From IMG/VR virus record IMGVR_UViG_3300009085_000002, positions 24,966-88,965 of that record: a DNA stretch of 64,000 nt. One strand, written 5' to 3'. Of this stretch, positions 1-64,000 are shown piece after piece. How positions within the stretch are numbered: position 1 is the stretch's first letter; each line of letters opens with the position of its first letter. The position numbers were made by a program, and so were the translations under genes. The notes below the pieces were generated by a model. It was not told where the DNA came from and searched no databases. It saw only the letters and a list, made by a program, of their open reading frames with translations. The DNA comes from a virus.

Positions 1-340
1 ATTAGCCACTCTAATAGAGTCTTTTAGAATATTTTATGAGAAAAATCCAAAGAAAATGATTGAAAATAGGGAGTACCAAAAAGTACTTCCTTATATGTTA
101 TTATTATTAGAACAAATTAAGCCTATCTTAGAAGCTATACAAACAATATTTAATACATTTTTATTTACAGCTTCTTTAGTTGTTGTAGATGGATATATTT
201 ATTTTTGTGTTGATTCTAGTTTAAACATTAATTTAGTAGGAACTATTAGAATGGGAGAATCTGATGATGGTTTCTTTGTAATTGATAGGTTAACAATTGC
301 TAGTGATCCTCCTGTATGGGATAATTTATTTAAAAGTTAA
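1..340 (+). CDS. Partial hypothetical protein, C-terminal part
   Basis: The reading frame is open from base 2 to the TAA at 338-340, so the gene begins left of the window and an internal Met at 56 need not be the start. The visible part is about 112 residues, rich in Leu and Ile with one hydrophobic stretch. I recognise no family. It lies 10 bases ahead of the fibre gene on the same strand and may be co-transcribed with it. Confidence 0.6.
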   Translation, partial: LATLIESFRIFYEKNPKKMIENREYQKVLPYMLLLLEQIKPILEAIQTIFNTFLFTASLVVVDGYIYFCVDSSLNINLVGTIRMGESDDGFFVIDRLTIASDPPVWDNLFKS

Positions 341-350
341 AAATATAAGT

Positions 351-3300
351 ATGAAAAAAAAGATATTATTATGTTTAATGCTATTAGGTTCTTTATTATG
401 TCATGGTCAATTTGATACTTCTTTTTTTTATAAGAATGTAAAAATACAAAATAAGGACTTAGTAGTTGATACAGTTAAACTTAGATATGGAATATTATTT
501 AGTAATGGAAGTTATCAGAGTATAGCTTTTGCTTCTAGTAATTATTATACAAAGTTACAAATAAATGATACTTTATTAGATTATTTAAGAAGTAATAATG
601 ATACAGCTACAAATTTAAGCATATCTGATTCACTTCTTAAATTCAATATGGGTAATAACTCTATATTATTTTTTGATGATACAGGAAATGTATATATAGG
701 TAATTATCCTACAGTTCCAACACCTTCAGGTACCAGGAATGTTTTTATTGGATATCGTACTGGTTGGAAAGTTACAACTGGTTATGGTAATATAGGTATT
801 GGATATCTATCATTAGATTCAGTAACTACTGGCAATAAAATTGTATCAATAGGTGACTACTCAGGAACTAGAATTAAAACAGGTAATTCAAGTTTATTTA
901 TTGGATCTTTTTCAGGTCAAAATACACAAACTACATCTGGACAGACTAATACGTTTGTAGGATATGGTTCTGGAACTCAAAATACAACAGGTTATGAAAA
1001 TGCTTATTATGGTTCATTCTCTGGTAATCAAAATATAACTGGAATAAGAAATACTGCTTTAGGTGAATATAATTATTATGGAGATTCAGCTAATGCAGGT
1101 AGTTATAATGTCTATGTGGGTTATGGGGTTGCAAGACAAAATAGAGGGAACTTAAATATAATGCTAGGTGCATATTCTGGTTATGCTAATGTGGCTAATC
1201 AATATACAGGAGATACAAATATTTATTTAGGACCATACTCAGGTTATGGATCTTATGGTGATAAAAATATTTATTTAGGCCCATATGCTGGTTATAATCA
1301 AACATCAGAAGATAATCTTCTCTTGATTGGCAATCAAAACTATGGATCTAAAGCCAACGAGTATACAAATTCTCTATTATACGGTAATTTTAGTACAAAA
1401 CGATTATATATAAACAATTGGGTAAGTACTGATACTATAGAAAACACAGACTCATTAACAATAAAGGCAAGTTCAAATGTTTTTAAATTTAAAAATGATG
1501 GGTTTCATGTTGGTACTAATGCAGATGGTTCTATATATACAGGTAGTTTAACTTTTGGAAATGGTGCAAATATAGCAGATTCTTATAATACAATACAATT
1601 AGAAGATGATACTTTATTAATACGAAATACTGCAAATGATAGCATTACATTAATACCAGGCGATACAGCTAAAATAGTATCAAATCATGATGATATATAT
1701 ATTAAAGAATTAACAACAGATTCAATTCATAATTTTAAAACTGATAGAATAGTTATTCCAGATCAGACATTATATAAAGGAACTCAATATTGGGGTAATA
1801 ACTTAGGAGGTCGTTATTTAACTACTATAGGTGGTAATAATGTACCAGGGTGGGGAAACATAAGTGTAGGTGATAGTGCTGGAATGAATATTACTAACGG
1901 ACACTATAATACATTTTTAGGCTTTAAGGCAGGATATGCAGCAACGCAGGCAATGGCAAATACTTGTATAGGTTATAGATCAGGGGAAAAAATAATTGGG
2001 AACGATACTATTTTTTATAACAGTGGAGTTGGATATGCCAATACTTTCGTAGGCAGTCAGGCAGGACGTGACTGTGATACAGGAGGTTATAATACAGGTG
2101 TTGGTGTTGATGTACTACATAATTTAACCGGAGGCAAAAATAATTGTGCATTTGGGGTGCATGCTGGAAACAATACTACAGTAGGCATGTACAATTGTTA
2201 TTTTGGATTTAGTTCTGGTTATAATAATACGACAGGGAGTTACAACGTAGCAATAGGATTAAATGCATTAACAGGAGGTGTTACTGTTAGTAATGCCGTA
2301 GGTATAGGACTGAATGCAGGAGCAGCTAACTTGGTAGATGGCAATATATTTATTGGTGGGCAGTCAGGTATAGCTAACACAACAGGTGCTGCTAACCAAT
2401 ATTTAGGATATTATGCAGGACGTTATAATCAATCAGGTGAAAATAACACTTTCTTTGGTAATTACGCAGGATATAATATGAATGGTGGTGGATACAATGT
2501 ATTCATTGGCCACCAAGCCGGATATGGATCAACAGGTATTACTACACGTTATTACAACACAATGATAGGTTGTCAGGTAGCTACTGCCAACCAGGGGAAC
2601 GCCAATACAATTATAGGATATCAGGCGCAGAAAACAGCCACAAATGCAGGATCATGCACGATGATAGGGTATAAAGCCGGATATTATGAAACTGGTAATT
2701 ATAAACTATATATAGCTAATTCAGACGATAGAACCCCTTTGATATATGGTGAGTTTGACAATAATAAAATAAATGTTAATGGTTCATTCGCTATCACAAC
2801 TGAAAGCAATATGGGTTTAACTGATTCATGTGAAAAAACAACATTCAGTTCAGGAAATCCAGTACATACAATGATGGCTACAGACGGAGATGATTGGAGT
2901 TATACTATTAATACATCCGATCAGGCATTATTTCAAAATGCTGGTGGAGGGTATGTGTTTGATAATGATTTAAGTTATGAATTGAGACATGCATATATGG
3001 ATTTTCAAGATAGCTCAGAAGTTGTTAATGTATCTCAAAACGTATATAGTTACATTACAAATGATAATAAAACATTGTTTACAACAATAGAGGCTTCAAA
3101 TATTACAGAATCTGGTGATACATTGACAATAATAACACCTGGTGATTATATTATAATGTTTTCATTTGAAGTTGAAAACTCATCGGTGGGTGATAGATAT
3201 AGAATTGGTATTTTTAAAAACAACATAAAAGTTTTTTCTATAGGACAAAAATTCCCATCTGCCTCAGATACTAAAATAATATCAGGGTTTTATTATTTTG

Positions 3301-3410
3301 AGAATTTAGTAGCTGGGGATGATATTAGTTTTAGAGTTACAAATACAGTAGATAATGATGATCCTACATTTGTTACAGGTACTGTTTATTTTAGAAAAGA
3401 ACATAATTAA
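351..3410 (+). CDS. Exported adhesin-like or tail-fibre protein with beta-roll head repeats
   Basis: The protein is 1019 residues from the ATG at 351; the frame is open upstream, but this Met begins a good signal peptide (MKKKILLCLMLLGSLLCHGQ). Residues 100-330 and 500-850 hold many degenerate repeats of the form N-x-F/I-G-Y-x-A/S-G, as in left-handed beta-roll heads of YadA-type adhesins and phage fibres. The last 130 or so residues resemble a jelly-roll (C1q/TNF-like) tip. The likely role is binding the host surface. A signal peptide is odd for a phage fibre and suggests export by the host or a gene taken from the host. Codons between about 1800 and 2750 are richer in G and C than in the flanks, which hints at recombination in the repeat region. 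Whether it is in the virion cannot be told from sequence. Confidence 0.65.
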   Translation: MKKKILLCLMLLGSLLCHGQFDTSFFYKNVKIQNKDLVVDTVKLRYGILFSNGSYQSIAFASSNYYTKLQINDTLLDYLRSNNDTATNLSISDSLLKFNMGNNSILFFDDTGNVYIGNYPTVPTPSGTRNVFIGYRTGWKVTTGYGNIGIGYLSLDSVTTGNKIVSIGDYSGTRIKTGNSSLFIGSFSGQNTQTTSGQTNTFVGYGSGTQNTTGYENAYYGSFSGNQNITGIRNTALGEYNYYGDSANAGSYNVYVGYGVARQNRGNLNIMLGAYSGYANVANQYTGDTNIYLGPYSGYGSYGDKNIYLGPYAGYNQTSEDNLLLIGNQNYGSKANEYTNSLLYGNFSTKRLYINNWVSTDTIENTDSLTIKASSNVFKFKNDGFHVGTNADGSIYTGSLTFGNGANIADSYNTIQLEDDTLLIRNTANDSITLIPGDTAKIVSNHDDIYIKELTTDSIHNFKTDRIVIPDQTLYKGTQYWGNNLGGRYLTTIGGNNVPGWGNISVGDSAGMNITNGHYNTFLGFKAGYAATQAMANTCIGYRSGEKIIGNDTIFYNSGVGYANTFVGSQAGRDCDTGGYNTGVGVDVLHNLTGGKNNCAFGVHAGNNTTVGMYNCYFGFSSGYNNTTGSYNVAIGLNALTGGVTVSNAVGIGLNAGAANLVDGNIFIGGQSGIANTTGAANQYLGYYAGRYNQSGENNTFFGNYAGYNMNGGGYNVFIGHQAGYGSTGITTRYYNTMIGCQVATANQGNANTIIGYQAQKTATNAGSCTMIGYKAGYYETGNYKLYIANSDDRTPLIYGEFDNNKINVNGSFAITTESNMGLTDSCEKTTFSSGNPVHTMMATDGDDWSYTINTSDQALFQNAGGGYVFDNDLSYELRHAYMDFQDSSEVVNVSQNVYSYITNDNKTLFTTIEASNITESGDTLTIITPGDYIIMFSFEVENSSVGDRYRIGIFKNNIKVFSIGQKFPSASDTKIISGFYYFENLVAGDDISFRVTNTVDNDDPTFVTGTVYFRKEHN

Positions 3411-3431
3411 TACTCACTAAAAATAAATTAT

Positions 3432-3677
3432 ATGGCAAAAATAGGATTTTTTCAAGAAGATGTAGGAATAAATTCTTCAACAAGATTAATTTTTATAATA
3501 GGCTCTATTATTAACTTATCTGTTTTAGTAGGAATGGTTTTTAAATTAAAAGTAGATCCCATAGTAGCTGCAACTTTCTTTGGAATGGTTGAAAGTGTAT
3601 TATGTGGTTTAAAATTAATACAAAATCATCAAGAATTAAAATCAACTAATAAACCTAATAAAGAGGAGGAGGATTAA
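3432..3677 (+). CDS. Holin-like small membrane protein
   Basis: The protein has 81 residues with two predicted membrane helices (about 19-40 and 45-62) and a short charged C-terminal tail ending EEED. Its size, two-helix topology and place at the head of a membrane-protein cassette fit a phage holin, but no holin family motif is visible. The stop overlaps the next start by one base (TAATG). Confidence 0.5.
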   Translation: MAKIGFFQEDVGINSSTRLIFIIGSIINLSVLVGMVFKLKVDPIVAATFFGMVESVLCGLKLIQNHQELKSTNKPNKEEED

Positions 3678-3817
3678 TGTATACTTTTATGTTTATAAGT
3701 GGAGGAGATATGTGTACTGAAAATATATTTGCATCTTCAGCTACTGAAGCATGGAAAATATTTGAAGCATCACATCCTGGAATTCATCCTATTAGTGGTC
3801 CTAAAAAGGAAACCTAA
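3677..3817 (+). CDS. Small hypothetical protein, 46 residues
   Basis: This short gene starts at the ATG overlapping the holin-like gene's TAA and ends at a TAA at 3815-3817, one base before the next ATG. The product begins MYTFMFISGGDMC and contains EAWKIFEASHPGI, which looks like a small folded domain and not random sequence. Tight coupling on both sides supports it as a real gene. Function unknown. Confidence 0.6.
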   Translation: MYTFMFISGGDMCTENIFASSATEAWKIFEASHPGIHPISGPKKET

Positions 3818-3818
3818 T

Positions 3819-4253
3819 ATGAGAAAATTAATAGATATATCAGTAATAATAAGTATATTTATTTCTATAATTTGGTTATTTTATTTTGAAGATCTTGTTT
3901 ATCCTAGTAATAGTAAATTTTTATTTATTCAAGATAAAATAAATTTAAACAATAATATAGAAATTGAGTGTAATAATAATATAAGAGTGGTTATGCTATT
4001 TTTATATTATTCTAAAGAATACTTACCTTACATATTATTACTGATATTCTATTACAAGTTTACAGAATTTAAATCTTTTTATTTTGGATCTATTATATTT
4101 TTTATTTCAATGTTTTTAATTTCTACATTATTGTTAATATTTGAAACTACCAACTATAAAGAATTAATAGGAGATCCTATAATAGGATATGGTTTAATTT
4201 TAATATTTATAGTTGCCTTATTTACTAGAAAACATATTATAAAAAATTTATGA
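3819..4253 (+). CDS. Multi-pass membrane protein, unknown
   Basis: The protein has 144 residues from the ATG at 3819, chosen because the longer open frame overlaps the small gene before it. About four hydrophobic segments separated by short polar loops suggest an integral membrane protein. It sits between holin-like and spanin-like genes, so a part in lysis or envelope modification is possible. No family recognised. Confidence 0.55.
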   Translation: MRKLIDISVIISIFISIIWLFYFEDLVYPSNSKFLFIQDKINLNNNIEIECNNNIRVVMLFLYYSKEYLPYILLLIFYYKFTEFKSFYFGSIIFFISMFLISTLLLIFETTNYKELIGDPIIGYGLILIFIVALFTRKHIIKNL

Positions 4254-4717
4254 AAGAAAAAATTGTAACACCTAATCTATTTTTTAAATGGTTTAAAAAT
4301 AACTGGAGTACAACAATAATAATAGTAACACTAATAGTAACTGTATATGGATATATTACAAGTACTCAAGTTACTGCATATAATGTAAAAAAGTTACAAG
4401 ATAAAGAGCTTATAAAGGAAAATATAGAAGATTTAAATGATCTTATTAATGAAAAAAATTCTAGAATAAATAAGTTACAATATAGAAATATATGTAGAGA
4501 TATAAGTATTTCAAGAAAAAAGAGTAAAGAAACTATTGAAACTTTATTAGAAGAAATACGAAAAGATAGTGAGGAAATTCTTAAACTAGAACAAGAAGTA
4601 GAAAGATTGATAGAAGATAAAAAAGAAGAAAAGGACAAATTAAAGGGTATTTATTATAGAACTCTTCCTCTTAATTCTGATGAGGTGTTAGTTAATTTAA
4701 ATGAATTACAAGAATGA
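4250..4717 (+). CDS. Spanin-like protein: membrane anchor plus coiled coil
   Basis: The 155 residues have one N-terminal membrane helix (about 20-38) followed by a long charged coiled coil rich in Glu, Lys and Leu to about residue 130. This is the topology of an inner-membrane spanin (Rz-like). It overlaps the preceding gene by four bases (ATGA) and the following gene likewise, which supports a translationally coupled lysis or envelope cassette. The function rests on topology only. Confidence 0.5.
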   Translation: MKEKIVTPNLFFKWFKNNWSTTIIIVTLIVTVYGYITSTQVTAYNVKKLQDKELIKENIEDLNDLINEKNSRINKLQYRNICRDISISRKKSKETIETLLEEIRKDSEEILKLEQEVERLIEDKKEEKDKLKGIYYRTLPLNSDEVLVNLNELQE

Positions 4718-5289
4718 AAAGATACAATTTTGGACTAACTTTATTATTAATAATAATAAGTTTTATATTAGGTTTATATACTAGACCATATATTTTTAAA
4801 GAAAAAGTAGTTACTTTAATAGATACTATATTTATTGATACTAGTACTATAATAATTGATACAGTTCCTACATTAATTACTCAAACAGTTATAATACCAC
4901 AATATGATACTATAATAAAGATAGTTGAAGGAAAGATTAGAATTGATACTTTGGAAGTAGTTCAAGACTATATATTGGCTAGAGAATATGAAACTAAATT
5001 AGATACAAATGAAGTATCTTTAGATATAATAAGTATAGTACATTTAAATAAACTAAAAGAACAAAGATTAGCTATAAAAAATAATAGAATTACTTCTATA
5101 ATCAATAAAACAGAAATTATAGATAATAGTAAAGGTTGGTATATTGGAGGTAATATAACACAATCTATTAAAACTGAGTTTGGTATATCTTCTTTATATA
5201 AGACTAAAAAGAATGATATATTTGAGATAGGTGCGCAATTTACTAACCCTAACATAGGATTAAAATTAGGTTATTATAGAAAATTTTAA
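4714..5289 (+). CDS. Membrane-anchored periplasmic protein, possible lysis partner
   Basis: The 191 residues have an N-terminal membrane anchor (about 6-26), a Thr/Ile/Asp-rich beta segment with repeats of the type DTIxIDTxxI, and a C-terminal part with alternating hydrophobic residues ending in an aromatic residue (GLKLGYYRKF), which recalls an outer-membrane strand. It could span the periplasm together with the previous spanin-like protein. Overlap with its neighbour is ATGA. Confidence 0.45.
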   Translation: MKRYNFGLTLLLIIISFILGLYTRPYIFKEKVVTLIDTIFIDTSTIIIDTVPTLITQTVIIPQYDTIIKIVEGKIRIDTLEVVQDYILAREYETKLDTNEVSLDIISIVHLNKLKEQRLAIKNNRITSIINKTEIIDNSKGWYIGGNITQSIKTEFGISSLYKTKKNDIFEIGAQFTNPNIGLKLGYYRKF

Positions 5290-5291
5290 AT

Positions 5292-6023
5292 ATGGAAAAT
5301 TTTGTAACTTTAAATAAAATTATATATAGAATATGGGAATCCTTAAGAGCTGGTATATATAATGATGATTCTTTAAATGATAGAATCATAGAGAATGATA
5401 TTGTAAATGCTAGAGGATTATTACTTAGAAATGAATTAAGTAAAAATAGAACTATTGATGTGTCTATAAGACAAAGAATATCTAATATAAAAGTAGAAGA
5501 AACATCAAATCCTAATTTATATGGGTATAATAAAATGTATCTTAAAACAAAAACAACTATTCCTAGGACTATAGAAAGATATCATAAACCTACTATAACT
5601 AGTATAACTATAGCAAATGATAGTTATAATAATATCCCTTTATTAGATTTTAATATAGTAGATTTAGTAGGAAATGGTAGATTTAATACTAATAAGGAAT
5701 TTTCATTTTTACATGATGAGTATTTGTTTATACATAATCCAACAAGAAGTACTGCATCTAGTTATATAACATATTATAAAACTACTTATACTTCTCTATC
5801 TGCATTGACTGCTGATGAAATTAATTTAGATATAGAGGGAGTATTTCAGAATCCTAAGGATGCAAATGTATTATTAACTAATGATGATGAGTATCCATTA
5901 TCTACTTGGATGGTAGATGTTATTATTGGAATGATTTTAGATAAATATTTAAAAGTAGATGTGCGTGCTCTCAAAGATACTACTAATGATAATAATCTTA
6001 AGTTAGAAGCAACAAATGGATAG
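5292..6023 (+). CDS. crAss-like structural protein, tail or connector region
   Basis: The protein has 243 residues, with a helical N-terminal half containing IYRIWESLRAG and a mixed alpha/beta remainder. It overlaps the IHF-like gene by eight bases. Its position just before the IHF-like and gp4-like genes matches the connector block of crAss-like phages, so a ring or connector protein is likely. I see no diagnostic motif. The stop codon is TAG, evidence that TAG is not reassigned. Confidence 0.45.
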   Translation: MENFVTLNKIIYRIWESLRAGIYNDDSLNDRIIENDIVNARGLLLRNELSKNRTIDVSIRQRISNIKVEETSNPNLYGYNKMYLKTKTTIPRTIERYHKPTITSITIANDSYNNIPLLDFNIVDLVGNGRFNTNKEFSFLHDEYLFIHNPTRSTASSYITYYKTTYTSLSALTADEINLDIEGVFQNPKDANVLLTNDDEYPLSTWMVDVIIGMILDKYLKVDVRALKDTTNDNNLKLEATNG

Positions 6024-6534
6024 TGGATATAAGTACAGAACTCATGTAGGAGCAAAGGATATATATAAATATTATTGTAAGAAGACTGGTAATCCAATGA
6101 AACTTACAAGAGGTCAATTCACTAACCTTTTTAAGGAAATAATCAATCATTTTATGGATCTTATGATTCATAAAAATTTCCATTTAAAATTACCTAGAAG
6201 ACTAGGAACAGTTTGTATTATTGAATATACTATACAACTTAAAGAATATGATGGTAAATTAGTTAAAAGAGGATTAGCTCCAGATTGGTCAAAATGTCAT
6301 ATATTATGGGAAAAACTATATGGAAAAATGTCTTTAAAGGAGTGGGGTAAGATAAATAATAAACCTATAGTTTATTTTAAAACTAAAAGAAGATGTAAAT
6401 TTCTATGGGATAAAAGAATATGTAATATTTCAAATACTAGAAGATATAGTATACATCATTTAAAACACCATAAACAAGAATTAGTACATAGTATAATTGA
6501 AGATGATAATTTAAAATTTAACAATAATAATTAA
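6016..6534 (+). CDS. IHF/HU-like protein of the crAss structural block
   Basis: The protein has 172 residues. Residues about 25-70 follow the HU/IHF pattern of a helical dimerisation part with LTRGQFTNLFKEI and then LPRRLGTV, comparable with the conserved LPGFGTF strand of HU proteins. Crassvirales carry IHF-like genes beside their connector genes, and the context here agrees. The rest is strongly basic, which suits nucleic-acid binding. It may shape packaged DNA or act in the virion; which of these is inference. Confidence 0.55.
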   Translation: MDSGYKYRTHVGAKDIYKYYCKKTGNPMKLTRGQFTNLFKEIINHFMDLMIHKNFHLKLPRRLGTVCIIEYTIQLKEYDGKLVKRGLAPDWSKCHILWEKLYGKMSLKEWGKINNKPIVYFKTKRRCKFLWDKRICNISNTRRYSIHHLKHHKQELVHSIIEDDNLKFNNNN

Positions 6535-6536
6535 TT

Positions 6537-7244
6537 ATGTTATCAGGAAAATTTGTATCATTAAAAACAATACTTGAAAAAGTATTTAGAGATTATCAGG
6601 GTACTATTAATCCTGATGATTTATATGTAGAAGAAGCTTTAGAATGGACAGGAGAAGCTTTAGGGTTATTAGGAATAAATGCAGTTTATGAGGATGTAAT
6701 AGAAGAAATAGAAGTAGAAGATTATTCTTGTGATATACCTACAGGATTAGTACAAATTAATTTTATTAGATCCGTAGATAGTTATGTTCCTATTTATAAG
6801 AGTACAGACTTAATGTATAATTCTGAGAATTCTAAGTTTTTTGGAGATAGTTATACTTATAAAGAAAATAATGGGCACTACTTGTTTAATTTTGAAGAAG
6901 ACACAGTAGAAATATCTTATAAGAAATATATAACAGACACTTATGGTCCAATGATTCCTGATGATGATACATTTAGATGTTATGTAGCTGAATTTATAGC
7001 TTGTAAAGTTGTAAAAAGATTATGGAGAATAGGAAAAATACCTGATAAGATTAGAATAGATTGTGAACAAGAATTATCTTTTTATGCAAAAAGAGCTCAT
7101 ATGAGAGGTATAACACCAGATTTAGCAAGTATGCAAAATTTTGTGAATATGTCTTTAAGACTATTACCAAATATTAATTGTTTTGATACAGCTTTTGGTA
7201 GTTTAAGAATGCAAGGACAGAGGCCAACCCCTAATGTAAGATAA
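6537..7244 (+). CDS. Head-tail ring protein, P22 gp4-like
   Basis: The protein has 235 residues. The pattern is an N-terminal helix (KFVSLKTILEKVFRDY), an acidic helical pair with EEALEWTGEALGLLG, a beta sandwich, and a C-terminal helix set with an Arg-rich segment. This fits the gp4-like tail accessory or ring proteins that close the portal in podoviruses and crAss-like phages. It lies directly upstream of the muzzle-type tail gene, as expected. The assignment comes from pattern and synteny, without a structural search. Confidence 0.55.
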   Translation: MLSGKFVSLKTILEKVFRDYQGTINPDDLYVEEALEWTGEALGLLGINAVYEDVIEEIEVEDYSCDIPTGLVQINFIRSVDSYVPIYKSTDLMYNSENSKFFGDSYTYKENNGHYLFNFEEDTVEISYKKYITDTYGPMIPDDDTFRCYVAEFIACKVVKRLWRIGKIPDKIRIDCEQELSFYAKRAHMRGITPDLASMQNFVNMSLRLLPNINCFDTAFGSLRMQGQRPTPNVR

Positions 7245-7245
7245 T

Positions 7246-10200
7246 ATGAAACATAAAATAGGATTTTCCAAAGGATTAAATAAAGATATTTCTCCAGATA
7301 AATATGATAGTGAAAATTATTGGGATGCTATGAATATTCAGATTATGTCTGATACAGAGCATGGTGGGTATGCAGTTTCTCAAGAATTAGGTTTAGGAAC
7401 TTTATTTTTATTTCCTACAGGCCATGAATTGCTAGGATGGACTACAATGAGAAATTATTTAATTTGTTTTACTGGAAAGAAATCTACAGCAGACTATTTA
7501 TATATATGGCTGCTTGAATTTGAAGGTTCAATAGATAAGATAAAAAAATCTTCTACTCCTGGAGATTACATAACTTATATGGATACTTTAAGTACTTCTT
7601 ACCATTTAAAGTACTCTGCTGATCTAAATATAAACTTTAGTGATTCTAATGAATTAAAAATAGATTGTCTTGCAAAGTATATAAATTCTACTTACGGTAA
7701 AGTATATTGGACAGATTTTAATAACCCCCTAAGATCTATTAATATATTAGATCCATTAGTAGCCTCTACAGATTCAGGATTACTAGATGTTATTCCTGAT
7801 ATAGAATTAACTAATCCTAAGTATAATGTAACTTCTACAACATCTACAGAAGTACTACCTGGAGGTATTATTCCTTCTGGTATGGTTCAATATTGTTATC
7901 AACTCTTTAATAGAACTGGTGTTTATTCTGCTATATCTTCAATGACAGCACTGTTACAATTAACTTCTGTAAGTCATGCTGTTGCAGATCCTCATGATTA
8001 TATAGGAGATAGTTTAAGCACAAGTTCAAATAAAAAAATATCTATAAATATTACTAATACAGATAGTAATTATGAATATATAAGAATAATAGGTATATAT
8101 TATACAGATAGCACGAATATTCCTTCAGTAAAAGTAGTTAAAGAGGCTATAAATCCAAAGACAGGAACTTTAATTGTAGTAGATAATGGTAGTAATTATT
8201 TAGAAACACTTACTATAGAGTCCTTAATAGGATCTAGTAATTTATTTACATGTAAAACTTTAGCAGTTAAAGATAAAAGACTTTGTGCTGGTAATATAGA
8301 AGAAACTTTCTTTGAAGTAGATTATGATACTAGAACTTATAGATTTGAATATATAACTCCTTCTCCAAGATTATATGCAAGAATACAAAATGTTGATGGT
8401 ACGGAAGCAATAACAAGTGATCCTATATTATATTTGGGAGGAGCTTGGAACTATGATAGAGCTTGGTTTGATACTATAATGAACGGAGGAGAATCCATTC
8501 CAGAGGAACATGACTGTTTTATTGGTTATAATAGTTTATATGATGCTACAGCAAATAATACTAATAATCCCTTATATTTCTATAAGTGGATGTTATATGA
8601 TAATGGAGATGGTACTTGGACTAGAAGATTAGGAGGTATGGGAAAAAATATAGACTATTGGTTTACAATAGATCCTATAATAATGTTAGATAATGATGTT
8701 AATTCTGAGGAATATTTATCATCAAAAGGAAATTATAACTATGATTCTTGGTATCCTAATGCAAGTAGAGTATCAGATGCTTATGATGATTGGATTAACT
8801 ATAAATGTTATACTAATTCAGGTTGCTTTAGGGGATATCAAAGAGATGAAATATATAGATTTGGAATAGTTTTTATTAATGGAAAGGGCCAGAGATCCTA
8901 TGTATCTTGGATTGGAGATATTAAAATGCCCGCTATATGGGAAGAAGATGCAATTGAAACTATTACTGGAATATATACATTTCCTACAGCTATATGGGAT
9001 AATACTTATTCAGAATTAAAAGGATGTACACTATCAATAAATTTTAAATTATATAATATACCTATAGATCCTATTACTGGTGTAGAATATAGATATCAAA
9101 TAGTTAGAGTAATTAGAAATCAATCAGATCAATCTATACATTCTCAAGGTGTATGTAGAACTTTACAAGATGTTGGAACTGCAATGACTGAGTGGTATAT
9201 GGACTTTCCAATAAATGCTACTCCGGCAGGACAAACTTATGCTAAATATTTTACTTCTCCTGAAATATGTTTTTTAGGTAGTAATTTAAATGATCTTACA
9301 TCTTATTATTTAGATAATCAATACACCTTTTATGAAACTGGAGATACTGTCTATGGAGTAAATAATTTACAAAAAATGGGAGAAGAGACAAGTATATCTT
9401 CTCCTATTGAAGCTTATGTATATAAGGGAAGGACTTGGGATAGAATGTATAATACAGTTACTCCTGGATTTGAAAAGCCTTTGACTGAAGCTACTCATAA
9501 AGTAGAAACTATATTAGATAGTTTTATAGCAGATCAAGAAGTTGATACTTTAACTGAATCTTTATCAGGACCATCTGGAGGCTATACAATTCTTATGAAT
9601 ATTAATGAGTTTGATCCAACTAATATGTATGGAAAAGTAGCTTTTATAACAACAAATATGTTACAAAGGCATGATGATTCAATTAGTTGTGTATCTAATT
9701 TAAAAACTATTAATATAAATCAATATGGTGGGTCTACTTATATAGCAAGACAGAATAATGAATATATAATTTGTACAGGAATACTTAATGGAGAAAACTC
9801 CAGAAAACAAGTATTTGGAGGAGATATTTATATATGTTATTTCTCTTGGTTAATGGCTGTAAATAGAGGACTTTTAGGAGCTACTTATGCAAGCAATGTA
9901 CAAATTGTAGGGTTATATCCTATAGAAACTAGGTATAATTTAGATATGCAGCATGGTGATTTTTGGCCTTATTTAAAAGAAGTATATTTAAGTGGTTATG
10001 CTGGTAGTTCTTATGCTCCTACAACTCAAACCAAAGACTATTATTTATATAATTCTGTGTATTCTAGAGAAGAAGATGTTATTAAATATTATGCTAAACC
10101 TGTATTATTTGAAGAACAACAACATATAGATACTCAAATTAAAATATCAGATCAAGCAATAGGTTCTGAACTTATAGATAGTTGGTTATCTTTTCAAACA

Positions 10201-11394
10201 AATAATATTTCAGAAGTAGATACTGAGTATGGAGCAATAAATAAATTATTAACTTGGAAAGATAAATTATATTTTTTTCAAGATATTGGCTTTGGTATTC
10301 AAGCATTGAATGAAAGAGCTTTAATGAGAACTGAAACTGGAGAAGAATTAGTTATGGGTTCTGGAAATATAGTAGGAGATTATGGATATATATCTACTAA
10401 CTATGGAACTAAATTTATGAGATCTGTATTAGGTACAGAATCTTCTATATATTTTATAGATTCCTTATCAAAAGCTTTAGTATCTTATAATATGTCTCAA
10501 CAAATACCTATTAATAAAATTAAAGGATTAAACAGTTATTTTAATAATTATTTAAATGGGGATATTACTGTAGAAGATTACGGAAATTTAGATATAGATA
10601 TAAATTCTGGATTTGATAAAGAGAATAATAGAATATATTATACAATAAAAAATTCCTATACTATTACAGTACCTACAACAAGTAATTACTTCTTATTATA
10701 TACAGGATATGCTTATAAAATGGATCTAATAAAAGAGGGATCTATTTGGTATTATGGTACAACTCCTATAACTATAACATCAATAAATACAAGTTATTCT
10801 CCAGTAAGAATATATTTTACTGGAGCAACTATAACTAATGCTTATACTAAACTTACAATACCCTTACAATTTACTATTTCATATAATGAATTATTAAACA
10901 TATTTGAATCATTTCATGATTATTTACCTGATTTTTATGTAAGTGTACAGGATAAATTATTGCAGCACACTAGAAATGCAGTATCAGGTGGTGCATCTGG
11001 AACTAGATTAACTTCTGTACATAATGCAGGATTACCAAATAGAACTTCTTATATAACTATACTTAGTAATCAATATCCAGATTTAATTAAGACTTTTACT
11101 AATTTAGAATATGACTTATCTACAAAATATTTAGATAAAGATATATATGATAGTAATCTTTCTTCTATTCAAGTATATAATGATTATCAGAATACTAATG
11201 AAATAACTTTAACTAGTAATAATAGTAAAAGAAGAATGAGAACATGGAGATATACAATTCCTAGAAGTATAGCAATGACTACAGGTGATAGAACTGATGC
11301 CAGAATAAGAGATTATTATAGTAAGATAAAATTTAAATTCATAACTAATAAAATACAAAAACTTAGAAATGTGATAGTTAAGTTTTTACCATAA
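7246..11394 (+). CDS. Large tail protein (muzzle or tail-stabilisation type)
   Basis: The protein has 1382 residues and begins MKHKIGFSKGLNKDISPDKY, close to the N-terminus pattern of the crAss-like tail stabilisation or muzzle protein, followed by YWDAMNIQIMSDTEHGG. The body is rich in beta strands, Tyr and Ser/Thr, as in a large beta-propeller or sandwich tail protein. There is no signal peptide or membrane segment. It follows the ring-protein gene by one base and precedes the cargo genes, the same order as in described crAss-like phages. It probably forms the distal tail tube opening. Confidence 0.6.
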   Translation: MKHKIGFSKGLNKDISPDKYDSENYWDAMNIQIMSDTEHGGYAVSQELGLGTLFLFPTGHELLGWTTMRNYLICFTGKKSTADYLYIWLLEFEGSIDKIKKSSTPGDYITYMDTLSTSYHLKYSADLNINFSDSNELKIDCLAKYINSTYGKVYWTDFNNPLRSINILDPLVASTDSGLLDVIPDIELTNPKYNVTSTTSTEVLPGGIIPSGMVQYCYQLFNRTGVYSAISSMTALLQLTSVSHAVADPHDYIGDSLSTSSNKKISINITNTDSNYEYIRIIGIYYTDSTNIPSVKVVKEAINPKTGTLIVVDNGSNYLETLTIESLIGSSNLFTCKTLAVKDKRLCAGNIEETFFEVDYDTRTYRFEYITPSPRLYARIQNVDGTEAITSDPILYLGGAWNYDRAWFDTIMNGGESIPEEHDCFIGYNSLYDATANNTNNPLYFYKWMLYDNGDGTWTRRLGGMGKNIDYWFTIDPIIMLDNDVNSEEYLSSKGNYNYDSWYPNASRVSDAYDDWINYKCYTNSGCFRGYQRDEIYRFGIVFINGKGQRSYVSWIGDIKMPAIWEEDAIETITGIYTFPTAIWDNTYSELKGCTLSINFKLYNIPIDPITGVEYRYQIVRVIRNQSDQSIHSQGVCRTLQDVGTAMTEWYMDFPINATPAGQTYAKYFTSPEICFLGSNLNDLTSYYLDNQYTFYETGDTVYGVNNLQKMGEETSISSPIEAYVYKGRTWDRMYNTVTPGFEKPLTEATHKVETILDSFIADQEVDTLTESLSGPSGGYTILMNINEFDPTNMYGKVAFITTNMLQRHDDSISCVSNLKTININQYGGSTYIARQNNEYIICTGILNGENSRKQVFGGDIYICYFSWLMAVNRGLLGATYASNVQIVGLYPIETRYNLDMQHGDFWPYLKEVYLSGYAGSSYAPTTQTKDYYLYNSVYSREEDVIKYYAKPVLFEEQQHIDTQIKISDQAIGSELIDSWLSFQTNNISEVDTEYGAINKLLTWKDKLYFFQDIGFGIQALNERALMRTETGEELVMGSGNIVGDYGYISTNYGTKFMRSVLGTESSIYFIDSLSKALVSYNMSQQIPINKIKGLNSYFNNYLNGDITVEDYGNLDIDINSGFDKENNRIYYTIKNSYTITVPTTSNYFLLYTGYAYKMDLIKEGSIWYYGTTPITITSINTSYSPVRIYFTGATITNAYTKLTIPLQFTISYNELLNIFESFHDYLPDFYVSVQDKLLQHTRNAVSGGASGTRLTSVHNAGLPNRTSYITILSNQYPDLIKTFTNLEYDLSTKYLDKDIYDSNLSSIQVYNDYQNTNEITLTSNNSKRRMRTWRYTIPRSIAMTTGDRTDARIRDYYSKIKFKFITNKIQKLRNVIVKFLP

Positions 11395-11424
11395 TATATA
11401 TATTTAATATTAATATAAAATAAA

Positions 11425-11456
11425 TTTGATTTTACTTAAAATAAGTATTAATTTTG
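11425..11456 (+). promoter_or_regulatory. Bacteroides-type promoter for the cargo/RNA polymerase genes
   Basis: The only sizeable gap in the plus-strand block (11395-11475) contains TTTG at 11425-11428, a 20-base spacer, and TAATTTTG at 11449-11456. This is a full match to the known Bacteroides primary sigma pattern (-33 TTTG, -7 TAnnTTTG, spacing 19-21). Start of transcription would fall a few bases after 11456, close to the ATG at 11476. It would let the host polymerase express the four cargo genes as a unit. Confidence 0.6.
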
Positions 11457-11475
11457 TTAAATAAGGAATTTAAAT

Positions 11476-13587
11476 ATGTCTTATAATAATAAAAAAAATA
11501 AGAAACTATCTTTTGCTGATTTAGCAAAGAAAATAGATAAAAAGTATTCTAAAGCTTCTAAATATGATAAAGTAGCACAGGAGTCCAAAGAATCAGAATT
11601 AGAAACCCTAAGATTACAACAAGAGGGTATTAAAAATAATCTTCCTCAGTATGGTGGAGGTGGTGCATTACAAGGGGGTGTCACTGGATTATCTACAGGT
11701 GCTCAAATAGGTACTATGATAATGCCAGGTTGGGGTACTGCTATAGGGGGAGGTTTAGGACTAATTGGTGGTGCTTTAATGGGTAGTAAAGCAGAAGATA
11801 AGGCTAAAAAAGAAGAAGAAAAAAGATATCAAGATCAATTAGAAATGCAAAGAATTGCTTTACAGATGCAATCAAAAGCAATGCAACCTATGCAATATGC
11901 TAATATGGGAATGTCTAATAAACCAGTAGTTTCTTTTGCTTATGGAGGAGATTTAGCCAAAACAATGCAAACAGGATTAATGCAGTATAATGGACCTTTA
12001 CATGGTAATAATCCTAATGGTGGTATTCCTATTGATAAAAATGGAGTTCCTACAAATATAAGTAATAATCAACCAATAGCTTCTACTGAAGGTGGAGAAC
12101 TTGCTTATAAGGGATATATTTATTCTAATAAATTAGGACCAGAAGGAGAAATAATTAATAAAAAAACTATATCAAAAACTACTACTCCTATAGAATCTAT
12201 ACAAAAAGTTCCTTATAAAACTATAGAACAATTACCTTATGAAATAAAAGAAAGAATACAAGGCAGACAACAAACTAATATTAATAAAACTGAATCTACT
12301 AAAACTTATTCAGTAAGTCCTAATTTTAGACCAATTACTTCTGAAACATTTAGACAGCATAATAAAAAAAATTCTATATTTTCAGATGATGAGTTAAAAA
12401 ATATATATAGTAAAGATCCTAAAGAAGCTGCTGAATTAGCAAACAAAAGAATAAAAGAAACTTATGGTACATTAGAAGATAATTATTTACCTTACAAGTT
12501 TGAAGCAAAAGATGGTAAGTTAAATATTAGAAATAATAGAGCTATAGTTACATTTAATAAATCTGAATATAGTGAATCTGGAAAGAAGAAACCTAAATCC
12601 ATAGGAGATACTTATGAATTATATGATTATGATAAACCAGTTAAAGATCAATTGGGAGATATTCAAAAAAGGTTTATATTAACAGGAGAACAACCTAAGA
12701 TGCAATATGGGGGAGAATTAGGAGATATATCTGGTTTAGGTTCTTTATTAGGAGATACTAGTACTGGATTAGGAAATTTAGGTACAGGACAAATTATGGA
12801 CACAAGTTCTGAATTAGGTAGTGTGTCAAACTTAAGTTCAATACTAGGAGGAGAATCTGGAGGAGGATTTATGCAAGGATTAGGTAATGTAGGATCTTTT
12901 CTTAATAAAAATCAGGGATTATTAAGTGGATTATCTGGGTTAGCTTCTGAAATAGGAGTTAATAAAAGAGATATTAGAAATGCAATTCCAGCACCAGTTA
13001 ATTATCAAAGAGTTACTCCTTATATGGTTAATTATAATCAAGAAAGACAAGATATAGGTCAAACTTTTGATATTGCTGAGAATCAAGCTAGAAAAAATGC
13101 TATAAATTCTTCTAGAACTAGAGGAGAATTAATGACAAGTATGGCTGCTGCAAATGCTGGTTTAGCAAGACAAAGAGGTAGTGCTATAGGACAATCTTAT
13201 CAGAATGAACAAGTACAAAATGTTAATAGTTTAACTCAAGCTAATAGAGTAAATTCTATGATTCAAATGGAAGAAGCAAATACTAGACAACAAGAACTAG
13301 ATGCTGCTGAAGCTAAAAAATCACAAGCATATCATAACATATCTCAGTCTTATCAAGGATTTTTAAGAGATCAGTCTGCTGAAAGAAGTCAAGATGAAGC
13401 AATGAAATATCTAGGATTAGGTAGTCCTTCTTTAGGACAAATAGAAGTAAGCGGATCTAAATATCCTTCAGTTAATGTAGGAAATGGATTATCTTATGCA
13501 AATGTAAATGGAGAAAAGATGTATTTCTATAATAATAATCCTATAACTCAAGAACAATATAAGAGTATATTAATGGGAGGTTCCTAA
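11476..13587 (+). CDS. Cargo-type virion protein 1 (Gly-rich membrane-active segment)
   Basis: The protein has 703 residues. A charged N-terminus is followed at about 60-105 by a Gly-rich hydrophobic stretch containing MIMPGWGTAIGGGLGLIGGA, of the sort seen in ejected proteins that cross membranes. The C-terminal third is helical, rich in Gln, Ala and Asn. It is the first of four large genes after a strong promoter and overlaps the next start by one base. In crAss-like phages this position encodes proteins packed in the virion and ejected with the DNA; that role is inferred by synteny. Confidence 0.5.
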   Translation: MSYNNKKNKKLSFADLAKKIDKKYSKASKYDKVAQESKESELETLRLQQEGIKNNLPQYGGGGALQGGVTGLSTGAQIGTMIMPGWGTAIGGGLGLIGGALMGSKAEDKAKKEEEKRYQDQLEMQRIALQMQSKAMQPMQYANMGMSNKPVVSFAYGGDLAKTMQTGLMQYNGPLHGNNPNGGIPIDKNGVPTNISNNQPIASTEGGELAYKGYIYSNKLGPEGEIINKKTISKTTTPIESIQKVPYKTIEQLPYEIKERIQGRQQTNINKTESTKTYSVSPNFRPITSETFRQHNKKNSIFSDDELKNIYSKDPKEAAELANKRIKETYGTLEDNYLPYKFEAKDGKLNIRNNRAIVTFNKSEYSESGKKKPKSIGDTYELYDYDKPVKDQLGDIQKRFILTGEQPKMQYGGELGDISGLGSLLGDTSTGLGNLGTGQIMDTSSELGSVSNLSSILGGESGGGFMQGLGNVGSFLNKNQGLLSGLSGLASEIGVNKRDIRNAIPAPVNYQRVTPYMVNYNQERQDIGQTFDIAENQARKNAINSSRTRGELMTSMAAANAGLARQRGSAIGQSYQNEQVQNVNSLTQANRVNSMIQMEEANTRQQELDAAEAKKSQAYHNISQSYQGFLRDQSAERSQDEAMKYLGLGSPSLGQIEVSGSKYPSVNVGNGLSYANVNGEKMYFYNNNPITQEQYKSILMGGS

Positions 13588-15896
13588 TGCCAAGATATAA
13601 CTATACACCAAGTAATCTACAACCAGGTTATGTATCTCAATTTGTACCTATAGATTACCAATTTATTACTGGAGAAATTGATAAGAGGCAACAAAGAATA
13701 GATACTGCTACTCTTAATAAAGGAAAAGCTGTAGAAGATTTAAATAAAGATTTTGCAGTTACTCCAGAAGATCAGGAATATCTTGATAATATGAGAGAAG
13801 GCATAAAAAATGATTTTAAAGATATTATAAATAAATATGATGGGGATTTAAGTACAGCTTCCAATGATTTAGTTACTTATATAGGAAATATGAGGAGTGA
13901 TCCATTTTGGCAATCAAATGAAATAAATAAGTTAAAATGGGATGAGTATGAAAAGAAAAGAATGGAGTTTGGGGATCAAGCAGTACAATTTATGAAACCA
14001 TCTTCAGTAACTAAATTTGATGAAAATGGTACTTTTAGGGGTATTAAAACTCCACAAGAATTACAATATGAAATAGAAAAAAAGACAGATTCAGAACAAA
14101 TAGCTACAGATATATATAAAAATTTGCAAGCAGATAGTAAATTTAAAGGTATAGATTATATAGGGTATTGGGCTAAGTTCAATGATATAAAAGAGATTAC
14201 AGATCAGAAAATTAAAGATGTAGCACATAACAGTATTAATGCATTTAAGGAAGCAGACCCTCAGTTTCTTAGAAGAATATTATTAAATAATGGTATGTAT
14301 AATGCATCTGGAATTACTCCAGAACAAGCAGAACAATTACTTAATAAAAAAGCTAGAGAAGAAGGGGTGATATATAATGGTAAATTATATAAAGGAGATA
14401 ATCAAGTAGATAATATTATTTATAATTTTTTAATTGCATCTAATGCAGATAGACCTTATGAACAAGAGGATTATAAAGTATTAGAAAATCCTTATGCTGT
14501 AGAAAAGTTAAGAGCACAATTTACTCCTCAACCTAGGCAGTATCCTGGAGAATCTGGCTATTTACAACAAGTAGACCCAATACAGGAAGTTAAAGATGCT
14601 TTAGTAAAGAATAAAGAACTTACTTTAACTGATTTAGGTGCAGTAGGAAGAATAATAGAAAACACTAATATAGAAAAAGACCCTAATGCACAAAATACAT
14701 GGTTTGAAAGACTTGCGTGGAATTTAGTTCCTTCTAATATTAAAAAAGCTGGAGCAGTTCTTAAAGAAGTTAAAAATAAGCAAGTATCTACTATAATGAA
14801 TTCTAAAGGAATAACAGGAGATCCTAATGATTATCTTATAAAAAAAGATATAGATGGTAATCCTACTTTAGTAAGAGCAACTCAATTTCAGAAAGTTCCT
14901 TATACTGTAACTGGAGGAGAAATGTCTCAGGAAACTCTTAAATTTTTAAAGAATAGATACGCAGGTACTTTGTATAATGCGGGGTTAGTTCTAAGCCAAG
15001 ATCCTTCTGGTAATTTAGATATAAAATCTAAGGAAGGTAAGCCTCTTAATTTCGATGAGTATACTAAAGTAAATCAGTTTGTTGCAGATAGGATTAATGA
15101 TAATTATACATTATATAATCCTACTTGGGAAAATCCTATAGTTGTAGATGCAAAAGGAAAAGAATCTACTTATGGACAATCTAGAGAAGATGATTTGGGT
15201 CTTACAGAATTTAATAAGAATATTTATGGAGAGAAAGATAAAGATAAAATAATATCTTCAGCTGCAAGTAATTTAAATATAGATTTAGATAATAAAAACT
15301 TTTTCTATGTGGGAGGTAACTCAGATTATGAGGGGCAATATTTAGAAAATGCTTCTTTTAGTGATATTATTAAGAATAATAAGTTACCTTTAATAGGATT
15401 TAATGTAATTGGTAATTCTAATGATTTACCTGGAGTTGGACCAATGGATATAATTGAAATAAGAATGGGTGCGCCTGGAGGTAAAGAAATTAAAACTATT
15501 AAAACTGCCAGACCTAGATCAGATGCTTCTATATTAGATTATTTAGATGCTGGACAAAAACAAATACAGTATGGGTATGAACATAATAATGAAATAGTTA
15601 TACCACTAGATAAAACTGCTCAAACAGATATTTTAAATTCAAGAGAATTAGGAGAAACTACTGAGTTCGCACAAAATCCTAAAGGAAAGTTTGTTAAAAT
15701 TGTACCAGTTACTAGAGGTAATAATAGTATTGGATTTGAAGTAATATATCCTAGTACTGGAGGAATAATGAAAAGTATGAATAATCCTACAAATGATCCA
15801 AATTTACCTAATTCTGCCTATTATCCTAGTGTAGAAGAAGCTTATAATGGTTTCTATTCTAGTTATATTGATATGTTAAGTAAACCTAAGAAATAA
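13587..15896 (+). CDS. Cargo-type virion protein 2
   Basis: The protein has 769 residues, soluble and mixed alpha/beta, with no membrane segment or known catalytic motif that I can see. The N-terminal 100 residues contain FVPIDYQFITGEIDKRQQR and a helix with EDQEYLDNMREGIKNDF. It starts on the last base of cargo gene 1 and its stop overlaps the ATG of the RNA polymerase gene (TAATG), so the three are coupled. Likely a virion cargo or scaffold protein that accompanies the RNA polymerase. Confidence 0.45.
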   Translation: MPRYNYTPSNLQPGYVSQFVPIDYQFITGEIDKRQQRIDTATLNKGKAVEDLNKDFAVTPEDQEYLDNMREGIKNDFKDIINKYDGDLSTASNDLVTYIGNMRSDPFWQSNEINKLKWDEYEKKRMEFGDQAVQFMKPSSVTKFDENGTFRGIKTPQELQYEIEKKTDSEQIATDIYKNLQADSKFKGIDYIGYWAKFNDIKEITDQKIKDVAHNSINAFKEADPQFLRRILLNNGMYNASGITPEQAEQLLNKKAREEGVIYNGKLYKGDNQVDNIIYNFLIASNADRPYEQEDYKVLENPYAVEKLRAQFTPQPRQYPGESGYLQQVDPIQEVKDALVKNKELTLTDLGAVGRIIENTNIEKDPNAQNTWFERLAWNLVPSNIKKAGAVLKEVKNKQVSTIMNSKGITGDPNDYLIKKDIDGNPTLVRATQFQKVPYTVTGGEMSQETLKFLKNRYAGTLYNAGLVLSQDPSGNLDIKSKEGKPLNFDEYTKVNQFVADRINDNYTLYNPTWENPIVVDAKGKESTYGQSREDDLGLTEFNKNIYGEKDKDKIISSAASNLNIDLDNKNFFYVGGNSDYEGQYLENASFSDIIKNNKLPLIGFNVIGNSNDLPGVGPMDIIEIRMGAPGGKEIKTIKTARPRSDASILDYLDAGQKQIQYGYEHNNEIVIPLDKTAQTDILNSRELGETTEFAQNPKGKFVKIVPVTRGNNSIGFEVIYPSTGGIMKSMNNPTNDPNLPNSAYYPSVEEAYNGFYSSYIDMLSKPKK

Positions 15897-18800
15897 TGCC
15901 AGATCCAAAACTTGATATAAGAGCTTTAGAAGAATTAAATAACTCAACCCAATCTAATGATATTAGACAAAAAGAGTTTGGAGATGAGGATTTAAAAAAA
16001 AAGAATCTTCCTAAATTATCTCAGGAAGATTTTGAATATTTAGCTAATACTCAAACTGAATTAGAGCCTCATAAAGCTATAAGTAGACCTTTCTTAACAT
16101 CTAAATATGATGAACCCCTTCAACCTGGAGAAAGTATTAAAGATAATAGTTGGATAGAAAAGCATAGAGCTAATAATCAACCTTGGCATCATGAAGCTAC
16201 AAATGCTATTGCAGGAGGTATTACTAAAGGAGTTTTTGGGGCAATAGAAAATATGGGGTATCTTCTAGATTTTACTACACAATTAGGTTATAATAATATT
16301 TTAGATAAAGCAGAGTCTAATGCAGTATCAGATGCATTTAGGCAAGCTAGATTAAAAGTAGATGAAGTATTACCTATATATAAAGATAATCCTGATACAT
16401 TTTTAGATGGCTGGAGAGCAACATCAGACATACTTCAGAATGTTACTGAGTTTGCTATACCTGGAGGTATTATAGCTAAAGGTATAGGTAAAGGAGTTTC
16501 TTTATTAGGAAAATTAGGTAGATATGGTAATTTATTAGCAAATAGTGAAACTGCTACAGAAATATTAAGTACTGTTCCTACAGCATATTTAACTAATAGG
16601 ATGGAATCTGCTAGAATGGCTGTAGAAGATTTTGAACAAAATATGCAAATGCTAAGTCCCTATATTAAAGCAGGACAAATATCTTCTGAGAAAGCTGCAC
16701 AAATAGCTCAAGATGAGGCTAATAAGATTTATATGAGAAATCTACCTATGATGTGGACTGATATATTAGCATTAAAAGGTATAATAAAAGGTTCTAAGTT
16801 AACTAGGGGTGCATATAATAAAACTCAAAAACAATTAAATAGAAGTCTATTTAATAAAGTTACAGAATTTACAGGACAAAATGCTTTAGAAGGTTTAGAG
16901 GAAACTTACCAAGGAATTGCTGAAAGAGAAGCAACTTATAATACTTTAAAGAGAGCAGGAATAGATCCTAAAGGAATATATAATGGAAATTTAGGAGAAA
17001 GAATTAGTAATTATTTAGGAGATAAATCTTTACAATACGAAGCTTTATTGGGATTTATGGCTGGAGGTATGCAAAGATTAGGTGCTCAAGTAGTTAGTGG
17101 TGGATTTTATAGTAATAAAGATAGAGATAGAGATCAACAATTACAGAATGATAGAGAAGAATTATTAACAAGTACTTCTTCTAATTTACAAGGAATGCTT
17201 CAATCTTTTATAAAAAAAGAAACTTCTAAACAAGAAGCTATAAATAAAGGATATTCTCATGAAGCAGAACTGTGGGATGATATAGATTATATAAATAATA
17301 TAACTGCACATTTATCTTATGGTACAGTAGATAAGCTAGAATCCGTGTTAGATGTTGTAGAACAAGATGGTATTAAATCCTTTGGAGAAGAATCTTCATT
17401 AACTCAAGAAGATGAGCCTCAGATTAAAACTGCTGCAAGAGAATTAAAAGATAAATTAAGGTTTGCTGAAAAGAAATGGTTAAAATATAGCAATCTACCT
17501 TTTAAATCTAGAGTTAGTACTGTAAATAATGAAATGATATATACTTCTCTGGAAAAAGTTGGAAAAGGATTAGACTCTAAAATATCTGAGATTAAAGATG
17601 ATATAAGAAAAGTTATTGAATCCTCTAATTTTAAGGAACATTTAGGAAATATAAAATTAGATGAACCTAGAAAAGCTTTCTTAGGTAATAAAGATCTTAA
17701 TGCACAATATACTAACTTTATTGAGCAGACAAGTAATGATAAAATAACTGAGTTAGAACAATTACAACAGGATAAAGCTGGAATAGAAAATTATAAAAGA
17801 AATTTAAGAACTAGTATATCAGAATCTACTACTCCTAAAGCTATAGCAAAAGCTAAAAGAGAGGAAATGAATGATATAGAAAAACAAAAGGAAAAAATAG
17901 TTGAAGAAACAAACAATCTTAAAAAAGAAAAAACAAGAGAAAATAGAAGTAAACAAGAGTATGATAATTTATCTTCTAGAGCTCCTAATGCAGATAATAT
18001 TTCTAAATTAGATAATATTGATAAGGAAATAAAATCTAATAAGTTTCTTAATAGTCGAGATAAAGAGGAATTATTCAAGAATATAAAAGCTCAAAGAGAC
18101 CATTTAGAAAAGATTAAAACTCAACCTAAAGTAGTTTCTACTGAAGAGGAGGTAACTAAACCTTCGGAATTTACAGAAGGATTTACTACTTTAGAAGATA
18201 TGGGTATAGAACCTCCAACAGGTACTAACAAAGTTAAAGATATACAAATAGGAAATCATATAGCTAAACTTAATTATGATAATACATATTCTTTCTTTAG
18301 AAAATCTAAAGAAGGTAAATTATCATTATTAAATAATCCTACAGTATCTACCATTAAGGAAGCTAAAATAGTATTAAGTGAATTAAATAAAGAATTAGAT
18401 ATAAAAGAATCCAATAATCAGGAAGAATTATCAGAATTATTATCTAAACAGGATAGAAATAGTGATCCTGATACTTATACTTCTGAAAGTAATAAATCTG
18501 TTAATTCTAATAACACCCAGTCAGAATTAAATGAAGGTTCTTTAAAACAACCTGGAAGTATTTTTGATACTAATAAAGATGATAAGAACTCTGGTTATTC
18601 TTCAATAACTCAAGCTTATAATACTATAGCGTGGTTAGGTAGAAAATATAGACAAGAAACTAGGGATAATAATACAGTTATAATTGATTTAGAAGATGAA
18701 TTAAATGAATCTTCTTTTAAACTATTAATGGATCCAGATAAATTCCTTCCTGGATCTAAAATTACTCTAGAAGTAGAAGATGATGATTCAGTTCCAATGT

Positions 18801-21800
18801 ATGATTTAAATCTAAGAGATTTTGAATCTATAACTACTTGGGGAGAATATAAGAAATCCTTAATGGAAAATAGAGTATTTGAAGATTTAACTAATGAAGA
18901 AAAAGACTTATATATATCTAATATCCCAGTAAGAATTATTGATGAATATAATAATAAATTAGGATATATACATAGAACTGAATGGAGTGATATAGATAGA
19001 ATTTCAGGAGATGTAGAATTAGATAGAAAAAATAATTTAGAACTAAGAAAATCTGTATATGAAAAGAGTTCATTAAATACAGAAATTACTTATAAATCCT
19101 ATGGTTCTTTAATGAGTGCAGTGGATAATAAAAAAGATTCTTTAAAGAATAGATTTAAAGATCCTAACTTAGTTATATCTGTATGGAATCATGAAACTCA
19201 ATCTTTACAATTGAGTAGAGATAAAAAATATAAAGGACATAAAGATGATATTTTAGTAAATACAACTTTAGTGTCTGGTATTCCTTATGTTATAGCAAAA
19301 ATTCAGAAGAATACTTATATGGGTATACCTGTAACTTCTTCTAAGATAAAAGATTATAACAAAGATTTATCTAATAGCCTATTAAAAGTAGTAGATATAT
19401 GGACAAAATCAAACAGTAAACAACCTTTAATTCCTATAGAACAATCATTAGTAGATCAAATAATGGATATGACTAATAATGATGTTAGAACTTTTAGAGG
19501 ATTTAGAGATTTTATAAAAATCTTTTTGAAAGATTATAATACTAAAGGAAAAGATCTAAAATCTTTTGATAGAAATGATTTAAAAGTATCTGATGCTGAT
19601 GGTATAATTCATTTTACTGGAAACAGTATAGAATTTTTTACAGGTGGCTTAGATAAAGTATTAGAAATAGGGACTAATACTCCTATTAATTCTATAAATA
19701 ATCTTAAACTTATTTTAAAAAACGTAGTAGATAATGCTTATATTAATGTCAATCTTGATTATATGGAAAATAATAATTTCTATGTTCCGTTTATTCAAGA
19801 AAATAAAGTTATAGACTTAAACAATGGTAAATCTTATAAAGATTTTTTAAAAGAAGTTTTGAATACCAATTTATTATCATTTAATATAGGAACTGAAGAG
19901 ACTCCAAATTTTATATATACTACTCAGCAAGTAATAACTTTTGATTCTAAGTTAAATCCTATATCTACCAGAGAAGAAAACAATACAATTACTACTCCTC
20001 AAAGTTTAATAACTAAAAATGTTAATATAGAAAATAAAACTAAAGAAGGATTTAATGAATTCTTTGGTAAATATACTGCAAGTTTAGATGATTTTATAGA
20101 TGAAATGCCTTTAGTAACTAAAGAAGAAGATATAGAAATAGATGATCCTTACATAATGAAAGGATTTAATTTCTATGAACAATCCTTAATTATTAATTCT
20201 AGTCTAGGAACTATATTAGATTTTGTAAAAGCTGCTGATGAACAAAATGCAGGTCTTAAAGTTAATAAAACTTTAGAGTCCTATAAGAAGTCTATAGAAA
20301 GTGTTAGAGATGATTATCAAGAGATTGGTAATAAAAAAATGACAGATTTCTATAATAAATGGTTAAACAATTATGATAAATTTTCTAATATTCTTAAACT
20401 AAAATTCCAAAGATTAAGGGATGTTCATAATAAAGGTTTAATTGGAGATATAGAAGAAATTCTAAATGAAGACTTTGAAGATACAACTACATTAGAAAAA
20501 TCTTTTAATGATGACTTTTATTTAACTTTGAATAAAGCAAATAAGACTACAGCAAGATTTAGATATTTCTTAACTGGAATTAAAAGATTAGATAAGAATG
20601 GTAATCCTCAATTATATGCACCTGGTTTATATAAGACTGTAAATTTTGATGAGGTATTTTCTACCTTACAAAGATTATTATCTAATATAAGATCAAATTA
20701 TAATACTATGTATAATGAATTACTTCAGTATAAAAATAGTATTGATTGGATGCCAGATTTCTTAAAAAAGTTAGATAAATCTTCAGAAAGAACTAAGAAA
20801 GAATTTGCTGTAACAATGGGATCATCATATATTAATATGAAATTTAGTATGTGGTCTCAGCAAGGTAAAGAAAATTATTTTCAAACCTGGGATGCAAATG
20901 CTAATAGTACATCTAAATTTCTACAACAACAATGGAAAGATAATATAGTAGATACTAATTTAATAATATTAGATCCTAAAAGCACAGAGTATAAATTAAA
21001 TGAAAGTATATCTAATAAGTTATTGGAAGATTTTAATAAGTTTAAAGAATCTTTAGTTACTATAGATAATAAAGATATAATAAACTGGTTATCTAATTTA
21101 GGTATTAATGTTTCAGATGGAGTAATAAAGCACATAAGAACTAATAATATAAGAATTCAAACTTCTGAGAGTAATAAAGTAGGAGTTAAATTAAGCTGGG
21201 ATCAACAATTTGAAACTAGTGGAATATTTGGTAATTTAAATGAGAAACTTAAAACTTTATTAAAGCAACAAAAAGATGGAGAAGAAATAAATTTTACAGA
21301 TCTATTTAATGGTAGACCTATAAATACTTTTGCTAGAATAATTGCATCTATAGAAGATATTATATCACCTAATTCTTTTGTTATAGCTAATAAAACATAC
21401 TATCCTTTTAGTTTAACTAAATTCTTAACAGATAGAACTAGAGATATATTAGAAGATAAGATGGTAATAAATGCATTATTAAATAATTCTTATTCTAAAG
21501 ATTCTTTATTACTTAATAGAATGGTATCTAGAGATAAGGGCGGTAATATAGAATTCTTAGATTCTAGTATTAGAAAAGTATTTGATATACAGTATACTTC
21601 TCCAGAAGCTTTAAGAAAGATAAGTGATAAAGAAGGTAGAAAAGATGAAATTAATGAGTTTACTCCACAGGAACTTGAAGCATTTCAAGCTAATCTATTC
21701 TTTGATACCAGATCAAAATTAAATAATGGAAAGGATAGAAAAGTAATAATTACATTACCCCCACTATCTGATAAACATAATTTAATGTTATTAGAAACAA

Positions 21801-24800
21801 TTGCATACAGACCTTCATATATTGAATCTAAGGCACAATTATCCAATTCTGATCTCCAAGTATTATATAGCCAGTTAGTGCTCCCAGATTTGAGAAGAAT
21901 GCTTGTAGAGAAGGAAAATTTGCCAGATATTGATAAATATAAAGAAGGGCAGAATTTATTCTATCTATTCCCTGAACTTAATAAGTTTGATGAATTTTTT
22001 GATAATAATGGAAAAATAGTAGATGATATTTTAGACCCAAATAAAGATTATATAAGTAAAATAAAATCAATACTTAATGATTTCTATATTAAGGAAGCTA
22101 ACACTATTGTAAATAAATGGAAAGAATTTGGCCTTATAACTAAAGATAGTAGATATCTTAATGAACAATATTTTAAAGAAAATTTAGATAACAAAGAATT
22201 TGATGAACAAAACTTCTTAGCAGCTTTAGATTATTCAATTAATCATGCAATAATGAAGTCTAATATATATCAGTTATATGTTGGAGATATTGCACAATAT
22301 TATAAATCTTCTAAATCTAAGAGTAAACTAGATCAAGTAAAAGATACTATAGATAATGTAGGTAAGAGATTAGCAGGTTTAAATGCCACTGGTATTGATT
22401 TAACTAATAATGATGAAAATACTTTTGATATATTAATTGCAAAAGATATTAGTACTACTTCTTTTAATATAGAACAACTATCTAATACTTTGTACAATAA
22501 GTCTTTTACTAGGCAACAATTATTACAAATGAATAAAAAGACTTTAGAATCTGAATATCCATATTTGTATCCTTATGTATATATTAATTCTACAGATGCT
22601 CAAGAATTAACTACTTGGAGAGATCACTTATATATAATGAATCAAAGAGGTTTACTAGATGAAGAAGTTTATAAAGAGATCTATGATAAATTAGAGCAAG
22701 GAAAAGAACTAACTTCAGAACAATTAGGTACAGTAATGCAACCTATGAAACCTGTATACTTTGGAGATGTGTATGGAGAGAATCCACAGTTTCTTAGAAA
22801 ATTATATGTTAAATCTTCTAGTTATCCTTTATTATCTCAACTAACTAAAGGTACTAATTTAGATAATCTTAGAATTAAGTTAGAAGATTATGAAAAAGAA
22901 ACTAAAAGAAATATTAGAGTTGCTTATGAATCTGCCGTTAAAGTAGGTAGTATAAAAAATAAAGCTACTCTCTTTAATGAAGATGGTATTTTTAATGAGA
23001 AGTTAGATATTAATAATCATGTGATTAAGAATGTACCTAGAAGACACTTTAAAATTCAACAAGATATACCTTATAATGAAGCTAAGAAAGAAATATCTAT
23101 GGGTACTCAAGGATCTAAACTTCTTTTTGATACAGTTAGATTTATAAAAGATAAAGTTTTTAATGGTAAAACTGGAACAGAATTATATTCTAATTATTTA
23201 CAATTACATAAAGAATTATTAAAAATAGGTCAAAAAGAATTAGAAGATAAATTAAATTATAATTCTTCTACAGGAACTATAAATATTAAGAAATTACAGG
23301 AACTACTATTAAATGAAGCTATAGAAAGAGGTTTTTCAATTAATGAAATAAAAGGATTAGGTTTAAAAAATAACAAGTTTGTTATACCTCCTTATTTATC
23401 AGGTAATTGGAAAAAATACCAGGCTTTGTTAACTTCTCTGGTTACCAATAAAATTATTAAACAACAATTTCCAGGGATAGCTGTAGTACTAGGATCTGAA
23501 ACTGGATATAAAATAAAAGAAGGTACTGAAGAAACTATAAATTCTTATAATATAGTCTATACTAATAAGGATATAAAATTCTTAAAACCTATAAGATTAG
23601 TAAAGAAAGATATTTATGAAAAAAGTAAAGTAGAAGAAGAACCTTCTAAACAAGATTTAAATAATGGTAATTATATTACTTTAGGTTCTCAAGTTATATT
23701 ACCTTGGAGATTTAAAGATAATGAAGGTAATCTTATAAATATACAAGATTATTTAAATGAAGATAACACTCTAAATCTAGATAAGATAGACCCTAAATTA
23801 TTAGAATGGATAGGATTTAGAATTCCTACACAAAAACATTCTTCTATGACTAAGATAGAAGTAGTAGGATTCCTACCTAATCTGTCTGGAGATTTAATCA
23901 TAGCTTCTCAGGATTTAGTTGCACAAATGGGGTCTGACTTTGATGTTGATAAGTTATATATGTATAGATATAATTATATGGTAGAAGATGGAATACTTAA
24001 AGTTGGAGTTAATGATGAAAATGCAAAAAAAATAAATCAAAATAAAATAATAGATATATATCATCAAGTACTTAGTAATAAGGAGATAGTAAAAAAAATG
24101 ATGAAGCCGTTGGATTATGGTAAGTTAAAGGAATTATCAGATAAATATAAATCTTTTATAAAAGAAGATTCTTATAACCCACTCTCTCCTTTATGGAATA
24201 TGGATAAATTCTTTCAGGCAAATTCTGGAGGTAAATTAGGAGTAGCTTCATTTGCATTAACTAGTGTATTAAATGCACAGGCCCAAGGATTAAATCTACA
24301 ATTCTTAAAAGATGATGGAAGTCCTTTTGAAATTAATTTTGGAGATTTTAAGTCTAATGGTACTATTTCAGGAGAACATGTAATAGGAGATAATACTAGA
24401 TCCATATCTGATGTAATATCTGCATATTTATCTTCTTCTGTAGATAATGAGAAAGAAAGAATACTAGAAAAGCTTAATATAAATAATCATACATTTCCTA
24501 TTATTAAAGTATTAACTTTGATGGGATTTGATGAAGATGTAGTAATACCTTTTATTAACCAACCTATTATTAAACAATATATAAATGAAGTATTTAAATT
24601 AAATTCTAAGTTTTCTCAAGTAAAAGGTAAGATAGGAAAAATTGCTTTTGATAATATTATTAATTCTGATACTTATAAAACAAATACTTCTATAAAAGAT
24701 TTAGAAGCTATATCAGATATTGGACCTATAGAAATGGTTAAATTTTTAACTATGGAAAATCCTCCTAAAGATATACAAATAGGACTATTAAGGAAATTTA

Positions 24801-26875
24801 AAAAAATTGAAGTATTAGGAGAAACTTTACAAAGATTAGAAACTACGTTTAATACTGATTCTAAAGGAGTTGGTAAAAATTTTATAGAAGTACAAACTAA
24901 ATTAGACAATCTACAAAGTTTAGAAGGAGAGTTTTCCAATATTAGTAATATAGGAAATTTACTTAATAATTCTATTTCAGGATTTGCAATTACTGAAGGA
25001 TTATACAATGTTAATAAATACTTTGGAGCTTTAAATCCTTTTAATAGTAGAAGTTTTAATAAAGTAGAAGAAGACTTTAAGAAAGCTACAAATAATGTTA
25101 CTTCTCCAAAGATTAAGCAATTACTTTGGAATGGTATGAAAGCTTATCTTTATAATACTACTGGTACAGATCTATATATAAATAATATAGAACAAGAAAG
25201 AAAAAGAATCTATTTTGATACTTATAAAAAAGATATAAAAGGGCACTACTCTTTAGCTTCTATAGTTAAAGATATACAAGATAAAAAGATAATAAAAAAC
25301 TATTTATTAAGTTCATTCCAACCACAAATTGAAAAGAATGGTAATCCTTCTTTATTAAAATTTAATGCAGCACAGGGAGAATTATTTGATGATAGTATTT
25401 ATTTTCAAGCTTTTTATGACTTATTAAGAAATAAATCTTTAGGGATTTATAATGGTAAAGAATATACTACTTTAGATTTAGCAAATGATTTAGTAAGATA
25501 TACAATGCTAAATGGTAATTTACAAGAATCTAAAGATTTTGCAAGATATATTCCTGTTGATTATTTAAAGTTAAACAATCAATTCTTAAATTATCTTAAT
25601 ACTATAAACTTAGAAGATGATTCTAAATTTGGTATTATAGAAGGAGGTAAAGATTGGGATATATCTAATTTTACAATTCAATTTATACAACATAATCCTT
25701 GGTACATAAACTACGAAGTTACTTCTACAAAAGAGTTATCTAGTATGGATAATAAATCTTTAACTAGTGTTAAGAAGTTTAAGATAGAAAATATAAAAGA
25801 TCTTCCAGTATTTGTTAAAATTGCAACTACTAATAATACTAAAGGATTTAATATTTATAAATTTAATGGAGAATTTTATGAAAAATTAAATGTTTTGGGT
25901 TCTAATTTCTTTACTGAATATAATATGGATAATGATAATATACAATCATCTATATATAGGAATTTTGATCCTTTTATACCTAATAAAACTTTAGTACCTA
26001 ATTCTCCTATTAATCCTATTAATCCTAAAGTATTAGATAAAAATATAGTTACTGAATTTGGAATTAAGGAAGGTAAAAATATAGAACAAATTATGATTAA
26101 TATAAGAGATCATACTAGTTCAGATTTTTATAAACACTTAATAGATCATCTACTTAGAAATAAACAGATGATTCAAGATACTATGGTCTTAATAGATTCT
26201 AAAGTTATTGAAGCGGCTTCTTATAATTCTAGAGATAATTTATTAACAATTAATCCTACTGCACCAGTAAGGAACTTTGAAGATACTTTGATACATGAAC
26301 TATTACATGCTTATACTTCTAGATTAATTAGGAATCCTCAAACTCCTGAACAACAACTAATTGTAATGAGATTACAGAATGTACAGGAGTTATTAAAATC
26401 TAAAATAAAAGAAGGTTTTAAAGGATTAAATCAACAAGAATTAGAATCTTTTGAAAAGAAACTTAAACAATATAAGATTGATGGTAAAGTTACTTTTACT
26501 TCAACCGATTTATCTAAGTATTATGCAACTATTTCTTTACCCGAGCTAATATCTATGACTATAGCAGACCCTATTACTAGAGATTTAATGAAGGATATAG
26601 AAATAGAACCAAATACTTCTTTATTACAGAAAATAAAAGAAATACTTATAGATCTTTTAAATACTCTAATTTCTAAACCAGAATTTTTAACTAATACTGC
26701 TTTTAGTGAAGTGTTAAGTAATACTTTACTGTTAACTTCTAAAGAATCTAATCTTATTGAAATTGAAGAAGGTATTAATGAAGAGAATAATTTTGTAGAT
26801 TACCAAGATGATATTATCTTTACAGAAGAAGAATTAAATGAGTATGATAGTATGAATAAATGTAAAAAACTTTAA
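15896..26875 (+). CDS. Giant virion RNA polymerase protein with C-terminal metalloprotease motif
   Basis: The protein has 3659 residues. At about 2641-2690 a segment with RIPTQKHSSMTK, then VAQMGSDFDVDKLYMYRY, parallels the catalytic double-psi barrel of multisubunit RNA polymerase beta-prime (RxPxxHR then NADFDGD). Asp2681, Asp2683 and Asp2685 would hold the catalytic magnesium. crAss-like phages are known to package such a polymerase and inject it to transcribe early genes. Near the C-terminus, LIHELLHAYTS carries HExxH (His3467, Glu3468, His3471), a zincin-type metalloprotease motif. It may process cargo proteins or cleave host proteins. The N-terminal 600 residues include hydrophobic and coiled-coil parts. 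The length exceeds many family members and suggests fusion of cargo domains. The next gene begins three bases on. Confidence 0.8.
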   Translation: MPDPKLDIRALEELNNSTQSNDIRQKEFGDEDLKKKNLPKLSQEDFEYLANTQTELEPHKAISRPFLTSKYDEPLQPGESIKDNSWIEKHRANNQPWHHEATNAIAGGITKGVFGAIENMGYLLDFTTQLGYNNILDKAESNAVSDAFRQARLKVDEVLPIYKDNPDTFLDGWRATSDILQNVTEFAIPGGIIAKGIGKGVSLLGKLGRYGNLLANSETATEILSTVPTAYLTNRMESARMAVEDFEQNMQMLSPYIKAGQISSEKAAQIAQDEANKIYMRNLPMMWTDILALKGIIKGSKLTRGAYNKTQKQLNRSLFNKVTEFTGQNALEGLEETYQGIAEREATYNTLKRAGIDPKGIYNGNLGERISNYLGDKSLQYEALLGFMAGGMQRLGAQVVSGGFYSNKDRDRDQQLQNDREELLTSTSSNLQGMLQSFIKKETSKQEAINKGYSHEAELWDDIDYINNITAHLSYGTVDKLESVLDVVEQDGIKSFGEESSLTQEDEPQIKTAARELKDKLRFAEKKWLKYSNLPFKSRVSTVNNEMIYTSLEKVGKGLDSKISEIKDDIRKVIESSNFKEHLGNIKLDEPRKAFLGNKDLNAQYTNFIEQTSNDKITELEQLQQDKAGIENYKRNLRTSISESTTPKAIAKAKREEMNDIEKQKEKIVEETNNLKKEKTRENRSKQEYDNLSSRAPNADNISKLDNIDKEIKSNKFLNSRDKEELFKNIKAQRDHLEKIKTQPKVVSTEEEVTKPSEFTEGFTTLEDMGIEPPTGTNKVKDIQIGNHIAKLNYDNTYSFFRKSKEGKLSLLNNPTVSTIKEAKIVLSELNKELDIKESNNQEELSELLSKQDRNSDPDTYTSESNKSVNSNNTQSELNEGSLKQPGSIFDTNKDDKNSGYSSITQAYNTIAWLGRKYRQETRDNNTVIIDLEDELNESSFKLLMDPDKFLPGSKITLEVEDDDSVPMYDLNLRDFESITTWGEYKKSLMENRVFEDLTNEEKDLYISNIPVRIIDEYNNKLGYIHRTEWSDIDRISGDVELDRKNNLELRKSVYEKSSLNTEITYKSYGSLMSAVDNKKDSLKNRFKDPNLVISVWNHETQSLQLSRDKKYKGHKDDILVNTTLVSGIPYVIAKIQKNTYMGIPVTSSKIKDYNKDLSNSLLKVVDIWTKSNSKQPLIPIEQSLVDQIMDMTNNDVRTFRGFRDFIKIFLKDYNTKGKDLKSFDRNDLKVSDADGIIHFTGNSIEFFTGGLDKVLEIGTNTPINSINNLKLILKNVVDNAYINVNLDYMENNNFYVPFIQENKVIDLNNGKSYKDFLKEVLNTNLLSFNIGTEETPNFIYTTQQVITFDSKLNPISTREENNTITTPQSLITKNVNIENKTKEGFNEFFGKYTASLDDFIDEMPLVTKEEDIEIDDPYIMKGFNFYEQSLIINSSLGTILDFVKAADEQNAGLKVNKTLESYKKSIESVRDDYQEIGNKKMTDFYNKWLNNYDKFSNILKLKFQRLRDVHNKGLIGDIEEILNEDFEDTTTLEKSFNDDFYLTLNKANKTTARFRYFLTGIKRLDKNGNPQLYAPGLYKTVNFDEVFSTLQRLLSNIRSNYNTMYNELLQYKNSIDWMPDFLKKLDKSSERTKKEFAVTMGSSYINMKFSMWSQQGKENYFQTWDANANSTSKFLQQQWKDNIVDTNLIILDPKSTEYKLNESISNKLLEDFNKFKESLVTIDNKDIINWLSNLGINVSDGVIKHIRTNNIRIQTSESNKVGVKLSWDQQFETSGIFGNLNEKLKTLLKQQKDGEEINFTDLFNGRPINTFARIIASIEDIISPNSFVIANKTYYPFSLTKFLTDRTRDILEDKMVINALLNNSYSKDSLLLNRMVSRDKGGNIEFLDSSIRKVFDIQYTSPEALRKISDKEGRKDEINEFTPQELEAFQANLFFDTRSKLNNGKDRKVIITLPPLSDKHNLMLLETIAYRPSYIESKAQLSNSDLQVLYSQLVLPDLRRMLVEKENLPDIDKYKEGQNLFYLFPELNKFDEFFDNNGKIVDDILDPNKDYISKIKSILNDFYIKEANTIVNKWKEFGLITKDSRYLNEQYFKENLDNKEFDEQNFLAALDYSINHAIMKSNIYQLYVGDIAQYYKSSKSKSKLDQVKDTIDNVGKRLAGLNATGIDLTNNDENTFDILIAKDISTTSFNIEQLSNTLYNKSFTRQQLLQMNKKTLESEYPYLYPYVYINSTDAQELTTWRDHLYIMNQRGLLDEEVYKEIYDKLEQGKELTSEQLGTVMQPMKPVYFGDVYGENPQFLRKLYVKSSSYPLLSQLTKGTNLDNLRIKLEDYEKETKRNIRVAYESAVKVGSIKNKATLFNEDGIFNEKLDINNHVIKNVPRRHFKIQQDIPYNEAKKEISMGTQGSKLLFDTVRFIKDKVFNGKTGTELYSNYLQLHKELLKIGQKELEDKLNYNSSTGTINIKKLQELLLNEAIERGFSINEIKGLGLKNNKFVIPPYLSGNWKKYQALLTSLVTNKIIKQQFPGIAVVLGSETGYKIKEGTEETINSYNIVYTNKDIKFLKPIRLVKKDIYEKSKVEEEPSKQDLNNGNYITLGSQVILPWRFKDNEGNLINIQDYLNEDNTLNLDKIDPKLLEWIGFRIPTQKHSSMTKIEVVGFLPNLSGDLIIASQDLVAQMGSDFDVDKLYMYRYNYMVEDGILKVGVNDENAKKINQNKIIDIYHQVLSNKEIVKKMMKPLDYGKLKELSDKYKSFIKEDSYNPLSPLWNMDKFFQANSGGKLGVASFALTSVLNAQAQGLNLQFLKDDGSPFEINFGDFKSNGTISGEHVIGDNTRSISDVISAYLSSSVDNEKERILEKLNINNHTFPIIKVLTLMGFDEDVVIPFINQPIIKQYINEVFKLNSKFSQVKGKIGKIAFDNIINSDTYKTNTSIKDLEAISDIGPIEMVKFLTMENPPKDIQIGLLRKFKKIEVLGETLQRLETTFNTDSKGVGKNFIEVQTKLDNLQSLEGEFSNISNIGNLLNNSISGFAITEGLYNVNKYFGALNPFNSRSFNKVEEDFKKATNNVTSPKIKQLLWNGMKAYLYNTTGTDLYINNIEQERKRIYFDTYKKDIKGHYSLASIVKDIQDKKIIKNYLLSSFQPQIEKNGNPSLLKFNAAQGELFDDSIYFQAFYDLLRNKSLGIYNGKEYTTLDLANDLVRYTMLNGNLQESKDFARYIPVDYLKLNNQFLNYLNTINLEDDSKFGIIEGGKDWDISNFTIQFIQHNPWYINYEVTSTKELSSMDNKSLTSVKKFKIENIKDLPVFVKIATTNNTKGFNIYKFNGEFYEKLNVLGSNFFTEYNMDNDNIQSSIYRNFDPFIPNKTLVPNSPINPINPKVLDKNIVTEFGIKEGKNIEQIMINIRDHTSSDFYKHLIDHLLRNKQMIQDTMVLIDSKVIEAASYNSRDNLLTINPTAPVRNFEDTLIHELLHAYTSRLIRNPQTPEQQLIVMRLQNVQELLKSKIKEGFKGLNQQELESFEKKLKQYKIDGKVTFTSTDLSKYYATISLPELISMTIADPITRDLMKDIEIEPNTSLLQKIKEILIDLLNTLISKPEFLTNTAFSEVLSNTLLLTSKESNLIEIEEGINEENNFVDYQDDIIFTEEELNEYDSMNKCKKL

Positions 26876-26877
26876 TT

Positions 26878-29800
26878 ATGATATGTCCAAATTTTAATGA
26901 TAAAAAAGTTAAAGAAGAATTTACTGAATTAGTAAATGTTTTAGGTGAAAAGGTTGCATATCATGTATGGAATTTAAATAATGGATATCATTTAGATAAA
27001 GCTTCTAATGGTAAAGATAGTAAATTATTTAATGATCTACTTAAATTATATAAAGATAATAGAAGCTTAGCAATTACAAGTAAAGCAAAATATTATTCAA
27101 GTAATATAAATTCTAAAATAAGTAAATCTGATGTAGATGAGAATAATGAACCTATATTAGAAGAGTTAAAAGAAGATAATATAAAAGATTTACTTCCCAA
27201 AACTTTAGTAAATGATAAAAAATTTACTATAGTGGAAGATAAAACTTTACTAGAAATTAGATCATTAAAAAGAAAGAGAGCTAAACTTAGAAGAGAAAGT
27301 AAAGATATACAAAATAGAGATGATATAAATAAACAGATATTAAAAATAGATCAATTAATAGAAGAAAAAGAAGATGATATTAAGAATATTAGAAGTATGG
27401 AAGCTATTAGTGATCTTGAAGATATTAAGAATAGAGATTTTAAGTTAATAGATTCTTACTTAGAACATTCTACTGAATTAGACTTTGATGATCTGGATTA
27501 TATTAAGAATATAATTAAATTCTGGCAAAAAGCTGGAGATTTTACTAATGGCAGAAATCATATATTCTTTGATGAATATGATTTAAATAAATTAGAATTG
27601 GTACACAAATTTCAGTCTTGGAAGAATAATGCAGATTTGTACTATGACAAATTAACAGATATATTAAAAGCTAAAATAGAACTATTTGTTAATAAACAGT
27701 TTCCAAATGCCAATTTGACAACTGATGATATATTTAAAATTACTAAAGATATAGGATGGTTTACTGCACAAACTATGGATATTAGTGAAATTAATAATAT
27801 AATGCTTCAAGCAACCCATCAGGCAGTTAAGATAGAAAATAATAGAGCTTTTAATGAGTTTAAAGAAAGAACTGAAGAGTTAGATAAATTATATGATAAA
27901 GCTAAAAAAGCTGGAACTTCTTTATATGGTAATAATTGGAAAGATTTATTTAGACAAGAAGATGAAAATGGTTTTGAAACTGGGGGATTAACTTATAGAA
28001 TTTCTCAGAAGTTTTGGGATAACAGAATGGAATTTTATAAGAAAACTAGAGGAGTATCTTTTAATAAAGCAGTACAAGCTAAATTAACTTGGAGAAAAAA
28101 TAATGAAATATTCTTTGACCCTAGAATATTATTTCCAGATCTAGAAATATATAATAAACAATATTCAGAAGAATCTAAGACTAAATTAGAGGATGAATTA
28201 AAAGAAGTATTAGGCTCTGATTATGATAAATATTATAATAAAGCTAAAGAAGCCATAGAAACTTTTAAAGAGTATAGAAAAGCTTCATTTGATTATATAG
28301 AATCTGTTGGAGAAAATATTGAGAATGCAAAAGAGATATGGAATGCAGAACATTCTCCATATTATTATATGGATAATATAGATGGAGAAAAATATCAAAA
28401 TAAATATGCTATAAGTGCTGAGGAATTTATAAAAGCTATACCCCAAGATAAAAATGGATATTATGATGAGAAGTATAAAAAGATAGAAAGAAATATAGAT
28501 ATAAAAAACTATCATTCTTTTATATCAGATATTTTAGTTACTTTAAAAAATATAGTACCTCCTGAAGTATCTAAAGATATACATATTAATAGTTTACCTA
28601 TACTAGATAAAGGTATAACAGAAGAATTTTCTGCAAATGGTATGCAATTAGGTATTAAACCTTTTTGGAATAAATTACAAGATAATTTAGCAAAAGCAAC
28701 TAGAGAATCTGGATTAGAGGTAGGTTTAAATATTCCTAGAAATGTAGAGGGTGAAGAAATAAAAGAAGTTAAGTTTAATATTCCTATGAATATTAAATCT
28801 ATAGTTGATAGAAAAATTGAATTAGAAAAAATTAAATGGGAAAATGAGAATGGAGAATTACCTTCAGAAGAGTGGGAATCTTTAAGAAGGAAAGAACTAA
28901 CAGATCAAATAAGTAAGAGTAAGAGTTGGGATTTACCCGCATTGATAAAATTCTATACTATGGCTGCCGTAACTTATAAACATAAACATTTAGTAGAAGA
29001 TCCTATTAAAGCTATTAAGAGTATTATAGCTGAAAGTAAAGGAGAAGTTACCAATAGGACAGGTATACCAGTTCAAAGAAGAGATGGTAAAACAATAGAT
29101 AATAAAGATCTTAAACATCTTAAAGATCAGTTTGATTATTACTTTCAGAATTTCTTAGGTGAACCTGGTAAATCTCCAGAAGGAATTTCTGAGACAAAGA
29201 AAGTTTATACTACTGAAGAAAAACAGTTACTTGAAGATTATAATACAGAATTAAAAACTTTAGAAGATAGATACAATAAAGGAGAATTTAATAATAGAGA
29301 AGATTTATATGTTGCACATAAGAATATTTTAGAAGAAAGAATAAAACATTTAGGAGGTAAAAGATCCACTGGTAAATATGGTGATATGATTCTTAAGTAT
29401 TATCAACTTAAAGTTATGGGTTGGAATGTTAAAGCTGGTATTGCTAATATGGGATTTGGATTATTATCTAATTTAGTGCAAGGTGCAGAAGGAAGACTCT
29501 ATACTAATGGATCTTTATTTAAAGCTTATAATATAGTATTTAAGAATTCTTTATTGGGTAGAATATTACCTAGTGATAGTAAAATGAAGAAAAAAGTTAG
29601 AGCTTTAATGGAAAAATTTGATGTATTAAAAGATGCATCACAAGAACTTTTCTTTAGTAGAACTCCTTCTAATGTATCTATTAAACTTAAAAAATTAGCT
29701 CCTTATGAAATAACTAAATCTACTGAATATATTAATCAAGCTCCTATAATGATTGCTGTATTGATGGATACTAAAGTAGGAGATAAGTCTTTATGGGATT

Positions 29801-30666
29801 TATATGATGAAAATGGGAATTTAACTGAAAAAATAGATGAATCTATTATAGACCAGGTTAAAGTTAAAATTGATAAAACTAATAAGATAAATCATGGTAA
29901 CTATGATAGTTTAGATTCTCCATTAATGGCTAAAAAAACTTGGATAGGTAGAGCAGCATTACAATTTAGAGTATGGGCATTAATGGGCTTTTCTAATAGA
30001 TTTAGGAAAGAATATCCTGATTATCAATTAGGTATACAAAGAAAAGGTAGATATAGATCTGTTATAGATATATTTGGTAAGACTAGACCAGAACAATATT
30101 CTATAAATAGGGCAGGTAAATATAAAAATTTACTAGCAACAATGGATGTACTAAAAGTTAATTTACAGTATCTTATAAAGAAGTTAAGCTTTAACAAAAT
30201 ATACTCTGGGTTAACTTTTGAAGATGAAGGATTTACTGAAGTAGACGCTGCAAACATGAGAGCAAATTTAACTGAACTTATTATCTATGCTTCTATGTAT
30301 GGGTTTGGCGCATTAATTTCAGCAATTGCTTATGATGATGAAGATAAAGAAGAAATGAATGCTAGAATTGCAATGGCAAACTTTTTAATGAATTCTTTAT
30401 CTAGAGTTGAATCAGATGTTATGTATTATATATCTCCAGTTCAGATGGAACAATTACAGAAAAATCCTATAGCAGTTGCAGGTCTAGTAGAAGATACTTA
30501 TAAAATAGTAGAAGGATTCCAAAGGTTAATTAATGGAGAAGATATAATTAAATCTGGCCCAGATAAAGATAGAAGTTTCTTATTAAGAGAAACTTTAGAC
30601 TGGTTACCTTTAGGATCTCAAGTAAATAGAACAGTAAAATCTATGCAAGAAAGATTCAATCAATAA
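26878..30666 (+). CDS. Cargo-type virion protein 3, partner of the RNA polymerase
   Basis: The protein has 1262 residues, mostly helical. A charged coiled coil lies at about 120-170 (KRKRAKLRRESKDIQ), a conserved-looking patch near 850 (KVMGWNVKAGIANMGFG), and one hydrophobic helix near 1145 (MYGFGALISAIAY). It follows the giant polymerase gene by two bases and ends the plus-strand block before the terminator. By position it should be an ejected virion protein. I see no polymerase catalytic motif in it. Confidence 0.45.
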   Translation: MICPNFNDKKVKEEFTELVNVLGEKVAYHVWNLNNGYHLDKASNGKDSKLFNDLLKLYKDNRSLAITSKAKYYSSNINSKISKSDVDENNEPILEELKEDNIKDLLPKTLVNDKKFTIVEDKTLLEIRSLKRKRAKLRRESKDIQNRDDINKQILKIDQLIEEKEDDIKNIRSMEAISDLEDIKNRDFKLIDSYLEHSTELDFDDLDYIKNIIKFWQKAGDFTNGRNHIFFDEYDLNKLELVHKFQSWKNNADLYYDKLTDILKAKIELFVNKQFPNANLTTDDIFKITKDIGWFTAQTMDISEINNIMLQATHQAVKIENNRAFNEFKERTEELDKLYDKAKKAGTSLYGNNWKDLFRQEDENGFETGGLTYRISQKFWDNRMEFYKKTRGVSFNKAVQAKLTWRKNNEIFFDPRILFPDLEIYNKQYSEESKTKLEDELKEVLGSDYDKYYNKAKEAIETFKEYRKASFDYIESVGENIENAKEIWNAEHSPYYYMDNIDGEKYQNKYAISAEEFIKAIPQDKNGYYDEKYKKIERNIDIKNYHSFISDILVTLKNIVPPEVSKDIHINSLPILDKGITEEFSANGMQLGIKPFWNKLQDNLAKATRESGLEVGLNIPRNVEGEEIKEVKFNIPMNIKSIVDRKIELEKIKWENENGELPSEEWESLRRKELTDQISKSKSWDLPALIKFYTMAAVTYKHKHLVEDPIKAIKSIIAESKGEVTNRTGIPVQRRDGKTIDNKDLKHLKDQFDYYFQNFLGEPGKSPEGISETKKVYTTEEKQLLEDYNTELKTLEDRYNKGEFNNREDLYVAHKNILEERIKHLGGKRSTGKYGDMILKYYQLKVMGWNVKAGIANMGFGLLSNLVQGAEGRLYTNGSLFKAYNIVFKNSLLGRILPSDSKMKKKVRALMEKFDVLKDASQELFFSRTPSNVSIKLKKLAPYEITKSTEYINQAPIMIAVLMDTKVGDKSLWDLYDENGNLTEKIDESIIDQVKVKIDKTNKINHGNYDSLDSPLMAKKTWIGRAALQFRVWALMGFSNRFRKEYPDYQLGIQRKGRYRSVIDIFGKTRPEQYSINRAGKYKNLLATMDVLKVNLQYLIKKLSFNKIYSGLTFEDEGFTEVDAANMRANLTELIIYASMYGFGALISAIAYDDEDKEEMNARIAMANFLMNSLSRVESDVMYYISPVQMEQLQKNPIAVAGLVEDTYKIVEGFQRLINGEDIIKSGPDKDRSFLLRETLDWLPLGSQVNRTVKSMQERFNQ

Positions 30667-30686
30667 TACAGATAGTAAAAAAAAAT

Positions 30687-30708
30687 AAGTCCTCAATTAA
30701 GAGGACTT
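30687..30708. terminator. Bidirectional terminator between convergent gene blocks
   Basis: A perfect 8-bp stem (AAGTCCTC / GAGGACTT) with loop AATTAA is followed by TTTTT on the plus strand, and preceded by a run of A that reads as a T tract on the minus strand. It lies 18 bases after the last plus-strand gene and 12 bases beyond the last minus-strand stop, so it can end transcription from both sides. Confidence 0.85.
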
Positions 30709-30719
30709 TTTAGTTATTA

Positions 30720-30887
30720 TTATTTATATTTTCTTAAAATATCTTGAATTGATTTAAGTTTATAAGGTAATTTACTTTGTAAAGTTAATAGATGAAACTG
30801 TGCTGACATTGCTAAATAAGTGTCCTTTAATGCTTCATTAATTTCATCTACAAGGGCACTTATTTTTTTAATGTCATCTTGTTTCAT
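30720..30887 (-). CDS. Small hypothetical protein, 55 residues
   Basis: The ATG at 30887 starts a frame of 55 codons and a TAA. The product begins MKQDDIKKISALVDEINEAL and is amphipathic helical throughout. It is the last gene of the minus-strand block, 14 bases from the HD-domain gene and next to the terminator. Function unknown. Confidence 0.6.
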   Translation of the reverse strand: MKQDDIKKISALVDEINEALKDTYLAMSAQFHLLTLQSKLPYKLKSIQDILRKYK

Positions 30888-30901
30888 AATTAATTTTAAT
30901 T

Positions 30902-31390
30902 TTATTTTATTCTACCACATACTCTATGTGCTACATAATACTTAGATTTAAGGTTTATATAGAAAAACCAAATATTTTGATTAGTTATATTACAATTTTT
31001 TAAGAACTCATAGATTTCTTTAGTTAAATTTGCTCTTAATAGGTATAACCATTTCCATTCATAACAAATAGATAATTTATCTGCATAACATAATTTAGAT
31101 GGATTTACTTTATCTTCTATTGAATAATACCTAGAATGATATTTAATAAAATTATACCATTTTTTTCCAAATATACCTATTATTTTAGCACCTAATAAAG
31201 GATGTGTTTTTCCTTCCTGCCCATCTATATTAGATTTTCCCCAATAACCTAAATCATGAATAAAAATTGCTATCCATATCCTAGGATCATAAGGAAATCC
31301 ATATAATTTAATCCAAGCTATTAATACAAATATAGGATGTATAAAAAAACAATGTACACCGAATAGAATTGATTTTGTACCTATTTTCAT
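30902..31390 (-). CDS. HD-domain phosphohydrolase-like protein
   Basis: The protein has 162 residues. The HD superfamily pattern is visible: an N-terminal His (His13 or His18), His45-Asp46 in IFIHDLGYWG, His63 in HPLLGA, His85 in KYHSRYY and Asp104 in CYADKLS. These would bind a metal pair for phosphate ester hydrolysis, for example of nucleotides. The N-terminal third is hydrophobic but does not look like a signal peptide. HD proteins of this size occur in crAss-like phages. The substrate is unknown; host nucleotide signals or dNTP pools are possibilities. Confidence 0.6.
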   Translation of the reverse strand: MKIGTKSILFGVHCFFIHPIFVLIAWIKLYGFPYDPRIWIAIFIHDLGYWGKSNIDGQEGKTHPLLGAKIIGIFGKKWYNFIKYHSRYYSIEDKVNPSKLCYADKLSICYEWKWLYLLRANLTKEIYEFLKNCNITNQNIWFFYINLKSKYYVAHRVCGRIK

Positions 31391-31409
31391 TATATTTATA
31401 AAATTTGTT

Positions 31410-31425
31410 ACTAAATCGGTTTAGT
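31410..31425 (-). terminator. Short hairpin, possible weak terminator
   Basis: ACTAAA / TTTAGT form a 6-bp stem with a four-base loop in the 83-base gap between the genes ending at 31474 and starting at 31390. A T-rich tract follows in the minus-strand sense. The stem is short and AT-rich, so its strength is doubtful. Confidence 0.35.
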
Positions 31426-31473
31426 TCTTATTAGTTTAATTGTAAGTACCTAAATGAATACTTTATATTACTT

Positions 31474-31797
31474 TTATATCTTTTTTAAACATTCCATAGA
31501 TAATCTATGATAAAAGTTGTTTATTTCTTTTTTATCTAAAGTATTATTTAATAAGTCACTCAATTCATTTGTGATATTCATGGTAAACGCATCAATACTA
31601 ACAGATTGAGATCCTGAAAGAATATATTCTGATATATCTTTGTTAGATATATTAATCTTAGTTATTTTAAACCCAGCAGGAATGGGCTCAACTTCATTAA
31701 CTTCTTTTATAAAATTATTTATAGGAGGATCATATTCTCCAGTAATTAAAAAATTACTATCTCCTAGAATAATACTTACTACAACTTCTTTTTGCAT
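31474..31797 (-). CDS. Hypothetical protein, 107 residues
   Basis: The protein begins MQKEVVVSIILGDSNFLITG and is probably an alpha/beta domain with a C-terminal helix. It overlaps the 3' end of the small membrane-protein gene upstream by 19 bases. I recognise no family. Confidence 0.5.
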   Translation of the reverse strand: MQKEVVVSIILGDSNFLITGEYDPPINNFIKEVNEVEPIPAGFKITKINISNKDISEYILSGSQSVSIDAFTMNITNELSDLLNNTLDKKEINNFYHRLSMECLKKI

Positions 31798-31967
31798 AAA
31801 TTAATTATTATTGTTTTTCTAATATTTTTTGAACTGGTGTAAAATATAACCCAATAACCTTTTTTAATTTTATAAAAGGAAAATTTAAATAAAACTTTTA
31901 ATGAAGAATATATAAAACCTATTAAGGATAGTATTCCACAAATTATTAATATAGTGACTTTATCCAT
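31779..31967 (-). CDS. Small membrane protein, 62 residues
   Basis: One N-terminal membrane helix (about 4-27, ILIICGILSLIGFIYSSLKV) is followed by a basic tail, so the topology is probably N-out, C-in. It is two bases downstream of the DUF932 gene's stop and overlaps the next gene. Function unknown. Confidence 0.5.
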   Translation of the reverse strand: MDKVTILIICGILSLIGFIYSSLKVLFKFSFYKIKKGYWVIFYTSSKNIRKTIIINLCKKKL

Positions 31968-31969
31968 TT

Positions 31970-32683
31970 TTAATTAATTAGAGGAGTTATGAAATTATGT
32001 AGATCTATATGTTTTTGTATAAACGTAATAGGATGAGTTAATTTTAAAGATTCTGTAATATGATTATACATATCCCACATAGTATATTCTCTATCAGTTA
32101 TTTTCCTAAAATTAGTTGAATTATATAACTGATCTTTTATACAATTTAATTGAATTGAATTAATAATATTTTCTTCTAGAAACATTCTACCTATTAATTC
32201 TGCATTAATTTTAGAATTAATAGCTACATTATCCATTTTATTTTTATCTTGTAGTAATCTTTCAAATGTTTCTTGAATACTTTCAATACCTATTCTTATT
32301 TTTTCTTTAGCAATTTCATTAGCATTTCCAGTATGTTTTCTTTTCAGATTAATTTCTCCACAGATCATTCCATTTGTACATGCATATACAACTGCACCAA
32401 CTGCAAGTCCAAAGCTCATAGATTTATCATAAGAATTTTTAAATCCTAGTCTCATACCAATGTTAGAATTACTTGATTGAATATCAAATAAACCTATAAA
32501 TTTATCTCCTTCTAAAGTAGATTTATAATTTTCATTTAGAATAATTAAATTATTTTTATGGCATTCTTCTTCAATTAAATTTAGTATAAATTCATTTGGT
32601 ATAGGAGTATATGTATTTGTTTTCTCTGGTAAAGGTGCATTTAATAAAATATCCCTATCTGGAATTAAATTTAATTTTATCAT
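31970..32683 (-). CDS. DUF932-like phage/plasmid protein
   Basis: The protein has 237 residues. The segment CTNGMICGE (about 102-110) followed by KRKHTGN is characteristic of the DUF932 family of phage and plasmid proteins, which is common in crAss-like phages. The family's biochemical role is not established. A long helical C-terminal part contains EIAKEKIRIGIESIQETFERLL. It is shorter than many members, in line with a minimal version. Confidence 0.65.
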   Translation of the reverse strand: MIKLNLIPDRDILLNAPLPEKTNTYTPIPNEFILNLIEEECHKNNLIILNENYKSTLEGDKFIGLFDIQSSNSNIGMRLGFKNSYDKSMSFGLAVGAVVYACTNGMICGEINLKRKHTGNANEIAKEKIRIGIESIQETFERLLQDKNKMDNVAINSKINAELIGRMFLEENIINSIQLNCIKDQLYNSTNFRKITDREYTMWDMYNHITESLKLTHPITFIQKHIDLHNFITPLIN

Positions 32684-32709
32684 ATTTTCTATAATATTTA
32701 AGTTATAAA

Positions 32710-33087
32710 TTAACGATATACTTCAATAATAGCATCTGGATTTTCTTTGCAGGCTTTTAAATATTTCTCAACCCAAGGAATAAAATTATCATAAGTTCCC
32801 CACCCATTTGGTGAATTAAATTTTTTGAATCTTTCAGGGTCTTTTATCATTAAAGTTAGGCCAATAGATAATTTTTTAATTATGTCCTTTGCTTTTACTA
32901 CTCCAACTTCTTCTGGTCTCCATAATATTTCATAAATTCCAGCTTCACTAGCCATTTTATATAAGTTGTGTGTAATATTAGCTTCAAATATAGTTTCTTT
33001 TTCAATCTTAAAATCTTCATGACCACACTCAGTACAAATAAAGGTAACTATTTTTCTTTCTTCAACTAGATAAACACTTAAGCTCAT
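32710..33087 (-). CDS. Conserved phage protein with ANITHNL..LWRPEE signature
   Basis: The protein has 125 residues. A short N-terminal extension contains one CxxC (CTECGHE, residues 18-24). It is followed by a well-defined sequence with FEANITHNLYKMASEAGIY, LWRPEE, and a C-terminal NGWGTYDNFIPWVEKYLKAC. This signature recurs in small proteins of many unrelated phages and some bacteria. No activity is known to me. With only one CxxC, zinc binding would need a partner or dimer. Confidence 0.6.
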   Translation of the reverse strand: MSLSVYLVEERKIVTFICTECGHEDFKIEKETIFEANITHNLYKMASEAGIYEILWRPEEVGVVKAKDIIKKLSIGLTLMIKDPERFKKFNSPNGWGTYDNFIPWVEKYLKACKENPDAIIEVYR

Positions 33088-33093
33088 ATTTAT

Positions 33094-33264
33094 TTATTTT
33101 TCTATAATTTCATATTCAAATGATATATCTTCTTCTGTTATATCTACAATAGACTCTTTTATACTTTTTAAATCTTCTTGTTCTATATCTGATAAGCTAT
33201 AAATCATTTCTTTTCTTTTTAAATCCATAAGTTCCTCTAGTGGAACTAATACATATTTTGTCAT
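33094..33264 (-). CDS. Small acidic hypothetical protein, 56 residues
   Basis: The ATG at 33264 overlaps the stop of the upstream gene by four bases and the frame closes with TAA at 33094. The product begins MTKYVLVPLEELMDLKRKEM and is acidic in its second half. Coupling by overlap supports it. Function unknown. Confidence 0.6.
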   Translation of the reverse strand: MTKYVLVPLEELMDLKRKEMIYSLSDIEQEDLKSIKESIVDITEEDISFEYEIIEK

Positions 33265-33575
33265 ATATTTTTAGATTTTTTTAATTTAGTTAATTCTTTA
33301 ATATGGTATTCTAACCACTTTATTCTAATTTCTTTATTATTTGGATCCCAATAAAAAAGATTATAAGTAGGATCATAAAATATACCTTTCTTTGGCTCAT
33401 GTAATTCTATGAAGTTATATAAATTTTGTTTTTCATTATAATCAATAATACCTACGAAACATATACCTGAAATATAACAGCATAATCCATTTTTTTCATA
33501 TGGCATATTTTTTTCATGCTTTAATGCTTTAACTACTATTTTTAATAAAGTTAAAATACTTCTTTTTCTTGCCAT
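33261..33575 (-). CDS. Hypothetical protein, 104 residues
   Basis: A basic N-terminus (MARKRSILTLLKIVVKALKH) is followed by a compact domain containing GLCCYISGICFVGII and aromatic residues. Four Cys lie within the first half. It is the first gene after the terminator hairpin at 33594-33621. No family recognised. Confidence 0.5.
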   Translation of the reverse strand: MARKRSILTLLKIVVKALKHEKNMPYEKNGLCCYISGICFVGIIDYNEKQNLYNFIELHEPKKGIFYDPTYNLFYWDPNNKEIRIKWLEYHIKELTKLKKSKNI

Positions 33576-33593
33576 CTTTATAATTTTAAATTA

Positions 33594-33621
33594 AATAGTC
33601 TAGTATTTCTACTAGACTATT
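33594..33621 (-). terminator. Intrinsic terminator after the 17-residue peptide gene
   Basis: A perfect 12-bp inverted repeat (AATAGTCTAGTA / TACTAGACTATT) has a four-base loop and a T-rich tract (TTTAATTT) on the minus-strand 3' side. It begins 10 bases after the stop of the peptide gene. Confidence 0.8.
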
Positions 33622-33631
33622 ATTACACAAT

Positions 33632-33685
33632 TTAACAACCTCCGCCACCTTTAGGTTTCTTTGGTTTCTTAGGTTTTTTTGCCAT
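33632..33685 (-). CDS. Tiny Lys/Pro/Gly/Cys peptide, 17 residues
   Basis: The full product is MAKKPKKPKKPKGGGGC. Below normal gene-calling size, it is supported by context: a -7-type promoter box 22 bases ahead, an ATG, a TAA and then a 12-bp terminator, forming a complete monocistronic unit in a gap that otherwise has no reason to exist. The basic KKP repeats suggest binding to nucleic acid or to acidic surfaces. The Gly4-Cys end suggests a flexible tail with a reactive or lipid-attached Cys. No homologue is known to me. Confidence 0.55.
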   Translation of the reverse strand: MAKKPKKPKKPKGGGGC

Positions 33686-33706
33686 AATTAATATAAATTT
33701 AGATGC

Positions 33707-33714
33707 CAAATATA
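33707..33714 (-). promoter_or_regulatory. Bacteroides-type -7 box before the 17-residue peptide gene
   Basis: Read on the minus strand the sequence is TATATTTG, an exact TAnnTTTG box, directly after the stop of the upstream gene. I find no clear TTTG at the -33 distance, so the promoter is only half-matched. Transcription would start near 33700, 15 bases or so before the ATG. Confidence 0.4.
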
Positions 33715-34077
33715 CTAAAGTTTTTTATATTTTTTAAGTAATTTCTTAGCTTTATTTATTACTTCTTGTCTAGGCTCTACTTTATAAATTTCGAACCAAT
33801 AACCTGATATAAGATATTTAGATTTTAAAGGTTTATAGAAATAAAGCTCAGGAAAACATTTTTTAAATATAGTATTATCATATACATAGACTATACTATT
33901 TAATTCAAACATGAGCCAACCACAAATTCCACAAAAATCAGTATGCTCAGTATTAAAATTCTTATCAAAATTCCTATAAATATTAAATCTTACACGAGGT
34001 TTTATAATACCTGAAGTAAATTTTAAATAGTACAAACATACTAACTTATTCCAATAGTATTTTAAGTATTTTATCAT
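33715..34077 (-). CDS. Hypothetical protein, 120 residues
   Basis: A Tyr- and Lys-rich protein with FCGICGWLMFELN near the middle, giving a CxxC pair at about 49-52, and a basic helical C-terminus ending KLLKKYKKL. The ATG overlaps the stop of the upstream RusA-like gene by four bases. No family recognised. Confidence 0.45.
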   Translation of the reverse strand: MIKYLKYYWNKLVCLYYLKFTSGIIKPRVRFNIYRNFDKNFNTEHTDFCGICGWLMFELNSIVYVYDNTIFKKCFPELYFYKPLKSKYLISGYWFEIYKVEPRQEVINKAKKLLKKYKKL

Positions 34078-34604
34078 ATCTTATAAATTATAAATATTAA
34101 TTCTCTTTCTTCTAAAGTATTACAGTTAATCCAGGTATATGGTCCTTCTTGAGTTATATATTTTATATTATCATTAGGTATTATATCTAATCTAATAGTC
34201 TTATTACCTAGATCTGCATCTTGTGATTGTAATACATCTAAAAATACTTTAGACCATAAATAACCATAGTTTCCTATATCCCAATTAGGCTCATATTTCT
34301 TAGAAGGTATTTTCCAACAAATTTCTTTATTTCTTCTTTGGACAGAACCAAAATTAATAGGTACTTTTAATTGAGTTTCTATGGCTATAGGAAAAGTAGT
34401 TACAGAAATATTAGCCCAGTCCTGATTATTAGCCAAGTATTTCTTCATATTTTCTACAACTATTTTCCTAGTCTGGGGGTGCATATTTCCTGAATATAAT
34501 TGATTTCCATTAATTTTTAAATACTTATTAGGAGCTTTCTTATTATTTGTACAAGCAATATGTGTTGGAAACTCTTTATATATAATTTTATGTAATATTT
34601 TCAT
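34074..34604 (-). CDS. Possible RusA-like Holliday-junction endonuclease
   Basis: The protein has 176 residues. The segment PNWDIGNYGYLWSKVFLDVL (about 106-125) places Asp109, Asn112, Lys119 and Asp123 in the spacing of the RusA pattern PDxDN-x-xK-xxxDxL. A later IIPNDN-IKYI recalls the second acidic patch. RusA enzymes cut four-way junctions during replication and packaging, and would fit beside DNA polymerase. The match is by eye and weak in places; an unrelated conserved phage protein is possible. Confidence 0.35.
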   Translation of the reverse strand: MKILHKIIYKEFPTHIACTNNKKAPNKYLKINGNQLYSGNMHPQTRKIVVENMKKYLANNQDWANISVTTFPIAIETQLKVPINFGSVQRRNKEICWKIPSKKYEPNWDIGNYGYLWSKVFLDVLQSQDADLGNKTIRLDIIPNDNIKYITQEGPYTWINCNTLEERELIFIIYKI

Positions 34605-34610
34605 AATATA

Positions 34611-35435
34611 TTATTTAGACCAACAATTAGATATTTTAACATCTACAACCACTGGAACTTTTTTTAATATTATTTGTCCTGCTTTTATCATAAGTTCTTG
34701 TAATTTAGCTTTCCATAGCTCTGCTTCACTTTTTAAGCACTCAGTTTGTAATTCATCATATATCTGAAGAATAATTCCAGCATTCCATTCATTATCATCT
34801 ATTTCGTCTTGTATATAAATCATTGCTTGCTTAATAATATCTGCATTAGCGCCTTGTATAGGAGAATTCATAGATGCCCTATTTATACTACCTAACCATT
34901 TATTTTTAGAAGGTGTATTAGGATTATCTTGAATATAATTCCATTTTGGAAATTGTCTTATTCTTCTAAAAGGTTTAGGAGTTCTAATATAACCATAAGT
35001 TTGACCAAATAAACCCCTTTCTTTTAAAAAAGCTTCTACTTTAGGAACTTTAGAAAAGAATTTTTTAATTATCTCTTTTGCTAGATCTACAGATATACTA
35101 GCTGTATTGGATAATTTATATTCGGTCATACCATAGCTCAAGCCAAAGTCGATGGTTTTCTGTAAGTATCTATAAGTAATTGAAGGATTATGAGGATAAG
35201 GCTCATTAACCCTACTAATATCTATATCAAATGTTTCACTACATAATATACTATGAAGATCTTTTCCTTCTTTAAATGTATTAATCCATAGAGGTTCTTC
35301 AGATAATTCAGCTATTATCCTTAGTTCCATATTAGAATAGTCTCCCCCAACAATAACATAATTATCATCCCTTGGTATAAAACAACTTCTAATTATAGTA
35401 CCTAGCTTACCCTTACGTGGTATCTGATTTAAATT
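34611..35435 (-). CDS. polA: DNA polymerase I (family A), exon 2: palm, fingers, motifs A-C
   Basis: This is the C-terminal 274 residues of the polymerase. Joining to exon 1 restores TGRISVSVP-NLNQIP, the same spacing as TGRLSSTDP-NLQNIP in E. coli Pol I. Motif A is GGDYSNMELRIIAEL, motif B is RYLQKTIDFGLSYGMTEYK, and motif C is YDELQTEC, where Tyr replaces the usual His of HDE. An ATG at 35441 could give a separate fragment, but that would lack the exonuclease and thumb parts. The likely product after splicing is 660 residues and replicates the phage genome. Confidence 0.85.
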   Translation of the reverse strand, partial: NLNQIPRKGKLGTIIRSCFIPRDDNYVIVGGDYSNMELRIIAELSEEPLWINTFKEGKDLHSILCSETFDIDISRVNEPYPHNPSITYRYLQKTIDFGLSYGMTEYKLSNTASISVDLAKEIIKKFFSKVPKVEAFLKERGLFGQTYGYIRTPKPFRRIRQFPKWNYIQDNPNTPSKNKWLGSINRASMNSPIQGANADIIKQAMIYIQDEIDDNEWNAGIILQIYDELQTECLKSEAELWKAKLQELMIKAGQIILKKVPVVVDVKISNCWSK

Positions 35436-36256
35436 CACCATTTGTTATGATTTATCATTTCATAACGGTGGACTATATCATCTACTAATAATTTAATTTG
35501 TAATTTTTTTCTTTCTAAACAAAATTCATCATAATCTTCATATAAATCAATAGAGTGTTTCCAAAAATCTGTTCTTGTACTCATCTCTTTACCTAATTTA
35601 TTTTTTACAGGGTTTATACTTAGATCATAATTATACCAATATTTAAAGGCATTCTTTAAATCTTCTACTAAATATGATGAATGAGAATACCACCTAATAA
35701 TAATATTATGCTCCGTATTTCTTATATTACCATCTCCATCTATAAATCCTCTTAAAGCCATTTTAAAACAAGTTTTATTGTAAAATATTGGAAATTTTAC
35801 ATTACTAGTTTTATTTGGAACTCCAACACCTAATGATATTAATAAGTCTACTAAATATTTATTACTTATAGTTAACTTATAAGAGTAATGATTGTCCTTA
35901 GTCTTAAATTTATATACAGGAGTTAATTTATCTTTAGAAAAATATTTTGATAACCTTTCTAATATTTTAGGAGAATCAGTTATAGCTAAAGCTACTCTAC
36001 TATTTTTTAGATCTATGTATCCATCAGATACTATACATCCTATATAATATGCAAATATTGGATTATTTATATCAAATAAATCTTCATTGTAAGTATACTT
36101 TATTTTTGATCTAATATTTGTTAATTTATAATCTTTTATTAGTTTTTCTATATACCATAATCCAACATTTTGTTCTTCTGCTATTTCTCTTTGGGACTTT
36201 CTATTTAAGACCCACTCATCATGTAAAAATTGTTTAGTTATTTTTATTGTATTCAT
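35435..36256 (-). CDS. Intron-encoded LAGLIDADG homing endonuclease
   Basis: The protein has 273 residues. It begins with a helix-turn-helix-like region (about 14-45, with KSQREIAEEQNVGLWYIEKL). Two LAGLIDADG motifs follow: YIGCIVSDGYI (about 71-81) and ALRGFIDGDGN (about 167-177), with acidic residues placed to bind catalytic metal. This is a single-chain homing endonuclease that would cut intronless polA alleles and spread the intron. The gene lies between the two halves of the intron's P7 helix, and its TGA stop straddles the 3' splice site. It has its own promoter-like sequence. Confidence 0.85.
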   Translation of the reverse strand: MNTIKITKQFLHDEWVLNRKSQREIAEEQNVGLWYIEKLIKDYKLTNIRSKIKYTYNEDLFDINNPIFAYYIGCIVSDGYIDLKNSRVALAITDSPKILERLSKYFSKDKLTPVYKFKTKDNHYSYKLTISNKYLVDLLISLGVGVPNKTSNVKFPIFYNKTCFKMALRGFIDGDGNIRNTEHNIIIRWYSHSSYLVEDLKNAFKYWYNYDLSINPVKNKLGKEMSTRTDFWKHSIDLYEDYDEFCLERKKLQIKLLVDDIVHRYEMINHNKW

Positions 36257-36528
36257 AGGAATATTTTATAATATTTCCACAAATATAACAAATTTTATGA
36301 AACATTCAAGTAAAAATTAAAATTATTTTTTTAGTAGTCGGACGCTTTTTCATTAATTTATTATTAATTACTTCCTGTTATTAAGTAGACTTTACTACTC
36401 AGGTAGTCTCTGAACCTTCTAAAAGTGTACTTTTAGCTTGGCTGCTGATTGCCCTTATTATTTGATGGGTTTCCAGCAATTCATCCGATTCATTATAAAA
36501 ATTACTTTTTATACGCCCAATATATCTT
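35436..36528 (-). mobile_element. Group I intron interrupting polA
   Basis: The 1093-base intron runs from after the U at 36529 to a terminal G at 35436. Core elements on the minus strand are: P4 UGCUG (36473-36479 region) with CAGCA (36440-36447); a P6-type hairpin AAAAGU/ACUUUU (36421-36434); P7 GACUA in UUCAGAGACUACC (36404-36408) with UAGUC in GAUAUAGUCC (35471-35475). The last exon bases GUCCCU can pair partly with UUGGGCGU as P1. The first bases of exon 2 (AAU) can pair with AUU just before GGG as P10. Features suit subgroup IA. Splicing keeps the frame. Confidence 0.8.
36280..36310 (-). promoter_or_regulatory. Promoter inside the intron for the homing endonuclease
   Basis: Read on the minus strand: CTTG (36310-36307), 19 bases, then TATATTTG (36287-36280). 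The -7 box is exact and the -33 box is one base off TTTG. Transcription would start near 36273, 17 bases or so before the endonuclease ATG at 36256. This would let the endonuclease be made apart from the polA transcript. Confidence 0.5.
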
Positions 36529-37686
36529 AGGGACACTTACAGAAATCCTACCGGTGCTGAGTATCTGCCATATAGAAGGATGGATTCTCTTGGTAATAGG
36601 GTTTATCTCAGATAGTAAGGAGTCTCCAAAACTTGTATATAATTTATGATATTCATTATATTCTAATAACTCTTTTACTATGGGATATTTATTCTGGATC
36701 TTCCTAAGAGATTCTGATTTAGTATCTTTTAGTGTCTTATCATATTCTTTTAATATACCTAATTTTTGTTCTGGAGAATCCCAATTTATATTAACATTTA
36801 CTTCATGGGTATACATATCTTCTGTTAGAACAATAGGAACTTTCTTATTTCTATTCTTCTTCTTTACAGTTATATATTTTATCTTATCTTTTAATATAAA
36901 AGAATTTAACTTTCTTTTAGACTCTTCTAAAGTTTTCTTAACTTCTGTAATAACTTCTTTTGTATACTTCTCTTTATCTAATCTTATACCTCTATAAAGC
37001 ATTTTAGCAAATACTCTGACTACTTTATTTTCTAGAATTTCAACTTCTCCTGTAGAATAGAATCTTTTATTAAATCTAATTAAAGCTTCTTTCTGCTTAT
37101 TTATTATAGGCTCTAATACTTTAACATCATTTGCAGCATATTCTATTACAGCTTGAGTTAAACCCATATACTGTATATTACCTCTTATAGACTTATCAAG
37201 ATTAAATTTTAGATACTTTTCTGATAATTTACCTAATGAAAACTTTCTAACTACATATTTCTTAGAATCTTCTATTGTAGATTCTTTTGCTATATCTTTT
37301 TCATCTAAATCATTATTATAACCACAATATAAAATATTTTCTTGTAGTTGAGTATCTGATATATTTTTAACATCTGTACTATGATGTAATAGAAACCTTA
37401 AGTCAAATTGGGCATTAGCAAATATGAAAGTTTTATTACTTTCTAAAAGATCTTTATATCTTGATATATTAATACTTGATAAATCTATAACAAATTGATT
37501 ATTCCAATCTCCTAATTGAAGAGTTAACATTTTTTTAGTATAGGGATCAAATCCTTCTGTTTCACTATCTATACCTATAAAAGCATGATTCTTAAAATAA
37601 TTTATAGAATCTTCTATAGAACAATACTGAATTAAGTCTTCATTATATTTACTTAAACTAGTTTGATTAGTTACTAAATATATCAT
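36529..37686 (-). CDS. polA: DNA polymerase I (family A), exon 1: 3'-5' exonuclease and thumb
   Basis: This is the N-terminal 386 residues. The 3'-5' exonuclease domain has Exo I IGIDSETEGFDP (Asp40, Glu42), Exo II FANAQFDLRFLLHH and Exo III IEYAANDVKVLEPI, so proofreading should be intact. A thumb region with many Lys follows, then WQILSTGRISVSVP, where the intron enters. Unspliced message would add a few intron-coded residues and stop at 36502. There is no 5'-3' exonuclease domain; a separate gene at 39379-40284 supplies that. Confidence 0.85.
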
Positions 37687-37692
37687 AATATT

Positions 37693-37896
37693 TTATTTAT
37701 CCAATGCATCTTTTCTATATTCTTTTAATATGTTACAAAATTCATCTACTTCTTTAGCACTACAAAACCATAATCTACCCTTATCTCTTTTTTTTAATTG
37801 AATATATAGTTGCGTATCATAAGGATCTAGTTCTTGATCTATTACTATTCTAAATTCTTGATTAGAATTATTAGTATATACTTTCTTTTCTTCCAT
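37693..37896 (-). CDS. Hypothetical protein, 67 residues
   Basis: A small charged protein (MEEKKVYTNNSNQEFRIVID) with a C-terminal helix containing SAKEVDEFCNILKEYRKDAL. It lies six bases ahead of polA in the transcript. No family recognised. Confidence 0.5.
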   Translation of the reverse strand: MEEKKVYTNNSNQEFRIVIDQELDPYDTQLYIQLKKRDKGRLWFCSAKEVDEFCNILKEYRKDALDK

Positions 37897-37898
37897 TA

Positions 37899-38249
37899 TT
37901 ATAAAGTTATATTATTTACTTGATCTTCTAGCTTATCTAATTTTTCTTTTAGACCTTCTACTTCTTTCAGAAATAATTCTGTTTCTGTTTTTATATACTT
38001 TGATAAATTATTACTATAAGCTTCTTTATAAATTCTATAGTAAGAACTAAATATATTATGAATATTAATATTAATAAGTTTAGAGGAATTTTCTAAATCT
38101 TCTGGATATTCTTCAATATTTATTGTTATATTTGCATATAGATCTTTAAATTTATTTCTTTGATTCAAATCCATATTATCTAAAAAGCTTAAATCTTTCT
38201 TTAATTTTTCTATTGCCCTTTCTTCTATTTTTTGTTGTAATATATTCAT
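37899..38249 (-). CDS. Coiled-coil hypothetical protein, 116 residues
   Basis: Largely helical, with a leucine-heptad C-terminal end (VEGLKEKLDKLEDQVNNITL) that should dimerise. Its start overlaps the upstream stop by one base (TAATG type) and its stop is two bases from the next gene. Function unknown. Confidence 0.5.
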   Translation of the reverse strand: MNILQQKIEERAIEKLKKDLSFLDNMDLNQRNKFKDLYANITINIEEYPEDLENSSKLININIHNIFSSYYRIYKEAYSNNLSKYIKTETELFLKEVEGLKEKLDKLEDQVNNITL

Positions 38250-38731
38250 TATTTTGTTATTAAATAATTATTATTCCAAGTTGATTGTTTTGTATTATAG
38301 TTAATCCAACCCCAAGTTTCTTTTGCTATTAGAATATCTTTGTTTGAATAGTTTAAATACCATAAAAGCATTTCATAATATTTATCATTGTCATTATCTG
38401 GAGCATTCCAAAATATACAAAATTGCCAATAAAAGAAATATATTTGAAATGATGGTGACCATTCATATCTAGGAGTTCCAAATTTATCTTTCCAACCTAA
38501 TCCATACCAAGTAATATAAATAGGCCAACCATAACTAATTTGATATCCAAACAATGTAAAAAAGTTACAGCGTATAAACTTAGGCTTAACTTTTCTTATA
38601 TTTAATATATTTTTATTAAAGCCCCAGGGATAAAAATAAGGAGAACCATAATGTATTTTTCCTAAATAATAAACTTTCTTAGGAGATTTAAATATATTTT
38701 TAGTTTCTTTTAATATGTATCTAAGTTTCAT
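38249..38731 (-). CDS. Trp/Tyr-rich hypothetical protein, 160 residues
   Basis: Very rich in Trp, Tyr and Phe (for example FYWQFCIFWNAPDND), with a basic N-terminus. The aromatic content is striking, and similar small proteins occur in Bacteroidetes phages, but I know no function. It overlaps the upstream gene by 11 bases. Confidence 0.5.
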   Translation of the reverse strand: MKLRYILKETKNIFKSPKKVYYLGKIHYGSPYFYPWGFNKNILNIRKVKPKFIRCNFFTLFGYQISYGWPIYITWYGLGWKDKFGTPRYEWSPSFQIYFFYWQFCIFWNAPDNDNDKYYEMLLWYLNYSNKDILIAKETWGWINYNTKQSTWNNNYLITK

Positions 38732-38993
38732 TTAACTCTTTTTTAAGTTCTCTTCTAATAGTTAATATTGATTGTTTGGTTATGCTTGGAAAAAGACCTA
38801 ATATACCCAAGTCATTATATTTAGTACTGACTTCTTCCATACATCTTTTAGTGACTTCTTCTATAACTTCGATTTGTACTAGTTTAATAAATCTAATTAC
38901 TTGTTCTTTCGTATAGTAGAATTCATAATCATTTGTAATATCTTTTTTAGTGATAGTATCTTCTATTTTAATATACTCTTCTGCTTTTTTCAT
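38721..38993 (-). CDS. Hypothetical protein, 90 residues
   Basis: A charged helical protein (MKKAEEYIKIEDTITKKDIT) with a central helix containing EQVIRFIKLVQIEVIEEVTK. Overlaps the next gene by 11 bases. No family recognised. Confidence 0.5.
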   Translation of the reverse strand: MKKAEEYIKIEDTITKKDITNDYEFYYTKEQVIRFIKLVQIEVIEEVTKRCMEEVSTKYNDLGILGLFPSITKQSILTIRRELKKELNET

Positions 38994-39001
38994 CTATCAA
39001 T

Positions 39002-39379
39002 TTATTTATTTTTATGGTATTGATAAAACATAATATTAGCCATTATATGACCTACATGAGATAATTTAGATTCTTTATCAAATTCTTCTTTATTAATTAA
39101 TTTAAATAAGTGTCTTGCTAACGATTCCAATGTTTCATTTGAATCTAATCCTTTTTTCCAATTATCTTTACCAGAAGATATTAATTTGTATTTATTAATA
39201 TCTTCTATTGGTATTTCAGAACCTCTAATTTGATTTCCTTTATCATCTTCATAAATACTATATTTATGTGCACCATATTCTAGAACTTCTACTAGAGGTA
39301 ATAGTGACTCAAAATCTATTAAACTCCATTTAGGTTTTCCAGAATTATATCTTAATGCTTTTTCTTCTTTATTTTCCAT
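39002..39379 (-). CDS. dATP/dGTP diphosphohydrolase-like protein (DUF5664 type)
   Basis: The protein has 125 residues and begins RYNSGKPKWSLIDFESLLPL after a short leader. It continues with VLEYGAHKYS, DNWKKGL, ESLARHLFKLI and a final HVGHIMANIMFY. This matches the DUF5664 family, which is annotated as a MazG-like dNTP pyrophosphohydrolase domain. It would hydrolyse dNTPs to dNMP and so shape the nucleotide pool for replication. The gene starts on the last base of the exonuclease gene. The fit to the family pattern is good; activity is inferred. Confidence 0.65.
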   Translation of the reverse strand: MENKEEKALRYNSGKPKWSLIDFESLLPLVEVLEYGAHKYSIYEDDKGNQIRGSEIPIEDINKYKLISSGKDNWKKGLDSNETLESLARHLFKLINKEEFDKESKLSHVGHIMANIMFYQYHKNK

Positions 39380-40284
39380 TATATGTCTATAACTTGATTT
39401 ATTTCTATTTGTTTAGGTACTTCAGTTATTACTGGAAATTTAGGCAAAACTCCAACCTCTCTTATAAAATCTTCGTCACAATCTAATAAACGGAGTAACC
39501 TATAATTCTTTTGAAATTCATAAATACCTTGAGAAATACCATATTTATTGATATATTCCGTGGGTATTAATTCTTCAAAAGTATTTCCATATTGAGAATA
39601 TTTTTCACATATTTTCTTAAAATAAGCCTCACCTTTTCCCTCAATACCTTTTATTCCATCAGGAACATCTCCACAAATCATTGATTTCCAGAAACTTATA
39701 TAGGCGCCTTCTACACTAGTTTCAATCCACCAACCTTTATTAAAGTCACTATCTGTTAATAATTCTTTAGATTTACTCTTAGATTCTTCTTTAATTTTAT
39801 AAGAATAGTTAAAGTGTCTGCCTGGCATGTTTTGAAGAATATCCTTATCAGGACTACAAATTATTTTTGTAACTTCTTCTAAACAATCTCCTAATTCTAC
39901 ACAAGTTAATTTATAAAAGATATTTTTATTATCTTTTTCATTAACATAGCCATATATTAAATCTTCATTATACCAATAAGCAACTAAATCATCTGCTTCC
40001 ACCAAATTCATCCATTGTGCATTCCATTTCTCAATTAGATAAGATTTAAGACACTTTAACCATTTAAGTGGACTCTCATACTTACTTCTATTAGATTTAT
40101 AATTAGAATCAATCTTATGCCTAAAATATGGAGAATTTGAAATAAACATTATATAATGAGTTGCTTCTGTTTTTTTAAACATGTTTTGAATTCTTTCATC
40201 AATACTAAGTAAGGACTCTTCTAGAGAATCCTTACTTGAATGATATACTAACCCATCTGCATCAATCAATAAGAGTTTTTTCAT
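39379..40284 (-). CDS. 5'-3' exonuclease / flap endonuclease
   Basis: The protein has 301 residues. The family's acidic residues appear in order: LLIDADGLVYHS (Asp8, Asp10), YKSNRSKY, VEADDLVAYW, CSPDKDI and GDVPDGIKGIEGKGEAYFK, the last being the helix-hairpin-helix DNA-binding region. It is the separate partner of the phage DNA polymerase, removing primers and flaps, as gp6 does in T7. The start overlaps the stop of the preceding gene by 23 bases. Confidence 0.85.
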   Translation of the reverse strand: MKKLLLIDADGLVYHSSKDSLEESLLSIDERIQNMFKKTEATHYIMFISNSPYFRHKIDSNYKSNRSKYESPLKWLKCLKSYLIEKWNAQWMNLVEADDLVAYWYNEDLIYGYVNEKDNKNIFYKLTCVELGDCLEEVTKIICSPDKDILQNMPGRHFNYSYKIKEESKSKSKELLTDSDFNKGWWIETSVEGAYISFWKSMICGDVPDGIKGIEGKGEAYFKKICEKYSQYGNTFEELIPTEYINKYGISQGIYEFQKNYRLLRLLDCDEDFIREVGVLPKFPVITEVPKQIEINQVIDI

Positions 40285-40786
40285 ATTCTAAAAATTCTTT
40301 AGATAATTGTTCTTGTGTTTCTGATTTATAATCTTCTATTGTAGGATTATGAACTTCTAAAAATTCAGATATTATTAAATGAGGTTCCCACATTAATAAT
40401 TTAGTTCTACTAGAAATTCCTAAAGAGTTCATTGATCTCTTTAGTCTGGAAAAATATGTAGGATTTATATTAAAAAATATGCTATTTGCTATTACATAAG
40501 TAGTATTTACTTTTCTATCTTTATTTTTAATTACTAATAAAGCAATAGGGTCCTCTATAAGAATACCTCCAGTAAATTCATAGTAATTAATACCTCTTCT
40601 ACTTATTATGTGATTAATAAAATTATTCTGAATATTTAAACAGTTATCTAGTTTAAACATATTCTTAGTATCTCCATATATATTATTCTTTAACTCTTCT
40701 ATTCTATAATACAACTTATTTTGTAAATTTTTACGTTGAAATATAATAGGACTAAATTCACTTCCTCTTTTTAATATTATTCCCAT
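40262..40786 (-). CDS. Hypothetical protein after the E1-like gene
   Basis: The protein has 174 residues and contains YYEFTGGILIEDPIALLVI and a later KLLMWEPHLIISEFLEVHNP. It is two bases downstream of the E1-like gene and overlaps the exonuclease gene. It may be a fifth part of the ubiquitin-like cassette or may belong to the replication block. I recognise no family. Confidence 0.5.
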   Translation of the reverse strand: MGIILKRGSEFSPIIFQRKNLQNKLYYRIEELKNNIYGDTKNMFKLDNCLNIQNNFINHIISRRGINYYEFTGGILIEDPIALLVIKNKDRKVNTTYVIANSIFFNINPTYFSRLKRSMNSLGISSRTKLLMWEPHLIISEFLEVHNPTIEDYKSETQEQLSKEFLEYEKTLID

Positions 40787-40788
40787 AA

Positions 40789-41448
40789 TTATTTTATTTC
40801 TATATAAAAAGGTTCTCCTACTTCTTTAATACTGAAAGGTATACTACAAATAGGTTCTGAAGAATATTTATTAGTTAAATAATTTGCTACTACTTGAGTT
40901 ATTCTAGCACCTATTAAGCCTGCAAAAAAAGCTGTTTGCTTAAATGTACAAGGACCTTCATCTACTTCTTTATCATCAAATAAAGTTTTTTCATACTCTT
41001 CTTCTTTTCCTGGAGTAACTATATATATTTCATATAAAGTTGCTCTTAGCCTACCATCTATTAACAATTCTCTACTATTTTGAACTTTCCAAGCTTGATA
41101 TACTAATTTTCTAGTTTCCATATTATCTAAAGCTGTAATAGTTATAGGACTACAGAATTCTGAACTATAAGATTGTTTAAAAGTACGTATATAGCCTAAT
41201 TCACAATTTGTTTTAATAGATTCTACTTTATATTTTCCAAGTTGATCTTTTTTAAAAAACTGGCTGCCTATATTATGACTTTCAACTATATCTTTGTCTA
41301 TAATATTATATATAGCTGGAATACTTTTAGTTAAAAAATATAATGCATTACTTCCTATTCCACCACACCCAACTAGTAATATTTCTTCGTTTTGACTCTT
41401 TTCAAACCAAGGAGAATCTTTAGTTCTGTTAAAATATTTTATATCCAT
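40789..41448 (-). CDS. ThiF/E1-type ubiquitin-like activating enzyme
   Basis: The protein has 219 residues. The Rossmann nucleotide site is ILLVGCGGIGSN (Gly27-Gly32). Asp51 and Asp53 in IIDKDIVESHNIGSQFF follow the E1 acid-Asn-Gln pattern. ITALDNMETRK supplies the conserved Asp108, and Cys167 in DEGPCTFKQTA sits where many E1-like proteins have their catalytic Cys. It would adenylate the C-terminus of a ubiquitin-like protein. The neighbouring JAMM, E2-like and beta-grasp genes point to that partner in place of thiamine or molybdopterin synthesis. It is about the size of a stand-alone ThiF core. It starts directly after the JAMM gene's stop. Confidence 0.8.
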   Translation of the reverse strand: MDIKYFNRTKDSPWFEKSQNEEILLVGCGGIGSNALYFLTKSIPAIYNIIDKDIVESHNIGSQFFKKDQLGKYKVESIKTNCELGYIRTFKQSYSSEFCSPITITALDNMETRKLVYQAWKVQNSRELLIDGRLRATLYEIYIVTPGKEEEYEKTLFDDKEVDEGPCTFKQTAFFAGLIGARITQVVANYLTNKYSSEPICSIPFSIKEVGEPFYIEIK

Positions 41449-42531
41449 TTATTCAATGTAAGTTATTAATATATTTTTTATAATTTCAAAGAAATCTTTA
41501 TTTTCATAAGTATCCTTAAAATCCATTAATCTATTTAAGGCTTTTATACAATTATATCCTAATTTAGTTGGAGAATTATAAATACTTTCATGAATTAATT
41601 CTAAATTAATATCCAAACTATTTTCTAAAATATCTAAATCAGCGTCTTTTACAGAACCTAAATATTTAAGAGTTTCTTCTATACTATTGTTAGATTTAGT
41701 TACATCTAAATTTAGCCAAGCACTTAAAAAAGAATCTACATTATTGTTAGATATAATTTGATTATTATCCTTTATAGTAGAACTTTTATTAAAGACTTTA
41801 GATAAAGAATTTCTGTAAGTACTATTATGATTATAAGGATATTCAAAATCAGAATATGAGCTTATATTAGCAACAGAAAGTTCTTTTTTCTTATCTTCTA
41901 AAATTTTAATTCTATTCTTTAACCACTCAGGATTTTCTATATTATTATCTATAATAACCTCTAAATCTCCTATTAATAATATATCTTCTTCTTTAGTATT
42001 CTTAAATGGAGTTAATTTACCTAATGTATTTTTAAACCAACATTCTCTAGTTGTTTTAGATTTAGAAGGAACTGCTATTTTTGCACAATATTCATGCGAA
42101 AAATTAACTATTAAGGATACATAATAATTATAATTATAAGCATTAGTCTCTAACTCTGATAAATCTGTATTTGAGAAAAATGTGCTCATATTATGATGAG
42201 AATGTATTAATCCAGTAGACATGCTAATACCTTCTTTATGTATATCATAAGCATTTATTATTTCTCCATTATATTCAAATTCTGTATAAGCATGTGATCC
42301 TATATTCATAGGATATATAAAATCTGCTAGCACTTCTAGATCCTTTAGGTTATCTATATTTCCTTTAGAAATCTTATAGAATAGTATACCAGACCATTCA
42401 GTACTTCCTACTTTGTAATGTAAATAATTTATAATTTTTAGTAAATCTTTAGTTATTCTTAAAACACCTATTTTACCAATAGATACTTTTTTAACTTCTT
42501 TAATTATATTATTTGATATTGTTTCAGACAT
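41449..42531 (-). CDS. JAMM/JAB metalloprotease (deubiquitinase type)
   Basis: The protein has 360 residues. The catalytic JAMM set is complete: Glu45 in TEWSGILF, then His110-Ser-His112, seven residues, Ser120 and Asp123 in HSHHNMSTFFSNTD. These bind zinc and cut isopeptide or peptide bonds at the C-terminus of ubiquitin-like proteins. The C-terminal 180 residues are helical and acidic, with no motif that I recognise; they may bind substrate. The start overlaps the stop of the E2-like gene by one base, and the E1-like gene follows at once. Confidence 0.85.
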   Translation of the reverse strand: MSETISNNIIKEVKKVSIGKIGVLRITKDLLKIINYLHYKVGSTEWSGILFYKISKGNIDNLKDLEVLADFIYPMNIGSHAYTEFEYNGEIINAYDIHKEGISMSTGLIHSHHNMSTFFSNTDLSELETNAYNYNYYVSLIVNFSHEYCAKIAVPSKSKTTRECWFKNTLGKLTPFKNTKEEDILLIGDLEVIIDNNIENPEWLKNRIKILEDKKKELSVANISSYSDFEYPYNHNSTYRNSLSKVFNKSSTIKDNNQIISNNNVDSFLSAWLNLDVTKSNNSIEETLKYLGSVKDADLDILENSLDINLELIHESIYNSPTKLGYNCIKALNRLMDFKDTYENKDFFEIIKNILITYIE

Positions 42532-43724
42532 TATATAGTTATATTTAATTTTTTATTAATAAGATATTCTTCAAAATTAGACTCTATTTTATCTACTACT
42601 TCTCTTAATATAATTCTATGAATTTGTTTAGGATAATTATCTTCTTTCATATTATTAATAATTTTAGAATATATATCTTTTCCATTAAATTCTAAACAAA
42701 GTTTAGGATCATCATTAATAAAATTATTATCAACTATAGGAGTATAAGAAATATTATTTTTTTGTATATAACAATTTTCTGGATATTTATTTGTTAATAT
42801 AGAATCTATTAAATCTATTGATGATTGACTTAACTTTATTGTATAACAATCTTTTACTATTTCAAAAGTATATTTAAAATTATTTATAGTATTAATAATA
42901 TAATTATAATACATATTATTCAAAAGTTTATTATTCTCATCAGTAGAAAGAATACACTGCGAAAGATTATTAGTTTTTAATAAATTACTAATAAACATAT
43001 AAGGACTACCTTCAATACTTTCCCAACTTAAATAAGAAGGTATACTTATTAATATAGAAGAAAAATCACTAAGCCCACCTTTATATATTTTATTTATAGA
43101 TTTCTGTAACTCTGTATTTCCAAAGCACAAACTACTCCATTGTCCTATCTTATTACTACGAGCATGAGAAAATAAATAATTATTTAAATATTCTGCAATA
43201 GATACAGTAGTTCTTGTCATATTAATATTTTCTACTAGCCATTTAGAATTTGTATATCTGAAAGTAAATTTAAAATATATATCATACATAGTATGAGATA
43301 ATTCAATACTATTTGTAATAGTTGTTTCTGGAAAATATAATGTTAAAGTAATAGTACGACTATCATAAATATTTAGCTCATAAGAATCTTTAGAATATAG
43401 TTTGCATACTGTAGCTTCTAAATAATGTGCAAATTTTTCATTATTAAATTTATGTATTTTGTTAAATAATAATTCCTTTAAATATATTTTTATATCTTTA
43501 TAATTTAGAGGTATAAAGGAATCATGAAAATTAAAGTACGACGCCATACAAATATTAGTACTAGTTAAAGTTTTATAGAATATATAATTTTTAAACACAT
43601 ATTCTTTTATTATTATATATGTATTATTAATATCTATAAAATATTTAGCTTGATGAACCGATTTACTTAACTCCTCTTTTAATTCCTTCTCTGATAACTT
43701 TAATAATTCTTCTGGTATTTGCAT
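42531..43724 (-). CDS. Possible E2-like protein of the ubiquitin-like cassette
   Basis: The protein has 397 residues. At about 180-203 the sequence YLNNYLFSHARSNKIG, then WSSLCFGN, resembles the His-x-Gly-x-Cys-x-Gly-Asn surroundings of prokaryotic E2-like domains, with His187 and Cys200 as candidate active residues. Beta strands such as YFKFTFRY precede it, as in the E2 fold. The match is by eye only. The better evidence is position: it lies between the beta-grasp and JAMM genes and is coupled to the latter. Its N- and C-terminal parts are unassigned. If E2 is wrong, it is a cassette-specific protein of unknown role. Confidence 0.45.
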   Translation of the reverse strand: MQIPEELLKLSEKELKEELSKSVHQAKYFIDINNTYIIIKEYVFKNYIFYKTLTSTNICMASYFNFHDSFIPLNYKDIKIYLKELLFNKIHKFNNEKFAHYLEATVCKLYSKDSYELNIYDSRTITLTLYFPETTITNSIELSHTMYDIYFKFTFRYTNSKWLVENINMTRTTVSIAEYLNNYLFSHARSNKIGQWSSLCFGNTELQKSINKIYKGGLSDFSSILISIPSYLSWESIEGSPYMFISNLLKTNNLSQCILSTDENNKLLNNMYYNYIINTINNFKYTFEIVKDCYTIKLSQSSIDLIDSILTNKYPENCYIQKNNISYTPIVDNNFINDDPKLCLEFNGKDIYSKIINNMKEDNYPKQIHRIILREVVDKIESNFEEYLINKKLNITI

Positions 43725-43742
43725 AATTTATTAAATAAAAGA

Positions 43743-43772
43743 AAGATAGACTATAATACTATAGTCTATCTT
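43743..43772 (-). terminator. Strong hairpin between the ubiquitin-like and E2-like genes
   Basis: A perfect 13-bp inverted repeat (AAGATAGACTATA / TATAGTCTATCTT) has a four-base loop and a T-rich tract (TCTTTTATTT) on the minus-strand side. It starts 10 bases after the stop of the ubiquitin-like gene. It should end most transcripts there, so the ubiquitin-like protein would be made in excess of the enzymes downstream. Confidence 0.8.
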
Positions 43773-43782
43773 ATAGTTAATA

Positions 43783-44301
43783 TTATTTTACTCTTCTTGC
43801 TAAATCTTCAACTTCAGCTTGTAATTCTTTCTTTGTAGTATAATCAACTAATGTATTTTTTTCTATTGCTTCTGAATTTTTTATTACAACATTATCTGAG
43901 TTCTTTGTTATAGTTTTAGTAGCACTTTTCATAGGTTTCTTAGTTATACTATTCCAAAAACCATTTAATTCTTCTGTAGTTGCATGTGTATAATTAAATG
44001 GAACATCTCCTCCATTTTCTTTATACTCTTTAATTTTTTCTTTAACTTCTCTATAAGATAAGTCTACTCCAGATTTAGTCTTAATAGGTACTACAAATAA
44101 CAAACAATCAATAGCAGGTAGTACTGCTTCATCTAATTCATAAGTATCGTGTGTAGCTCTGTCAATTAACTTTACAGAGCCCCAATTAATACCATATGAT
44201 GATAATTCTGAGCATAGTTCTCCTCTAGTGCGAGCACTAGTCTTTACTGTAATAACATCTTGTTGAGTTAACAACTTTAATTTCACAACACGTGTTGTCA
44301 T
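43783..44301 (-). CDS. Ubiquitin-like (beta-grasp) protein, PRTRC-C-like
   Basis: The protein has 172 residues. Residues 4-75 read as a beta-grasp fold: strand VVKLKLL, strand DVITVKT, helix TRGELCSEL, strand SVKLIDRAT, strand DTYELDEAVLPA, and a final strand LLFVVPIKTKSG. Size and the DCLLFVVPxK end resemble the ubiquitin-like protein C of PRTRC systems. The rest is a helical tail with no C-terminal Gly. If it is conjugated, it must first be cut, perhaps after Gly78 (KTKSG) or Gly98 (ENGG), a job for the JAMM protease nearby. It is first in the cassette. Confidence 0.6.
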   Translation of the reverse strand: MTTRVVKLKLLTQQDVITVKTSARTRGELCSELSSYGINWGSVKLIDRATHDTYELDEAVLPAIDCLLFVVPIKTKSGVDLSYREVKEKIKEYKENGGDVPFNYTHATTEELNGFWNSITKKPMKSATKTITKNSDNVVIKNSEAIEKNTLVDYTTKKELQAEVEDLARRVK

Positions 44302-44329
44302 ATTATATAATTTAAATTAATATTCTTAT

Positions 44330-45037
44330 CTACCAAATAATTTCAGATTTATTTCTTAACTTTAATTCTTCATTTGCCAATAAAAAACACTTGCTTCCTG
44401 TAAATGCTATAGGTGCTTGTTTAAGATTAGCTTGCTGTGTAGGACTTGGATGAGATGTATTAATTATACAATGAGTTCTATTATCTATTATATGTCCTAC
44501 TTTTTGAGCATCTCTACCGAATAGTAGCCAAATTAGATCTGGTTGCTTATTCAAAACTTTTATTACATATAAAGTAAATAATTCCCAATATTTAGTATGA
44601 GATTTTGGTTTACCTTTAATAACAGTTTGAGCTATATTATATAAAAATACTCCTTGTTTTGCCCATCTAGTTAAGTCTAATTCATCTAAAGTAAGAGTAT
44701 TAGGGTAACATTCTTTAACTTCTTTTAATATATTAACTAAAGATGGGCTAGGATATAAACTGTTTGAATTACTAAAGGCTAATCCATCATAAGTATAAAT
44801 TCTATTTGGCTCTACTGTAGGATAAGGATCCTGTCCTATTATTACAATTTTAACTTTATTTAAAGGAGTTTCTCTAAAAGCTCTAAATTGGTATTCAGCA
44901 CCTTTTTCTGGTATTATTTCATTAATAGATCTTTCTTGATTAATTAATTTTATCTGAGTACTAAAATGATCTGATTCTAAAGAATCTTTTAATTCTTCAT
45001 ACCAATCTTCTGAAAAGTATTGTTTATATTTATTCAT
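44330..45037 (-). CDS. ung: Uracil-DNA glycosylase, family 1
   Basis: The protein has 235 residues, full length for the family. The water-activating loop is IIGQDPYP (Asp70), and the Leu-loop motif HPSP is at 196-199 in NTSHPSPTQQ. The region FLYNIAQTVIKGKPKSH matches the uracil pocket LLLN...G...SH. It removes uracil from DNA made by cytosine deamination or dUTP incorporation. Uracil-DNA glycosylase is common in crAss-like replication blocks. It overlaps the preceding gene by eight bases. Confidence 0.9.
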   Translation of the reverse strand: MNKYKQYFSEDWYEELKDSLESDHFSTQIKLINQERSINEIIPEKGAEYQFRAFRETPLNKVKIVIIGQDPYPTVEPNRIYTYDGLAFSNSNSLYPSPSLVNILKEVKECYPNTLTLDELDLTRWAKQGVFLYNIAQTVIKGKPKSHTKYWELFTLYVIKVLNKQPDLIWLLFGRDAQKVGHIIDNRTHCIINTSHPSPTQQANLKQAPIAFTGSKCFLLANEELKLRNKSEIIW

Positions 45038-45404
45038 TTTCTAGTTTACAATAATTATCTAAGTAATCTTTTATAGTATTCCAATTAATACCTAGTTCAG
45101 CATCATGTTTATGAATCATTAACTCTAAAGTTTCTTGAAATTTAGATCTATCATATATTTTATTTCCTTCATTTTCATAATCTTCTATTTCTTGAGCTTG
45201 TTGTTCAAAATCTCCTATTGACCAACATATAAATCTATATCCTCTCCTATAATCATTAATTAGCTCTACTTCGTAAGGATCAGAAGTTCTAATACAAAAA
45301 TTACTTATATTATTTTGTTTAGGAAATCTAAATCCTCTTATTAGCATAATAATTAAGAATATAACTGAGAATATCAATAAAATATCTAAAGTACTTATTT
45401 TCAT
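45030..45404 (-). CDS. Membrane-anchored hypothetical protein, 124 residues
   Basis: One N-terminal membrane helix (about 6-26, DILLIFSVIFLIIMLIRG) is followed by an acidic soluble part with DYRRGYRFICWSIGDFE. It lies between an exported-protein gene and the glycosylase gene, overlapping the latter by eight bases. Function unknown. Confidence 0.5.
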   Translation of the reverse strand: MKISTLDILLIFSVIFLIIMLIRGFRFPKQNNISNFCIRTSDPYEVELINDYRRGYRFICWSIGDFEQQAQEIEDYENEGNKIYDRSKFQETLELMIHKHDAELGINWNTIKDYLDNYCKLENE

Positions 45405-45405
45405 A

Positions 45406-46023
45406 TCATTTCTTTCTTTTTATTGTTTGCCAAATGATTATATTATCAGGAAATTCTTGTTTATTTTTGTCAAGATACCTAATATTATCATTAAAATCAA
45501 TAATCTTGTAGCCAAAAGTCCAAAAAACTGAATAATCATAATCATAATAAACAGTATCTGACATTATTTTACCAGTGTGTTCATCTATATCCTCAATATA
45601 ATGACTAATAGAATATACTCTTTTTATATTACATACTAACAAATAAACCGAAATAGTGTCAAATTGTTTCTGATTGTAAGAACCACAAGATTTAGTTAAT
45701 TTACCTCCATAAGACATATTATTAGTGTCTAAAGGAGTAAAACCAATAAAAGTTTTAGCATATCCTTTTTCATTATAATCCACAGCATCTTTGTCAATAT
45801 GATAAGGTTTTGGTTCGATTCCAAAAAAAATATCTGCGTTGGGTATTGTTTTGTTATGTTCTTTCTCTGAATCAATATTATAATGAATATATCGTTTACC
45901 TTTATAAACTGGATGACAATCAGGTTCACCCCACGCAGGATTATATGATACTGAATCTTTATAACTCTGATTAAACGAATTAAGTGAAATCAATACAAAA
46001 TAGATAATTAATAATTTTTTCAT
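45406..46023 (-). CDS. Exported hypothetical protein, 205 residues
   Basis: A clear signal peptide (MKKLLIIYFVLISLNSFNQS) is followed by a Tyr- and Asp-rich domain with CHPVYKGKRYIHY and DTVYYDYDYSVFWTFGYK. Secretion to the periplasm is likely. Codons use G and C a little more than in neighbouring genes, which suggests recent acquisition from the host. No family recognised. Confidence 0.55.
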   Translation of the reverse strand: MKKLLIIYFVLISLNSFNQSYKDSVSYNPAWGEPDCHPVYKGKRYIHYNIDSEKEHNKTIPNADIFFGIEPKPYHIDKDAVDYNEKGYAKTFIGFTPLDTNNMSYGGKLTKSCGSYNQKQFDTISVYLLVCNIKRVYSISHYIEDIDEHTGKIMSDTVYYDYDYSVFWTFGYKIIDFNDNIRYLDKNKQEFPDNIIIWQTIKRKK

Positions 46024-46028
46024 AACTT

Positions 46029-46559
46029 TTAATCTTTATATAAGTTTAATTGAGATTTTAATTCACTCATTACCATATCTAATAAAGTTCTAAATAATGT
46101 AATATCAGAAAATTTTACCGAACCTTTTAAAAATTTATGATATTGTATTGTTACAGCACTAGTATTTCTTTGAATATAATCCCCTATATTTTCTCTAGTA
46201 TAACCTGCTAATATTGCTAAATATATAAATCCACTATTTAATACATTTTGTACTTTATCATTTCTAACTTTTTCTTTAGATATATTAGTTTTATGAGGCC
46301 TATAATCAATTAAATCTTCAAATTTATATCTAGTTACATATAAGGCATTAAAAATTCCTATTGTAATATTAGCTAAGATTTCTATTGATATAGTCTTAAA
46401 TGGTTTTAACATAAAGAAAGAGTCTTTATATAAAATATTAGCAGATAAAGATTTTTCAGTAAACTCTATATTTATCTTGGGAATTTTAGTATTTATTTCT
46501 CTATTTTCATTTATTTCAACATCATACTCGACAACTACTTTAAAACTTAGTTTATTCAT
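46029..46559 (-). CDS. Hypothetical protein with helix-turn-helix-like C-terminal part
   Basis: The protein has 176 residues. The first 110 are beta-rich (FKVVVEYDVEINENREINTK). Residues 115-150 read IYLAILAGYTRENIGDYIQR then NTSAVTIQYHKF, a helix-turn-helix-like pattern that could bind DNA. Its place beside the primase gene would fit an origin or regulatory role, but this is inference. It overlaps the upstream gene by eight bases. Confidence 0.45.
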   Translation of the reverse strand: MNKLSFKVVVEYDVEINENREINTKIPKINIEFTEKSLSANILYKDSFFMLKPFKTISIEILANITIGIFNALYVTRYKFEDLIDYRPHKTNISKEKVRNDKVQNVLNSGFIYLAILAGYTRENIGDYIQRNTSAVTIQYHKFLKGSVKFSDITLFRTLLDMVMSELKSQLNLYKD

Positions 46560-47385
46560 ATATAGTTTCTTTAGTTAAATCTGGAATTGATAATAATTCT
46601 GCATCTTTTTCAATAATGCCACCTAATTTATTAGATAGCTGTTCTCTGTACTTATCATTCTGATATAATATATTTCCAAGAGTACTATTTTTATGTAATC
46701 CTCTAAAATTGAGTATTTTATTCTTATACTCTTCAGAAAACTTAGAGTATTTCCCATCTATAAATATATTAAGTATAGATAAATCTGGTATAGAAAAACA
46801 ATATAAATGTCTATTTCTATCTAGAGTTTCATCATATAAATAATTTTTATGCTTACACAAATAAGAATCTAGTTCTATCCAAGAATCAGTACAATATCTT
46901 CTATATAATAGGTATATATTTGATTCAGAATCTAAATTATCTCTACCTTTTTTATCTCTATAAATAAAACTATTCATAAAATATGTATTCCAACTACATA
47001 ATTGAGAACTAGGAATTAAAGAAGGTAATATAAATTCACTAGTTTTTGTAAGTAATTCTTCAGATAATCTAAATTCTATAGGAGATTCTTGAATAATACT
47101 ATTTATTAAATATTTAGTTAATCCAAATCCTTTAGTATCTACCCCAGTTAAGCTTTCTTTGTACTTTATATTAATAATATCTTGTAAAGATATTGTATGA
47201 AATAATTTCTTCTTATTATAAAATTTTAAATTAGATATACTATTAAATATCTTTTCTTGTTTACACTCTCCTTTATAGCTTAATAAGAGTATTCTTGCAT
47301 TTATTGCTCTTATAGATATCTTCTCTCTTTGTTCTTCATCTAAAATAATTTGTTCCTGAAAGGATAAATCTTTCATTTCTCTCAT
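46552..47385 (-). CDS. Hypothetical protein, 277 residues
   Basis: A soluble, largely helical protein with FHTISLQDIINIKY and a Cys/Trp-containing middle (SQLCSWNTYFMNSFIYRDK). It is 16 bases downstream of the primase gene and overlaps the next gene. No motif recognised; a replication accessory role is possible from position. Confidence 0.45.
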   Translation of the reverse strand: MREMKDLSFQEQIILDEEQREKISIRAINARILLLSYKGECKQEKIFNSISNLKFYNKKKLFHTISLQDIINIKYKESLTGVDTKGFGLTKYLINSIIQESPIEFRLSEELLTKTSEFILPSLIPSSQLCSWNTYFMNSFIYRDKKGRDNLDSESNIYLLYRRYCTDSWIELDSYLCKHKNYLYDETLDRNRHLYCFSIPDLSILNIFIDGKYSKFSEEYKNKILNFRGLHKNSTLGNILYQNDKYREQLSNKLGGIIEKDAELLSIPDLTKETIYE

Positions 47386-47401
47386 ACTTCTAATTTAATA
47401 A

Positions 47402-48442
47402 TTAAAATGAACATAATAAATTGTTCAATAATTCTTTTGTTTTATACTCTCCATATATTTTCCTATAATCAGAAATATCTGATGTAGTATTATCTGGAGT
47501 ATGGATATAAGAAATATTATATTTCTCTTTCCATTGCTTTGCATATTCTATACCTGGATTTGGATTCTTATTAAAATCATTATTTGCAAAATATATTTTA
47601 TGTTTATAATCTGTATTTAGTTTAGTCCAAATATTTGTAGAAAAAATTGTATTTTCAGAATTAGGTGCTATTATGTTTATATACCCTAATTCTTCCATAC
47701 ACATTATATCTTTTAGACTGGTTTGTATAATTAATAATTCACCTGGTTGTATAAAATTCTTATTAAATATCAAGCTTTTATCAGTATTACCAAACCAATA
47801 TTTATTAGGAGCATAAATTTTAATTGCTTCTATACCCTTTAAATTATTTCCTAGACCTATATAAGCATAAGCTAGGTAATTTCCTATATTTATAGCTTTA
47901 TCATTAATCCAATAAGTTGTTATAGGAATAACCAATTTTTCTTTTAATTTTTTCTTAGAAATTCCATACTGTTTCCAATAAGATAAATCCTCATTAGAGT
48001 AATATATAGAATTTCCTTTTATTTTTGCTTTTATTTTAATTTCAACTTCTATAGGATTATCTTGAATCTTAGGAACATTTTTTATTAAAACTTTATTACA
48101 AATAACATCAAATCTAGGTTTAACTAGATTTAGATTAAAAGCTTCATTTACTTCTGCTAAACATCTAATAAAACTATTATTATAACTATAATATTTAGTT
48201 CTTTGTAGAAATTGATACCATGTTTCAGGCTTTAATTGATTAGGATCTCCCCAATCTTTCATAAGAAGATCTCCTCTTGTACCATAACATATAGTACAAG
48301 AAGGATGATCTTCTTCTTTTCTCATTTTAAATGGTTTATTAATATTTTTATAATCAACTAAGTATGACCAAATTTCTTCTTGTGAAAGCTTCTTATGAAT
48401 ATTATCCAGATTAAGATTTGGTTTTATTTTAATCATACTCAA
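47402..48442 (-). CDS. DNA primase with TOPRIM-like domain
   Basis: The protein has 346 residues. The N-terminal part has MRKEEDHPSCTICYGTRGDL then DWGD, like the DnaG-type nucleic-acid binding region. The C-terminal half reads as a degenerate TOPRIM fold: ELLIIQTSLKDIMCMEELG (where DnaG has EGxxD), a strand IYFANNDFNKNPNPGIEYA in the place of the DxD strand, and TPDNTTSDISDYRKIYG. It would make primers for phage replication beside the helicase. The Glu-to-Gln change at the first TOPRIM acid is worth checking. Overlap with the next gene is four bases. Confidence 0.6.
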   Translation of the reverse strand: MSMIKIKPNLNLDNIHKKLSQEEIWSYLVDYKNINKPFKMRKEEDHPSCTICYGTRGDLLMKDWGDPNQLKPETWYQFLQRTKYYSYNNSFIRCLAEVNEAFNLNLVKPRFDVICNKVLIKNVPKIQDNPIEVEIKIKAKIKGNSIYYSNEDLSYWKQYGISKKKLKEKLVIPITTYWINDKAINIGNYLAYAYIGLGNNLKGIEAIKIYAPNKYWFGNTDKSLIFNKNFIQPGELLIIQTSLKDIMCMEELGYINIIAPNSENTIFSTNIWTKLNTDYKHKIYFANNDFNKNPNPGIEYAKQWKEKYNISYIHTPDNTTSDISDYRKIYGEYKTKELLNNLLCSF

Positions 48443-48831
48443 TCTTTTGGGTAGTATTTATTTACTAAAAATATATAAAATCCTTCAAATGTAGGAATAG
48501 TATGTTCCCAAATAAACCATCTACCTAAATAAGTTAATCCATTCTGATCTTTAATTGGATAGTTATATTGAGTTACTTCTACTTTTCCTATATAATTATT
48601 TTCATCTTTAAACCAATCATATTCAATCAAAACACTATCATTATAACTTTCTACTGAGTAATCTAATATATCTTGTAAAGTTATTACTGGATATCCCTGA
48701 ACTAACATAGGAATTTTAAATGAAGCATAAGGTTTATTATTAATATCTTTTACTTGCCATATACTATCTTTATTCTGGCTATATAATAACAAAGGAATAA
48801 AGAATACTAAAGCTAATAATACTTTTTTCAT
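48439..48831 (-). CDS. Exported hypothetical protein, 130 residues
   Basis: A signal peptide (MKKVLLALVFFIPLLLYSQ) is followed by about 110 residues with IPMLVQGYPVITLQDI and VEVTQYNYPIKDQN. Probably periplasmic. Its stop overlaps the primase start by four bases, which ties an exported protein into the replication operon. Function unknown. Confidence 0.55.
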   Translation of the reverse strand: MKKVLLALVFFIPLLLYSQNKDSIWQVKDINNKPYASFKIPMLVQGYPVITLQDILDYSVESYNDSVLIEYDWFKDENNYIGKVEVTQYNYPIKDQNGLTYLGRWFIWEHTIPTFEGFYIFLVNKYYPKD

Positions 48832-48836
48832 ATAGT

Positions 48837-49073
48837 TTACTCTTTTAAATTGTATAAATATTCTTCAATATTTTCAGAGTTATTAAATTTAGATTCGTTA
48901 ATTTGTTCTTTATGTGTATGAGGATTTGTATCTTCTACATCATTAATAGAACAACAATACCCGCATATAAAACATTTGTAATGAGATTTTGGATCAAAAA
49001 AATGTCTTAGTTTTCTTTTACATTTTGTTAATATAGAATAACAATTAGGACAATGATTATTAGTGGTTTGCAT
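48837..49073 (-). CDS. Small zinc-ribbon-like protein, 78 residues
   Basis: The start at 49073 (MQTTNNHCPNC) is preferred over an in-frame ATG at 49106, because the longer version would run through the terminator hairpin at 49091-49124. The protein has HCPNC and then KCFICGYCC, two CxxC pairs about 30 residues apart with basic residues between, as in a zinc ribbon. Nucleic-acid or protein binding is likely. Confidence 0.55.
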   Translation of the reverse strand: MQTTNNHCPNCYSILTKCKRKLRHFFDPKSHYKCFICGYCCSINDVEDTNPHTHKEQINESKFNNSENIEEYLYNLKE

Positions 49074-49090
49074 ATTTTTAGTTTTTAAAT

Positions 49091-49124
49091 AAACAGCTCT
49101 ATCCAATTAAGAACAGAGCTGTTT
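49091..49124 (-). terminator. Intrinsic terminator after the SSB-like gene
   Basis: A perfect 10-bp stem (AAACAGCTCT / AGAGCTGTTT) encloses a 14-base loop, followed by TTTA and a short T-rich tract in the minus-strand sense. It lies 47 bases after the stop of the SSB-like gene, which fits high independent expression of that gene. Confidence 0.7.
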
Positions 49125-49170
49125 CCAAATTTCACTTAATGTAGTTAATAATGTAAATTAATATATAAAT

Positions 49171-49872
49171 CTAAATATCATCATCTTCAACTATTTTATT
49201 AGCTAAAGATTTAGTATCATCTGGTTTTATATCATACTTTTTATAATCCCATTTAGAGTTCTTATCAAACTTAAAGAATTTCTTAACTCCTTCTTTTACA
49301 TAATATAAAGTTTGTACATCTTTATCTATTACTAACTCTTCTACTTCTATAATATTTTTAGTTAAGATATACCAATTACTATCTTTTCCTTTATATTCTC
49401 CAAAAGATAGAGTATATTTTCCAGGTTCATACTCTTCTGCTTTAAGCTTAACCCAAAAAGAACAATTCTTTACTATTGCTAAATACTTATCTAAATACTC
49501 TTTTAAAGTAGGTGCTTCTATTTTATCTACTTTACCTCTAGTATCTGTAATATCTGCAATAATAGCCAGATTTGCTAAAATTCTATCTATATAATTTTGA
49601 TCTTCTGGATCAAAATATATACCCATTTTAATAAATCCATAAGGTCCTTCTGCTGTTATTTCTGGGTCAGTATTTCTCCATTTAGCCCCTGTAAAGCCAC
49701 TACCAGAATATTTATCTCCTTCTAAATGAAAAGATAATTGAACTTTAGTATTATCCTTATTATACTTTAAATCATAGCCTTTTATACTAACTTTATTAAA
49801 GCCATAATTTAAGTAAGAACTAGTAAATTCCTGTGCTTCTGTGTGTGTTTTTCCTTTAGTTGTAAACGCCAT
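49171..49872 (-). CDS. Probable single-stranded DNA-binding protein
   Basis: The protein has 233 residues. It starts MAFTTKGKTHTEAQEFTSSY, continues with alternating strands and ends in an acidic tail VEDDDI, the hallmark of SSB proteins that contact replication partners. The middle (YNKDNTKVQLSFHLEG, GPYGFIKMGIYFD) is beta-rich, as in an OB fold. It lies in the replication block and is followed by its own terminator, consistent with high abundance. No sequence signature is decisive. Confidence 0.5.
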   Translation of the reverse strand: MAFTTKGKTHTEAQEFTSSYLNYGFNKVSIKGYDLKYNKDNTKVQLSFHLEGDKYSGSGFTGAKWRNTDPEITAEGPYGFIKMGIYFDPEDQNYIDRILANLAIIADITDTRGKVDKIEAPTLKEYLDKYLAIVKNCSFWVKLKAEEYEPGKYTLSFGEYKGKDSNWYILTKNIIEVEELVIDKDVQTLYYVKEGVKKFFKFDKNSKWDYKKYDIKPDDTKSLANKIVEDDDI

Positions 49873-49892
49873 AATAATTTATTGTTTTATAT

Positions 49893-50123
49893 TTATATTC
49901 TTTCATTATTCTCTGGAGCTTTATTGGGTGCTGGACTAAGCCCAGTAACTACTATACCTATTGTATATTTCTTAGGTTTTTTAAATTTTAATTCTTCTAA
50001 TCCCCATAAAAAGTCAATTTCTGCTGGATTAAGTTCCAACTCTTCATTAATTTCTGATCTCTTTTTTCCTTCATTAAGCATATCCAAAATAGTTTGGATA
50101 TTAATTTCTCTTTTTTCTGACAT
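49893..50123 (-). CDS. Hypothetical protein, 76 residues
   Basis: The N-terminal half is helical and HTH-like (IQTILDMLNEGKKRSEINEE, then LNPAEIDFLWG); the C-terminal half is a short strand pair ending in Pro/Asn. Its start overlaps the upstream stop by one base. It could be a small regulator of the SSB-like gene downstream, but that is inference. Confidence 0.5.
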   Translation of the reverse strand: MSEKREINIQTILDMLNEGKKRSEINEELELNPAEIDFLWGLEELKFKKPKKYTIGIVVTGLSPAPNKAPENNERI

Positions 50124-50662
50124 TATTTTATTATATATTTAGTGTTGTTAATAATTGCGTATATAAAAGTTCTTGTATTTATAGCTTTAAATACATTATC
50201 TTTTTCAGCATCAAAGAATTGAAGATATCCTCTTTCATCTTGATTATTTTCATGATATCCTACTATAAGTCTTAATTCTCCAGGAATTATTTTAGTAATA
50301 GGATTTTCAATTAAATCTTCTAATAACTTAGGAATATCTGTTACTTTAGCATTGCTAATTTGTTGTATCTTAGTACTCTTTTCTGATTCATAAGCTTTTT
50401 TGATTTTATCCTTATCTGCTTTCTTAAAGTATATAGACATTGCAGTTCTAGGATTATTAAGAACTATTTGTATTAATTCTGTTTGATTAACTATAGTTTC
50501 AGTAGAATAATCACGAGCAGATTTAACTAGAGCATCAACATAATTTTTAGATAAAGTAGCTTCTTGTGTTGTTCCTAATATATTAACTACTATATCTCCA
50601 TTATATTTAACTTCTTTAACTAAATAATAACTTGTTTCACTTAAAAAATTTCCTTTTTGCAT
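50123..50662 (-). CDS. Hypothetical protein, 179 residues
   Basis: An alpha/beta protein with KKADKDKIKKAYESEK and GELRLIVGYHENNQDERGYL. It lies between the VWA gene and a small HTH-like gene, each with minimal spacing. It is probably a conserved member of this crAss block, but I cannot name a family. Confidence 0.5.
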   Translation of the reverse strand: MQKGNFLSETSYYLVKEVKYNGDIVVNILGTTQEATLSKNYVDALVKSARDYSTETIVNQTELIQIVLNNPRTAMSIYFKKADKDKIKKAYESEKSTKIQQISNAKVTDIPKLLEDLIENPITKIIPGELRLIVGYHENNQDERGYLQFFDAEKDNVFKAINTRTFIYAIINNTKYIIK

Positions 50663-50663
50663 A

Positions 50664-51467
50664 CTAATTATTTAATTTTTTATAAAATCCTTTACTAACA
50701 TCTTTTCCATCTAGAACAGATTGAGTATATACTTGTGTAGAATTCAAAGACTTATTAAAAGCTTCTTTAAATCCTTCTCCTGTATTATCTATAGCTAAAC
50801 AGTTGGATTCTTCTAATTTTAGATCATCAATAATTCTTCTTAAATCATAATTAGTGCCTACAAAAGTTACTGTAAAATTCTTAGATTGAACTTCTTTAAT
50901 CTTATTTGCACAAATAGATTTATAATGTTCTAGTCTGTTATTATCTCCATCAGTATAAACTTTTAATAAAACTTTATCTGAATCTGATATTCCAGGCTGT
51001 ACTTTTTCTATAATATCTAAAACTGCTTTATATAAAGGAGTATTATTTCCTCTAGCTCCATAAAAATGCAAATTCTTACTATTAGGATTATTTAATAATG
51101 TATGAGTTTTCTTTTTTATTTCCTTATCATACTTATCTTCTTCAATAAATTCTTCAACTGTAACTGTATAATTTACTTCAGTTTGAGTTTTTATCCATTC
51201 TAATTCCTTTAATATACCCTTTATAGAATTATCATATTTAGGTCCACTCATAGAATATGTAGCATCTAATAATACTACATTATGTATAGTAGGCTTAATT
51301 TTAGATTTTTTAACTTTTTTTACAATTTCCTTTACTATAGTACCTTTTTTTAAATAATTTCTATAATCTTCTACATTTGCAAATCCATTTCTAACAGCAA
51401 GTTTTAATTTTCTTTCTTGATTAGATCTCTGTAAATCTTGATATTCTTTTTGATAGTCTCTTATCAT
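50664..51467 (-). CDS. von Willebrand factor A domain protein
   Basis: The protein has 267 residues. A basic N-terminal helix is followed from about 60 by a VWA fold. The metal site reads VVLLDATYSMSG (Asp68, Thr70, Ser72, a DxTxS form of the MIDAS), then NNTPLYKAVLDII, then VYTDGDNN with the third MIDAS Asp. VWA proteins often pair with AAA ATPases, and an AAA-type gene lies 10 bases upstream, so the two may act together in assembly or remodelling of a complex. Confidence 0.75.
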   Translation of the reverse strand: MIRDYQKEYQDLQRSNQERKLKLAVRNGFANVEDYRNYLKKGTIVKEIVKKVKKSKIKPTIHNVVLLDATYSMSGPKYDNSIKGILKELEWIKTQTEVNYTVTVEEFIEEDKYDKEIKKKTHTLLNNPNSKNLHFYGARGNNTPLYKAVLDIIEKVQPGISDSDKVLLKVYTDGDNNRLEHYKSICANKIKEVQSKNFTVTFVGTNYDLRRIIDDLKLEESNCLAIDNTGEGFKEAFNKSLNSTQVYTQSVLDGKDVSKGFYKKLNN

Positions 51468-51477
51468 TATATATTAT

Positions 51478-52290
51478 TTATATTCCGTTATATTTTCTTA
51501 TTTCAGTTAGTACTATTTCTAAATTATTTGGTATAAAAGTATCTTTAAATAATTCAGACATTCTAGCATTATACTTCCCATGTTTTCTGGTTACAAATTT
51601 GTAACTATCCGATGTAACTACTCCATCATCTTTAACATTAACATGAGTATATAACATAAAATCATAATAAGAATCTAATTTAAATTTTTCTATAATCATT
51701 TTACCACCAGGCATAAATATTTTCCAAGAATCTAAATTTTCATCATATTCTGAATGGAATTCTGTAACTACTATAAGATCTTCTCTAAGTTTATCTATTG
51801 ATTCTATAATTCCATTAAGAACTTCTCCAGCTAATTCCCAAAATCTTTGATAGGCTTCTCCACCAGCTTTTCTTTTAATAAATTCTTTATCTGCAATAAC
51901 TGAACTAACAAAATGAGTAACATCAGGCAAAATAATAGTTTTAATACTAGGCATAAACTTATCTACAAACAATAAGCAACTTTCAAGTGTTCTCAATTTA
52001 GTTAATATGAAATTACCTGTAATAGTTAATTCATTAGGCTCTTTCTTTAATAAAACTGGAATTATATCCGAAATCATTTCTAGATTATTTCTATCTCTCA
52101 TCTCTTCTAATGACTTAGATTTTTCTGTAGAGACTTGTAATCTTTTTAGAGGTAATCCTTCTGAAGTTGTAATATGCATAGCCTTAGATGAAGGAGCTAT
52201 AATAAATACTTCTTCTCCTTTTTTTAAAAATTTTCTACTATAAGACTTTCCTGTATTGGGTTCTCCAATTATACCTAGTTTTAATGCCAT
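51478..52290 (-). CDS. P-loop ATPase, RecA/Sak4-like
   Basis: The protein has 270 residues. Walker A is GEPNTGKS (9-16) and SCLLFVDKFMP or IKTIILPDVTHF could supply Walker B; ITGNFILT and LIVVTEFHSEYD follow. Size and layout resemble Sak4-type single-domain RecA-like ATPases of phages, which aid recombination and annealing with SSB. It is also next to the VWA gene, so a MoxR-like partnership is an alternative. Confidence 0.65.
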   Translation of the reverse strand: MALKLGIIGEPNTGKSYSRKFLKKGEEVFIIAPSSKAMHITTSEGLPLKRLQVSTEKSKSLEEMRDRNNLEMISDIIPVLLKKEPNELTITGNFILTKLRTLESCLLFVDKFMPSIKTIILPDVTHFVSSVIADKEFIKRKAGGEAYQRFWELAGEVLNGIIESIDKLREDLIVVTEFHSEYDENLDSWKIFMPGGKMIIEKFKLDSYYDFMLYTHVNVKDDGVVTSDSYKFVTRKHGKYNARMSELFKDTFIPNNLEIVLTEIRKYNGI

Positions 52291-52293
52291 TTA

Positions 52294-52617
52294 TTATTCT
52301 TCTTTTGATAAGTTATTATTTTCCCAAAACTCATTTGTTAATAAGAGATTATCAGAATCTATTGCTTCACATATTTCATTATAAACTTTAAACATCTCAT
52401 TTTCAATAGATTTTTTGATATCTTTTTTACTAGAATCTGTAGTTACTAATAAAGATTTAGTAATTTTATTATCTGTTATTTTATCATCTCCGCTGCTCCA
52501 ATCATCTTTAGGTTTTCTACCTGTTAATTGTATACAAATTTCTAATCCTAATTTTTTAATTTTAGGTGCTGTTTCTATAGTCCAATTAGACTCTTTTTTA
52601 TTTTTAAATAAACTCAT
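52294..52617 (-). CDS. Hypothetical protein, 107 residues
   Basis: A charged protein (MSLFKNKKESNWTIETAPKI) with DDWSSGDDKITDNKI in the middle and an acidic end. Three bases separate its stop from the ATPase start. No family recognised; it may be an accessory to the ATPase. Confidence 0.5.
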   Translation of the reverse strand: MSLFKNKKESNWTIETAPKIKKLGLEICIQLTGRKPKDDWSSGDDKITDNKITKSLLVTTDSSKKDIKKSIENEMFKVYNEICEAIDSDNLLLTNEFWENNNLSKEE

Positions 52618-52620
52618 ATA

Positions 52621-53088
52621 TTAAATCTTAATTTGTTTTAATATTTTTATATAATTAATGTTTGATGCATATCCAATAGAACTTAAAAACTTATAATAAT
52701 CTGTTAAGTCTTTACCTTTATCTATCCAATACTGTTGATATAATAAATAATCTTCTATTGAATCTTTCCAATGTTTATAAACTGCACATTTAGCACCATG
52801 ATCTGCTATAATATAACCGGATATTTTATTTGGTCTTTTAGTAGTATAGTGCATACCAAATAAATTATTATGTTTAACACATAACTTACTTTTAAACCAT
52901 CCAGTCTCCACTATAGCCTGTTTATAAACAATCTTGGAATGTATTATTCCTATTTCTTCTATATAATTTAATATATTTTCAGGAGTTAATTTATCTTCTT
53001 TTATTGTTTCAGTTAAACTACTTCTACTTGAAAATACACTAACTGAAGTTAATAGAAATATGAGCACGAGTAATTTCAGTTTTTTCAT
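52621..53088 (-). CDS. Exported glucosaminidase-type lysin
   Basis: The protein has 155 residues from the ATG at 53088, which begins a signal peptide (MKKLKLLVLIFLLTSVSVFS). A longer in-frame start at 53148 would place the promoter inside the gene. The core matches the FlgJ-like glucosaminidase family: VYKQAIVETGWFKSKLC (catalytic Glu in IVETG), HNNLFGMH, then YKHWKDSIEDYLLYQQYW and YYKFLSSIGYASN. It would cleave the glycan strands of peptidoglycan after export, and so act as the phage endolysin or in superinfection. Confidence 0.75.
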   Translation of the reverse strand: MKKLKLLVLIFLLTSVSVFSSRSSLTETIKEDKLTPENILNYIEEIGIIHSKIVYKQAIVETGWFKSKLCVKHNNLFGMHYTTKRPNKISGYIIADHGAKCAVYKHWKDSIEDYLLYQQYWIDKGKDLTDYYKFLSSIGYASNINYIKILKQIKI

Positions 53089-53117
53089 AATCAATAAATT
53101 TTTTGTGATGAGAACCA

Positions 53118-53149
53118 CAAATATAATTAATTTTTGTCTATCTATCAAA
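53118..53149 (-). promoter_or_regulatory. Bacteroides-type promoter for the lysin gene
   Basis: Read on the minus strand: TTTG (53149-53146), 20 bases, TATATTTG (53125-53118), a full match to the Bacteroides promoter pattern. Transcription would start near 53111, about 23 bases before the ATG at 53088. It also drives the genes downstream (ATPase, VWA). Confidence 0.65.
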
Positions 53150-53154
53150 TTTAA

Positions 53155-54273
53155 TTAATATGTTTTATTTCTAATTTTTAAATAAGCCTCTTCAGTCATA
53201 TCTTTTAACTCTGGGAGTTCTTGAATATATCCTGATTCTCCATAAATACAGCAACCTAAATCTATAAATCCTTCAGTATCTCTGCTTTCTAATAAGTGAA
53301 TAAATAGATCATTTTTGTTCATAGATCTTATTTTCCATTTCTTTTCTGAATTACCTAAATAGCTATCTATATGAGGATATATAGAAGGTTTAAATAAAGA
53401 ATATAATTGATCTACATCTTGAGCAGTATTCCCGCTATCCTTAAAATCTTCCTTAGTAGGTTTTAAATCTTCTCCTGAGAATTTAAGTCTTTCTATTTTA
53501 GCAATATCTCTATTAAATTGTTGAGTTATAACTATTAAAGGCTTATAAATATTTCTAATATTGACAAAATATTCAGATAGTTTATCAATATTTTCTTTAT
53601 TATTAAAGCCTCTTTCTTTAGAAACTAAAGCTATATGATCTACTATAATAATAGTTTTTCTGTTCTTAAATTCTTCCTTTAATTTATAAACAGAAGTTTT
53701 TATCTGCTCTTTATTACCTTCTTTTTCTACATAAGCATAACCTTCTTTATATTCACCTATAGAATTAAAATAATTTGTAATATAATTTCTAATACCTGTA
53801 GGATTAGTTTTTCTCTCATGGAAATCTATTTTACCTTGTTTTATAAGTAGACCATCTTCATTATAATCTCCAAGCAAAGGAATTATATCTTCTTCTAATA
53901 CTTTATATACTAAGTTTTCATCTTCTTTAGATAGTGTATGCTTTCCTTTACTCAAAATATAAGCAGGATCCATCTCTTTTTTATATTTTTCTCTAATAAA
54001 CCAAGAAATCCATTTAGGAACTTTCTTTAATCTACTTATTTCATAGGAGAAATATATCCAATGAATATCTTCTTCTGGGTTTAATAAATAAGGATTTAGA
54101 ACATATCTAGAATCTATATAAGCAGTTTTACCAGTTTTAGGAGCAGCACCTATACAATGATAGGATTCCATTTGAAGATTAGAAGTAAAATTATCAAGTC
54201 TAGAAAACCCAGATTTAATACCTTTATTTGTGCCTAATTTACCTTTTTCTACTACTAATCTAAAATCTTTCAT
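53155..54273 (-). CDS. DnaB-family replicative helicase
   Basis: The protein has 372 residues, about the size of the DnaB C-terminal ATPase without the N-terminal domain. Walker A is GAAPKTGKT (42-50), the catalytic Glu is in FSYEIS (Glu79), Walker B is IIIVDHIALV (Asp212), and the DNA-contact motif is QQFNRDIAKIERL. The gene sits directly after a loader-like gene with a four-base overlap. It should unwind the fork for the primase and polymerase in this window. Confidence 0.85.
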   Translation of the reverse strand: MKDFRLVVEKGKLGTNKGIKSGFSRLDNFTSNLQMESYHCIGAAPKTGKTAYIDSRYVLNPYLLNPEEDIHWIYFSYEISRLKKVPKWISWFIREKYKKEMDPAYILSKGKHTLSKEDENLVYKVLEEDIIPLLGDYNEDGLLIKQGKIDFHERKTNPTGIRNYITNYFNSIGEYKEGYAYVEKEGNKEQIKTSVYKLKEEFKNRKTIIIVDHIALVSKERGFNNKENIDKLSEYFVNIRNIYKPLIVITQQFNRDIAKIERLKFSGEDLKPTKEDFKDSGNTAQDVDQLYSLFKPSIYPHIDSYLGNSEKKWKIRSMNKNDLFIHLLESRDTEGFIDLGCCIYGESGYIQELPELKDMTEEAYLKIRNKTY

Positions 54274-54845
54274 ATACTAGTAGAATTTATCTTTTCTTCA
54301 AATGAAGAATTAGAATCTAAATGTATATAATCTTTTTGCCACTCCTCTTGTTCTATATAATTAATGATTTGTTTCATATACATTAAATCATTTTTAGAGC
54401 ATTTTTGGAGTTTAGCTGATAAAATAGAATATATTAAATCATCTTCTTTCTTAGTTTTTACCCTGGCTAAATATTTCTTTCTGGCTGTTTTATACTCATT
54501 AGTTAATCTTCCATTAAATTCTTTATTACTAGATCTTAATAATCTTCCAGCAGGATTATTAGGGGAAGGAACTCTATATGGATATGCAGTATAAAATCTG
54601 TCAAAATCTATATCAGAATTATTTTCAAATACTTTCTCTCCTTTTTCTCTAACTATTACATCACCATCTTCCTGTTCTACAACATATCCATTATTCTTTA
54701 AGTATAATAAAGATCCAGAATAATCAAAAGAATCTATAGATTTAAGACTATTAACAGCTCTTTTATCCTTTAAATGTAAATAATATAATAAAACATAAAC
54801 TTCTAATTGTAATTCACTTCTTTCAAATTCTTTTAAATCTATCAT
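54270..54845 (-). CDS. Probable helicase loader / replication initiation protein
   Basis: The protein has 191 residues. An N-terminal winged-helix-like part (LYYLHLKDKRAVNSLKSI, VIVREKGEKVF) is followed by a helical domain with FYTAYPYRVPSPNNPAGR and KKYLARVKTKKEDD. This two-part layout resembles DnaD or replisome-organiser proteins that load DnaB. The position right before the helicase gene, with overlapping start and stop, is the main support. Confidence 0.5.
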   Translation of the reverse strand: MIDLKEFERSELQLEVYVLLYYLHLKDKRAVNSLKSIDSFDYSGSLLYLKNNGYVVEQEDGDVIVREKGEKVFENNSDIDFDRFYTAYPYRVPSPNNPAGRLLRSSNKEFNGRLTNEYKTARKKYLARVKTKKEDDLIYSILSAKLQKCSKNDLMYMKQIINYIEQEEWQKDYIHLDSNSSFEEKINSTSI

Positions 54846-55147
54846 AATGCTGATTTTATTTTATTCATAAGATCTTTAGGAGAATATTTTCTAGAGGGTG
54901 GATGAATTATATAATCTCTTATATAAGATTCTCCATTTCTTACAAAGCATAAAAATACTTTATGTACTCCTATTCTTATTCTATAGGGCTGAAAAGTATT
55001 CTTATCCATATAAAACAATTTTCTATTATTATTATTATATATAGCTATTCTTTCATAACCATGTATAATAGAAGATCCTTTATTATTAGGGAGGATATCT
55101 TGTTTATATTTATCTAAAATATGTTCTTTTAATGCATCTTCTCCCAT
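54842..55147 (-). CDS. Hypothetical protein, 101 residues
   Basis: A basic protein (MGEDALKEHILDKYKQDILP) with ISVxRIRIGVHKVFLCF-like strands near the middle and SRKYSPKDLMNKIKSAL at the end. It overlaps both neighbours by a few bases in the replication operon. No family recognised. Confidence 0.5.
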   Translation of the reverse strand: MGEDALKEHILDKYKQDILPNNKGSSIIHGYERIAIYNNNNRKLFYMDKNTFQPYRIRIGVHKVFLCFVRNGESYIRDYIIHPPSRKYSPKDLMNKIKSAL

Positions 55148-55290
55148 TATGAAGTTTTTAATTTATATTCTTGCTTTCTATTCTCTAAATCTAAATTCTC
55201 AAACCAACCTGGTAAGTTCTTATTAGGAATATAAGTAGGATTAAGATTAACTTTAATGTTTAATTTTGGTATAGTCTTAATTTTATTCAT
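55147..55290 (-). CDS. Small basic protein, 47 residues
   Basis: The ATG at 55290 overlaps the stop of the upstream gene by four bases, and the TAA shares one base with the next ATG. The product begins MNKIKTIPKLNIKVNLNPTY and contains LPGWFENLDLENRKQEY. Coupling on both sides makes this a real gene. Function unknown. Confidence 0.65.
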   Translation of the reverse strand: MNKIKTIPKLNIKVNLNPTYIPNKNLPGWFENLDLENRKQEYKLKTS

Positions 55291-55787
55291 ATTAAATATT
55301 TAACTTTTTCTATCAAGTCTCTGAAATTTTCTAGAAATAGATCTCTAAGTTCTTTAGATTGGAAAGATAAACATTTATTTGTTAATGAATAACTCTCTAT
55401 TTCTATTTCATTTCTAGCTTTATTATAACCAATAATATATGTAAGTTTATTATCTATACTAGGAGTCCAATTATCTCTATAGATATCCCTTAAAAATAGT
55501 AGTTGTATAAAAGCCAGTACTTCTTCATATCTTTCTTTAGATATAAGAATATTTTTATTATAAACTTCATCTACTGAACCACTTAAACCTGATATAGAAC
55601 CAATATAACTATTTGTACTTATATAATAAAGATCTTTAGTATACTCAGTATAAGCTTCTTTCCATGTTTTAGGTAATTTATTATTCTTATCTAGTATTTC
55701 TTTATATTTTATACATTTAAAAGTACTATTTTCTTCATCAACTTCATAACCTTCTGGTGGTATGATTTTTAATTCTTTTTCTTGCAT
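55287..55787 (-). CDS. Hypothetical protein, 166 residues
   Basis: A soluble protein that begins MQEKELKIIPPEGYEVDEEN, with a central helix ISKERYEEVLAFIQLLFLRD. The opening with a Pro/Gly-rich charged stretch and KTWKEAYTEY is typical of small phage proteins from Bacteroidetes viruses, but no function is known to me. It follows a terminator. Confidence 0.5.
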   Translation of the reverse strand: MQEKELKIIPPEGYEVDEENSTFKCIKYKEILDKNNKLPKTWKEAYTEYTKDLYYISTNSYIGSISGLSGSVDEVYNKNILISKERYEEVLAFIQLLFLRDIYRDNWTPSIDNKLTYIIGYNKARNEIEIESYSLTNKCLSFQSKELRDLFLENFRDLIEKVKYLI

Positions 55788-55804
55788 ATTTATAATTTTA
55801 ATAA

Positions 55805-55838
55805 AAATACTCTCTAATTATTAAACTAGAGAGTATTT
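55805..55838 (-). terminator. Intrinsic terminator
   Basis: A perfect 12-bp stem (AAATACTCTCTA / TAGAGAGTATTT) with a 10-base loop and a following TTTTAT tract on the minus strand. It lies 11 bases after the stop of the coiled-coil gene. Confidence 0.8.
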
Positions 55839-55848
55839 AAAAATTCAT

Positions 55849-56211
55849 TTATTTTTCCTCTTTTGACAATGAAGACAACTCATCTTCTAAGAATTTAATT
55901 AAATTATTAAAGTTATTAAGCTCTTTTTCAGCTTCAGTAAGCTTATTTTTAGCATTAGTTAAATCCTGGATATATTTATTTCTATCTGAAATAGATTTTC
56001 CATTATTAACTCTGGCTAAAGATAAAGCTTCTTTTGCTTCAATTACTTTATCCTCTTTTCCTATCAAATCTCCTTTCATAGAAGAAATTTGACTAGTTAA
56101 AGCTGAATTAGCTTGTCTCCATACTTTTTGTGCAGTAGCTTCAGCATCATCACCTTTAATAACTGCAATAAACTGTTTTACAAATGAATTCATTACTTTT
56201 GCTGTACTCAT
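55849..56211 (-). CDS. Coiled-coil protein, 120 residues
   Basis: The first 50 residues form a helix (MNSFVKQFIAVIKGDDAEAT, WRQANSALTSQ). Residues 50-118 are a long heptad coiled coil rich in Lys, Glu and Leu. It is followed by its own terminator, which suggests a separately controlled, abundant product. Function unknown. Confidence 0.55.
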   Translation of the reverse strand: MSTAKVMNSFVKQFIAVIKGDDAEATAQKVWRQANSALTSQISSMKGDLIGKEDKVIEAKEALSLARVNNGKSISDRNKYIQDLTNAKNKLTEAEKELNNFNNLIKFLEDELSSLSKEEK

Positions 56212-56228
56212 AATTTAAATTTAAATTG

Positions 56229-58757
56229 TTATTCAATTAATTTATTATTTATTGTTTTTACTGGAATAGGACTTTCTAATAAGAGTGTAGTATCAGAATA
56301 ATCTAATAATTTTAATTCTTTGTTTGGTTTAGTTGGTTCGGCAATGTACATATTAGTAAAAATCTCTGGAATTACTCCTGAAGTATCAACTAAAAAAGGT
56401 TTACCTAATTCAACCACATCTATACCGTACATATCTGCTACTGCGTTATTTATTCTATTTTCTAAACTTTCTTCTAATACATATTTTCTAAACTGTTCAA
56501 AAGTAATTTCTTTAAACTCATAATCAGGCCTATTACTATACACATGACCAGGTTCCTCACCATATTTATGATACATTAGGCTTCTTTCATCTTGATAATA
56601 TGTTTTATAATACTTACATCCATAATTTTCATCAAACCATTTACCTATGATAAAAGCTTCTTCTTTATCTTTAGGTTTAATACACCATTTTTCTGGTAGA
56701 ATAAAAGAATCTTTCATTTCTGTTTCTATCATTTTATGATACTCTTCTATAGCTTTACTACAAAATGTACCATTGGTCATGCTCATAACTATTTTATGGT
56801 CACATTTAAAATTAATTTTTTTTATAATAGAATCTTCGCAAAATTTACATATTTCTTCATCTTTATTAGAAATATCTTTTGATTTATCTACTTTCTCTAA
56901 TACAAAATGAGGAAAAGTAAAGTGTTCTAATTCAACACCAATATCAGCTAAATCTTTTTTTACCTCCTGTACTAATCCTATATATAAATCCATTTTAGGG
57001 ATCCATTCCATCTTCCATCCCCTTTCACCATATTTTGCTTTTCTTAATATTTTAACTTTATCTCCAGGTTTATATCTAACATCTAAAGGATAAGTATCAT
57101 CTTCTTTTCTATCTTCAGTAACTATTTCTGCCCATTTACCATCTTTATATATGGTAGGATTTGAACACGTACGACTATCACATTTAATTCCATTAGATGA
57201 ATATACAACAGAATTGTTTGAATCAAAATTCCAAAATACTTCTTTATCTGCTTCAGAGTATGGAATAACTTCTCTTATTATTCCTACTTCCTCCTTGTTA
57301 ATAGACTTAAACTTAATTCCTATAGTATACTTATCATGAGCATATTTTAATAAAGCTTCTTTAACTTCTTCTTCAGAAGCTTCAATAGAATCATTTCTTA
57401 TACCTAATTTACTTCCCCATTTTCCTGCCCAAAGACCATATCCATAGTATTCATTTCCATTTCTATAAGTAGAATATATATAACTATTATTTAACTTATT
57501 ATCCTTGTACCACTTACTAATTTCAAATTTAGTTTCTTTATTTTCTTTCATATAGCCATTTTCTTTACACCAGTCTTCGTAAGACATAATTTCATAGTTA
57601 TTTTTATTATACCAATCAAAACAATCAAAGGCTTTATCCACTAATGAAATTACTGAATTTTCTTTATATCTATCCCAACGACCTGTTGCCCAATAATATC
57701 CTAAATTTTTAGTTACAAAATCCCACTCTTCTTGAGTTTTTACATGAACTGCTTTAAGTTTATTTGTTGTAGTTTCAGAATTTTGTTTAGGTTCATCTTT
57801 AGATAATAATTCTTCTGAGAATTCCTTAGCTTCTTTTAAAGTTGCAAACCATTTAATTCCTTCAGTTTTTTCTGTACTTTCGCTAATTGCGAAATTCATA
57901 GAATAGTTTTGTTCACATTGTATATAAGGAGTAGTATAAGTATCATTAATAATTATGTAAGGTTTTCCTTTAATTAAGGGTTCTAATCTTGTTAATAATC
58001 TGTCTTGTAAAGGAACTATATAACTACCAACACTCCATTTTTCAATAAGCATATTATCTTTTTTAGCTCCTATCTTTAATACTCCATTATCATCAAATAA
58101 ATCTAAGAGATTTAGTGAAATAAATTTATTCTGTTCTACACAAGTGTTTAACCATTTCTTTTCTTCTAGAGTTGCTAATCTGTCTGGCTTAGAATTATAA
58201 TCTGCCATAGCTGCTTTTTTTAAAAAAAACTCATGTCCAGGTGATATTGCTATATTATTACATTTATAAGGATTAGGGGATACATAATCAAATATCCATC
58301 CATCTCTATAATAAATTTCTCCTATAACTAATTTAATTGAAGTTAGAAATTTATCTGGGTGTCCTTCTGGTAAATACTGCTGTATTTCTGATAAATCTTC
58401 TAATAATACCGGCTTCCAATCAAGACCAATCCAATCATGTATTTTAACATAGTATCCGATATATATTCTTTCATCATAATAAAATCTATTATTCCAAGGT
58501 TGTGCTGCTGTTGAACATTTACCATAGTAGGAGCCAGCATACTTATACCATCTTCCAGGTATAAACTTATTAAATTGCTTATCATACTCTTCTTTAGTAG
58601 ATTCTACAAAAGCACCCACTTCATCTCTAAATAAGTCTTCCCATATATAAATATCATCAAATTCACAACAAACAGGTTTATCTTTATCTATATCATATAT
58701 TTTATCTTTACAATTAAACCCTACACAGGATTCTATACATTTTACGTATTTTTTCAT
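56229..58757 (-). CDS. Large protein with repeated SH3-like WYK modules, unknown
   Basis: The protein has 842 residues and is built of related units of about 90-130 residues. Recurrent elements include FIPGRWYKYAG, FEISKWYKDN, GKPYIIINDT and KPGDKVKILRKAKYGERGW; the latter resembles SH3-like or KOW-like barrels. Cys are common near the N-terminus (KCIESCVGFNCKDK). There is no signal peptide or membrane helix. Large modular proteins of this sort are found in Bacteroidetes phages with unknown function. It might be a host-takeover protein or a binder of several partners. Confidence 0.5.
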   Translation of the reverse strand: MKKYVKCIESCVGFNCKDKIYDIDKDKPVCCEFDDIYIWEDLFRDEVGAFVESTKEEYDKQFNKFIPGRWYKYAGSYYGKCSTAAQPWNNRFYYDERIYIGYYVKIHDWIGLDWKPVLLEDLSEIQQYLPEGHPDKFLTSIKLVIGEIYYRDGWIFDYVSPNPYKCNNIAISPGHEFFLKKAAMADYNSKPDRLATLEEKKWLNTCVEQNKFISLNLLDLFDDNGVLKIGAKKDNMLIEKWSVGSYIVPLQDRLLTRLEPLIKGKPYIIINDTYTTPYIQCEQNYSMNFAISESTEKTEGIKWFATLKEAKEFSEELLSKDEPKQNSETTTNKLKAVHVKTQEEWDFVTKNLGYYWATGRWDRYKENSVISLVDKAFDCFDWYNKNNYEIMSYEDWCKENGYMKENKETKFEISKWYKDNKLNNSYIYSTYRNGNEYYGYGLWAGKWGSKLGIRNDSIEASEEEVKEALLKYAHDKYTIGIKFKSINKEEVGIIREVIPYSEADKEVFWNFDSNNSVVYSSNGIKCDSRTCSNPTIYKDGKWAEIVTEDRKEDDTYPLDVRYKPGDKVKILRKAKYGERGWKMEWIPKMDLYIGLVQEVKKDLADIGVELEHFTFPHFVLEKVDKSKDISNKDEEICKFCEDSIIKKINFKCDHKIVMSMTNGTFCSKAIEEYHKMIETEMKDSFILPEKWCIKPKDKEEAFIIGKWFDENYGCKYYKTYYQDERSLMYHKYGEEPGHVYSNRPDYEFKEITFEQFRKYVLEESLENRINNAVADMYGIDVVELGKPFLVDTSGVIPEIFTNMYIAEPTKPNKELKLLDYSDTTLLLESPIPVKTINNKLIE

Positions 58758-58776
58758 ATTTTTATTTAAGATTTAA

Positions 58777-58808
58777 GAAAGCTCTAATAACTTAATACTA
58801 GAGCTTTC
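58777..58808 (-). terminator. Intrinsic terminator upstream of the 842-residue gene
   Basis: GAAAGCTCTA / TAGAGCTTTC form a 10-bp stem with a 12-base loop, 36 bases after the stop of the 58-residue gene, followed in the minus-strand sense by a T/A-rich tract. It separates the small-gene cluster from the long gene. Confidence 0.7.
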
Positions 58809-58843
58809 ATTATTAACCAAAATAATTAAACCGCTATGAAAAT

Positions 58844-59020
58844 CTATTCAGGTTTAATTCTTAATGAGCTATAAATATCTGCATCTAACAGATTATTCAT
58901 CTTGTTTAAACAACTTAGAGGATTATTATCTTCATACATAACCTCAAATCTATTCTTTTCATTAATTATTGTACTTGAAAAGAAATATTTATCTAAGAAT
59001 TTATCTTTTATAATATACAT
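58844..59020 (-). CDS. Small hypothetical protein, 58 residues
   Basis: The ATG at 59020 gives 58 codons to a TAG. The product begins MYIIKDKFLDKYFFSSTIIN and contains YEDNNPLSCLNKMNNLLDAD. It lies one base after the stop of the 40-residue gene. The use of TAG as a stop is further evidence of the standard code. Function unknown. Confidence 0.6.
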   Translation of the reverse strand: MYIIKDKFLDKYFFSSTIINEKNRFEVMYEDNNPLSCLNKMNNLLDADIYSSLRIKPE

Positions 59021-59021
59021 A

Positions 59022-59144
59022 TTACGTATACTTTAAGAATTGCAGATCTTCTGGCTTTAGTACAATGCCATATTCTTTCTTAATATCCCTAAAAGCCTTT
59101 TGTTTAGATTTTGGATATAATGTATCTTTCTTTTTATTTTTCAT
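59022..59144 (-). CDS. Small basic protein, 40 residues
   Basis: The ATG at 59144 overlaps the upstream stop by four bases (ATGA) and the frame ends with TAA. The product starts MKNKKKDTLYPKSKQKAFRD and is basic and helical. The overlap is the best evidence for it. Function unknown. Confidence 0.55.
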   Translation of the reverse strand: MKNKKKDTLYPKSKQKAFRDIKKEYGIVLKPEDLQFLKYT

Positions 59145-59566
59145 CTTAAGAAAGTTTTAGTTATAGTATATCCTTTTTCTGTAAGATCTAAAATGATATT
59201 TGATGTATCATCCTTATAGCATTTAAAGCTATGAGTAGTTTTAAAGTCTTTAAGACCTTGTGTATTTTTAACATGTACAATTAATTTTACTCTTTGAATA
59301 GAGTCCTCAGAATAAGTAGATAAATATACCTTATCTTCGTAGAAAGAATTTGCTTTAAGAACCTTTAATTCTTTTATTTCTTCTTCAGTTCTTTTTTCTT
59401 TCTTTATAAGAACTATATCTCCTTTTTGAGTTAGTTCCTCTGTTCTTAATGGTCCATATTTTCTAACTGTTCCACAAATAGTGTATGTACGAGGTTCCTT
59501 AGTATGTTTCCATACATTTTTTATGACCTCATTAATTAGTTCTTGGTGATTTCTGTTATATTCCAT
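59141..59566 (-). CDS. Hypothetical protein, 141 residues
   Basis: It begins MEYNRNHQELINEVIKNVWK and continues with TICGTVRKYGPLRTEELTQK, then a Lys/Glu-rich stretch and a beta-rich C-terminal part. The middle suggests a small nucleic-acid-binding or toxin-neutralising domain, but nothing is specific. It lies just downstream of the tRNA-like element. Confidence 0.5.
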   Translation of the reverse strand: MEYNRNHQELINEVIKNVWKHTKEPRTYTICGTVRKYGPLRTEELTQKGDIVLIKKEKRTEEEIKELKVLKANSFYEDKVYLSTYSEDSIQRVKLIVHVKNTQGLKDFKTTHSFKCYKDDTSNIILDLTEKGYTITKTFLR

Positions 59567-59606
59567 TTCTCCGAAAAGTTTAAATGTTTATAAATAAGAA
59601 AATTAG

Positions 59607-59691
59607 CTCCAATCCTAGGATTTGAACCTAGCCTTTTATTATTTTAAGTACCAGTTTAATTCTAAATACTCAGTATATGAACTTGATTGGA
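59607..59691 (-). tRNA. tRNA-like element, possible degenerate tRNA-Thr(GGT)
   Basis: The 85-base minus-strand sequence has a perfect 7-bp acceptor stem (TCCAATC / GATTGGA), discriminator G, and a perfect T arm (CTAGG TTCAAAT CCTAG). The best anticodon arm is TTAAA-CTGGTAC-TTAAA, with one A-A mismatch, which would give anticodon GGT (Thr). The D region can form only GTTC/GAAT with an unusually long loop and no GG, and 11 bases precede the T stem. It may be a decayed tRNA or a tRNA-like processing signal. Confidence 0.5.
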
Positions 59692-59701
59692 GTATAAGTT
59701 G

Positions 59702-59989
59702 TTAAAGATCATCAAATTCTTTTTCTTTAAAATTTTTATGTTCTTCAAATTTGTCTACTACAAAGTTAATAAATTCTATATATTTTGAATTTATATTTTT
59801 TATAGAAATATCAGAAAGTAATTCTTTATTTAAAATATTAGCAGGACTTCCTCCTATAGTAATAATTAAATTATTATTAGGATCAGAAGATATTTTAATT
59901 TCTTCATTTTCCAATGCAGATATTTTATTTTCTAAATTTTCAATAGAATTTCTTAATTCTAAAGCTCTTATAAATTCTTTTTCTTTCAT
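59702..59989 (-). CDS. Coiled-coil protein, 95 residues
   Basis: Residues 1-35 form a coiled coil (LELRNSIENLENKISALENE), followed by a strand region with NNLIITIGGSPANIL and a charged C-terminus ending FDDL. It sits 10 bases upstream of the tRNA-like element. Function unknown. Confidence 0.5.
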   Translation of the reverse strand: MKEKEFIRALELRNSIENLENKISALENEEIKISSDPNNNLIITIGGSPANILNKELLSDISIKNINSKYIEFINFVVDKFEEHKNFKEKEFDDL

Positions 59990-60000
59990 AACAGTTATAT

Positions 60001-60507
60001 TTAGTTGGTTAGTACAATATTATTTATATCAAAGTTTTTAGTATACGGAAATACAAAGAATAATTTAACACAAGTTATACTAGGATCTATATAAATAGTT
60101 GTATCTATACATCCTTTCTTATTTAGTAATTCACATGTACTTAACATAATACCTTTGTTAGATACAAAATGTGTATAAGCTAAACTATTTTGTCCCAAAT
60201 CATAATTAAAAGATAATCTAAAACTTCCATTATTAATTATGTAGTTACTATTTATACTAATACATTCGTGTTCATGACCACAATAACCATGAATAGAATG
60301 AGTAATAGAATTATATATCAAGGTATCTATAACTACTCCACTTGGTAATATATATTGAGTAAATTCTGTTATAGTATCTGTTGTTCCTTCTGGATACTTA
60401 ATAGTATGTATAGGAGATTTTTCAGGCACTAAATCTTTATTTATATCTTCTTTTTTACAAGAGAATAAAAATAAAGAAAATAAAGTTATTAAAATTATAT
60501 TTTTCAT
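60001..60507 (-). CDS. Lipoprotein, 168 residues
   Basis: The signal peptide ends in a lipobox-type sequence (MKNIILITLFSLFLFSCKKE), so Cys17 should be lipidated. The Lys-Glu-Asp that follow resemble the export signal of Bacteroidetes surface lipoproteins. The mature part is beta-rich. A phage lipoprotein on the cell surface might block adsorption of other phages (superinfection exclusion) or change the envelope; this is inference. Confidence 0.65.
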   Translation of the reverse strand: MKNIILITLFSLFLFSCKKEDINKDLVPEKSPIHTIKYPEGTTDTITEFTQYILPSGVVIDTLIYNSITHSIHGYCGHEHECISINSNYIINNGSFRLSFNYDLGQNSLAYTHFVSNKGIMLSTCELLNKKGCIDTTIYIDPSITCVKLFFVFPYTKNFDINNIVLTN

Positions 60508-60514
60508 TGCTTGT

Positions 60515-60874
60515 TTATTTAATTATTTTTAAAATTTCATACAAACCTTCTTCTAATGCTTCTTCGTAACTATTAAATTTGTATATATTTTGTCCAATTT
60601 CAAAACATCCAGACTCATCTACTTGATTTTCTAAATTAACTCCACATTGTTTTGATATATTTACATCATACATATGATAATCATATTTTCCGTGACAATC
60701 ACAATAAATCGTTAAGAATATATTATGAGCTTCTCTTATCCATTTTTGAAGCAAAGATTGAGTAGGACAATGTAAAATCATTTCTTTACCTTTTCTAGAA
60801 GCAATAACTATCTTATCAAATCCTTTTTCTTTTGCTAATTTAGCTGTTTTAAATGAAATTAATGTTTCGTGCAT
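60515..60874 (-). CDS. Conserved Bacteroidetes phage protein, CPTQSLLQKWIRE type
   Basis: The protein has 119 residues. The middle CPTQSLLQKWIREAHNIFL and the C-terminal FNSYEEALEEGLYEILKII form a signature I associate with small proteins in phages and elements of gut Bacteroidetes. No function is known. It is followed by the lipoprotein gene after seven bases. Confidence 0.6.
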   Translation of the reverse strand: MHETLISFKTAKLAKEKGFDKIVIASRKGKEMILHCPTQSLLQKWIREAHNIFLTIYCDCHGKYDYHMYDVNISKQCGVNLENQVDESGCFEIGQNIYKFNSYEEALEEGLYEILKIIK

Positions 60875-60885
60875 ATTTAAATATT

Positions 60886-61077
60886 TTAATATTCTAAAAT
60901 AATAGGTTTGTTATTAATGACAATAATATATACTACCATCATAATTAATAGTACAAATTCTACAATAAAAGACACTATAAGTCTAAAATCTAGTGATTTT
61001 TGTTTTAAATATATTAAAAAGTCTATAGTTATATTTAGCAAAATTAGAAGACCAGGTATTAATATTAATACTGTCAT
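60886..61077 (-). CDS. Small membrane protein, 63 residues
   Basis: Two predicted membrane helices (about 3-22 and 33-54) with a short basic loop between (KQKSLDFR). It is one base downstream of another small membrane protein gene, and the pair may form a complex. Function unknown. Confidence 0.5.
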   Translation of the reverse strand: MTVLILIPGLLILLNITIDFLIYLKQKSLDFRLIVSFIVEFVLLIMMVVYIIVINNKPIILEY

Positions 61078-61078
61078 A

Positions 61079-61288
61079 TTATTTTCCTTTCCAAATTACT
61101 ATATCTAATACAGATAAAATATCATCTAGAAAAAAAATAAAGCAAACAGGCCCAAGAATACCATATATAGCAAAATTAGCTATTAAACTACCTATTGTTA
61201 GTCTTTTAATTTTTATTATATCTAGTATAAATCCACAAATTACTCCTATAGAATACCATATTATCATGTAAATCAATAAGTTATTCAT
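61079..61288 (-). CDS. Small membrane protein, 69 residues
   Basis: Two or three hydrophobic segments (about 3-22, 32-55) with a cytoplasmic-type KIKR loop between them. It starts just downstream of the second tRNA-like element and is coupled to the next membrane gene. No family recognised. Confidence 0.5.
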   Translation of the reverse strand: MNNLLIYMIIWYSIGVICGFILDIIKIKRLTIGSLIANFAIYGILGPVCFIFFLDDILSVLDIVIWKGK

Positions 61289-61314
61289 ATTTATTTTATT
61301 TTAGTTTAATAAAA

Positions 61315-61414
61315 TAGAGACTATTGGAGTCGAACCAATCTTTTATTCTAGTTGAATATTGTGCATCAAACTATTAAGATTTTATCTATATAGTCATTCT
61401 ACACTATCATCTCT
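61315..61414 (-). tRNA. Second tRNA-like element, abnormal core
   Basis: The 100-base minus-strand sequence has a perfect T arm (ATTGG TTCGACT CCAAT), then AGTCTCT and A, and a partner acceptor AGAGATG with five Watson-Crick pairs, one T-G and one mismatch. The core is too long for a normal tRNA. It includes a hairpin (ATAGT/ACTAT, D-arm-like) and a bulged stem TAGTTTGA/TCAACTA with a 10-base loop. No anticodon is convincing. As in the first element, AATAAAAG precedes the T stem. Confidence 0.4.
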
Positions 61415-61427
61415 ATTTTAGATTATT

Positions 61428-61625
61428 TTATACTTTTATTTCTTTAATTATCTTAGATTCAGGATTAAGATATACTTGAATAAAATCTTCACAAGCTTTT
61501 GCTGAGTGTAACCAGTTACTAACATCTTTCCAATATTTCCACCATAAAAAAGTATGCTGTCTCTGTACTTTATAGGTACTTAGTGTTAAATCAAGTGGCT
61601 TATTTGCTATAATTCTAAATTTCAT
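61428..61625 (-). CDS. Small basic protein, 65 residues
   Basis: It begins MKFRIIANKPLDLTLSTYKV and contains RQHTFLWWKYWKDVSNWLHS, with several Trp. It lies 14 bases from the tRNA-like element and downstream of a gene-free stretch. Function unknown. Confidence 0.5.
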   Translation of the reverse strand: MKFRIIANKPLDLTLSTYKVQRQHTFLWWKYWKDVSNWLHSAKACEDFIQVYLNPESKIIKEIKV

Positions 61626-61649
61626 AGGTATTTATTATTAAGTTTATTA

Positions 61650-62005
61650 AGTTCTTTGTATGCAATTTGAGTAAATGAAGGCTTAGTTGATAGTTAATAA
61701 GTGAAATTGGTATCATGTCTTCTAGTGTCTTAAAGTGGTGACAGATGGCATGACTTAGCAATAACTAATTATTTTCATTTCAACACTCATTATCACTACC
61801 AATATTCACTTATATTATCAAATAGTTTGTAATCTCCTTTTCGTTTAATAAGCTCGTCTATCAATCTTAATTGATTACAGACTTCTAATTAAACTACAAT
61901 AATACTCACTCTTCCAACTTAATGAATTTAATCTATCACCAAATTCTTATGTGTATGGTGTGAGTTTTAGGATACTTTCAATTATAGTTAAACTAGTTTG
62001 ATAAT
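61650..62005. ncRNA. Gene-free stretch with long-range stems, possible structured RNA
   Basis: No open frame of note crosses these 356 bases, and the base composition is less AT-rich than the flanks. Three nested domains are visible. The first is a 16-bp stem with a one-base bulge (61697-61712 with 61797-61813) that encloses TCATG/CATGA. The second pairs TAGTTT-GTAATC (61823-61834) with GATTAC (61873-61878) and AAACTA (61891-61896). The third pairs ACTCAC (61904) with GTGAGT (61960) around CACCA/TGGTG. Strand is unknown. TTGTATGCAA at 61656-61665 recurs at 62510-62519. Confidence 0.4.
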
Positions 62006-62009
62006 GTTT

Positions 62010-62186
62010 TTATCCTGTATTTATATTAGTCCATATTTCTACTTTTTCATCCTCAATTATAGAAACATCATTACTACAAAAATATCCAGTAGCTCCATAA
62101 TGAGCAGTTAAAGTAATATCTAAATCATCTACTAATAGTTTTAATAGATTTACTTTATCTTCAAATGTTAAATTATCAATATTCAT
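62010..62186 (-). CDS. Small acidic protein, 58 residues
   Basis: The ATG at 62186 opens 58 codons ending in TAA. The product begins MNIDNLTFEDKVNLLKLLVD and contains LTAHYGATGYFCSND, a pattern of a folded small domain. Codon use matches the phage genes, unlike the gene-free stretch next to it. Function unknown. Confidence 0.55.
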   Translation of the reverse strand: MNIDNLTFEDKVNLLKLLVDDLDITLTAHYGATGYFCSNDVSIIEDEKVEIWTNINTG

Positions 62187-62217
62187 ATCTCTAATTATTA
62201 ATTAATAATCACTTAAT

Positions 62218-62454
62218 TTAAATTTTTGTTTCAAGACCTTTTAAGACTAAATAACCTATATTACTAGGCTTATATCTTCTTTCATCTCTTATAAATTCTT
62301 TAAATACTACATTAACTAAAGGTTGCCATTGAGAAGACCATACATGCCCATTATTTTGTTCTTTTAAATAATTATATATCTTAATACAATCCTCAGCATC
62401 CTTTTTATAATCTGTTTTTAGCTGCTTTTCTAATCTTAAAAGTAGTTTTCCCAT
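62218..62454 (-). CDS. Hypothetical protein, 78 residues
   Basis: A helical, basic protein starting MGKLLLRLEKQLKTDYKKDA, with NGHVWSSQWQPLVNVVFKEF in the second half. It is downstream of the hairpin at 62474-62508. No family recognised. Confidence 0.5.
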   Translation of the reverse strand: MGKLLLRLEKQLKTDYKKDAEDCIKIYNYLKEQNNGHVWSSQWQPLVNVVFKEFIRDERRYKPSNIGYLVLKGLETKI

Positions 62455-62473
62455 AGTTTTTAATTTTTTTAAA

Positions 62474-62508
62474 AGAAGAGAGGCTCTTAGTTGAGTTTTC
62501 TCTCTTCT
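62474..62508 (-). terminator. Hairpin terminator at the end of the second gene-free stretch
   Basis: AGAAGAGAG / CTCTCTTCT form a 9-bp stem with a 17-base loop, followed on the minus strand by TTTTAAAAAAATT. It may end the transcript of the gene-free stretch, or act as a leader hairpin for the gene starting at 62454. Confidence 0.6.
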
Positions 62509-62509
62509 A

Positions 62510-62985
62510 TTGTATGCAAATTTAAATCAATATTTCCAGGTGTATCAATAATCTGGACTGCACAATTAGTTATAATTCATCTTCTTTATTACTCATAGAG
62601 TGTTTTGTTATAACCATATGATCAAATATTTCTATTTGAAAGGCTAAATAATTTCGATTGGATTAAGCCAATTCTACTTCAACTGCAAATTACATAGCTG
62701 CCAATACAAACAGATAGAGGTCTAATACTTTCAACAAATGTATTTCTTTTCGAGTTGTTACCTTGTTATAATATATTATTACCATATCAATTAAATACTT
62801 CATATTCCTTACTACCAAAGAGTAAGATCCATAATTAATTGACTTAGGCATAAATATGAAAAGAACGATTAATGAAACTAATTTGGCTCTGTTACTACTC
62901 AAGTATACTATTGTAGAATTAGTTTATTCGTGTCTCTACCCATCATTAATTGTTCTAATAATTAATCTAAGGTGTATTATTTTAC
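62510..62985. ncRNA. Second gene-free stretch with 13-bp closing stem, possible structured RNA
   Basis: I see no convincing gene in these 476 bases. Paired elements are: GAACGATTAATGA (62863-62875) with TCATTAATTGTTC (62943-62955), 13 bp with one G-U; inside it AACTAATT (62876) with AATTAGTT (62917); a separate TCAATTAA (62787) / TTAATTGA (62835) stem that encloses CTTACT/AGTAAG; TCAAATA/TATTTGA near 62621; CCAG/CTGG near 62537. Such stems in both gene-free stretches, near tRNA-like elements, suggest a large phage RNA. Strand is unknown. Confidence 0.4.
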
Positions 62986-62988
62986 TTA

Positions 62989-63225
62989 TTATTCTAATAT
63001 AGATTTACTACAAGTTTCTCTCCAGTCAGGCCATGTTTCTCTACATTCTGGTTGATAATTTTCAAGAGTATTACCTCTAAATCCATTATTATATGCATTA
63101 GCAACCAATTTATCTGCTTCTGATTTCTTTTGAACATGATAAATTTGCCAAATCATTCCACCCTTATGGTTACGAATCATTAAAGTTTTAGGATACTTAT
63201 TATTCTTTGTTAGGTCTGTATACAT
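62989..63225 (-). CDS. Hypothetical protein, 78 residues
   Basis: It begins MYTDLTKNNKYPKTLMIRNH and contains KKSEADKLVANAYNNGFRGN and a Cys/Trp-rich end (PECRETWPDWRETC). Small proteins of this sort are found in Bacteroidetes phages, but no function is known. It is the first gene upstream of the second gene-free stretch. Confidence 0.5.
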   Translation of the reverse strand: MYTDLTKNNKYPKTLMIRNHKGGMIWQIYHVQKKSEADKLVANAYNNGFRGNTLENYQPECRETWPDWRETCSKSILE

Positions 63226-63250
63226 ATTTTTATATTTGTAAATAATTAAT

Positions 63251-63421
63251 TTAAGATATATTATGTATCTTTATTTCTTCTTTTGTCATAGGCACTACTA
63301 AATATTCAAACTTATTTTTATCTCTAAAGTCTATACATTCTTTATGTGTACCTGTATGCACTATGTTATCTTTAGTAAAATCACTATCTATTACTAAATC
63401 TATTACTTTATAGGTTTTCAT
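63251..63421 (-). CDS. Small hypothetical protein, 56 residues
   Basis: The ATG at 63421 gives 56 codons ending in TAA at 63251. The product begins MKTYKVIDLVIDSDFTKDNI and ends in KEEIKIHNIS, with phage-like codon use. It is 23 bases downstream of the next gene. Function unknown. Confidence 0.55.
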   Translation of the reverse strand: MKTYKVIDLVIDSDFTKDNIVHTGTHKECIDFRDKNKFEYLVVPMTKEEIKIHNIS

Positions 63422-63444
63422 AGCATTTAAATTTTAATTATTTA

Positions 63445-63831
63445 TTAATCTGAAAAATCTTTTATAATTTCCAAATATTTTAGTTTATTTGATGCTAAAG
63501 ATTTATAACTCTCACCCCTAAAATTAAATGACCCCTCATAATATTTAGATCCTTTAGGTATTACACATTTTACTAATGTAACTAATTTATCTTTAGCCAT
63601 ATAACAAGCATCTTTTTTATACTTCATTGAGTGTAATCCTTCATTAATAAGGCCTTTAGTAAATAGTAGTTGTATTTTTATAAGTTTGGATCTATAAGTT
63701 TTACCTATTTTTATTATCTTATGTCGGTAATAAGTTAAATAAGCTTGATTAACTTTTATTATATACTTATAAACCACTATATCTTTTTTTGCAATTAGGG
63801 GTTCTTTTGTTGTCAAATTCTCTAAGCACAT
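63445..63831 (-). CDS. Conserved phage protein, 128 residues
   Basis: It begins MCLENLTTKEPLIAKKDIVVYK and contains NEGLHSMKYKKDACYMA, then KCVIPKGSKYYEGSFNFRGE and SYKSLASNKLKYLEII. The order (AKKDIVVYK, EGxHS, CxIPKGSxYY, SyxSxxLxy) is a small-protein pattern I have seen in Bacteroidetes phages. No enzyme motif is visible. Confidence 0.55.
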   Translation of the reverse strand: MCLENLTTKEPLIAKKDIVVYKYIIKVNQAYLTYYRHKIIKIGKTYRSKLIKIQLLFTKGLINEGLHSMKYKKDACYMAKDKLVTLVKCVIPKGSKYYEGSFNFRGESYKSLASNKLKYLEIIKDFSD

Positions 63832-63842
63832 ATTATTTTAAA

Positions 63843-64000
63843 TTATTTATTAAGTTTTGAATGTAACTTTCCTATAGGTCTGCCTCTAAGGTCTATTTCT
63901 TGATAGGATAGTATTTCAGATCCAGCATATACTATATTATTATCAAGCATATTAGTATATCCACGATCTGTACCTTTATATATAATACCTCCTAGAGTTA
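63843..64000 (-). CDS. Partial hypothetical protein, C-terminal 52 residues
   Basis: The frame is open from the right edge of the window to a TAA at 63843, so the start lies beyond 64000. The visible end contains GGIIYKGTDRGYTNMLDNN and LSYQEIDLRGRPIGKLHSKL. It lies 11 bases upstream of the next gene on the same strand. No family recognised. Confidence 0.55.
   Translation of the reverse strand, partial: TLGGIIYKGTDRGYTNMLDNNIVYAGSEILSYQEIDLRGRPIGKLHSKLNK

Follow-up and report, generated by a model that had tools for sequence, protein, structure and literature searches.

A candidate ubiquitin-like conjugation cassette in the replication block of crAss-like phages

Four adjacent minus-strand genes in the window (the whole 64,000-nucleotide stretch of viral DNA analysed here) are likely, with a probability of roughly 70%, to encode a phage cascade that attaches a ubiquitin-like tag to proteins and takes it off again. 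The phage-encoded set of ubiquitin-like modifier (Ubl), E1 and JAMM peptidase is well supported by fold, motifs, synteny and co-inheritance; the E2 is the weak link of the cassette. As listed in the initial annotation, the four open reading frames were present on the minus strand, namely the modifier gene (43783–44301; 172 aa), the gene of a probable E2-like thioester enzyme (42531–43724; 397 aa, phage family phrog_15310), the JAMM/JAB metallopeptidase gene (41449–42531; 360 aa) and the gene of an E1-like activating enzyme (40789–41448; 219 aa, phage family phrog_15670). Immediately downstream of E1 lies a fast-evolving fifth gene (40262–40786, minus strand; 174 aa); an iterated profile connected 48 of 82 such E1-downstream genes, and many of the remaining ones showed the same position and a similar size. 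A uracil-DNA glycosylase (UDG) gene (44330–45037, minus strand; Pfam UDG, 5.7e-16) is a neighbour of the cassette and stands outside the tagging chemistry; UDG was present in 14 of 20 cassette-bearing records tested.

The order Ubl>E2>JAB>E1, with all four genes present, was kept in 129 of the 139 phage loci examined, so the E1–JAMM linkage on which the proposed set depended held in relatives. Cultured carriers of this order include crAss001, where the four genes are gp76–gp79, DAC15 and Flavobacterium phage FpV4; their hosts are Bacteroides intestinalis, B. thetaiotaomicron and Flavobacterium psychrophilum, respectively. The cassette families were mostly 15–30% identical, yet their catalytic residues showed no variation; this invariance was repeated on 39–42 further homologues, where the exceptions were alignment gaps and one misaligned JAMM His. 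The per-locus distances of the four proteins correlated with each other (Mantel r 0.67–0.84, p=0.001; 50 non-redundant loci). In one jumbo phage (L105), an E1-like gene stood alone, the remaining cassette genes being absent. When 84,980 prokaryote species genomes were searched, only 4 contigs matched, each a short MAG piece, and a search of plasmids with the phage E1 returned only generic ThiF/MoeB/CBASS-type matches and one Deinococcus PRTRC match. The assignment of the window to a crAss-like phage was confirmed, as its virion proteins match those of crAss-like phages and crAss001 has the same cassette. The replication-block setting was also borne out: the crAss001 cassette is flanked by primase and UDG, and the middle genes of this phage have replication functions and are transcribed 10–30 min after infection (PMC8375218). 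Current labels in crAss001 and relatives are 'thiamine biosynthesis protein', 'metalloprotease domain' or hypothetical, and a search of open-access papers on crAss-like phages found no report of the cassette.

Structure predictions were made from the window and from viral loci. The 172-aa protein, proposed earlier as a beta-grasp protein, is predicted to fold as ubiquitin; its AlphaFold2 (AF2) model (pLDDT 85.6) comprises a single beta-grasp domain (residues 1–72), a flexible ...IKTKSG78 segment and a helical C-terminal extension, and its neighbours in the PDB by Foldseek were ubiquitin, NEDD8 and UBX (target TM up to 0.73). Gly78 (codon 44068–44070, minus strand) occurred in 62 of 62 modifier homologues, and no other residue of the family is strictly invariant. 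Six phage modifiers end 1–5 residues past ...KSG; therefore, this Gly is the probable mature C-terminus. In most modifiers, the extension beyond it is long (median 126 residues), indicating that processing would be required at this candidate cleavage site, and the helical extension is predicted to be removed. Scans of Pfam, NCBIfam, PHROGs and PADLOC with the modifier, singly and as a family, gave only nameless PHROGs, and in a profile comparison its core was not alignable with PRTRC_C. An apparent second Ubl gene in one locus (L103) proved to be a spurious match.

A terminator-like hairpin (43743–43772, minus strand) with a 13 bp stem, a 4 nt loop and a T-rich tail lies between the modifier gene and the 397-aa gene. 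In the window, it had a z of -4.1 and was also found by a pattern scan. The 60 nt past the Ubl stop were structured (z<-2) in 90 of 105 distinct loci (mean z -3.66), compared with 2–16% at four other junctions. This conserved hairpin directly 3' of the modifier gene, rare at other junctions, suggests that the phage produces more of the modifier than of its enzymes; the position of the hairpin directly after the modifier gene is a new observation here.

For the 397-aa protein, the earlier suggestion of an E2-type Cys site was upheld in part. C200 and H187 (codons 43125–43127 and 43164–43166, minus strand) were invariant in 63/63 homologues and then in 39/39 further ones, as were G202, E235, S236, G239 and P241; the protein thus has an invariant candidate active-site Cys with a nearby His, where an E2 would carry His or Asn. 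Its model (AF2 pLDDT 90.7) follows the order helix, four strands, H/Cys loop, helices, which appears compatible with an E2. However, significant profile or fold matches to E2s were not obtained. The best E2 in Foldseek was the Ube2W complex 8a58_A (E=0.36, target TM 0.39, not significant), and the profile–profile comparison with PRTRC_B (full, core, local and global alignments; hhalign) gave P=0.014, which is not significant, with Cys placed on Cys in the best local alignment. Against 92 unrelated decoy profiles, the PRTRC_B match was placed 1st of 93 and 2nd of 93, a sequence-level result that is suggestive only. Profile comparison with PRTRC_F and sequence searches of Pfam and the PDB yielded no match, and scans of Pfam, NCBIfam, PHROGs and PADLOC, singly and as a family, gave only nameless PHROGs. 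These non-significant matches, together with long N- and C-terminal regions without known fold, would fit an unrelated Cys enzyme or scaffold, in which case the tag would be conjugated directly from E1 or onto the 397-aa protein itself. We consider this unlikely, although it is the strongest of the alternatives, as the H...C-x-G pattern is invariant and sits at the position of PRTRC_B, the Cys residues coincide in the best local alignment and the modelled order of elements is that described above. An E2 identity of the 397-aa protein is plausible but unproven.

The remaining two enzymes carry the expected motifs. The JAMM motif HSHHNMSTFFSNTD (42163–42204, minus strand) was called intact in the initial annotation, and residues E45 and HSH(110–112)-x7-S120-x2-D123 are indeed intact in the window protein, with E45, H110, H112, S120 and D123 present in 64/64 aligned homologues. 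As a single sequence, the protein scored below the cut-off for Prok-JAB; as a family, it matched PRTRC_A (P=1.1e-5; profile homology, 81.5%). In two loci (L064 and L082), the JAMM-motif stretch is interrupted by group I introns. E1 matched Pfam ThiF above the cut-off (8e-15) and its PHROG at 4.9e-37; its profile matched UBA5 (best), ThiF, MoeB and UBA1 in the PDB, and its family matched PRTRC_ThiF (P=5e-19; profile homology, 98.7–99.1%). G27, G29, D51, D53, N59, K74, D108 and C167 occurred in 63/63 homologues, covering the GxGGxGS loop, D-x-D, N, K, D and the candidate thioester Cys (Cys167 in 'CTFKQT'; codon 40948–40950, minus strand). The Arg of the 'N-x-x-R-Q' motif is absent, being Gly, Thr or Ser in almost all homologues, whereas the Q is present in 62/63. 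The supporting Asp residues and the Cys therefore stood, but the description of the E1 nucleotide site as intact was slightly too strong.

Such an E1 could also serve sulfur-carrier chemistry, in which a ThiS/MoaD-like modifier and a ThiF/MoeB-like E1 would yield a sulfur-containing cofactor or a tRNA or nucleotide modification and no protein conjugates. The GenBank label of E1 ('thiamine biosynthesis protein') and its best NCBIfam matches, which are ThiF/MoeB subfamilies far below cut-off, point this way, and sulfur operons can also hold JAMM, Ubl and E1 (Iyer 2006, PMC1779556). However, the annotations of the relatives opened showed no sulfurtransferase, ThiG or MoaE-like partner adjoining the cassette, and profile scans of its neighbours in the window found no sulfurtransferase or ThiG partner. 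In addition, a fourth protein with an invariant Cys and His sits between Ubl and JAMM, most modifiers extend past the Gly, and the cassette is located in the replication block; we therefore regard sulfur-carrier chemistry as improbable.

For the ubiquitin-like cascade, we infer the following steps from these sequences and models. The JAMM peptidase would trim the modifier precursor behind Gly78, and E1 would adenylate Gly78 and take the modifier onto Cys167. The tag would then be handed to the E2-like 397-aa protein, at Cys200, with the assistance of His187, and become attached to lysine residues of its targets. No recognisable E3 was found; the fifth gene product may act as a specificity factor. 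The JAMM peptidase would also reverse the tagging, and leaky termination 3' of the modifier gene would leave the tag more abundant than the enzymes. Reversible protein tagging in the middle (replication) phase of infection is the most likely function. Because the cassette lies within the replication (middle) gene block, the likeliest targets would be phage replication or repair proteins, or proteins of the host that are dealt with in that phase, e.g., the transcription or replication machinery. That nearly all carriers keep the cassette at a single place in this block favours a core function over an accessory anti-defence role; genes of the latter kind tend to have a scattered, patchy occurrence. 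A decoy role, with the set mainly disturbing host Ubl-based immunity (Bil, CBASS Cap2/Cap3, Bub) as JAMM cleaves host tags and the modifier and E1 act as decoys, would suit the intact JAMM and the use of the same chemistry by host systems against phage (PMC10097602; for Bil, work cited in PMC13373217), but is improbable given that strict conservation extends over the whole set, with the E1 Cys and the E2-like Cys among the conserved residues, that the set is fixed at one core location and that no host defence target was identified. In its most extended form, the conjugation reading is tentative: crAss-like and related Bacteroidota phages may possess a complete E1–E2–JAMM–modifier cascade in a conserved replication module and use it to tag proteins of the phage replisome or of the host at a step that infection requires, the E2 being divergent or of a new type and the dose of the tag being set by a leaky terminator dedicated to it.

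Ubiquitin-like systems of bacteria have been described as host defences and as genes of plasmids, and machines of this kind are so far known mainly from cells and plasmids. Here, a virus appears to own a full ubiquitin-like set, at a position suggesting a core role. As carriers are culturable on Bacteroides and Flavobacterium, it is directly testable whether bacterial viruses use ubiquitin-like tagging, what is tagged and how a minimal E1–E2 pair works.

The closest known system is that of PRTRC plasmids (operon type 6d of Iyer, Burroughs and Aravind, 2006). Both share the order modifier>E2-like>JAMM>E1, the C-x-G Cys motif and a modifier end of Lys-(Ser-)Gly, with profile-supported homology of E1 and JAMM; a hairpin behind gene C was also present in 2 of 6 PRTRC loci. 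The plasmid order is C>F>B>A>ThiF, of which the phage cassette keeps the four shared roles in order, while an F equivalent was not found. PRTRC ThiF has an invariant RQ-motif Arg that the phage E1 lacks, most phage modifiers carry a long extension unlike those of PRTRC, the 397-aa E2 candidate is not significantly alignable to PRTRC_B, and the cassette sits in a phage replication block. The cassette is not PRTRC, because no ParB-related protein, E or F was annotated or found beside it in the records opened and scores were below the NCBIfam family cut-offs (PRTRC_ThiF 30 bits vs 144.75; PRTRC_A 13.4 vs 101.8; B and C, no match).

Bil (BilABCD) and Bub operons resemble the cassette in having four parts, namely Ubl, E1, E2 (here a candidate) and JAMM peptidase. 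Bil defends the host, uses a two-domain ISG15-like tag and has a large E1, one half of which is inactive (PMC11354881), whereas the phage cassette has a single-domain tag, a minimal 219-aa E1 without an inactive adenylation half, and a viral location. CBASS Cap2/Cap3 (an E1–E2 fusion and a JAB) has the E1–E2–JAB chemistry that is proposed for the cassette, whose profile matches included Cap2 and E1–E2 models; in contrast, the phage set has separate genes, its own modifier and no CD-NTase, and lies in a virus rather than a host. Phage-borne Ubl plus JAMM is known from lambda-type tail gpI/gpK (Ubl TAPI and JAB/NlpC TAPK; PMC1779556); those are tail-assembly genes without an E1 or E2-like protein, unlike the cassette in the replication block. 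UFM1/SUMO-type precursors have residues past the reactive Gly, as does the phage modifier, and UBA5 was the best profile match of the phage E1. Such precursors are processed by Cys proteases, whereas the JAMM protein is the only candidate for modifier processing in the phage cassette.

The window corresponds to bases 24966-88965 of the 88,965-base virus record, and the four minus-strand open reading frames listed in the initial annotation were all present: the modifier (172 aa; 43783-44301), a 397-aa protein (42531-43724), a JAMM protein (360 aa; 41449-42531) and an E1-like protein (219 aa; 40789-41448). They are transcribed in this order after a uracil-DNA glycosylase (UDG) gene that adjoins the cassette (44330-45037), and two further genes come after them, one for a 174-aa product and one for a 5'-3' exonuclease. 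In single-sequence scans, the E1-like protein was clearly identified (ThiF, 8e-15) and the JAMM protein weakly; the 172-aa and 397-aa proteins gave nothing past one nameless phage family. UDG was found in 14 of 20 cassette-bearing records tested. The 174-aa gene (40262-40786) lies directly after E1 and evolves fast, as does a fifth gene at that place in most loci, 48 of 82 being connected by iterated profiles; its product is possibly a specificity factor. The same block contains an 842-aa open reading frame (56229-58757) for which neither a PHROG family nor a tblastn match among 50,697 phage records was found.

The E1 was detected by tblastn in 75 phage records. These include crAss001 of the Steigviridae, several crAss-like phages from the human gut and 29 records of Flavobacterium phages. 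The window's virion proteins likewise match crAss-like phages, in agreement with the setting proposed initially. In annotated records, the cassette is either flanked by primase and UDG or next to UDG. We then compared 139 loci drawn from two viral-contig scans, one genome scan and named phages. Using family-built profiles, all four genes were found in the order Ubl>E2>JAB>E1 in 129 of these loci, a count that includes a small number in which a gene is split or an additional match occurs, so the proposed linkage held in relatives; several of the other 10 are visibly truncated at a contig end (e.g., L078, L102 and L147). The loci are partly non-independent, and 50 were left once close relatives were removed. 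Among these, per-protein distances were strongly correlated among the four genes (Mantel r 0.67-0.84), indicating that the genes travel together. A scan of 84,980 prokaryotic species genomes yielded matches on only four contigs, each of them short and MAG-derived; three carry the linked cassette and are probably binned phage DNA. The jumbo Xanthomonas phage PhiXhv-15 (L105, 4953-5636) has a solitary E1-like gene related to the cassette family, with no recognisable modifier, JAMM or E2-like gene beside it.

The cassette proteins mostly share 15-30% identity (E1, about 30-60%). Residues E45, H110, H112, S120 and D123 of the JAMM protein were invariant in 64/64 homologues; G27, G29, D51, D53, N59, K74, D108 and C167 of E1 and H187, C200, G202, E235, S236, G239 and P241 of the 397-aa protein were each invariant in 63/63. 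Gly78 was the sole invariant modifier residue (62/62). The same invariance was seen in a second set of 39-42 homologues, with the exception of gaps in the alignment and a single sequence in which one JAMM His was misaligned. The E1 nucleotide site, initially described as intact, is so in these residues; however, the RQ motif has another residue in place of its Arg, the one departure from textbook E1s. The N-terminal Arg R8 is kept in 60/63 homologues. Some E1s, including crAss001 gp76, carry N-terminal extensions of 150-250 residues (L002 8539-9696, L067 9260-10693 and L057 9500-10702).

The AlphaFold2 model of the modifier (58 homologues) showed a confident beta-beta-alpha-beta-beta domain, a flexible KTKSG segment and then helices. 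Its PDB neighbours were ubiquitin, NEDD8, UBX and other beta-grasp domains, bearing out the fold first suggested for it. The modifier ends one residue past KSG in four phages and 3 and 5 residues past it in two others; therefore, Gly78 is very probably the reactive end, exposed by trimming in the manner of ubiquitin and SUMO precursors. For this step, the JAMM protein would be the obvious candidate.

The E2, JAMM and E1 genes overlap or abut, and a median gap of ~55 bases comes after the modifier gene. In the window, this gap holds a hairpin with a 13-bp stem and a T-rich tail (43743-43772; z -4.1). Across 105 distinct loci, the 60 bases 3' of the modifier gene folded with an average z of -3.66, and 86% of loci fell below -2, compared with 10% before the modifier, 16% after E2, 16% after JAMM and 2% after E1; the hairpin's position is constant between loci and its sequence varies. 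We infer that it terminates transcription. If partly read through, it would leave the modifier in excess of the enzymes, fitting the needs of a tagging system.

The UBC fold of E2s comprises a helix, a four-strand meander, a His/Asn loop, the Cys and a helix. The confident AlphaFold2 model of the 397-aa protein (pLDDT 90.7) is predicted to follow this order, with a helix (95-107), four strands (115-121, 124-137, 143-158 and 161-175), a loop bearing Y183 and H187, C200 and two helices. A Foldseek search with the model returned no PDB structure at a significant level; the best-scoring E2 was one in a Ube2W complex (8a58_A; E 0.36, target TM 0.39). Profile comparison with PRTRC_B aligned the Cys motifs with each other at P 0.014; against 92 decoys, the match ranked first for the phage profile and second for the PRTRC profile. 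The initial E2 assignment is compatible with the element order and the Cys register, and the Foldseek and profile matches stay below significance; E2-like function is likely (probability about 0.75), whereas E2 homology is unproven.

The closest known system is the plasmid PRTRC cluster. It reads ParB, E, C (Ub-like), F, B (E2-like), A (JAMM) and ThiF, matching the operon that Iyer and colleagues classed as type 6d (PMC1779556), with which we equate it from the description. The phage E1 matched PRTRC ThiF (probability 99.1%, P 5e-19) and the JAMM core PRTRC_A (probability 81.5%, P 1e-5) in profile comparisons, whereas the modifier could not be aligned to PRTRC_C, although both have a Lys-(Ser-)Gly end. 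A similar G+C-rich, terminator-like hairpin directly follows gene C in two of six PRTRC loci (L090 and L099). The phage cassette thus appears to work like PRTRC and to share ancestry in at least two parts, yet it falls outside PRTRC as defined because it lacks ParB, E and F and its proteins score far below NCBIfam cut-offs.

Judged by position, the cassette lies among crAss001-type middle (replication) genes. In crAss001, middle genes include replication functions and are transcribed 10-30 min after infection, and host transcription drops genome-wide between 10 and 30 min (PMC8375218). We favour the reading that the cassette reversibly tags phage replication proteins or host machinery at the middle stage; a role in counter-defence is less likely. 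Our searches of the open literature turned up no account of the cassette. In GenBank, crAss001 gp76 is annotated as 'thiamine biosynthesis protein' and gp77 as 'metalloprotease domain containing protein'; an E1 homologue was entered by one depositor as 'E1 enzyme family protein'. For cultured phages to carry a complete ubiquitin-like set would be surprising, and the predicted E2 role and chemistry are testable.

The JAMM gene is itself split in some loci. In L064 (8752-9054) and L082 (8145-8357), it is interrupted inside the active-site motif, between HxH and SxxD, by group I introns that match Rfam RF00028 at 87 and 70 bits. In L060 and L086 it is split at the same place with no Rfam match above threshold, and in L100 by about 1.2 kb.

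What the first reader, a model, noticed from the sequence alone, without database searches (positions are those of the whole stretch)
61650..62005. Structured gene-free stretch with a 16-bp long-range stem
In a genome where genes overlap or abut, 356 bases without a gene is exceptional. Three domains closed by complementary arms are visible. Together with tRNA-like elements nearby this recalls large phage RNAs such as GOLLD and ROOL, which lie near tRNA genes, although I cannot show homology.
Basis: partly seen in the sequence, partly recalled or inferred. Interest (0 to 1): 0.75.

Follow-up and report, generated by a model that had tools for sequence, protein, structure and literature searches.

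The report
Orphan gene-free stretch, partly structured
A 384-base stretch without genes in an uncultured crAss-like phage can fold into at least one well-formed RNA hairpin domain and may encode a small structured RNA, but no relative was found, so neither the RNA nor its function is proven, and it matches neither of the known giant phage RNAs GOLLD and ROOL.

Summary
The window is the last 64 kb of a complete-looking, 26% GC, crAss-like phage record (88,965 bp, 123-bp end repeat). The gene-free stretch is real: 61626-62009, 384 nt, no ORF of 50 aa or more, many stops in all six frames. It is the longest gap in the window but not in the genome, where three gaps are longer. The 16-bp stem is real (61797-61813 with 61697-61712) and stays paired at about 0.7-0.97 probability in every context tried. 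A second stem closes an abutting domain (61990-62005 with 61814-61828), but it dissolves when flanking sequence is added. An 11-bp loop-to-loop helix is possible. The number of long stems exceeds shuffles (P about 0.003-0.005, uncorrected), yet overall stability is ordinary: z about -2, rank 333 of 2,300 genome tiles. Nothing matches Rfam, so GOLLD and ROOL are not supported. BLASTN, covariance models and k-mer scans found no relative in IMG/VR, INPHARED or about 100 crAss-like records, so covariation could not be tested. Stem-closed gaps are enriched in related phages, hinting at a clade habit. Best reading: a lineage-specific structured RNA in a leftward operon (0.4); rivals are a cis-acting hairpin or plain spacer.

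The parts
61626..62009 (.). ORF-free stretch (record 86591-86974)
61697..61813 (-). Domain B, closed by the 16-bp stem (9+7 bp, one bulge)
   Evidence: pair probability 0.68-0.97 in all contexts tried
61797..61813 (-). 5' arm of the domain B closing stem
61697..61712 (-). 3' arm of the domain B closing stem
61814..62005 (-). Domain A, closed by a 9+6-bp stem (5' arm 61990-62005, 3' arm 61814-61828); abuts domain B; weak
   Evidence: outer stem lost when flanks are added
61931..61941 (-). 5' partner of a possible 11-bp loop-loop helix (UGGUGAUAGAU), in a hairpin loop of domain A
61736..61746 (-). 3' partner of the loop-loop helix (AUCUGUCACCA), in domain B
62010..62186 (-). Upstream flanking ORF, 58 aa, no family match
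61428..61625 (-). Downstream flanking ORF, 65 aa, no family match

Best explanation
A lineage-specific structured noncoding RNA, made as part of a leftward (minus-strand) transcript that also carries small accessory genes. Domain B, and perhaps domain A, fold as abutting stem-closed domains that could touch through an 11-bp loop-loop helix. The folded block would be cut out of the transcript, or shielded from decay, by its long stems and would act as a stand-alone small RNA during infection. Shown: absence of genes, presence of the stems, direction of both flanking ORFs. Inferred: that the stretch is transcribed, which strand is the RNA, processing, and any target.
For: No coding potential in six frames or under two recodings. 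Stem count above shuffles, P about 0.003-0.005, and an abutting closed pair in 3 of 600 shuffles. Domain B stem robust to context. Domain A's closing stem starts four bases after the upstream stop codon and ends one base before domain B (sequence). Stem-closed gaps are enriched in 18 related genomes against shuffles and coding DNA, and some fold into multi-arm junctions.
Against: Overall energy is ordinary for this genome. Domain A is not robust. Folding does not separate the strands. No promoter or terminator of its own was recognised. No homologue, hence no covariation.
Confidence: 0.4

Rival explanations
1. A cis-acting intercistronic element of the leftward mRNA: the domain B hairpin separates the 58-aa and 65-aa genes and sets an RNase cut or blocks 3'-5' decay, so that the two genes are expressed at different levels. 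No separate RNA product matters.
For: Lies between two genes of the same strand; only one hairpin domain is robust; intergenic hairpins are common in this genome's accessory region.
Against: 384 nt is long for an intercistronic hairpin; about 70 nt without a clear fold follow domain B before the next gene.
Confidence: 0.3
2. Ordinary spacer or decayed accessory DNA with chance complementarity in a 26% GC sequence.
For: Rank 333 of 2,300 tiles for folding energy; z only about -2; longer gaps elsewhere in the record; no relative conserves it.
Against: Stem count P about 0.003-0.005; the domain B stem is among the strongest long stems in this genome's gaps; phage genomes rarely keep 384 idle bases (general knowledge).
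Confidence: 0.25
3. A divergent member of a known RNA class (GOLLD, ROOL, a self-splicing intron, tmRNA).
For: Size and gap context; group I introns do occur in related phages (L101 4638-4990, L150 14593-14839).
Against: No Rfam match at gathering score in the window nor to any of these families at E<=10 in 61000-63000; ARAGORN negative; both flanking ORFs have their own start and stop, so there is no sign of exons to join.
Confidence: 0.05

Closest known systems
GOLLD RNA
   Same: Gene-free, structured, in a phage, possible kissing loops
   Different: No Rfam match; 384 nt against 800+ nt for many members; no tRNA array
ROOL RNA
   Same: Gene-free, structured, in a phage, possible loop-loop contact
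   Different: No Rfam match; shorter than the roughly 580 nt I recall; no tRNA island
Stem-closed gap elements of related crAss-like phages (G003 42394-42730, G012 30036-30140, G013 55775-56089, G026 88734-88875, G044 18864-19010)
   Same: ORF-free, 11-15-bp closing stems around about 50-140 nt, sometimes in tandem, sometimes beside tRNA-like sequence
   Different: No sequence homology to this stretch shown; unnamed and unproven themselves

Membership tests
GOLLD | Match to the Rfam covariance model | tested here: not met
GOLLD | Length, many members above 800 nt, with a conserved 3' region | tested here: not met
   384 nt stretch; length from PMC12286853; the 3' region was tested only through the Rfam search
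GOLLD / ROOL | Often near tRNA islands | tested here: not met
   No tRNA called in the window or record; one tRNA-like fold at 61310-61420
ROOL | Match to the Rfam covariance model | tested here: not met
GOLLD / ROOL | Homo-oligomeric RNA cage | not testable with these tools
   Needs cryo-EM or light scattering
Self-splicing group I or II intron | Rfam match and exons of one gene on both sides | tested here: not met
   both flanking ORFs have start and stop
Structured noncoding RNA (general) | Covariation in stems among homologues | not testable with these tools
   No homologue found
Structured noncoding RNA (general) | Folding energy clearly below background | tested here: inconclusive
   z about -2; rank 333 of 2,300 tiles

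The most novel reading that the evidence does not exclude
The stretch is one example of an unnamed set of stem-closed structured RNAs (closing stems of about 11-16 bp around 50-260 nt, sometimes in tandem, sometimes near tRNA-like elements) that crAss-like phages of this branch carry in gene-free gaps and that Rfam does not list.
Probability: 0.2. Interest if true: 0.6.

Novelty: new member of a known kind. Interest (0 to 1): 0.3.

Why it matters
If the recurrent stem-closed gaps are real RNAs, an abundant phage group carries an undescribed layer of noncoding RNA. For this stretch alone the practical message is caution: long complementary arms are easy to see in 26% GC DNA, and here only one closed domain survives folding in context.

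Tried and rejected
GOLLD, ROOL and other Rfam families. Recoded or decayed gene. BLASTN relatives in INPHARED (only short chance-level matches) and in 50 crAss-like records (14-46-nt chance-level matches). IMG/VR scans with regional proteins (65, 842 and 372 aa; none) and with an exact 18-mer and 23-mer of the stretch (one hit, inside a coding gene of an unrelated contig; none). Single-sequence covariance models of domains A and B over 1.46 Mb of relatives and of domain A over 83 further records: nothing, but a one-sequence model has little reach. Homology of domain A to a closed element of the syntenic phage G044 looked possible (2 of 200 shuffles) but was not supported by its rank within that genome or by the model. 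Per-tile shuffles timed out and were replaced by a regression of tile energies on base composition. First-pass stem scoring that allowed many mismatches was not discriminating and was replaced by stricter scoring.

Full report
What the window is. The window is bases 24,966-88,965 of an 88,965-bp virus record with a 123-bp direct end repeat, so the genome is probably complete. It is crAss-like: its giant protein with the RNA polymerase motif GSDFDVDK and its helicase match crAss-like and Flavobacterium phages at about 24-33% identity over long stretches. The best IMG/VR relatives reach only about 35-39% in the polymerase region and 30-35% in a second conserved protein, probably the capsid protein. 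The lineage is therefore isolated in the collections I could search. The phage carries clear Bacteroidota-type promoters (TTTG-N20-TAnnTTTG).

The stretch. 61626-62009 lies between a 58-aa ORF (62010-62186) and a 65-aa ORF (61428-61625), both on the minus strand. It is the longest ORF-free gap in the window, but the whole record has three longer ones (507, 394 and 387 nt), and related phages have gaps up to 834 nt. All six frames carry 12-15 stops, more than the 9.6 expected from shuffles, and reading TAG or TGA as sense opens nothing convincing. It does not look like a gene or a recently decayed one.

The stems. A second stem, 61990-62005 with 61814-61828, closes a domain that abuts the first without a spare base. 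A third, 11-bp complementarity joins 61931-61941 (in a hairpin loop of domain A) to 61736-61746 (in domain B). Against 600 dinucleotide shuffles of the stretch, three stems at or below -16 kcal/mol are more than expected (0.29; P=0.005), and an abutting pair of closed stems at or below -15 appears in 3 of 600.

Limits of the structure. The minimum free energy is only two to two and a half standard deviations below shuffles on either strand. Among 2,300 tiles of the genome corrected for base composition, the stretch ranks 333rd on the minus strand and 260th on the plus strand. Domain B keeps its stem at 0.68-0.97 mean probability in all contexts tried. The outer part of domain A's stem falls from 0.53 to 0.07 and then to zero as flanking sequence is added (the inner-arm figures of that call picked wrong copies of a 6-mer and are not used). 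Folding does not tell the strands apart; minus is preferred because both flanking ORFs are on the minus strand.

Known families. Rfam 15 gives no match at gathering score in the window and no relevant match at E<=10 around the stretch. The same tool finds group I introns and tRNAs in related phages, so the search works on this kind of DNA. ARAGORN without introns and the Rfam tRNA model find no tRNA in the window or the record; ARAGORN with introns allowed gives many implausible calls. Many GOLLD members exceed 800 nt and lie near tRNA islands (PMC12286853); neither holds here.

Relatives. BLASTN in 50,697 phage records, BLASTN in 50 crAss-like records, two exact k-mer scans of IMG/VR and covariance models over relatives found nothing beyond chance. 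Covariation is therefore untested, not absent. Records very near this genome may be left out of the collections.

Neighbourhood. One related phage, G044, is partly syntenic here. It has a homologue, interrupted by frame breaks, of the 128-aa protein at 63445-63831 (PHROG 13450), a 34-nt motif with 32 of 34 bases identical to 62655-62688, and a homologue of the 119-aa protein at 60515-60874 (PHROG 12005). Between them it too has a gene-free gap with a terminator-like hairpin, a tRNA-like element and a closed element. I tested that closed element as a homologue of domain A and could not support it.

A clade habit. Across 18 genomes, ORF-free gaps hold more long stems enclosing 50-260 nt than shuffles or coding DNA do: 11.5 per strand against 3.7 and 3.5 at -22 kcal/mol with one bulge or mismatch allowed, and 7 against 0.5 shuffled for perfect stems. 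Tandem closed stems at -16 kcal/mol or better were 7 gap-strands against 0 shuffled, though at -14 the counts were alike (22 against 20). Some examples in G003, G012 and G026 fold into junctions with several arms. They share no detectable sequence with this stretch. This makes a structured RNA here more plausible but proves nothing about it.

Verdict. A real gene-free stretch, one real long stem, weak overall structure, no relatives, and no support for GOLLD or ROOL. Most likely a lineage-specific structured RNA in a leftward operon (0.4), then a cis-acting intercistronic hairpin (0.3), then spacer (0.25).

Noticed in passing
window 61310-61420 (-): tRNA-like fold: 12-bp closing stem and a canonical T-arm (AUUGG-UUCGACU-CCAAU), z -4.0, not called as tRNA by ARAGORN or Rfam.
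   Followed up: partly
window 59606-59693 (-): Second tRNA-like element: 7-9-bp acceptor-like stem and T-arm CUAGG-UUCAAAU-CCUAG, not called as tRNA.
   Followed up: no
window 62655-62688 (-): 34-nt motif TGCAGTTGAAGTAGAATTGGCTTAATCCAATCGA shared with distant phage G044 (L160 16900-16933, 32 of 34 identical) inside non-coding DNA; not found in bacterial genomes or in other relatives above chance.
   Followed up: partly
L096 9920-10426 (same record, left of the window): 507-nt gene-free unit with its own Bacteroidota-type promoter and a hairpin followed by a T run at its end; no Rfam match. A better noncoding RNA candidate than the finding itself by transcription signals, though its fold is ordinary (z -1.4).
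   Followed up: partly
L096 4273-4381: Perfect 12-bp stem (ACTGGAGGATAT/ATATCCTCCAGT) around an 85-nt A-rich loop in a gap.
   Followed up: no
window 34611-37686: DNA polymerase gene split by a homing endonuclease-like ORF (35435-36256) and a 192-nt gap (36257-36448), which looks like an intron.
   Followed up: no
L096 11739-15107: The terminase-like protein appears to carry an intein (insert starting ...GGGKCLKN and ending ...HNSYDG).
   Followed up: no
L100 10482-10704: In phage G003, a tRNA gene whose halves are separated by about 134 nt of structured insert, called only when introns are allowed.
   Followed up: no
L109 2389-2715 and 3571-3891: Two paralogous gaps in phage G002 (68% identical over 235 nt) that look like group I introns by recalled core sequence.
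   Followed up: no
L255 330-1130 and 1680-2050: In syntenic phage G044, two long gene-free stretches (about 800 and 370 nt), the second with a 12-bp closing stem.
   Followed up: partly

Follow-up and report, generated by a model that had tools for sequence, protein, structure and literature searches.

The 534-nt non-coding gap at positions 62455-62988 of the analyzed window is best read as an untranslated, probably transcribed spacer in the early, minus-strand gene run of a crAss-like phage, ending in a terminator-like hairpin. A probability of roughly 45% is given to this reading, which is drawn from sequence. The window is the whole stretch of DNA that was analyzed, 64,000 nt in length, and it corresponds to bases 24,966-88,965 of an IMG/VR virus record with a total length of 88,965 bp. 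The gap lies on the minus strand between two 78-aa ORFs without known family, one upstream (62989-63225, minus strand) and one downstream (62218-62454, minus strand). Under the preferred reading, the gap would probably be transcribed together with ORF 62989-63225, forming a long untranslated tail on its message, and transcription would most likely be ended, fully or partly, at the hairpin 62474-62508 before ORF 62218-62454, as suggested by the hairpin sequence and by the matching placement of other terminators. A longer stem inside the gap, flagged in the initial annotation of this DNA, would then be a 3'-untranslated hairpin starting 32 nt past the stop codon, and it could protect the message upstream against exonucleases.

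The gap in its genomic context

The two ends of the record share 123 identical bases (window positions 63878-64000 and positions 1-123 of L141, the record start). Because of this overlap, the record is probably a closed (circular), complete genome of about 88.8 kb, despite its IMG/VR class of "linear". The predicted proteins place this AT-rich genome distantly among the crAss-like phages, where it has no close relatives. For example, the helicase shared 25-29% identity with Flavobacterium and gut crAss-like phages among the matches listed, and the large RNA-polymerase protein was about 23-33% identical to most GenBank phage matches, with higher values over short pieces, and reached about 50% identity with the best IMG/VR records.

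All long genes were found on the minus strand from 30.9 kb to the window end, and this gene run continues into the record's left end, which favors the spacer reading. At the point where the convergent plus- and minus-strand runs meet, a 14-bp hairpin was observed (30814-30865), which is probably a two-way terminator. Within the minus-strand run, two ORFs resembling parts of a DNA polymerase A gene (34611-37686) were found on either side of an ORF with a LAGLIDADG-type domain (35435-36256, minus strand), and a 245-nt gap also lies between the two parts. This region is likely interrupted by a mobile intron, while Rfam reported no intron in 34611-37686.

No coding signal was detected by codon usage in any of the six frames of the 534-nt gap, which favors a spacer and led to the rejection of a decayed protein gene. 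When the stops of the gap were read through, the sole family match was to phrog_6771 on the plus strand (E 0.053), and it was not accepted as real. The initial annotation treated the stretch as a non-coding one that may be transcribed into RNA, and this is supported by the six-frame result, by the length of the gap in a gene-dense phage, and by the terminator-like hairpin at its minus-strand 3' end. Among the gaps scanned in the window and in the first 20 kb of the record, this one was the largest without an assignment. A length of 534 nt is long for so dense a genome, and this counts against a simple spacer.

The terminator-like hairpin (62474-62508, minus strand) is composed of a 9-bp stem followed by TTTAAAAAAA and lies 19 nt upstream of the start codon (ATG) of ORF 62218-62454, with a stem z of -2.7 on the minus strand. 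Clear terminators are similarly placed before the minus-strand ORFs ending at 43724, 55787, and 58757, and before several more within the record's left end, which argues for a candidate terminator and for the spacer reading. Against both, the T-tract is short and broken by an A, and the hairpin was absent from a strict terminator scan. The gap resembles the operon spacers with intrinsic terminators of Bacteroidota phages, as it is non-coding, lies between co-directed genes, and carries a hairpin and a T-rich tail before a start codon. However, it far exceeds the other spacers of this genome in length, and its T-tract is weaker.

The fold of the gap as a whole (62455-62990) was no better than that of shuffled sequences, with z values of -1.46 on the plus strand and -0.50 on the minus strand. 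The stretch 62510-62985 had been described as unusually structured, and as a whole it is not; a spacer should fold in just this way. The same result weighs against the first of the alternatives, a discrete and trans-acting phage non-coding RNA of about 450-500 nt on the minus strand, which would end at the hairpin 62474-62508 and would be similar to the large RNAs near tRNA islands in other phages. In its favor are the greatest length among the non-coding gaps scanned and the terminator-like 3' end. Nonetheless, no convincing promoter of its own was found for the gap, where near-matches were as numerous as in shuffled sequences, and no Rfam match was obtained at gathering level anywhere in the window, so that a known RNA family was rejected as the identity of the gap. 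A functional non-coding RNA in the gap is possible, but such a discrete RNA is considered unlikely, even as the foremost of the alternatives.

The flagged stem and its strand

The stem flagged in the initial annotation pairs AGAACGATTAATGA (62862-62875) with TCATTAATTGTTCT (62943-62956); the outer end of the latter lies 32 nt past the stop codon of ORF 62989-63225. It had been reported as 13 bp with one G-U and an adjacent inner pair of 8 bp. Both helices were present, including the G-U pair on the plus strand, but the outer stem proved to be 14 bp, and the inner stem, stacked directly inside it (62876-62884 and 62916-62924), measured 9 bp.

The stem had also been held unlikely to arise by chance, and this depended on the comparison. 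When the 534-nt gap was dinucleotide-shuffled 400 times, a helix of at least 13 bp was found in 2.2% of the shuffles and one of at least 14 bp in 0.7%, while the double helix did not occur (0/400). With shuffles of the entire window as background, the result was borderline: the double helix occurred in 2 of 60, single helices of at least 13 bp occurred about four times per shuffle, and 13-bp helices were ordinary across the window itself, with eight seen on the plus strand against 3.9 expected from the shuffles. Since the criteria were fixed after the stem had been seen, the figures from both gap and window shuffles flatter it. In a regression-based sliding-window energy scan, the stem region had a z of -2.0 on the plus strand and about +0.5 on the minus strand, and 106 of the 3,196 windows in the same scan were below a z of -2. 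The gap thus contains an RNA-type hairpin that is real yet not exceptional. The strongest fold signals in the window, also regression-based, were at 48201-48320 (z -5.9) and 55921-56040 (z -5.8), both inside predicted genes.

The local fold of the stem was better on the plus strand (z -3.83) than on the minus strand, where it was ordinary (z -0.63), which speaks against a minus-strand spacer carrying this hairpin. The G-U pair of the plus strand becomes an A-C mismatch on the minus strand, and the stem is uninterrupted only on the plus strand. A structured plus-strand (antisense) RNA, as suggested by these two observations, is nevertheless highly improbable: its whole basis is a single G-U pair, no T-run follows the stem on the plus strand, the one perfect plus-strand promoter match, at 63206-63238, is located beyond the stem, and the neighboring genes are all on the minus strand. 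A single G-U pair cannot decide the strand; it favors the plus strand, while all neighboring genes run on the minus strand.

Relatives of the gap

According to the initial annotation, the gap and a first stretch may be paralogous RNAs or have a control element in common. The first stretch is a separate non-coding gap on the minus strand (61626-62009) that folds with a z of about -2.5 on either strand. The decamer TTGTATGCAA was indeed present at both places (62510-62519 and 61656-61665), and the pattern TTGYATRCAA occurred only once more in the record, inside a gene. As a link between the two stretches, however, the decamer was not confirmed, as some 10-mer was common to 52% of shuffled pairs of gaps with this length and composition, and, when up to one mismatch was allowed, a 13-mer was common to 40% of such pairs. 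A second, unrelated 10-mer is also common to the two gaps. In addition, blastn of the first gap against the second returned only short, weak matches at chance level. Paralogy is therefore unsupported and was rejected, and the gap does not appear from its sequence to be a copy of the first stretch. With nothing beyond a chance word to link the two, the spacer reading is again favored.

Searches of viral contigs, GenBank phages, plasmids, and 50 related phage records gave no homologue of the gap, which counts against a discrete RNA. The search routes included the neighboring proteins, relatives of the helicase and the RNA polymerase, and the DNA itself, and none was of use. The blastn matches to the 50 related records were mostly about 14-54 nt long, with a best E of 3.9e-4, and look like AT-rich chance matches. 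Similarly, a motif from a distant phage gave 26 matches in viral contigs, a number at about chance level by estimate, and a gapped decamer-plus-hairpin pattern gave nine matches, where none of the four inspected resembled the gap.

The distant crAss-like phage L002 encodes a homologue of ORF 63445-63831 (40% identity), and a long non-coding stretch and tRNA genes come directly after it. This arrangement is suggestive of a common genomic neighborhood, but no more than suggestive, because in the window two small ORFs separate ORF 63445-63831 from the gap. Two non-coding stretches of L002 (3747-4072 and 6355-6687) lie directly before its tRNA-Ala and tRNA-Glu genes and have a common 98-nt element at 71% identity; neither had a match in Rfam. 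While the non-coding stretches of L002 are like the gap region in lying near a homologue of ORF 63445-63831, directly behind it in L002, no sequence similarity to the gap was found, and they are more G+C-rich and interleaved with intact tRNA genes. The L002 arrangement is consistent with a discrete RNA in the gap, and its intact tRNAs are also consistent with an eroding island.

The tRNA-like elements and known phage RNAs

Two tRNA-like elements were found in gaps on the minus strand at 59608-59691 and 61315-61415, and each combines a T arm with an acceptor stem of 7 bp or more. Their T arms read ATTGG-TTCGACT-CCAAT and CTAGG-TTCAAAT-CCTAG, and their middles are 53-70 nt in length, compared with 38-42 nt in the tRNAs of L002. 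Both elements were missed by ARAGORN, which found no tRNA in the window, and neither gave a canonical tRNA match in Rfam. The acceptor/T-arm scan returned two further matches, both inside genes. Since the same scan yields 0-4 matches per shuffled window, the count alone is weak evidence, while the pair stands out by its T-loop words and by its position in gaps. The elements may be divergent tRNAs, relics, or mimics. A survey of crAss-like phages suspects that some phage tRNAs escape current detection programs (PMC7886860), and for this reason the two elements are regarded as a better lead than the gap.

These elements are in favor of a discrete RNA in the gap, and they also bear on the next alternative, where the gap would be a relic, now functionless, of former genes, tRNAs, or RNA in an eroding island of tRNAs and non-coding DNA. 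The intact acceptor and T arms and the unrecognizable middles of the two elements are consistent with such erosion, as is a gap with neither a found homologue nor an overall structure. On the other hand, the gap itself showed no trace of coding frames, and no tRNA was found in it by ARAGORN, Rfam, or the acceptor/T-arm scan. Additionally, useless DNA tends to be deleted by phages, which argues against a relic. A relic comes after the discrete RNA and is likewise unlikely, and the spacer remains the preferred reading.

Another non-coding gap of the record, to the left of the window in its left end (L141, about 9965-10350, plus strand), starts with a perfect Bacteroidota-type promoter (TTTG-N20-TAttacTTTTG) and ends with a hairpin followed by TTTTTTT. 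Judged by these sequences, it surpasses the gap 62455-62988 as a candidate stand-alone phage RNA, and its promoter-like and terminator-like sequences add to the case for discrete RNAs in this genome. That the gap encodes a large non-coding RNA that is new and phage-specific, is one of several here, and is perhaps tied to a highly divergent tRNA-like cluster is considered quite improbable.

Large phage RNAs such as ROOL and GOLLD are often located near tRNA islands (PMC12286853). The gap resembles them as a long non-coding phage stretch, and the two tRNA-like elements, though not tRNAs by ARAGORN, are in its neighborhood, but its overall fold is not stable and it is shorter than a typical GOLLD. 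The covariance models of GOLLD and ROOL did not match the window at gathering level, nor did they match the gap when E values up to 10 were allowed.

Phage genomes ordinarily contain untranslated spacers and hairpins at operon ends, and as it stands the gap matters little. If it turned out to be a discrete and abundant RNA, it would join the few large phage RNAs with function unknown that are located near tRNA islands.
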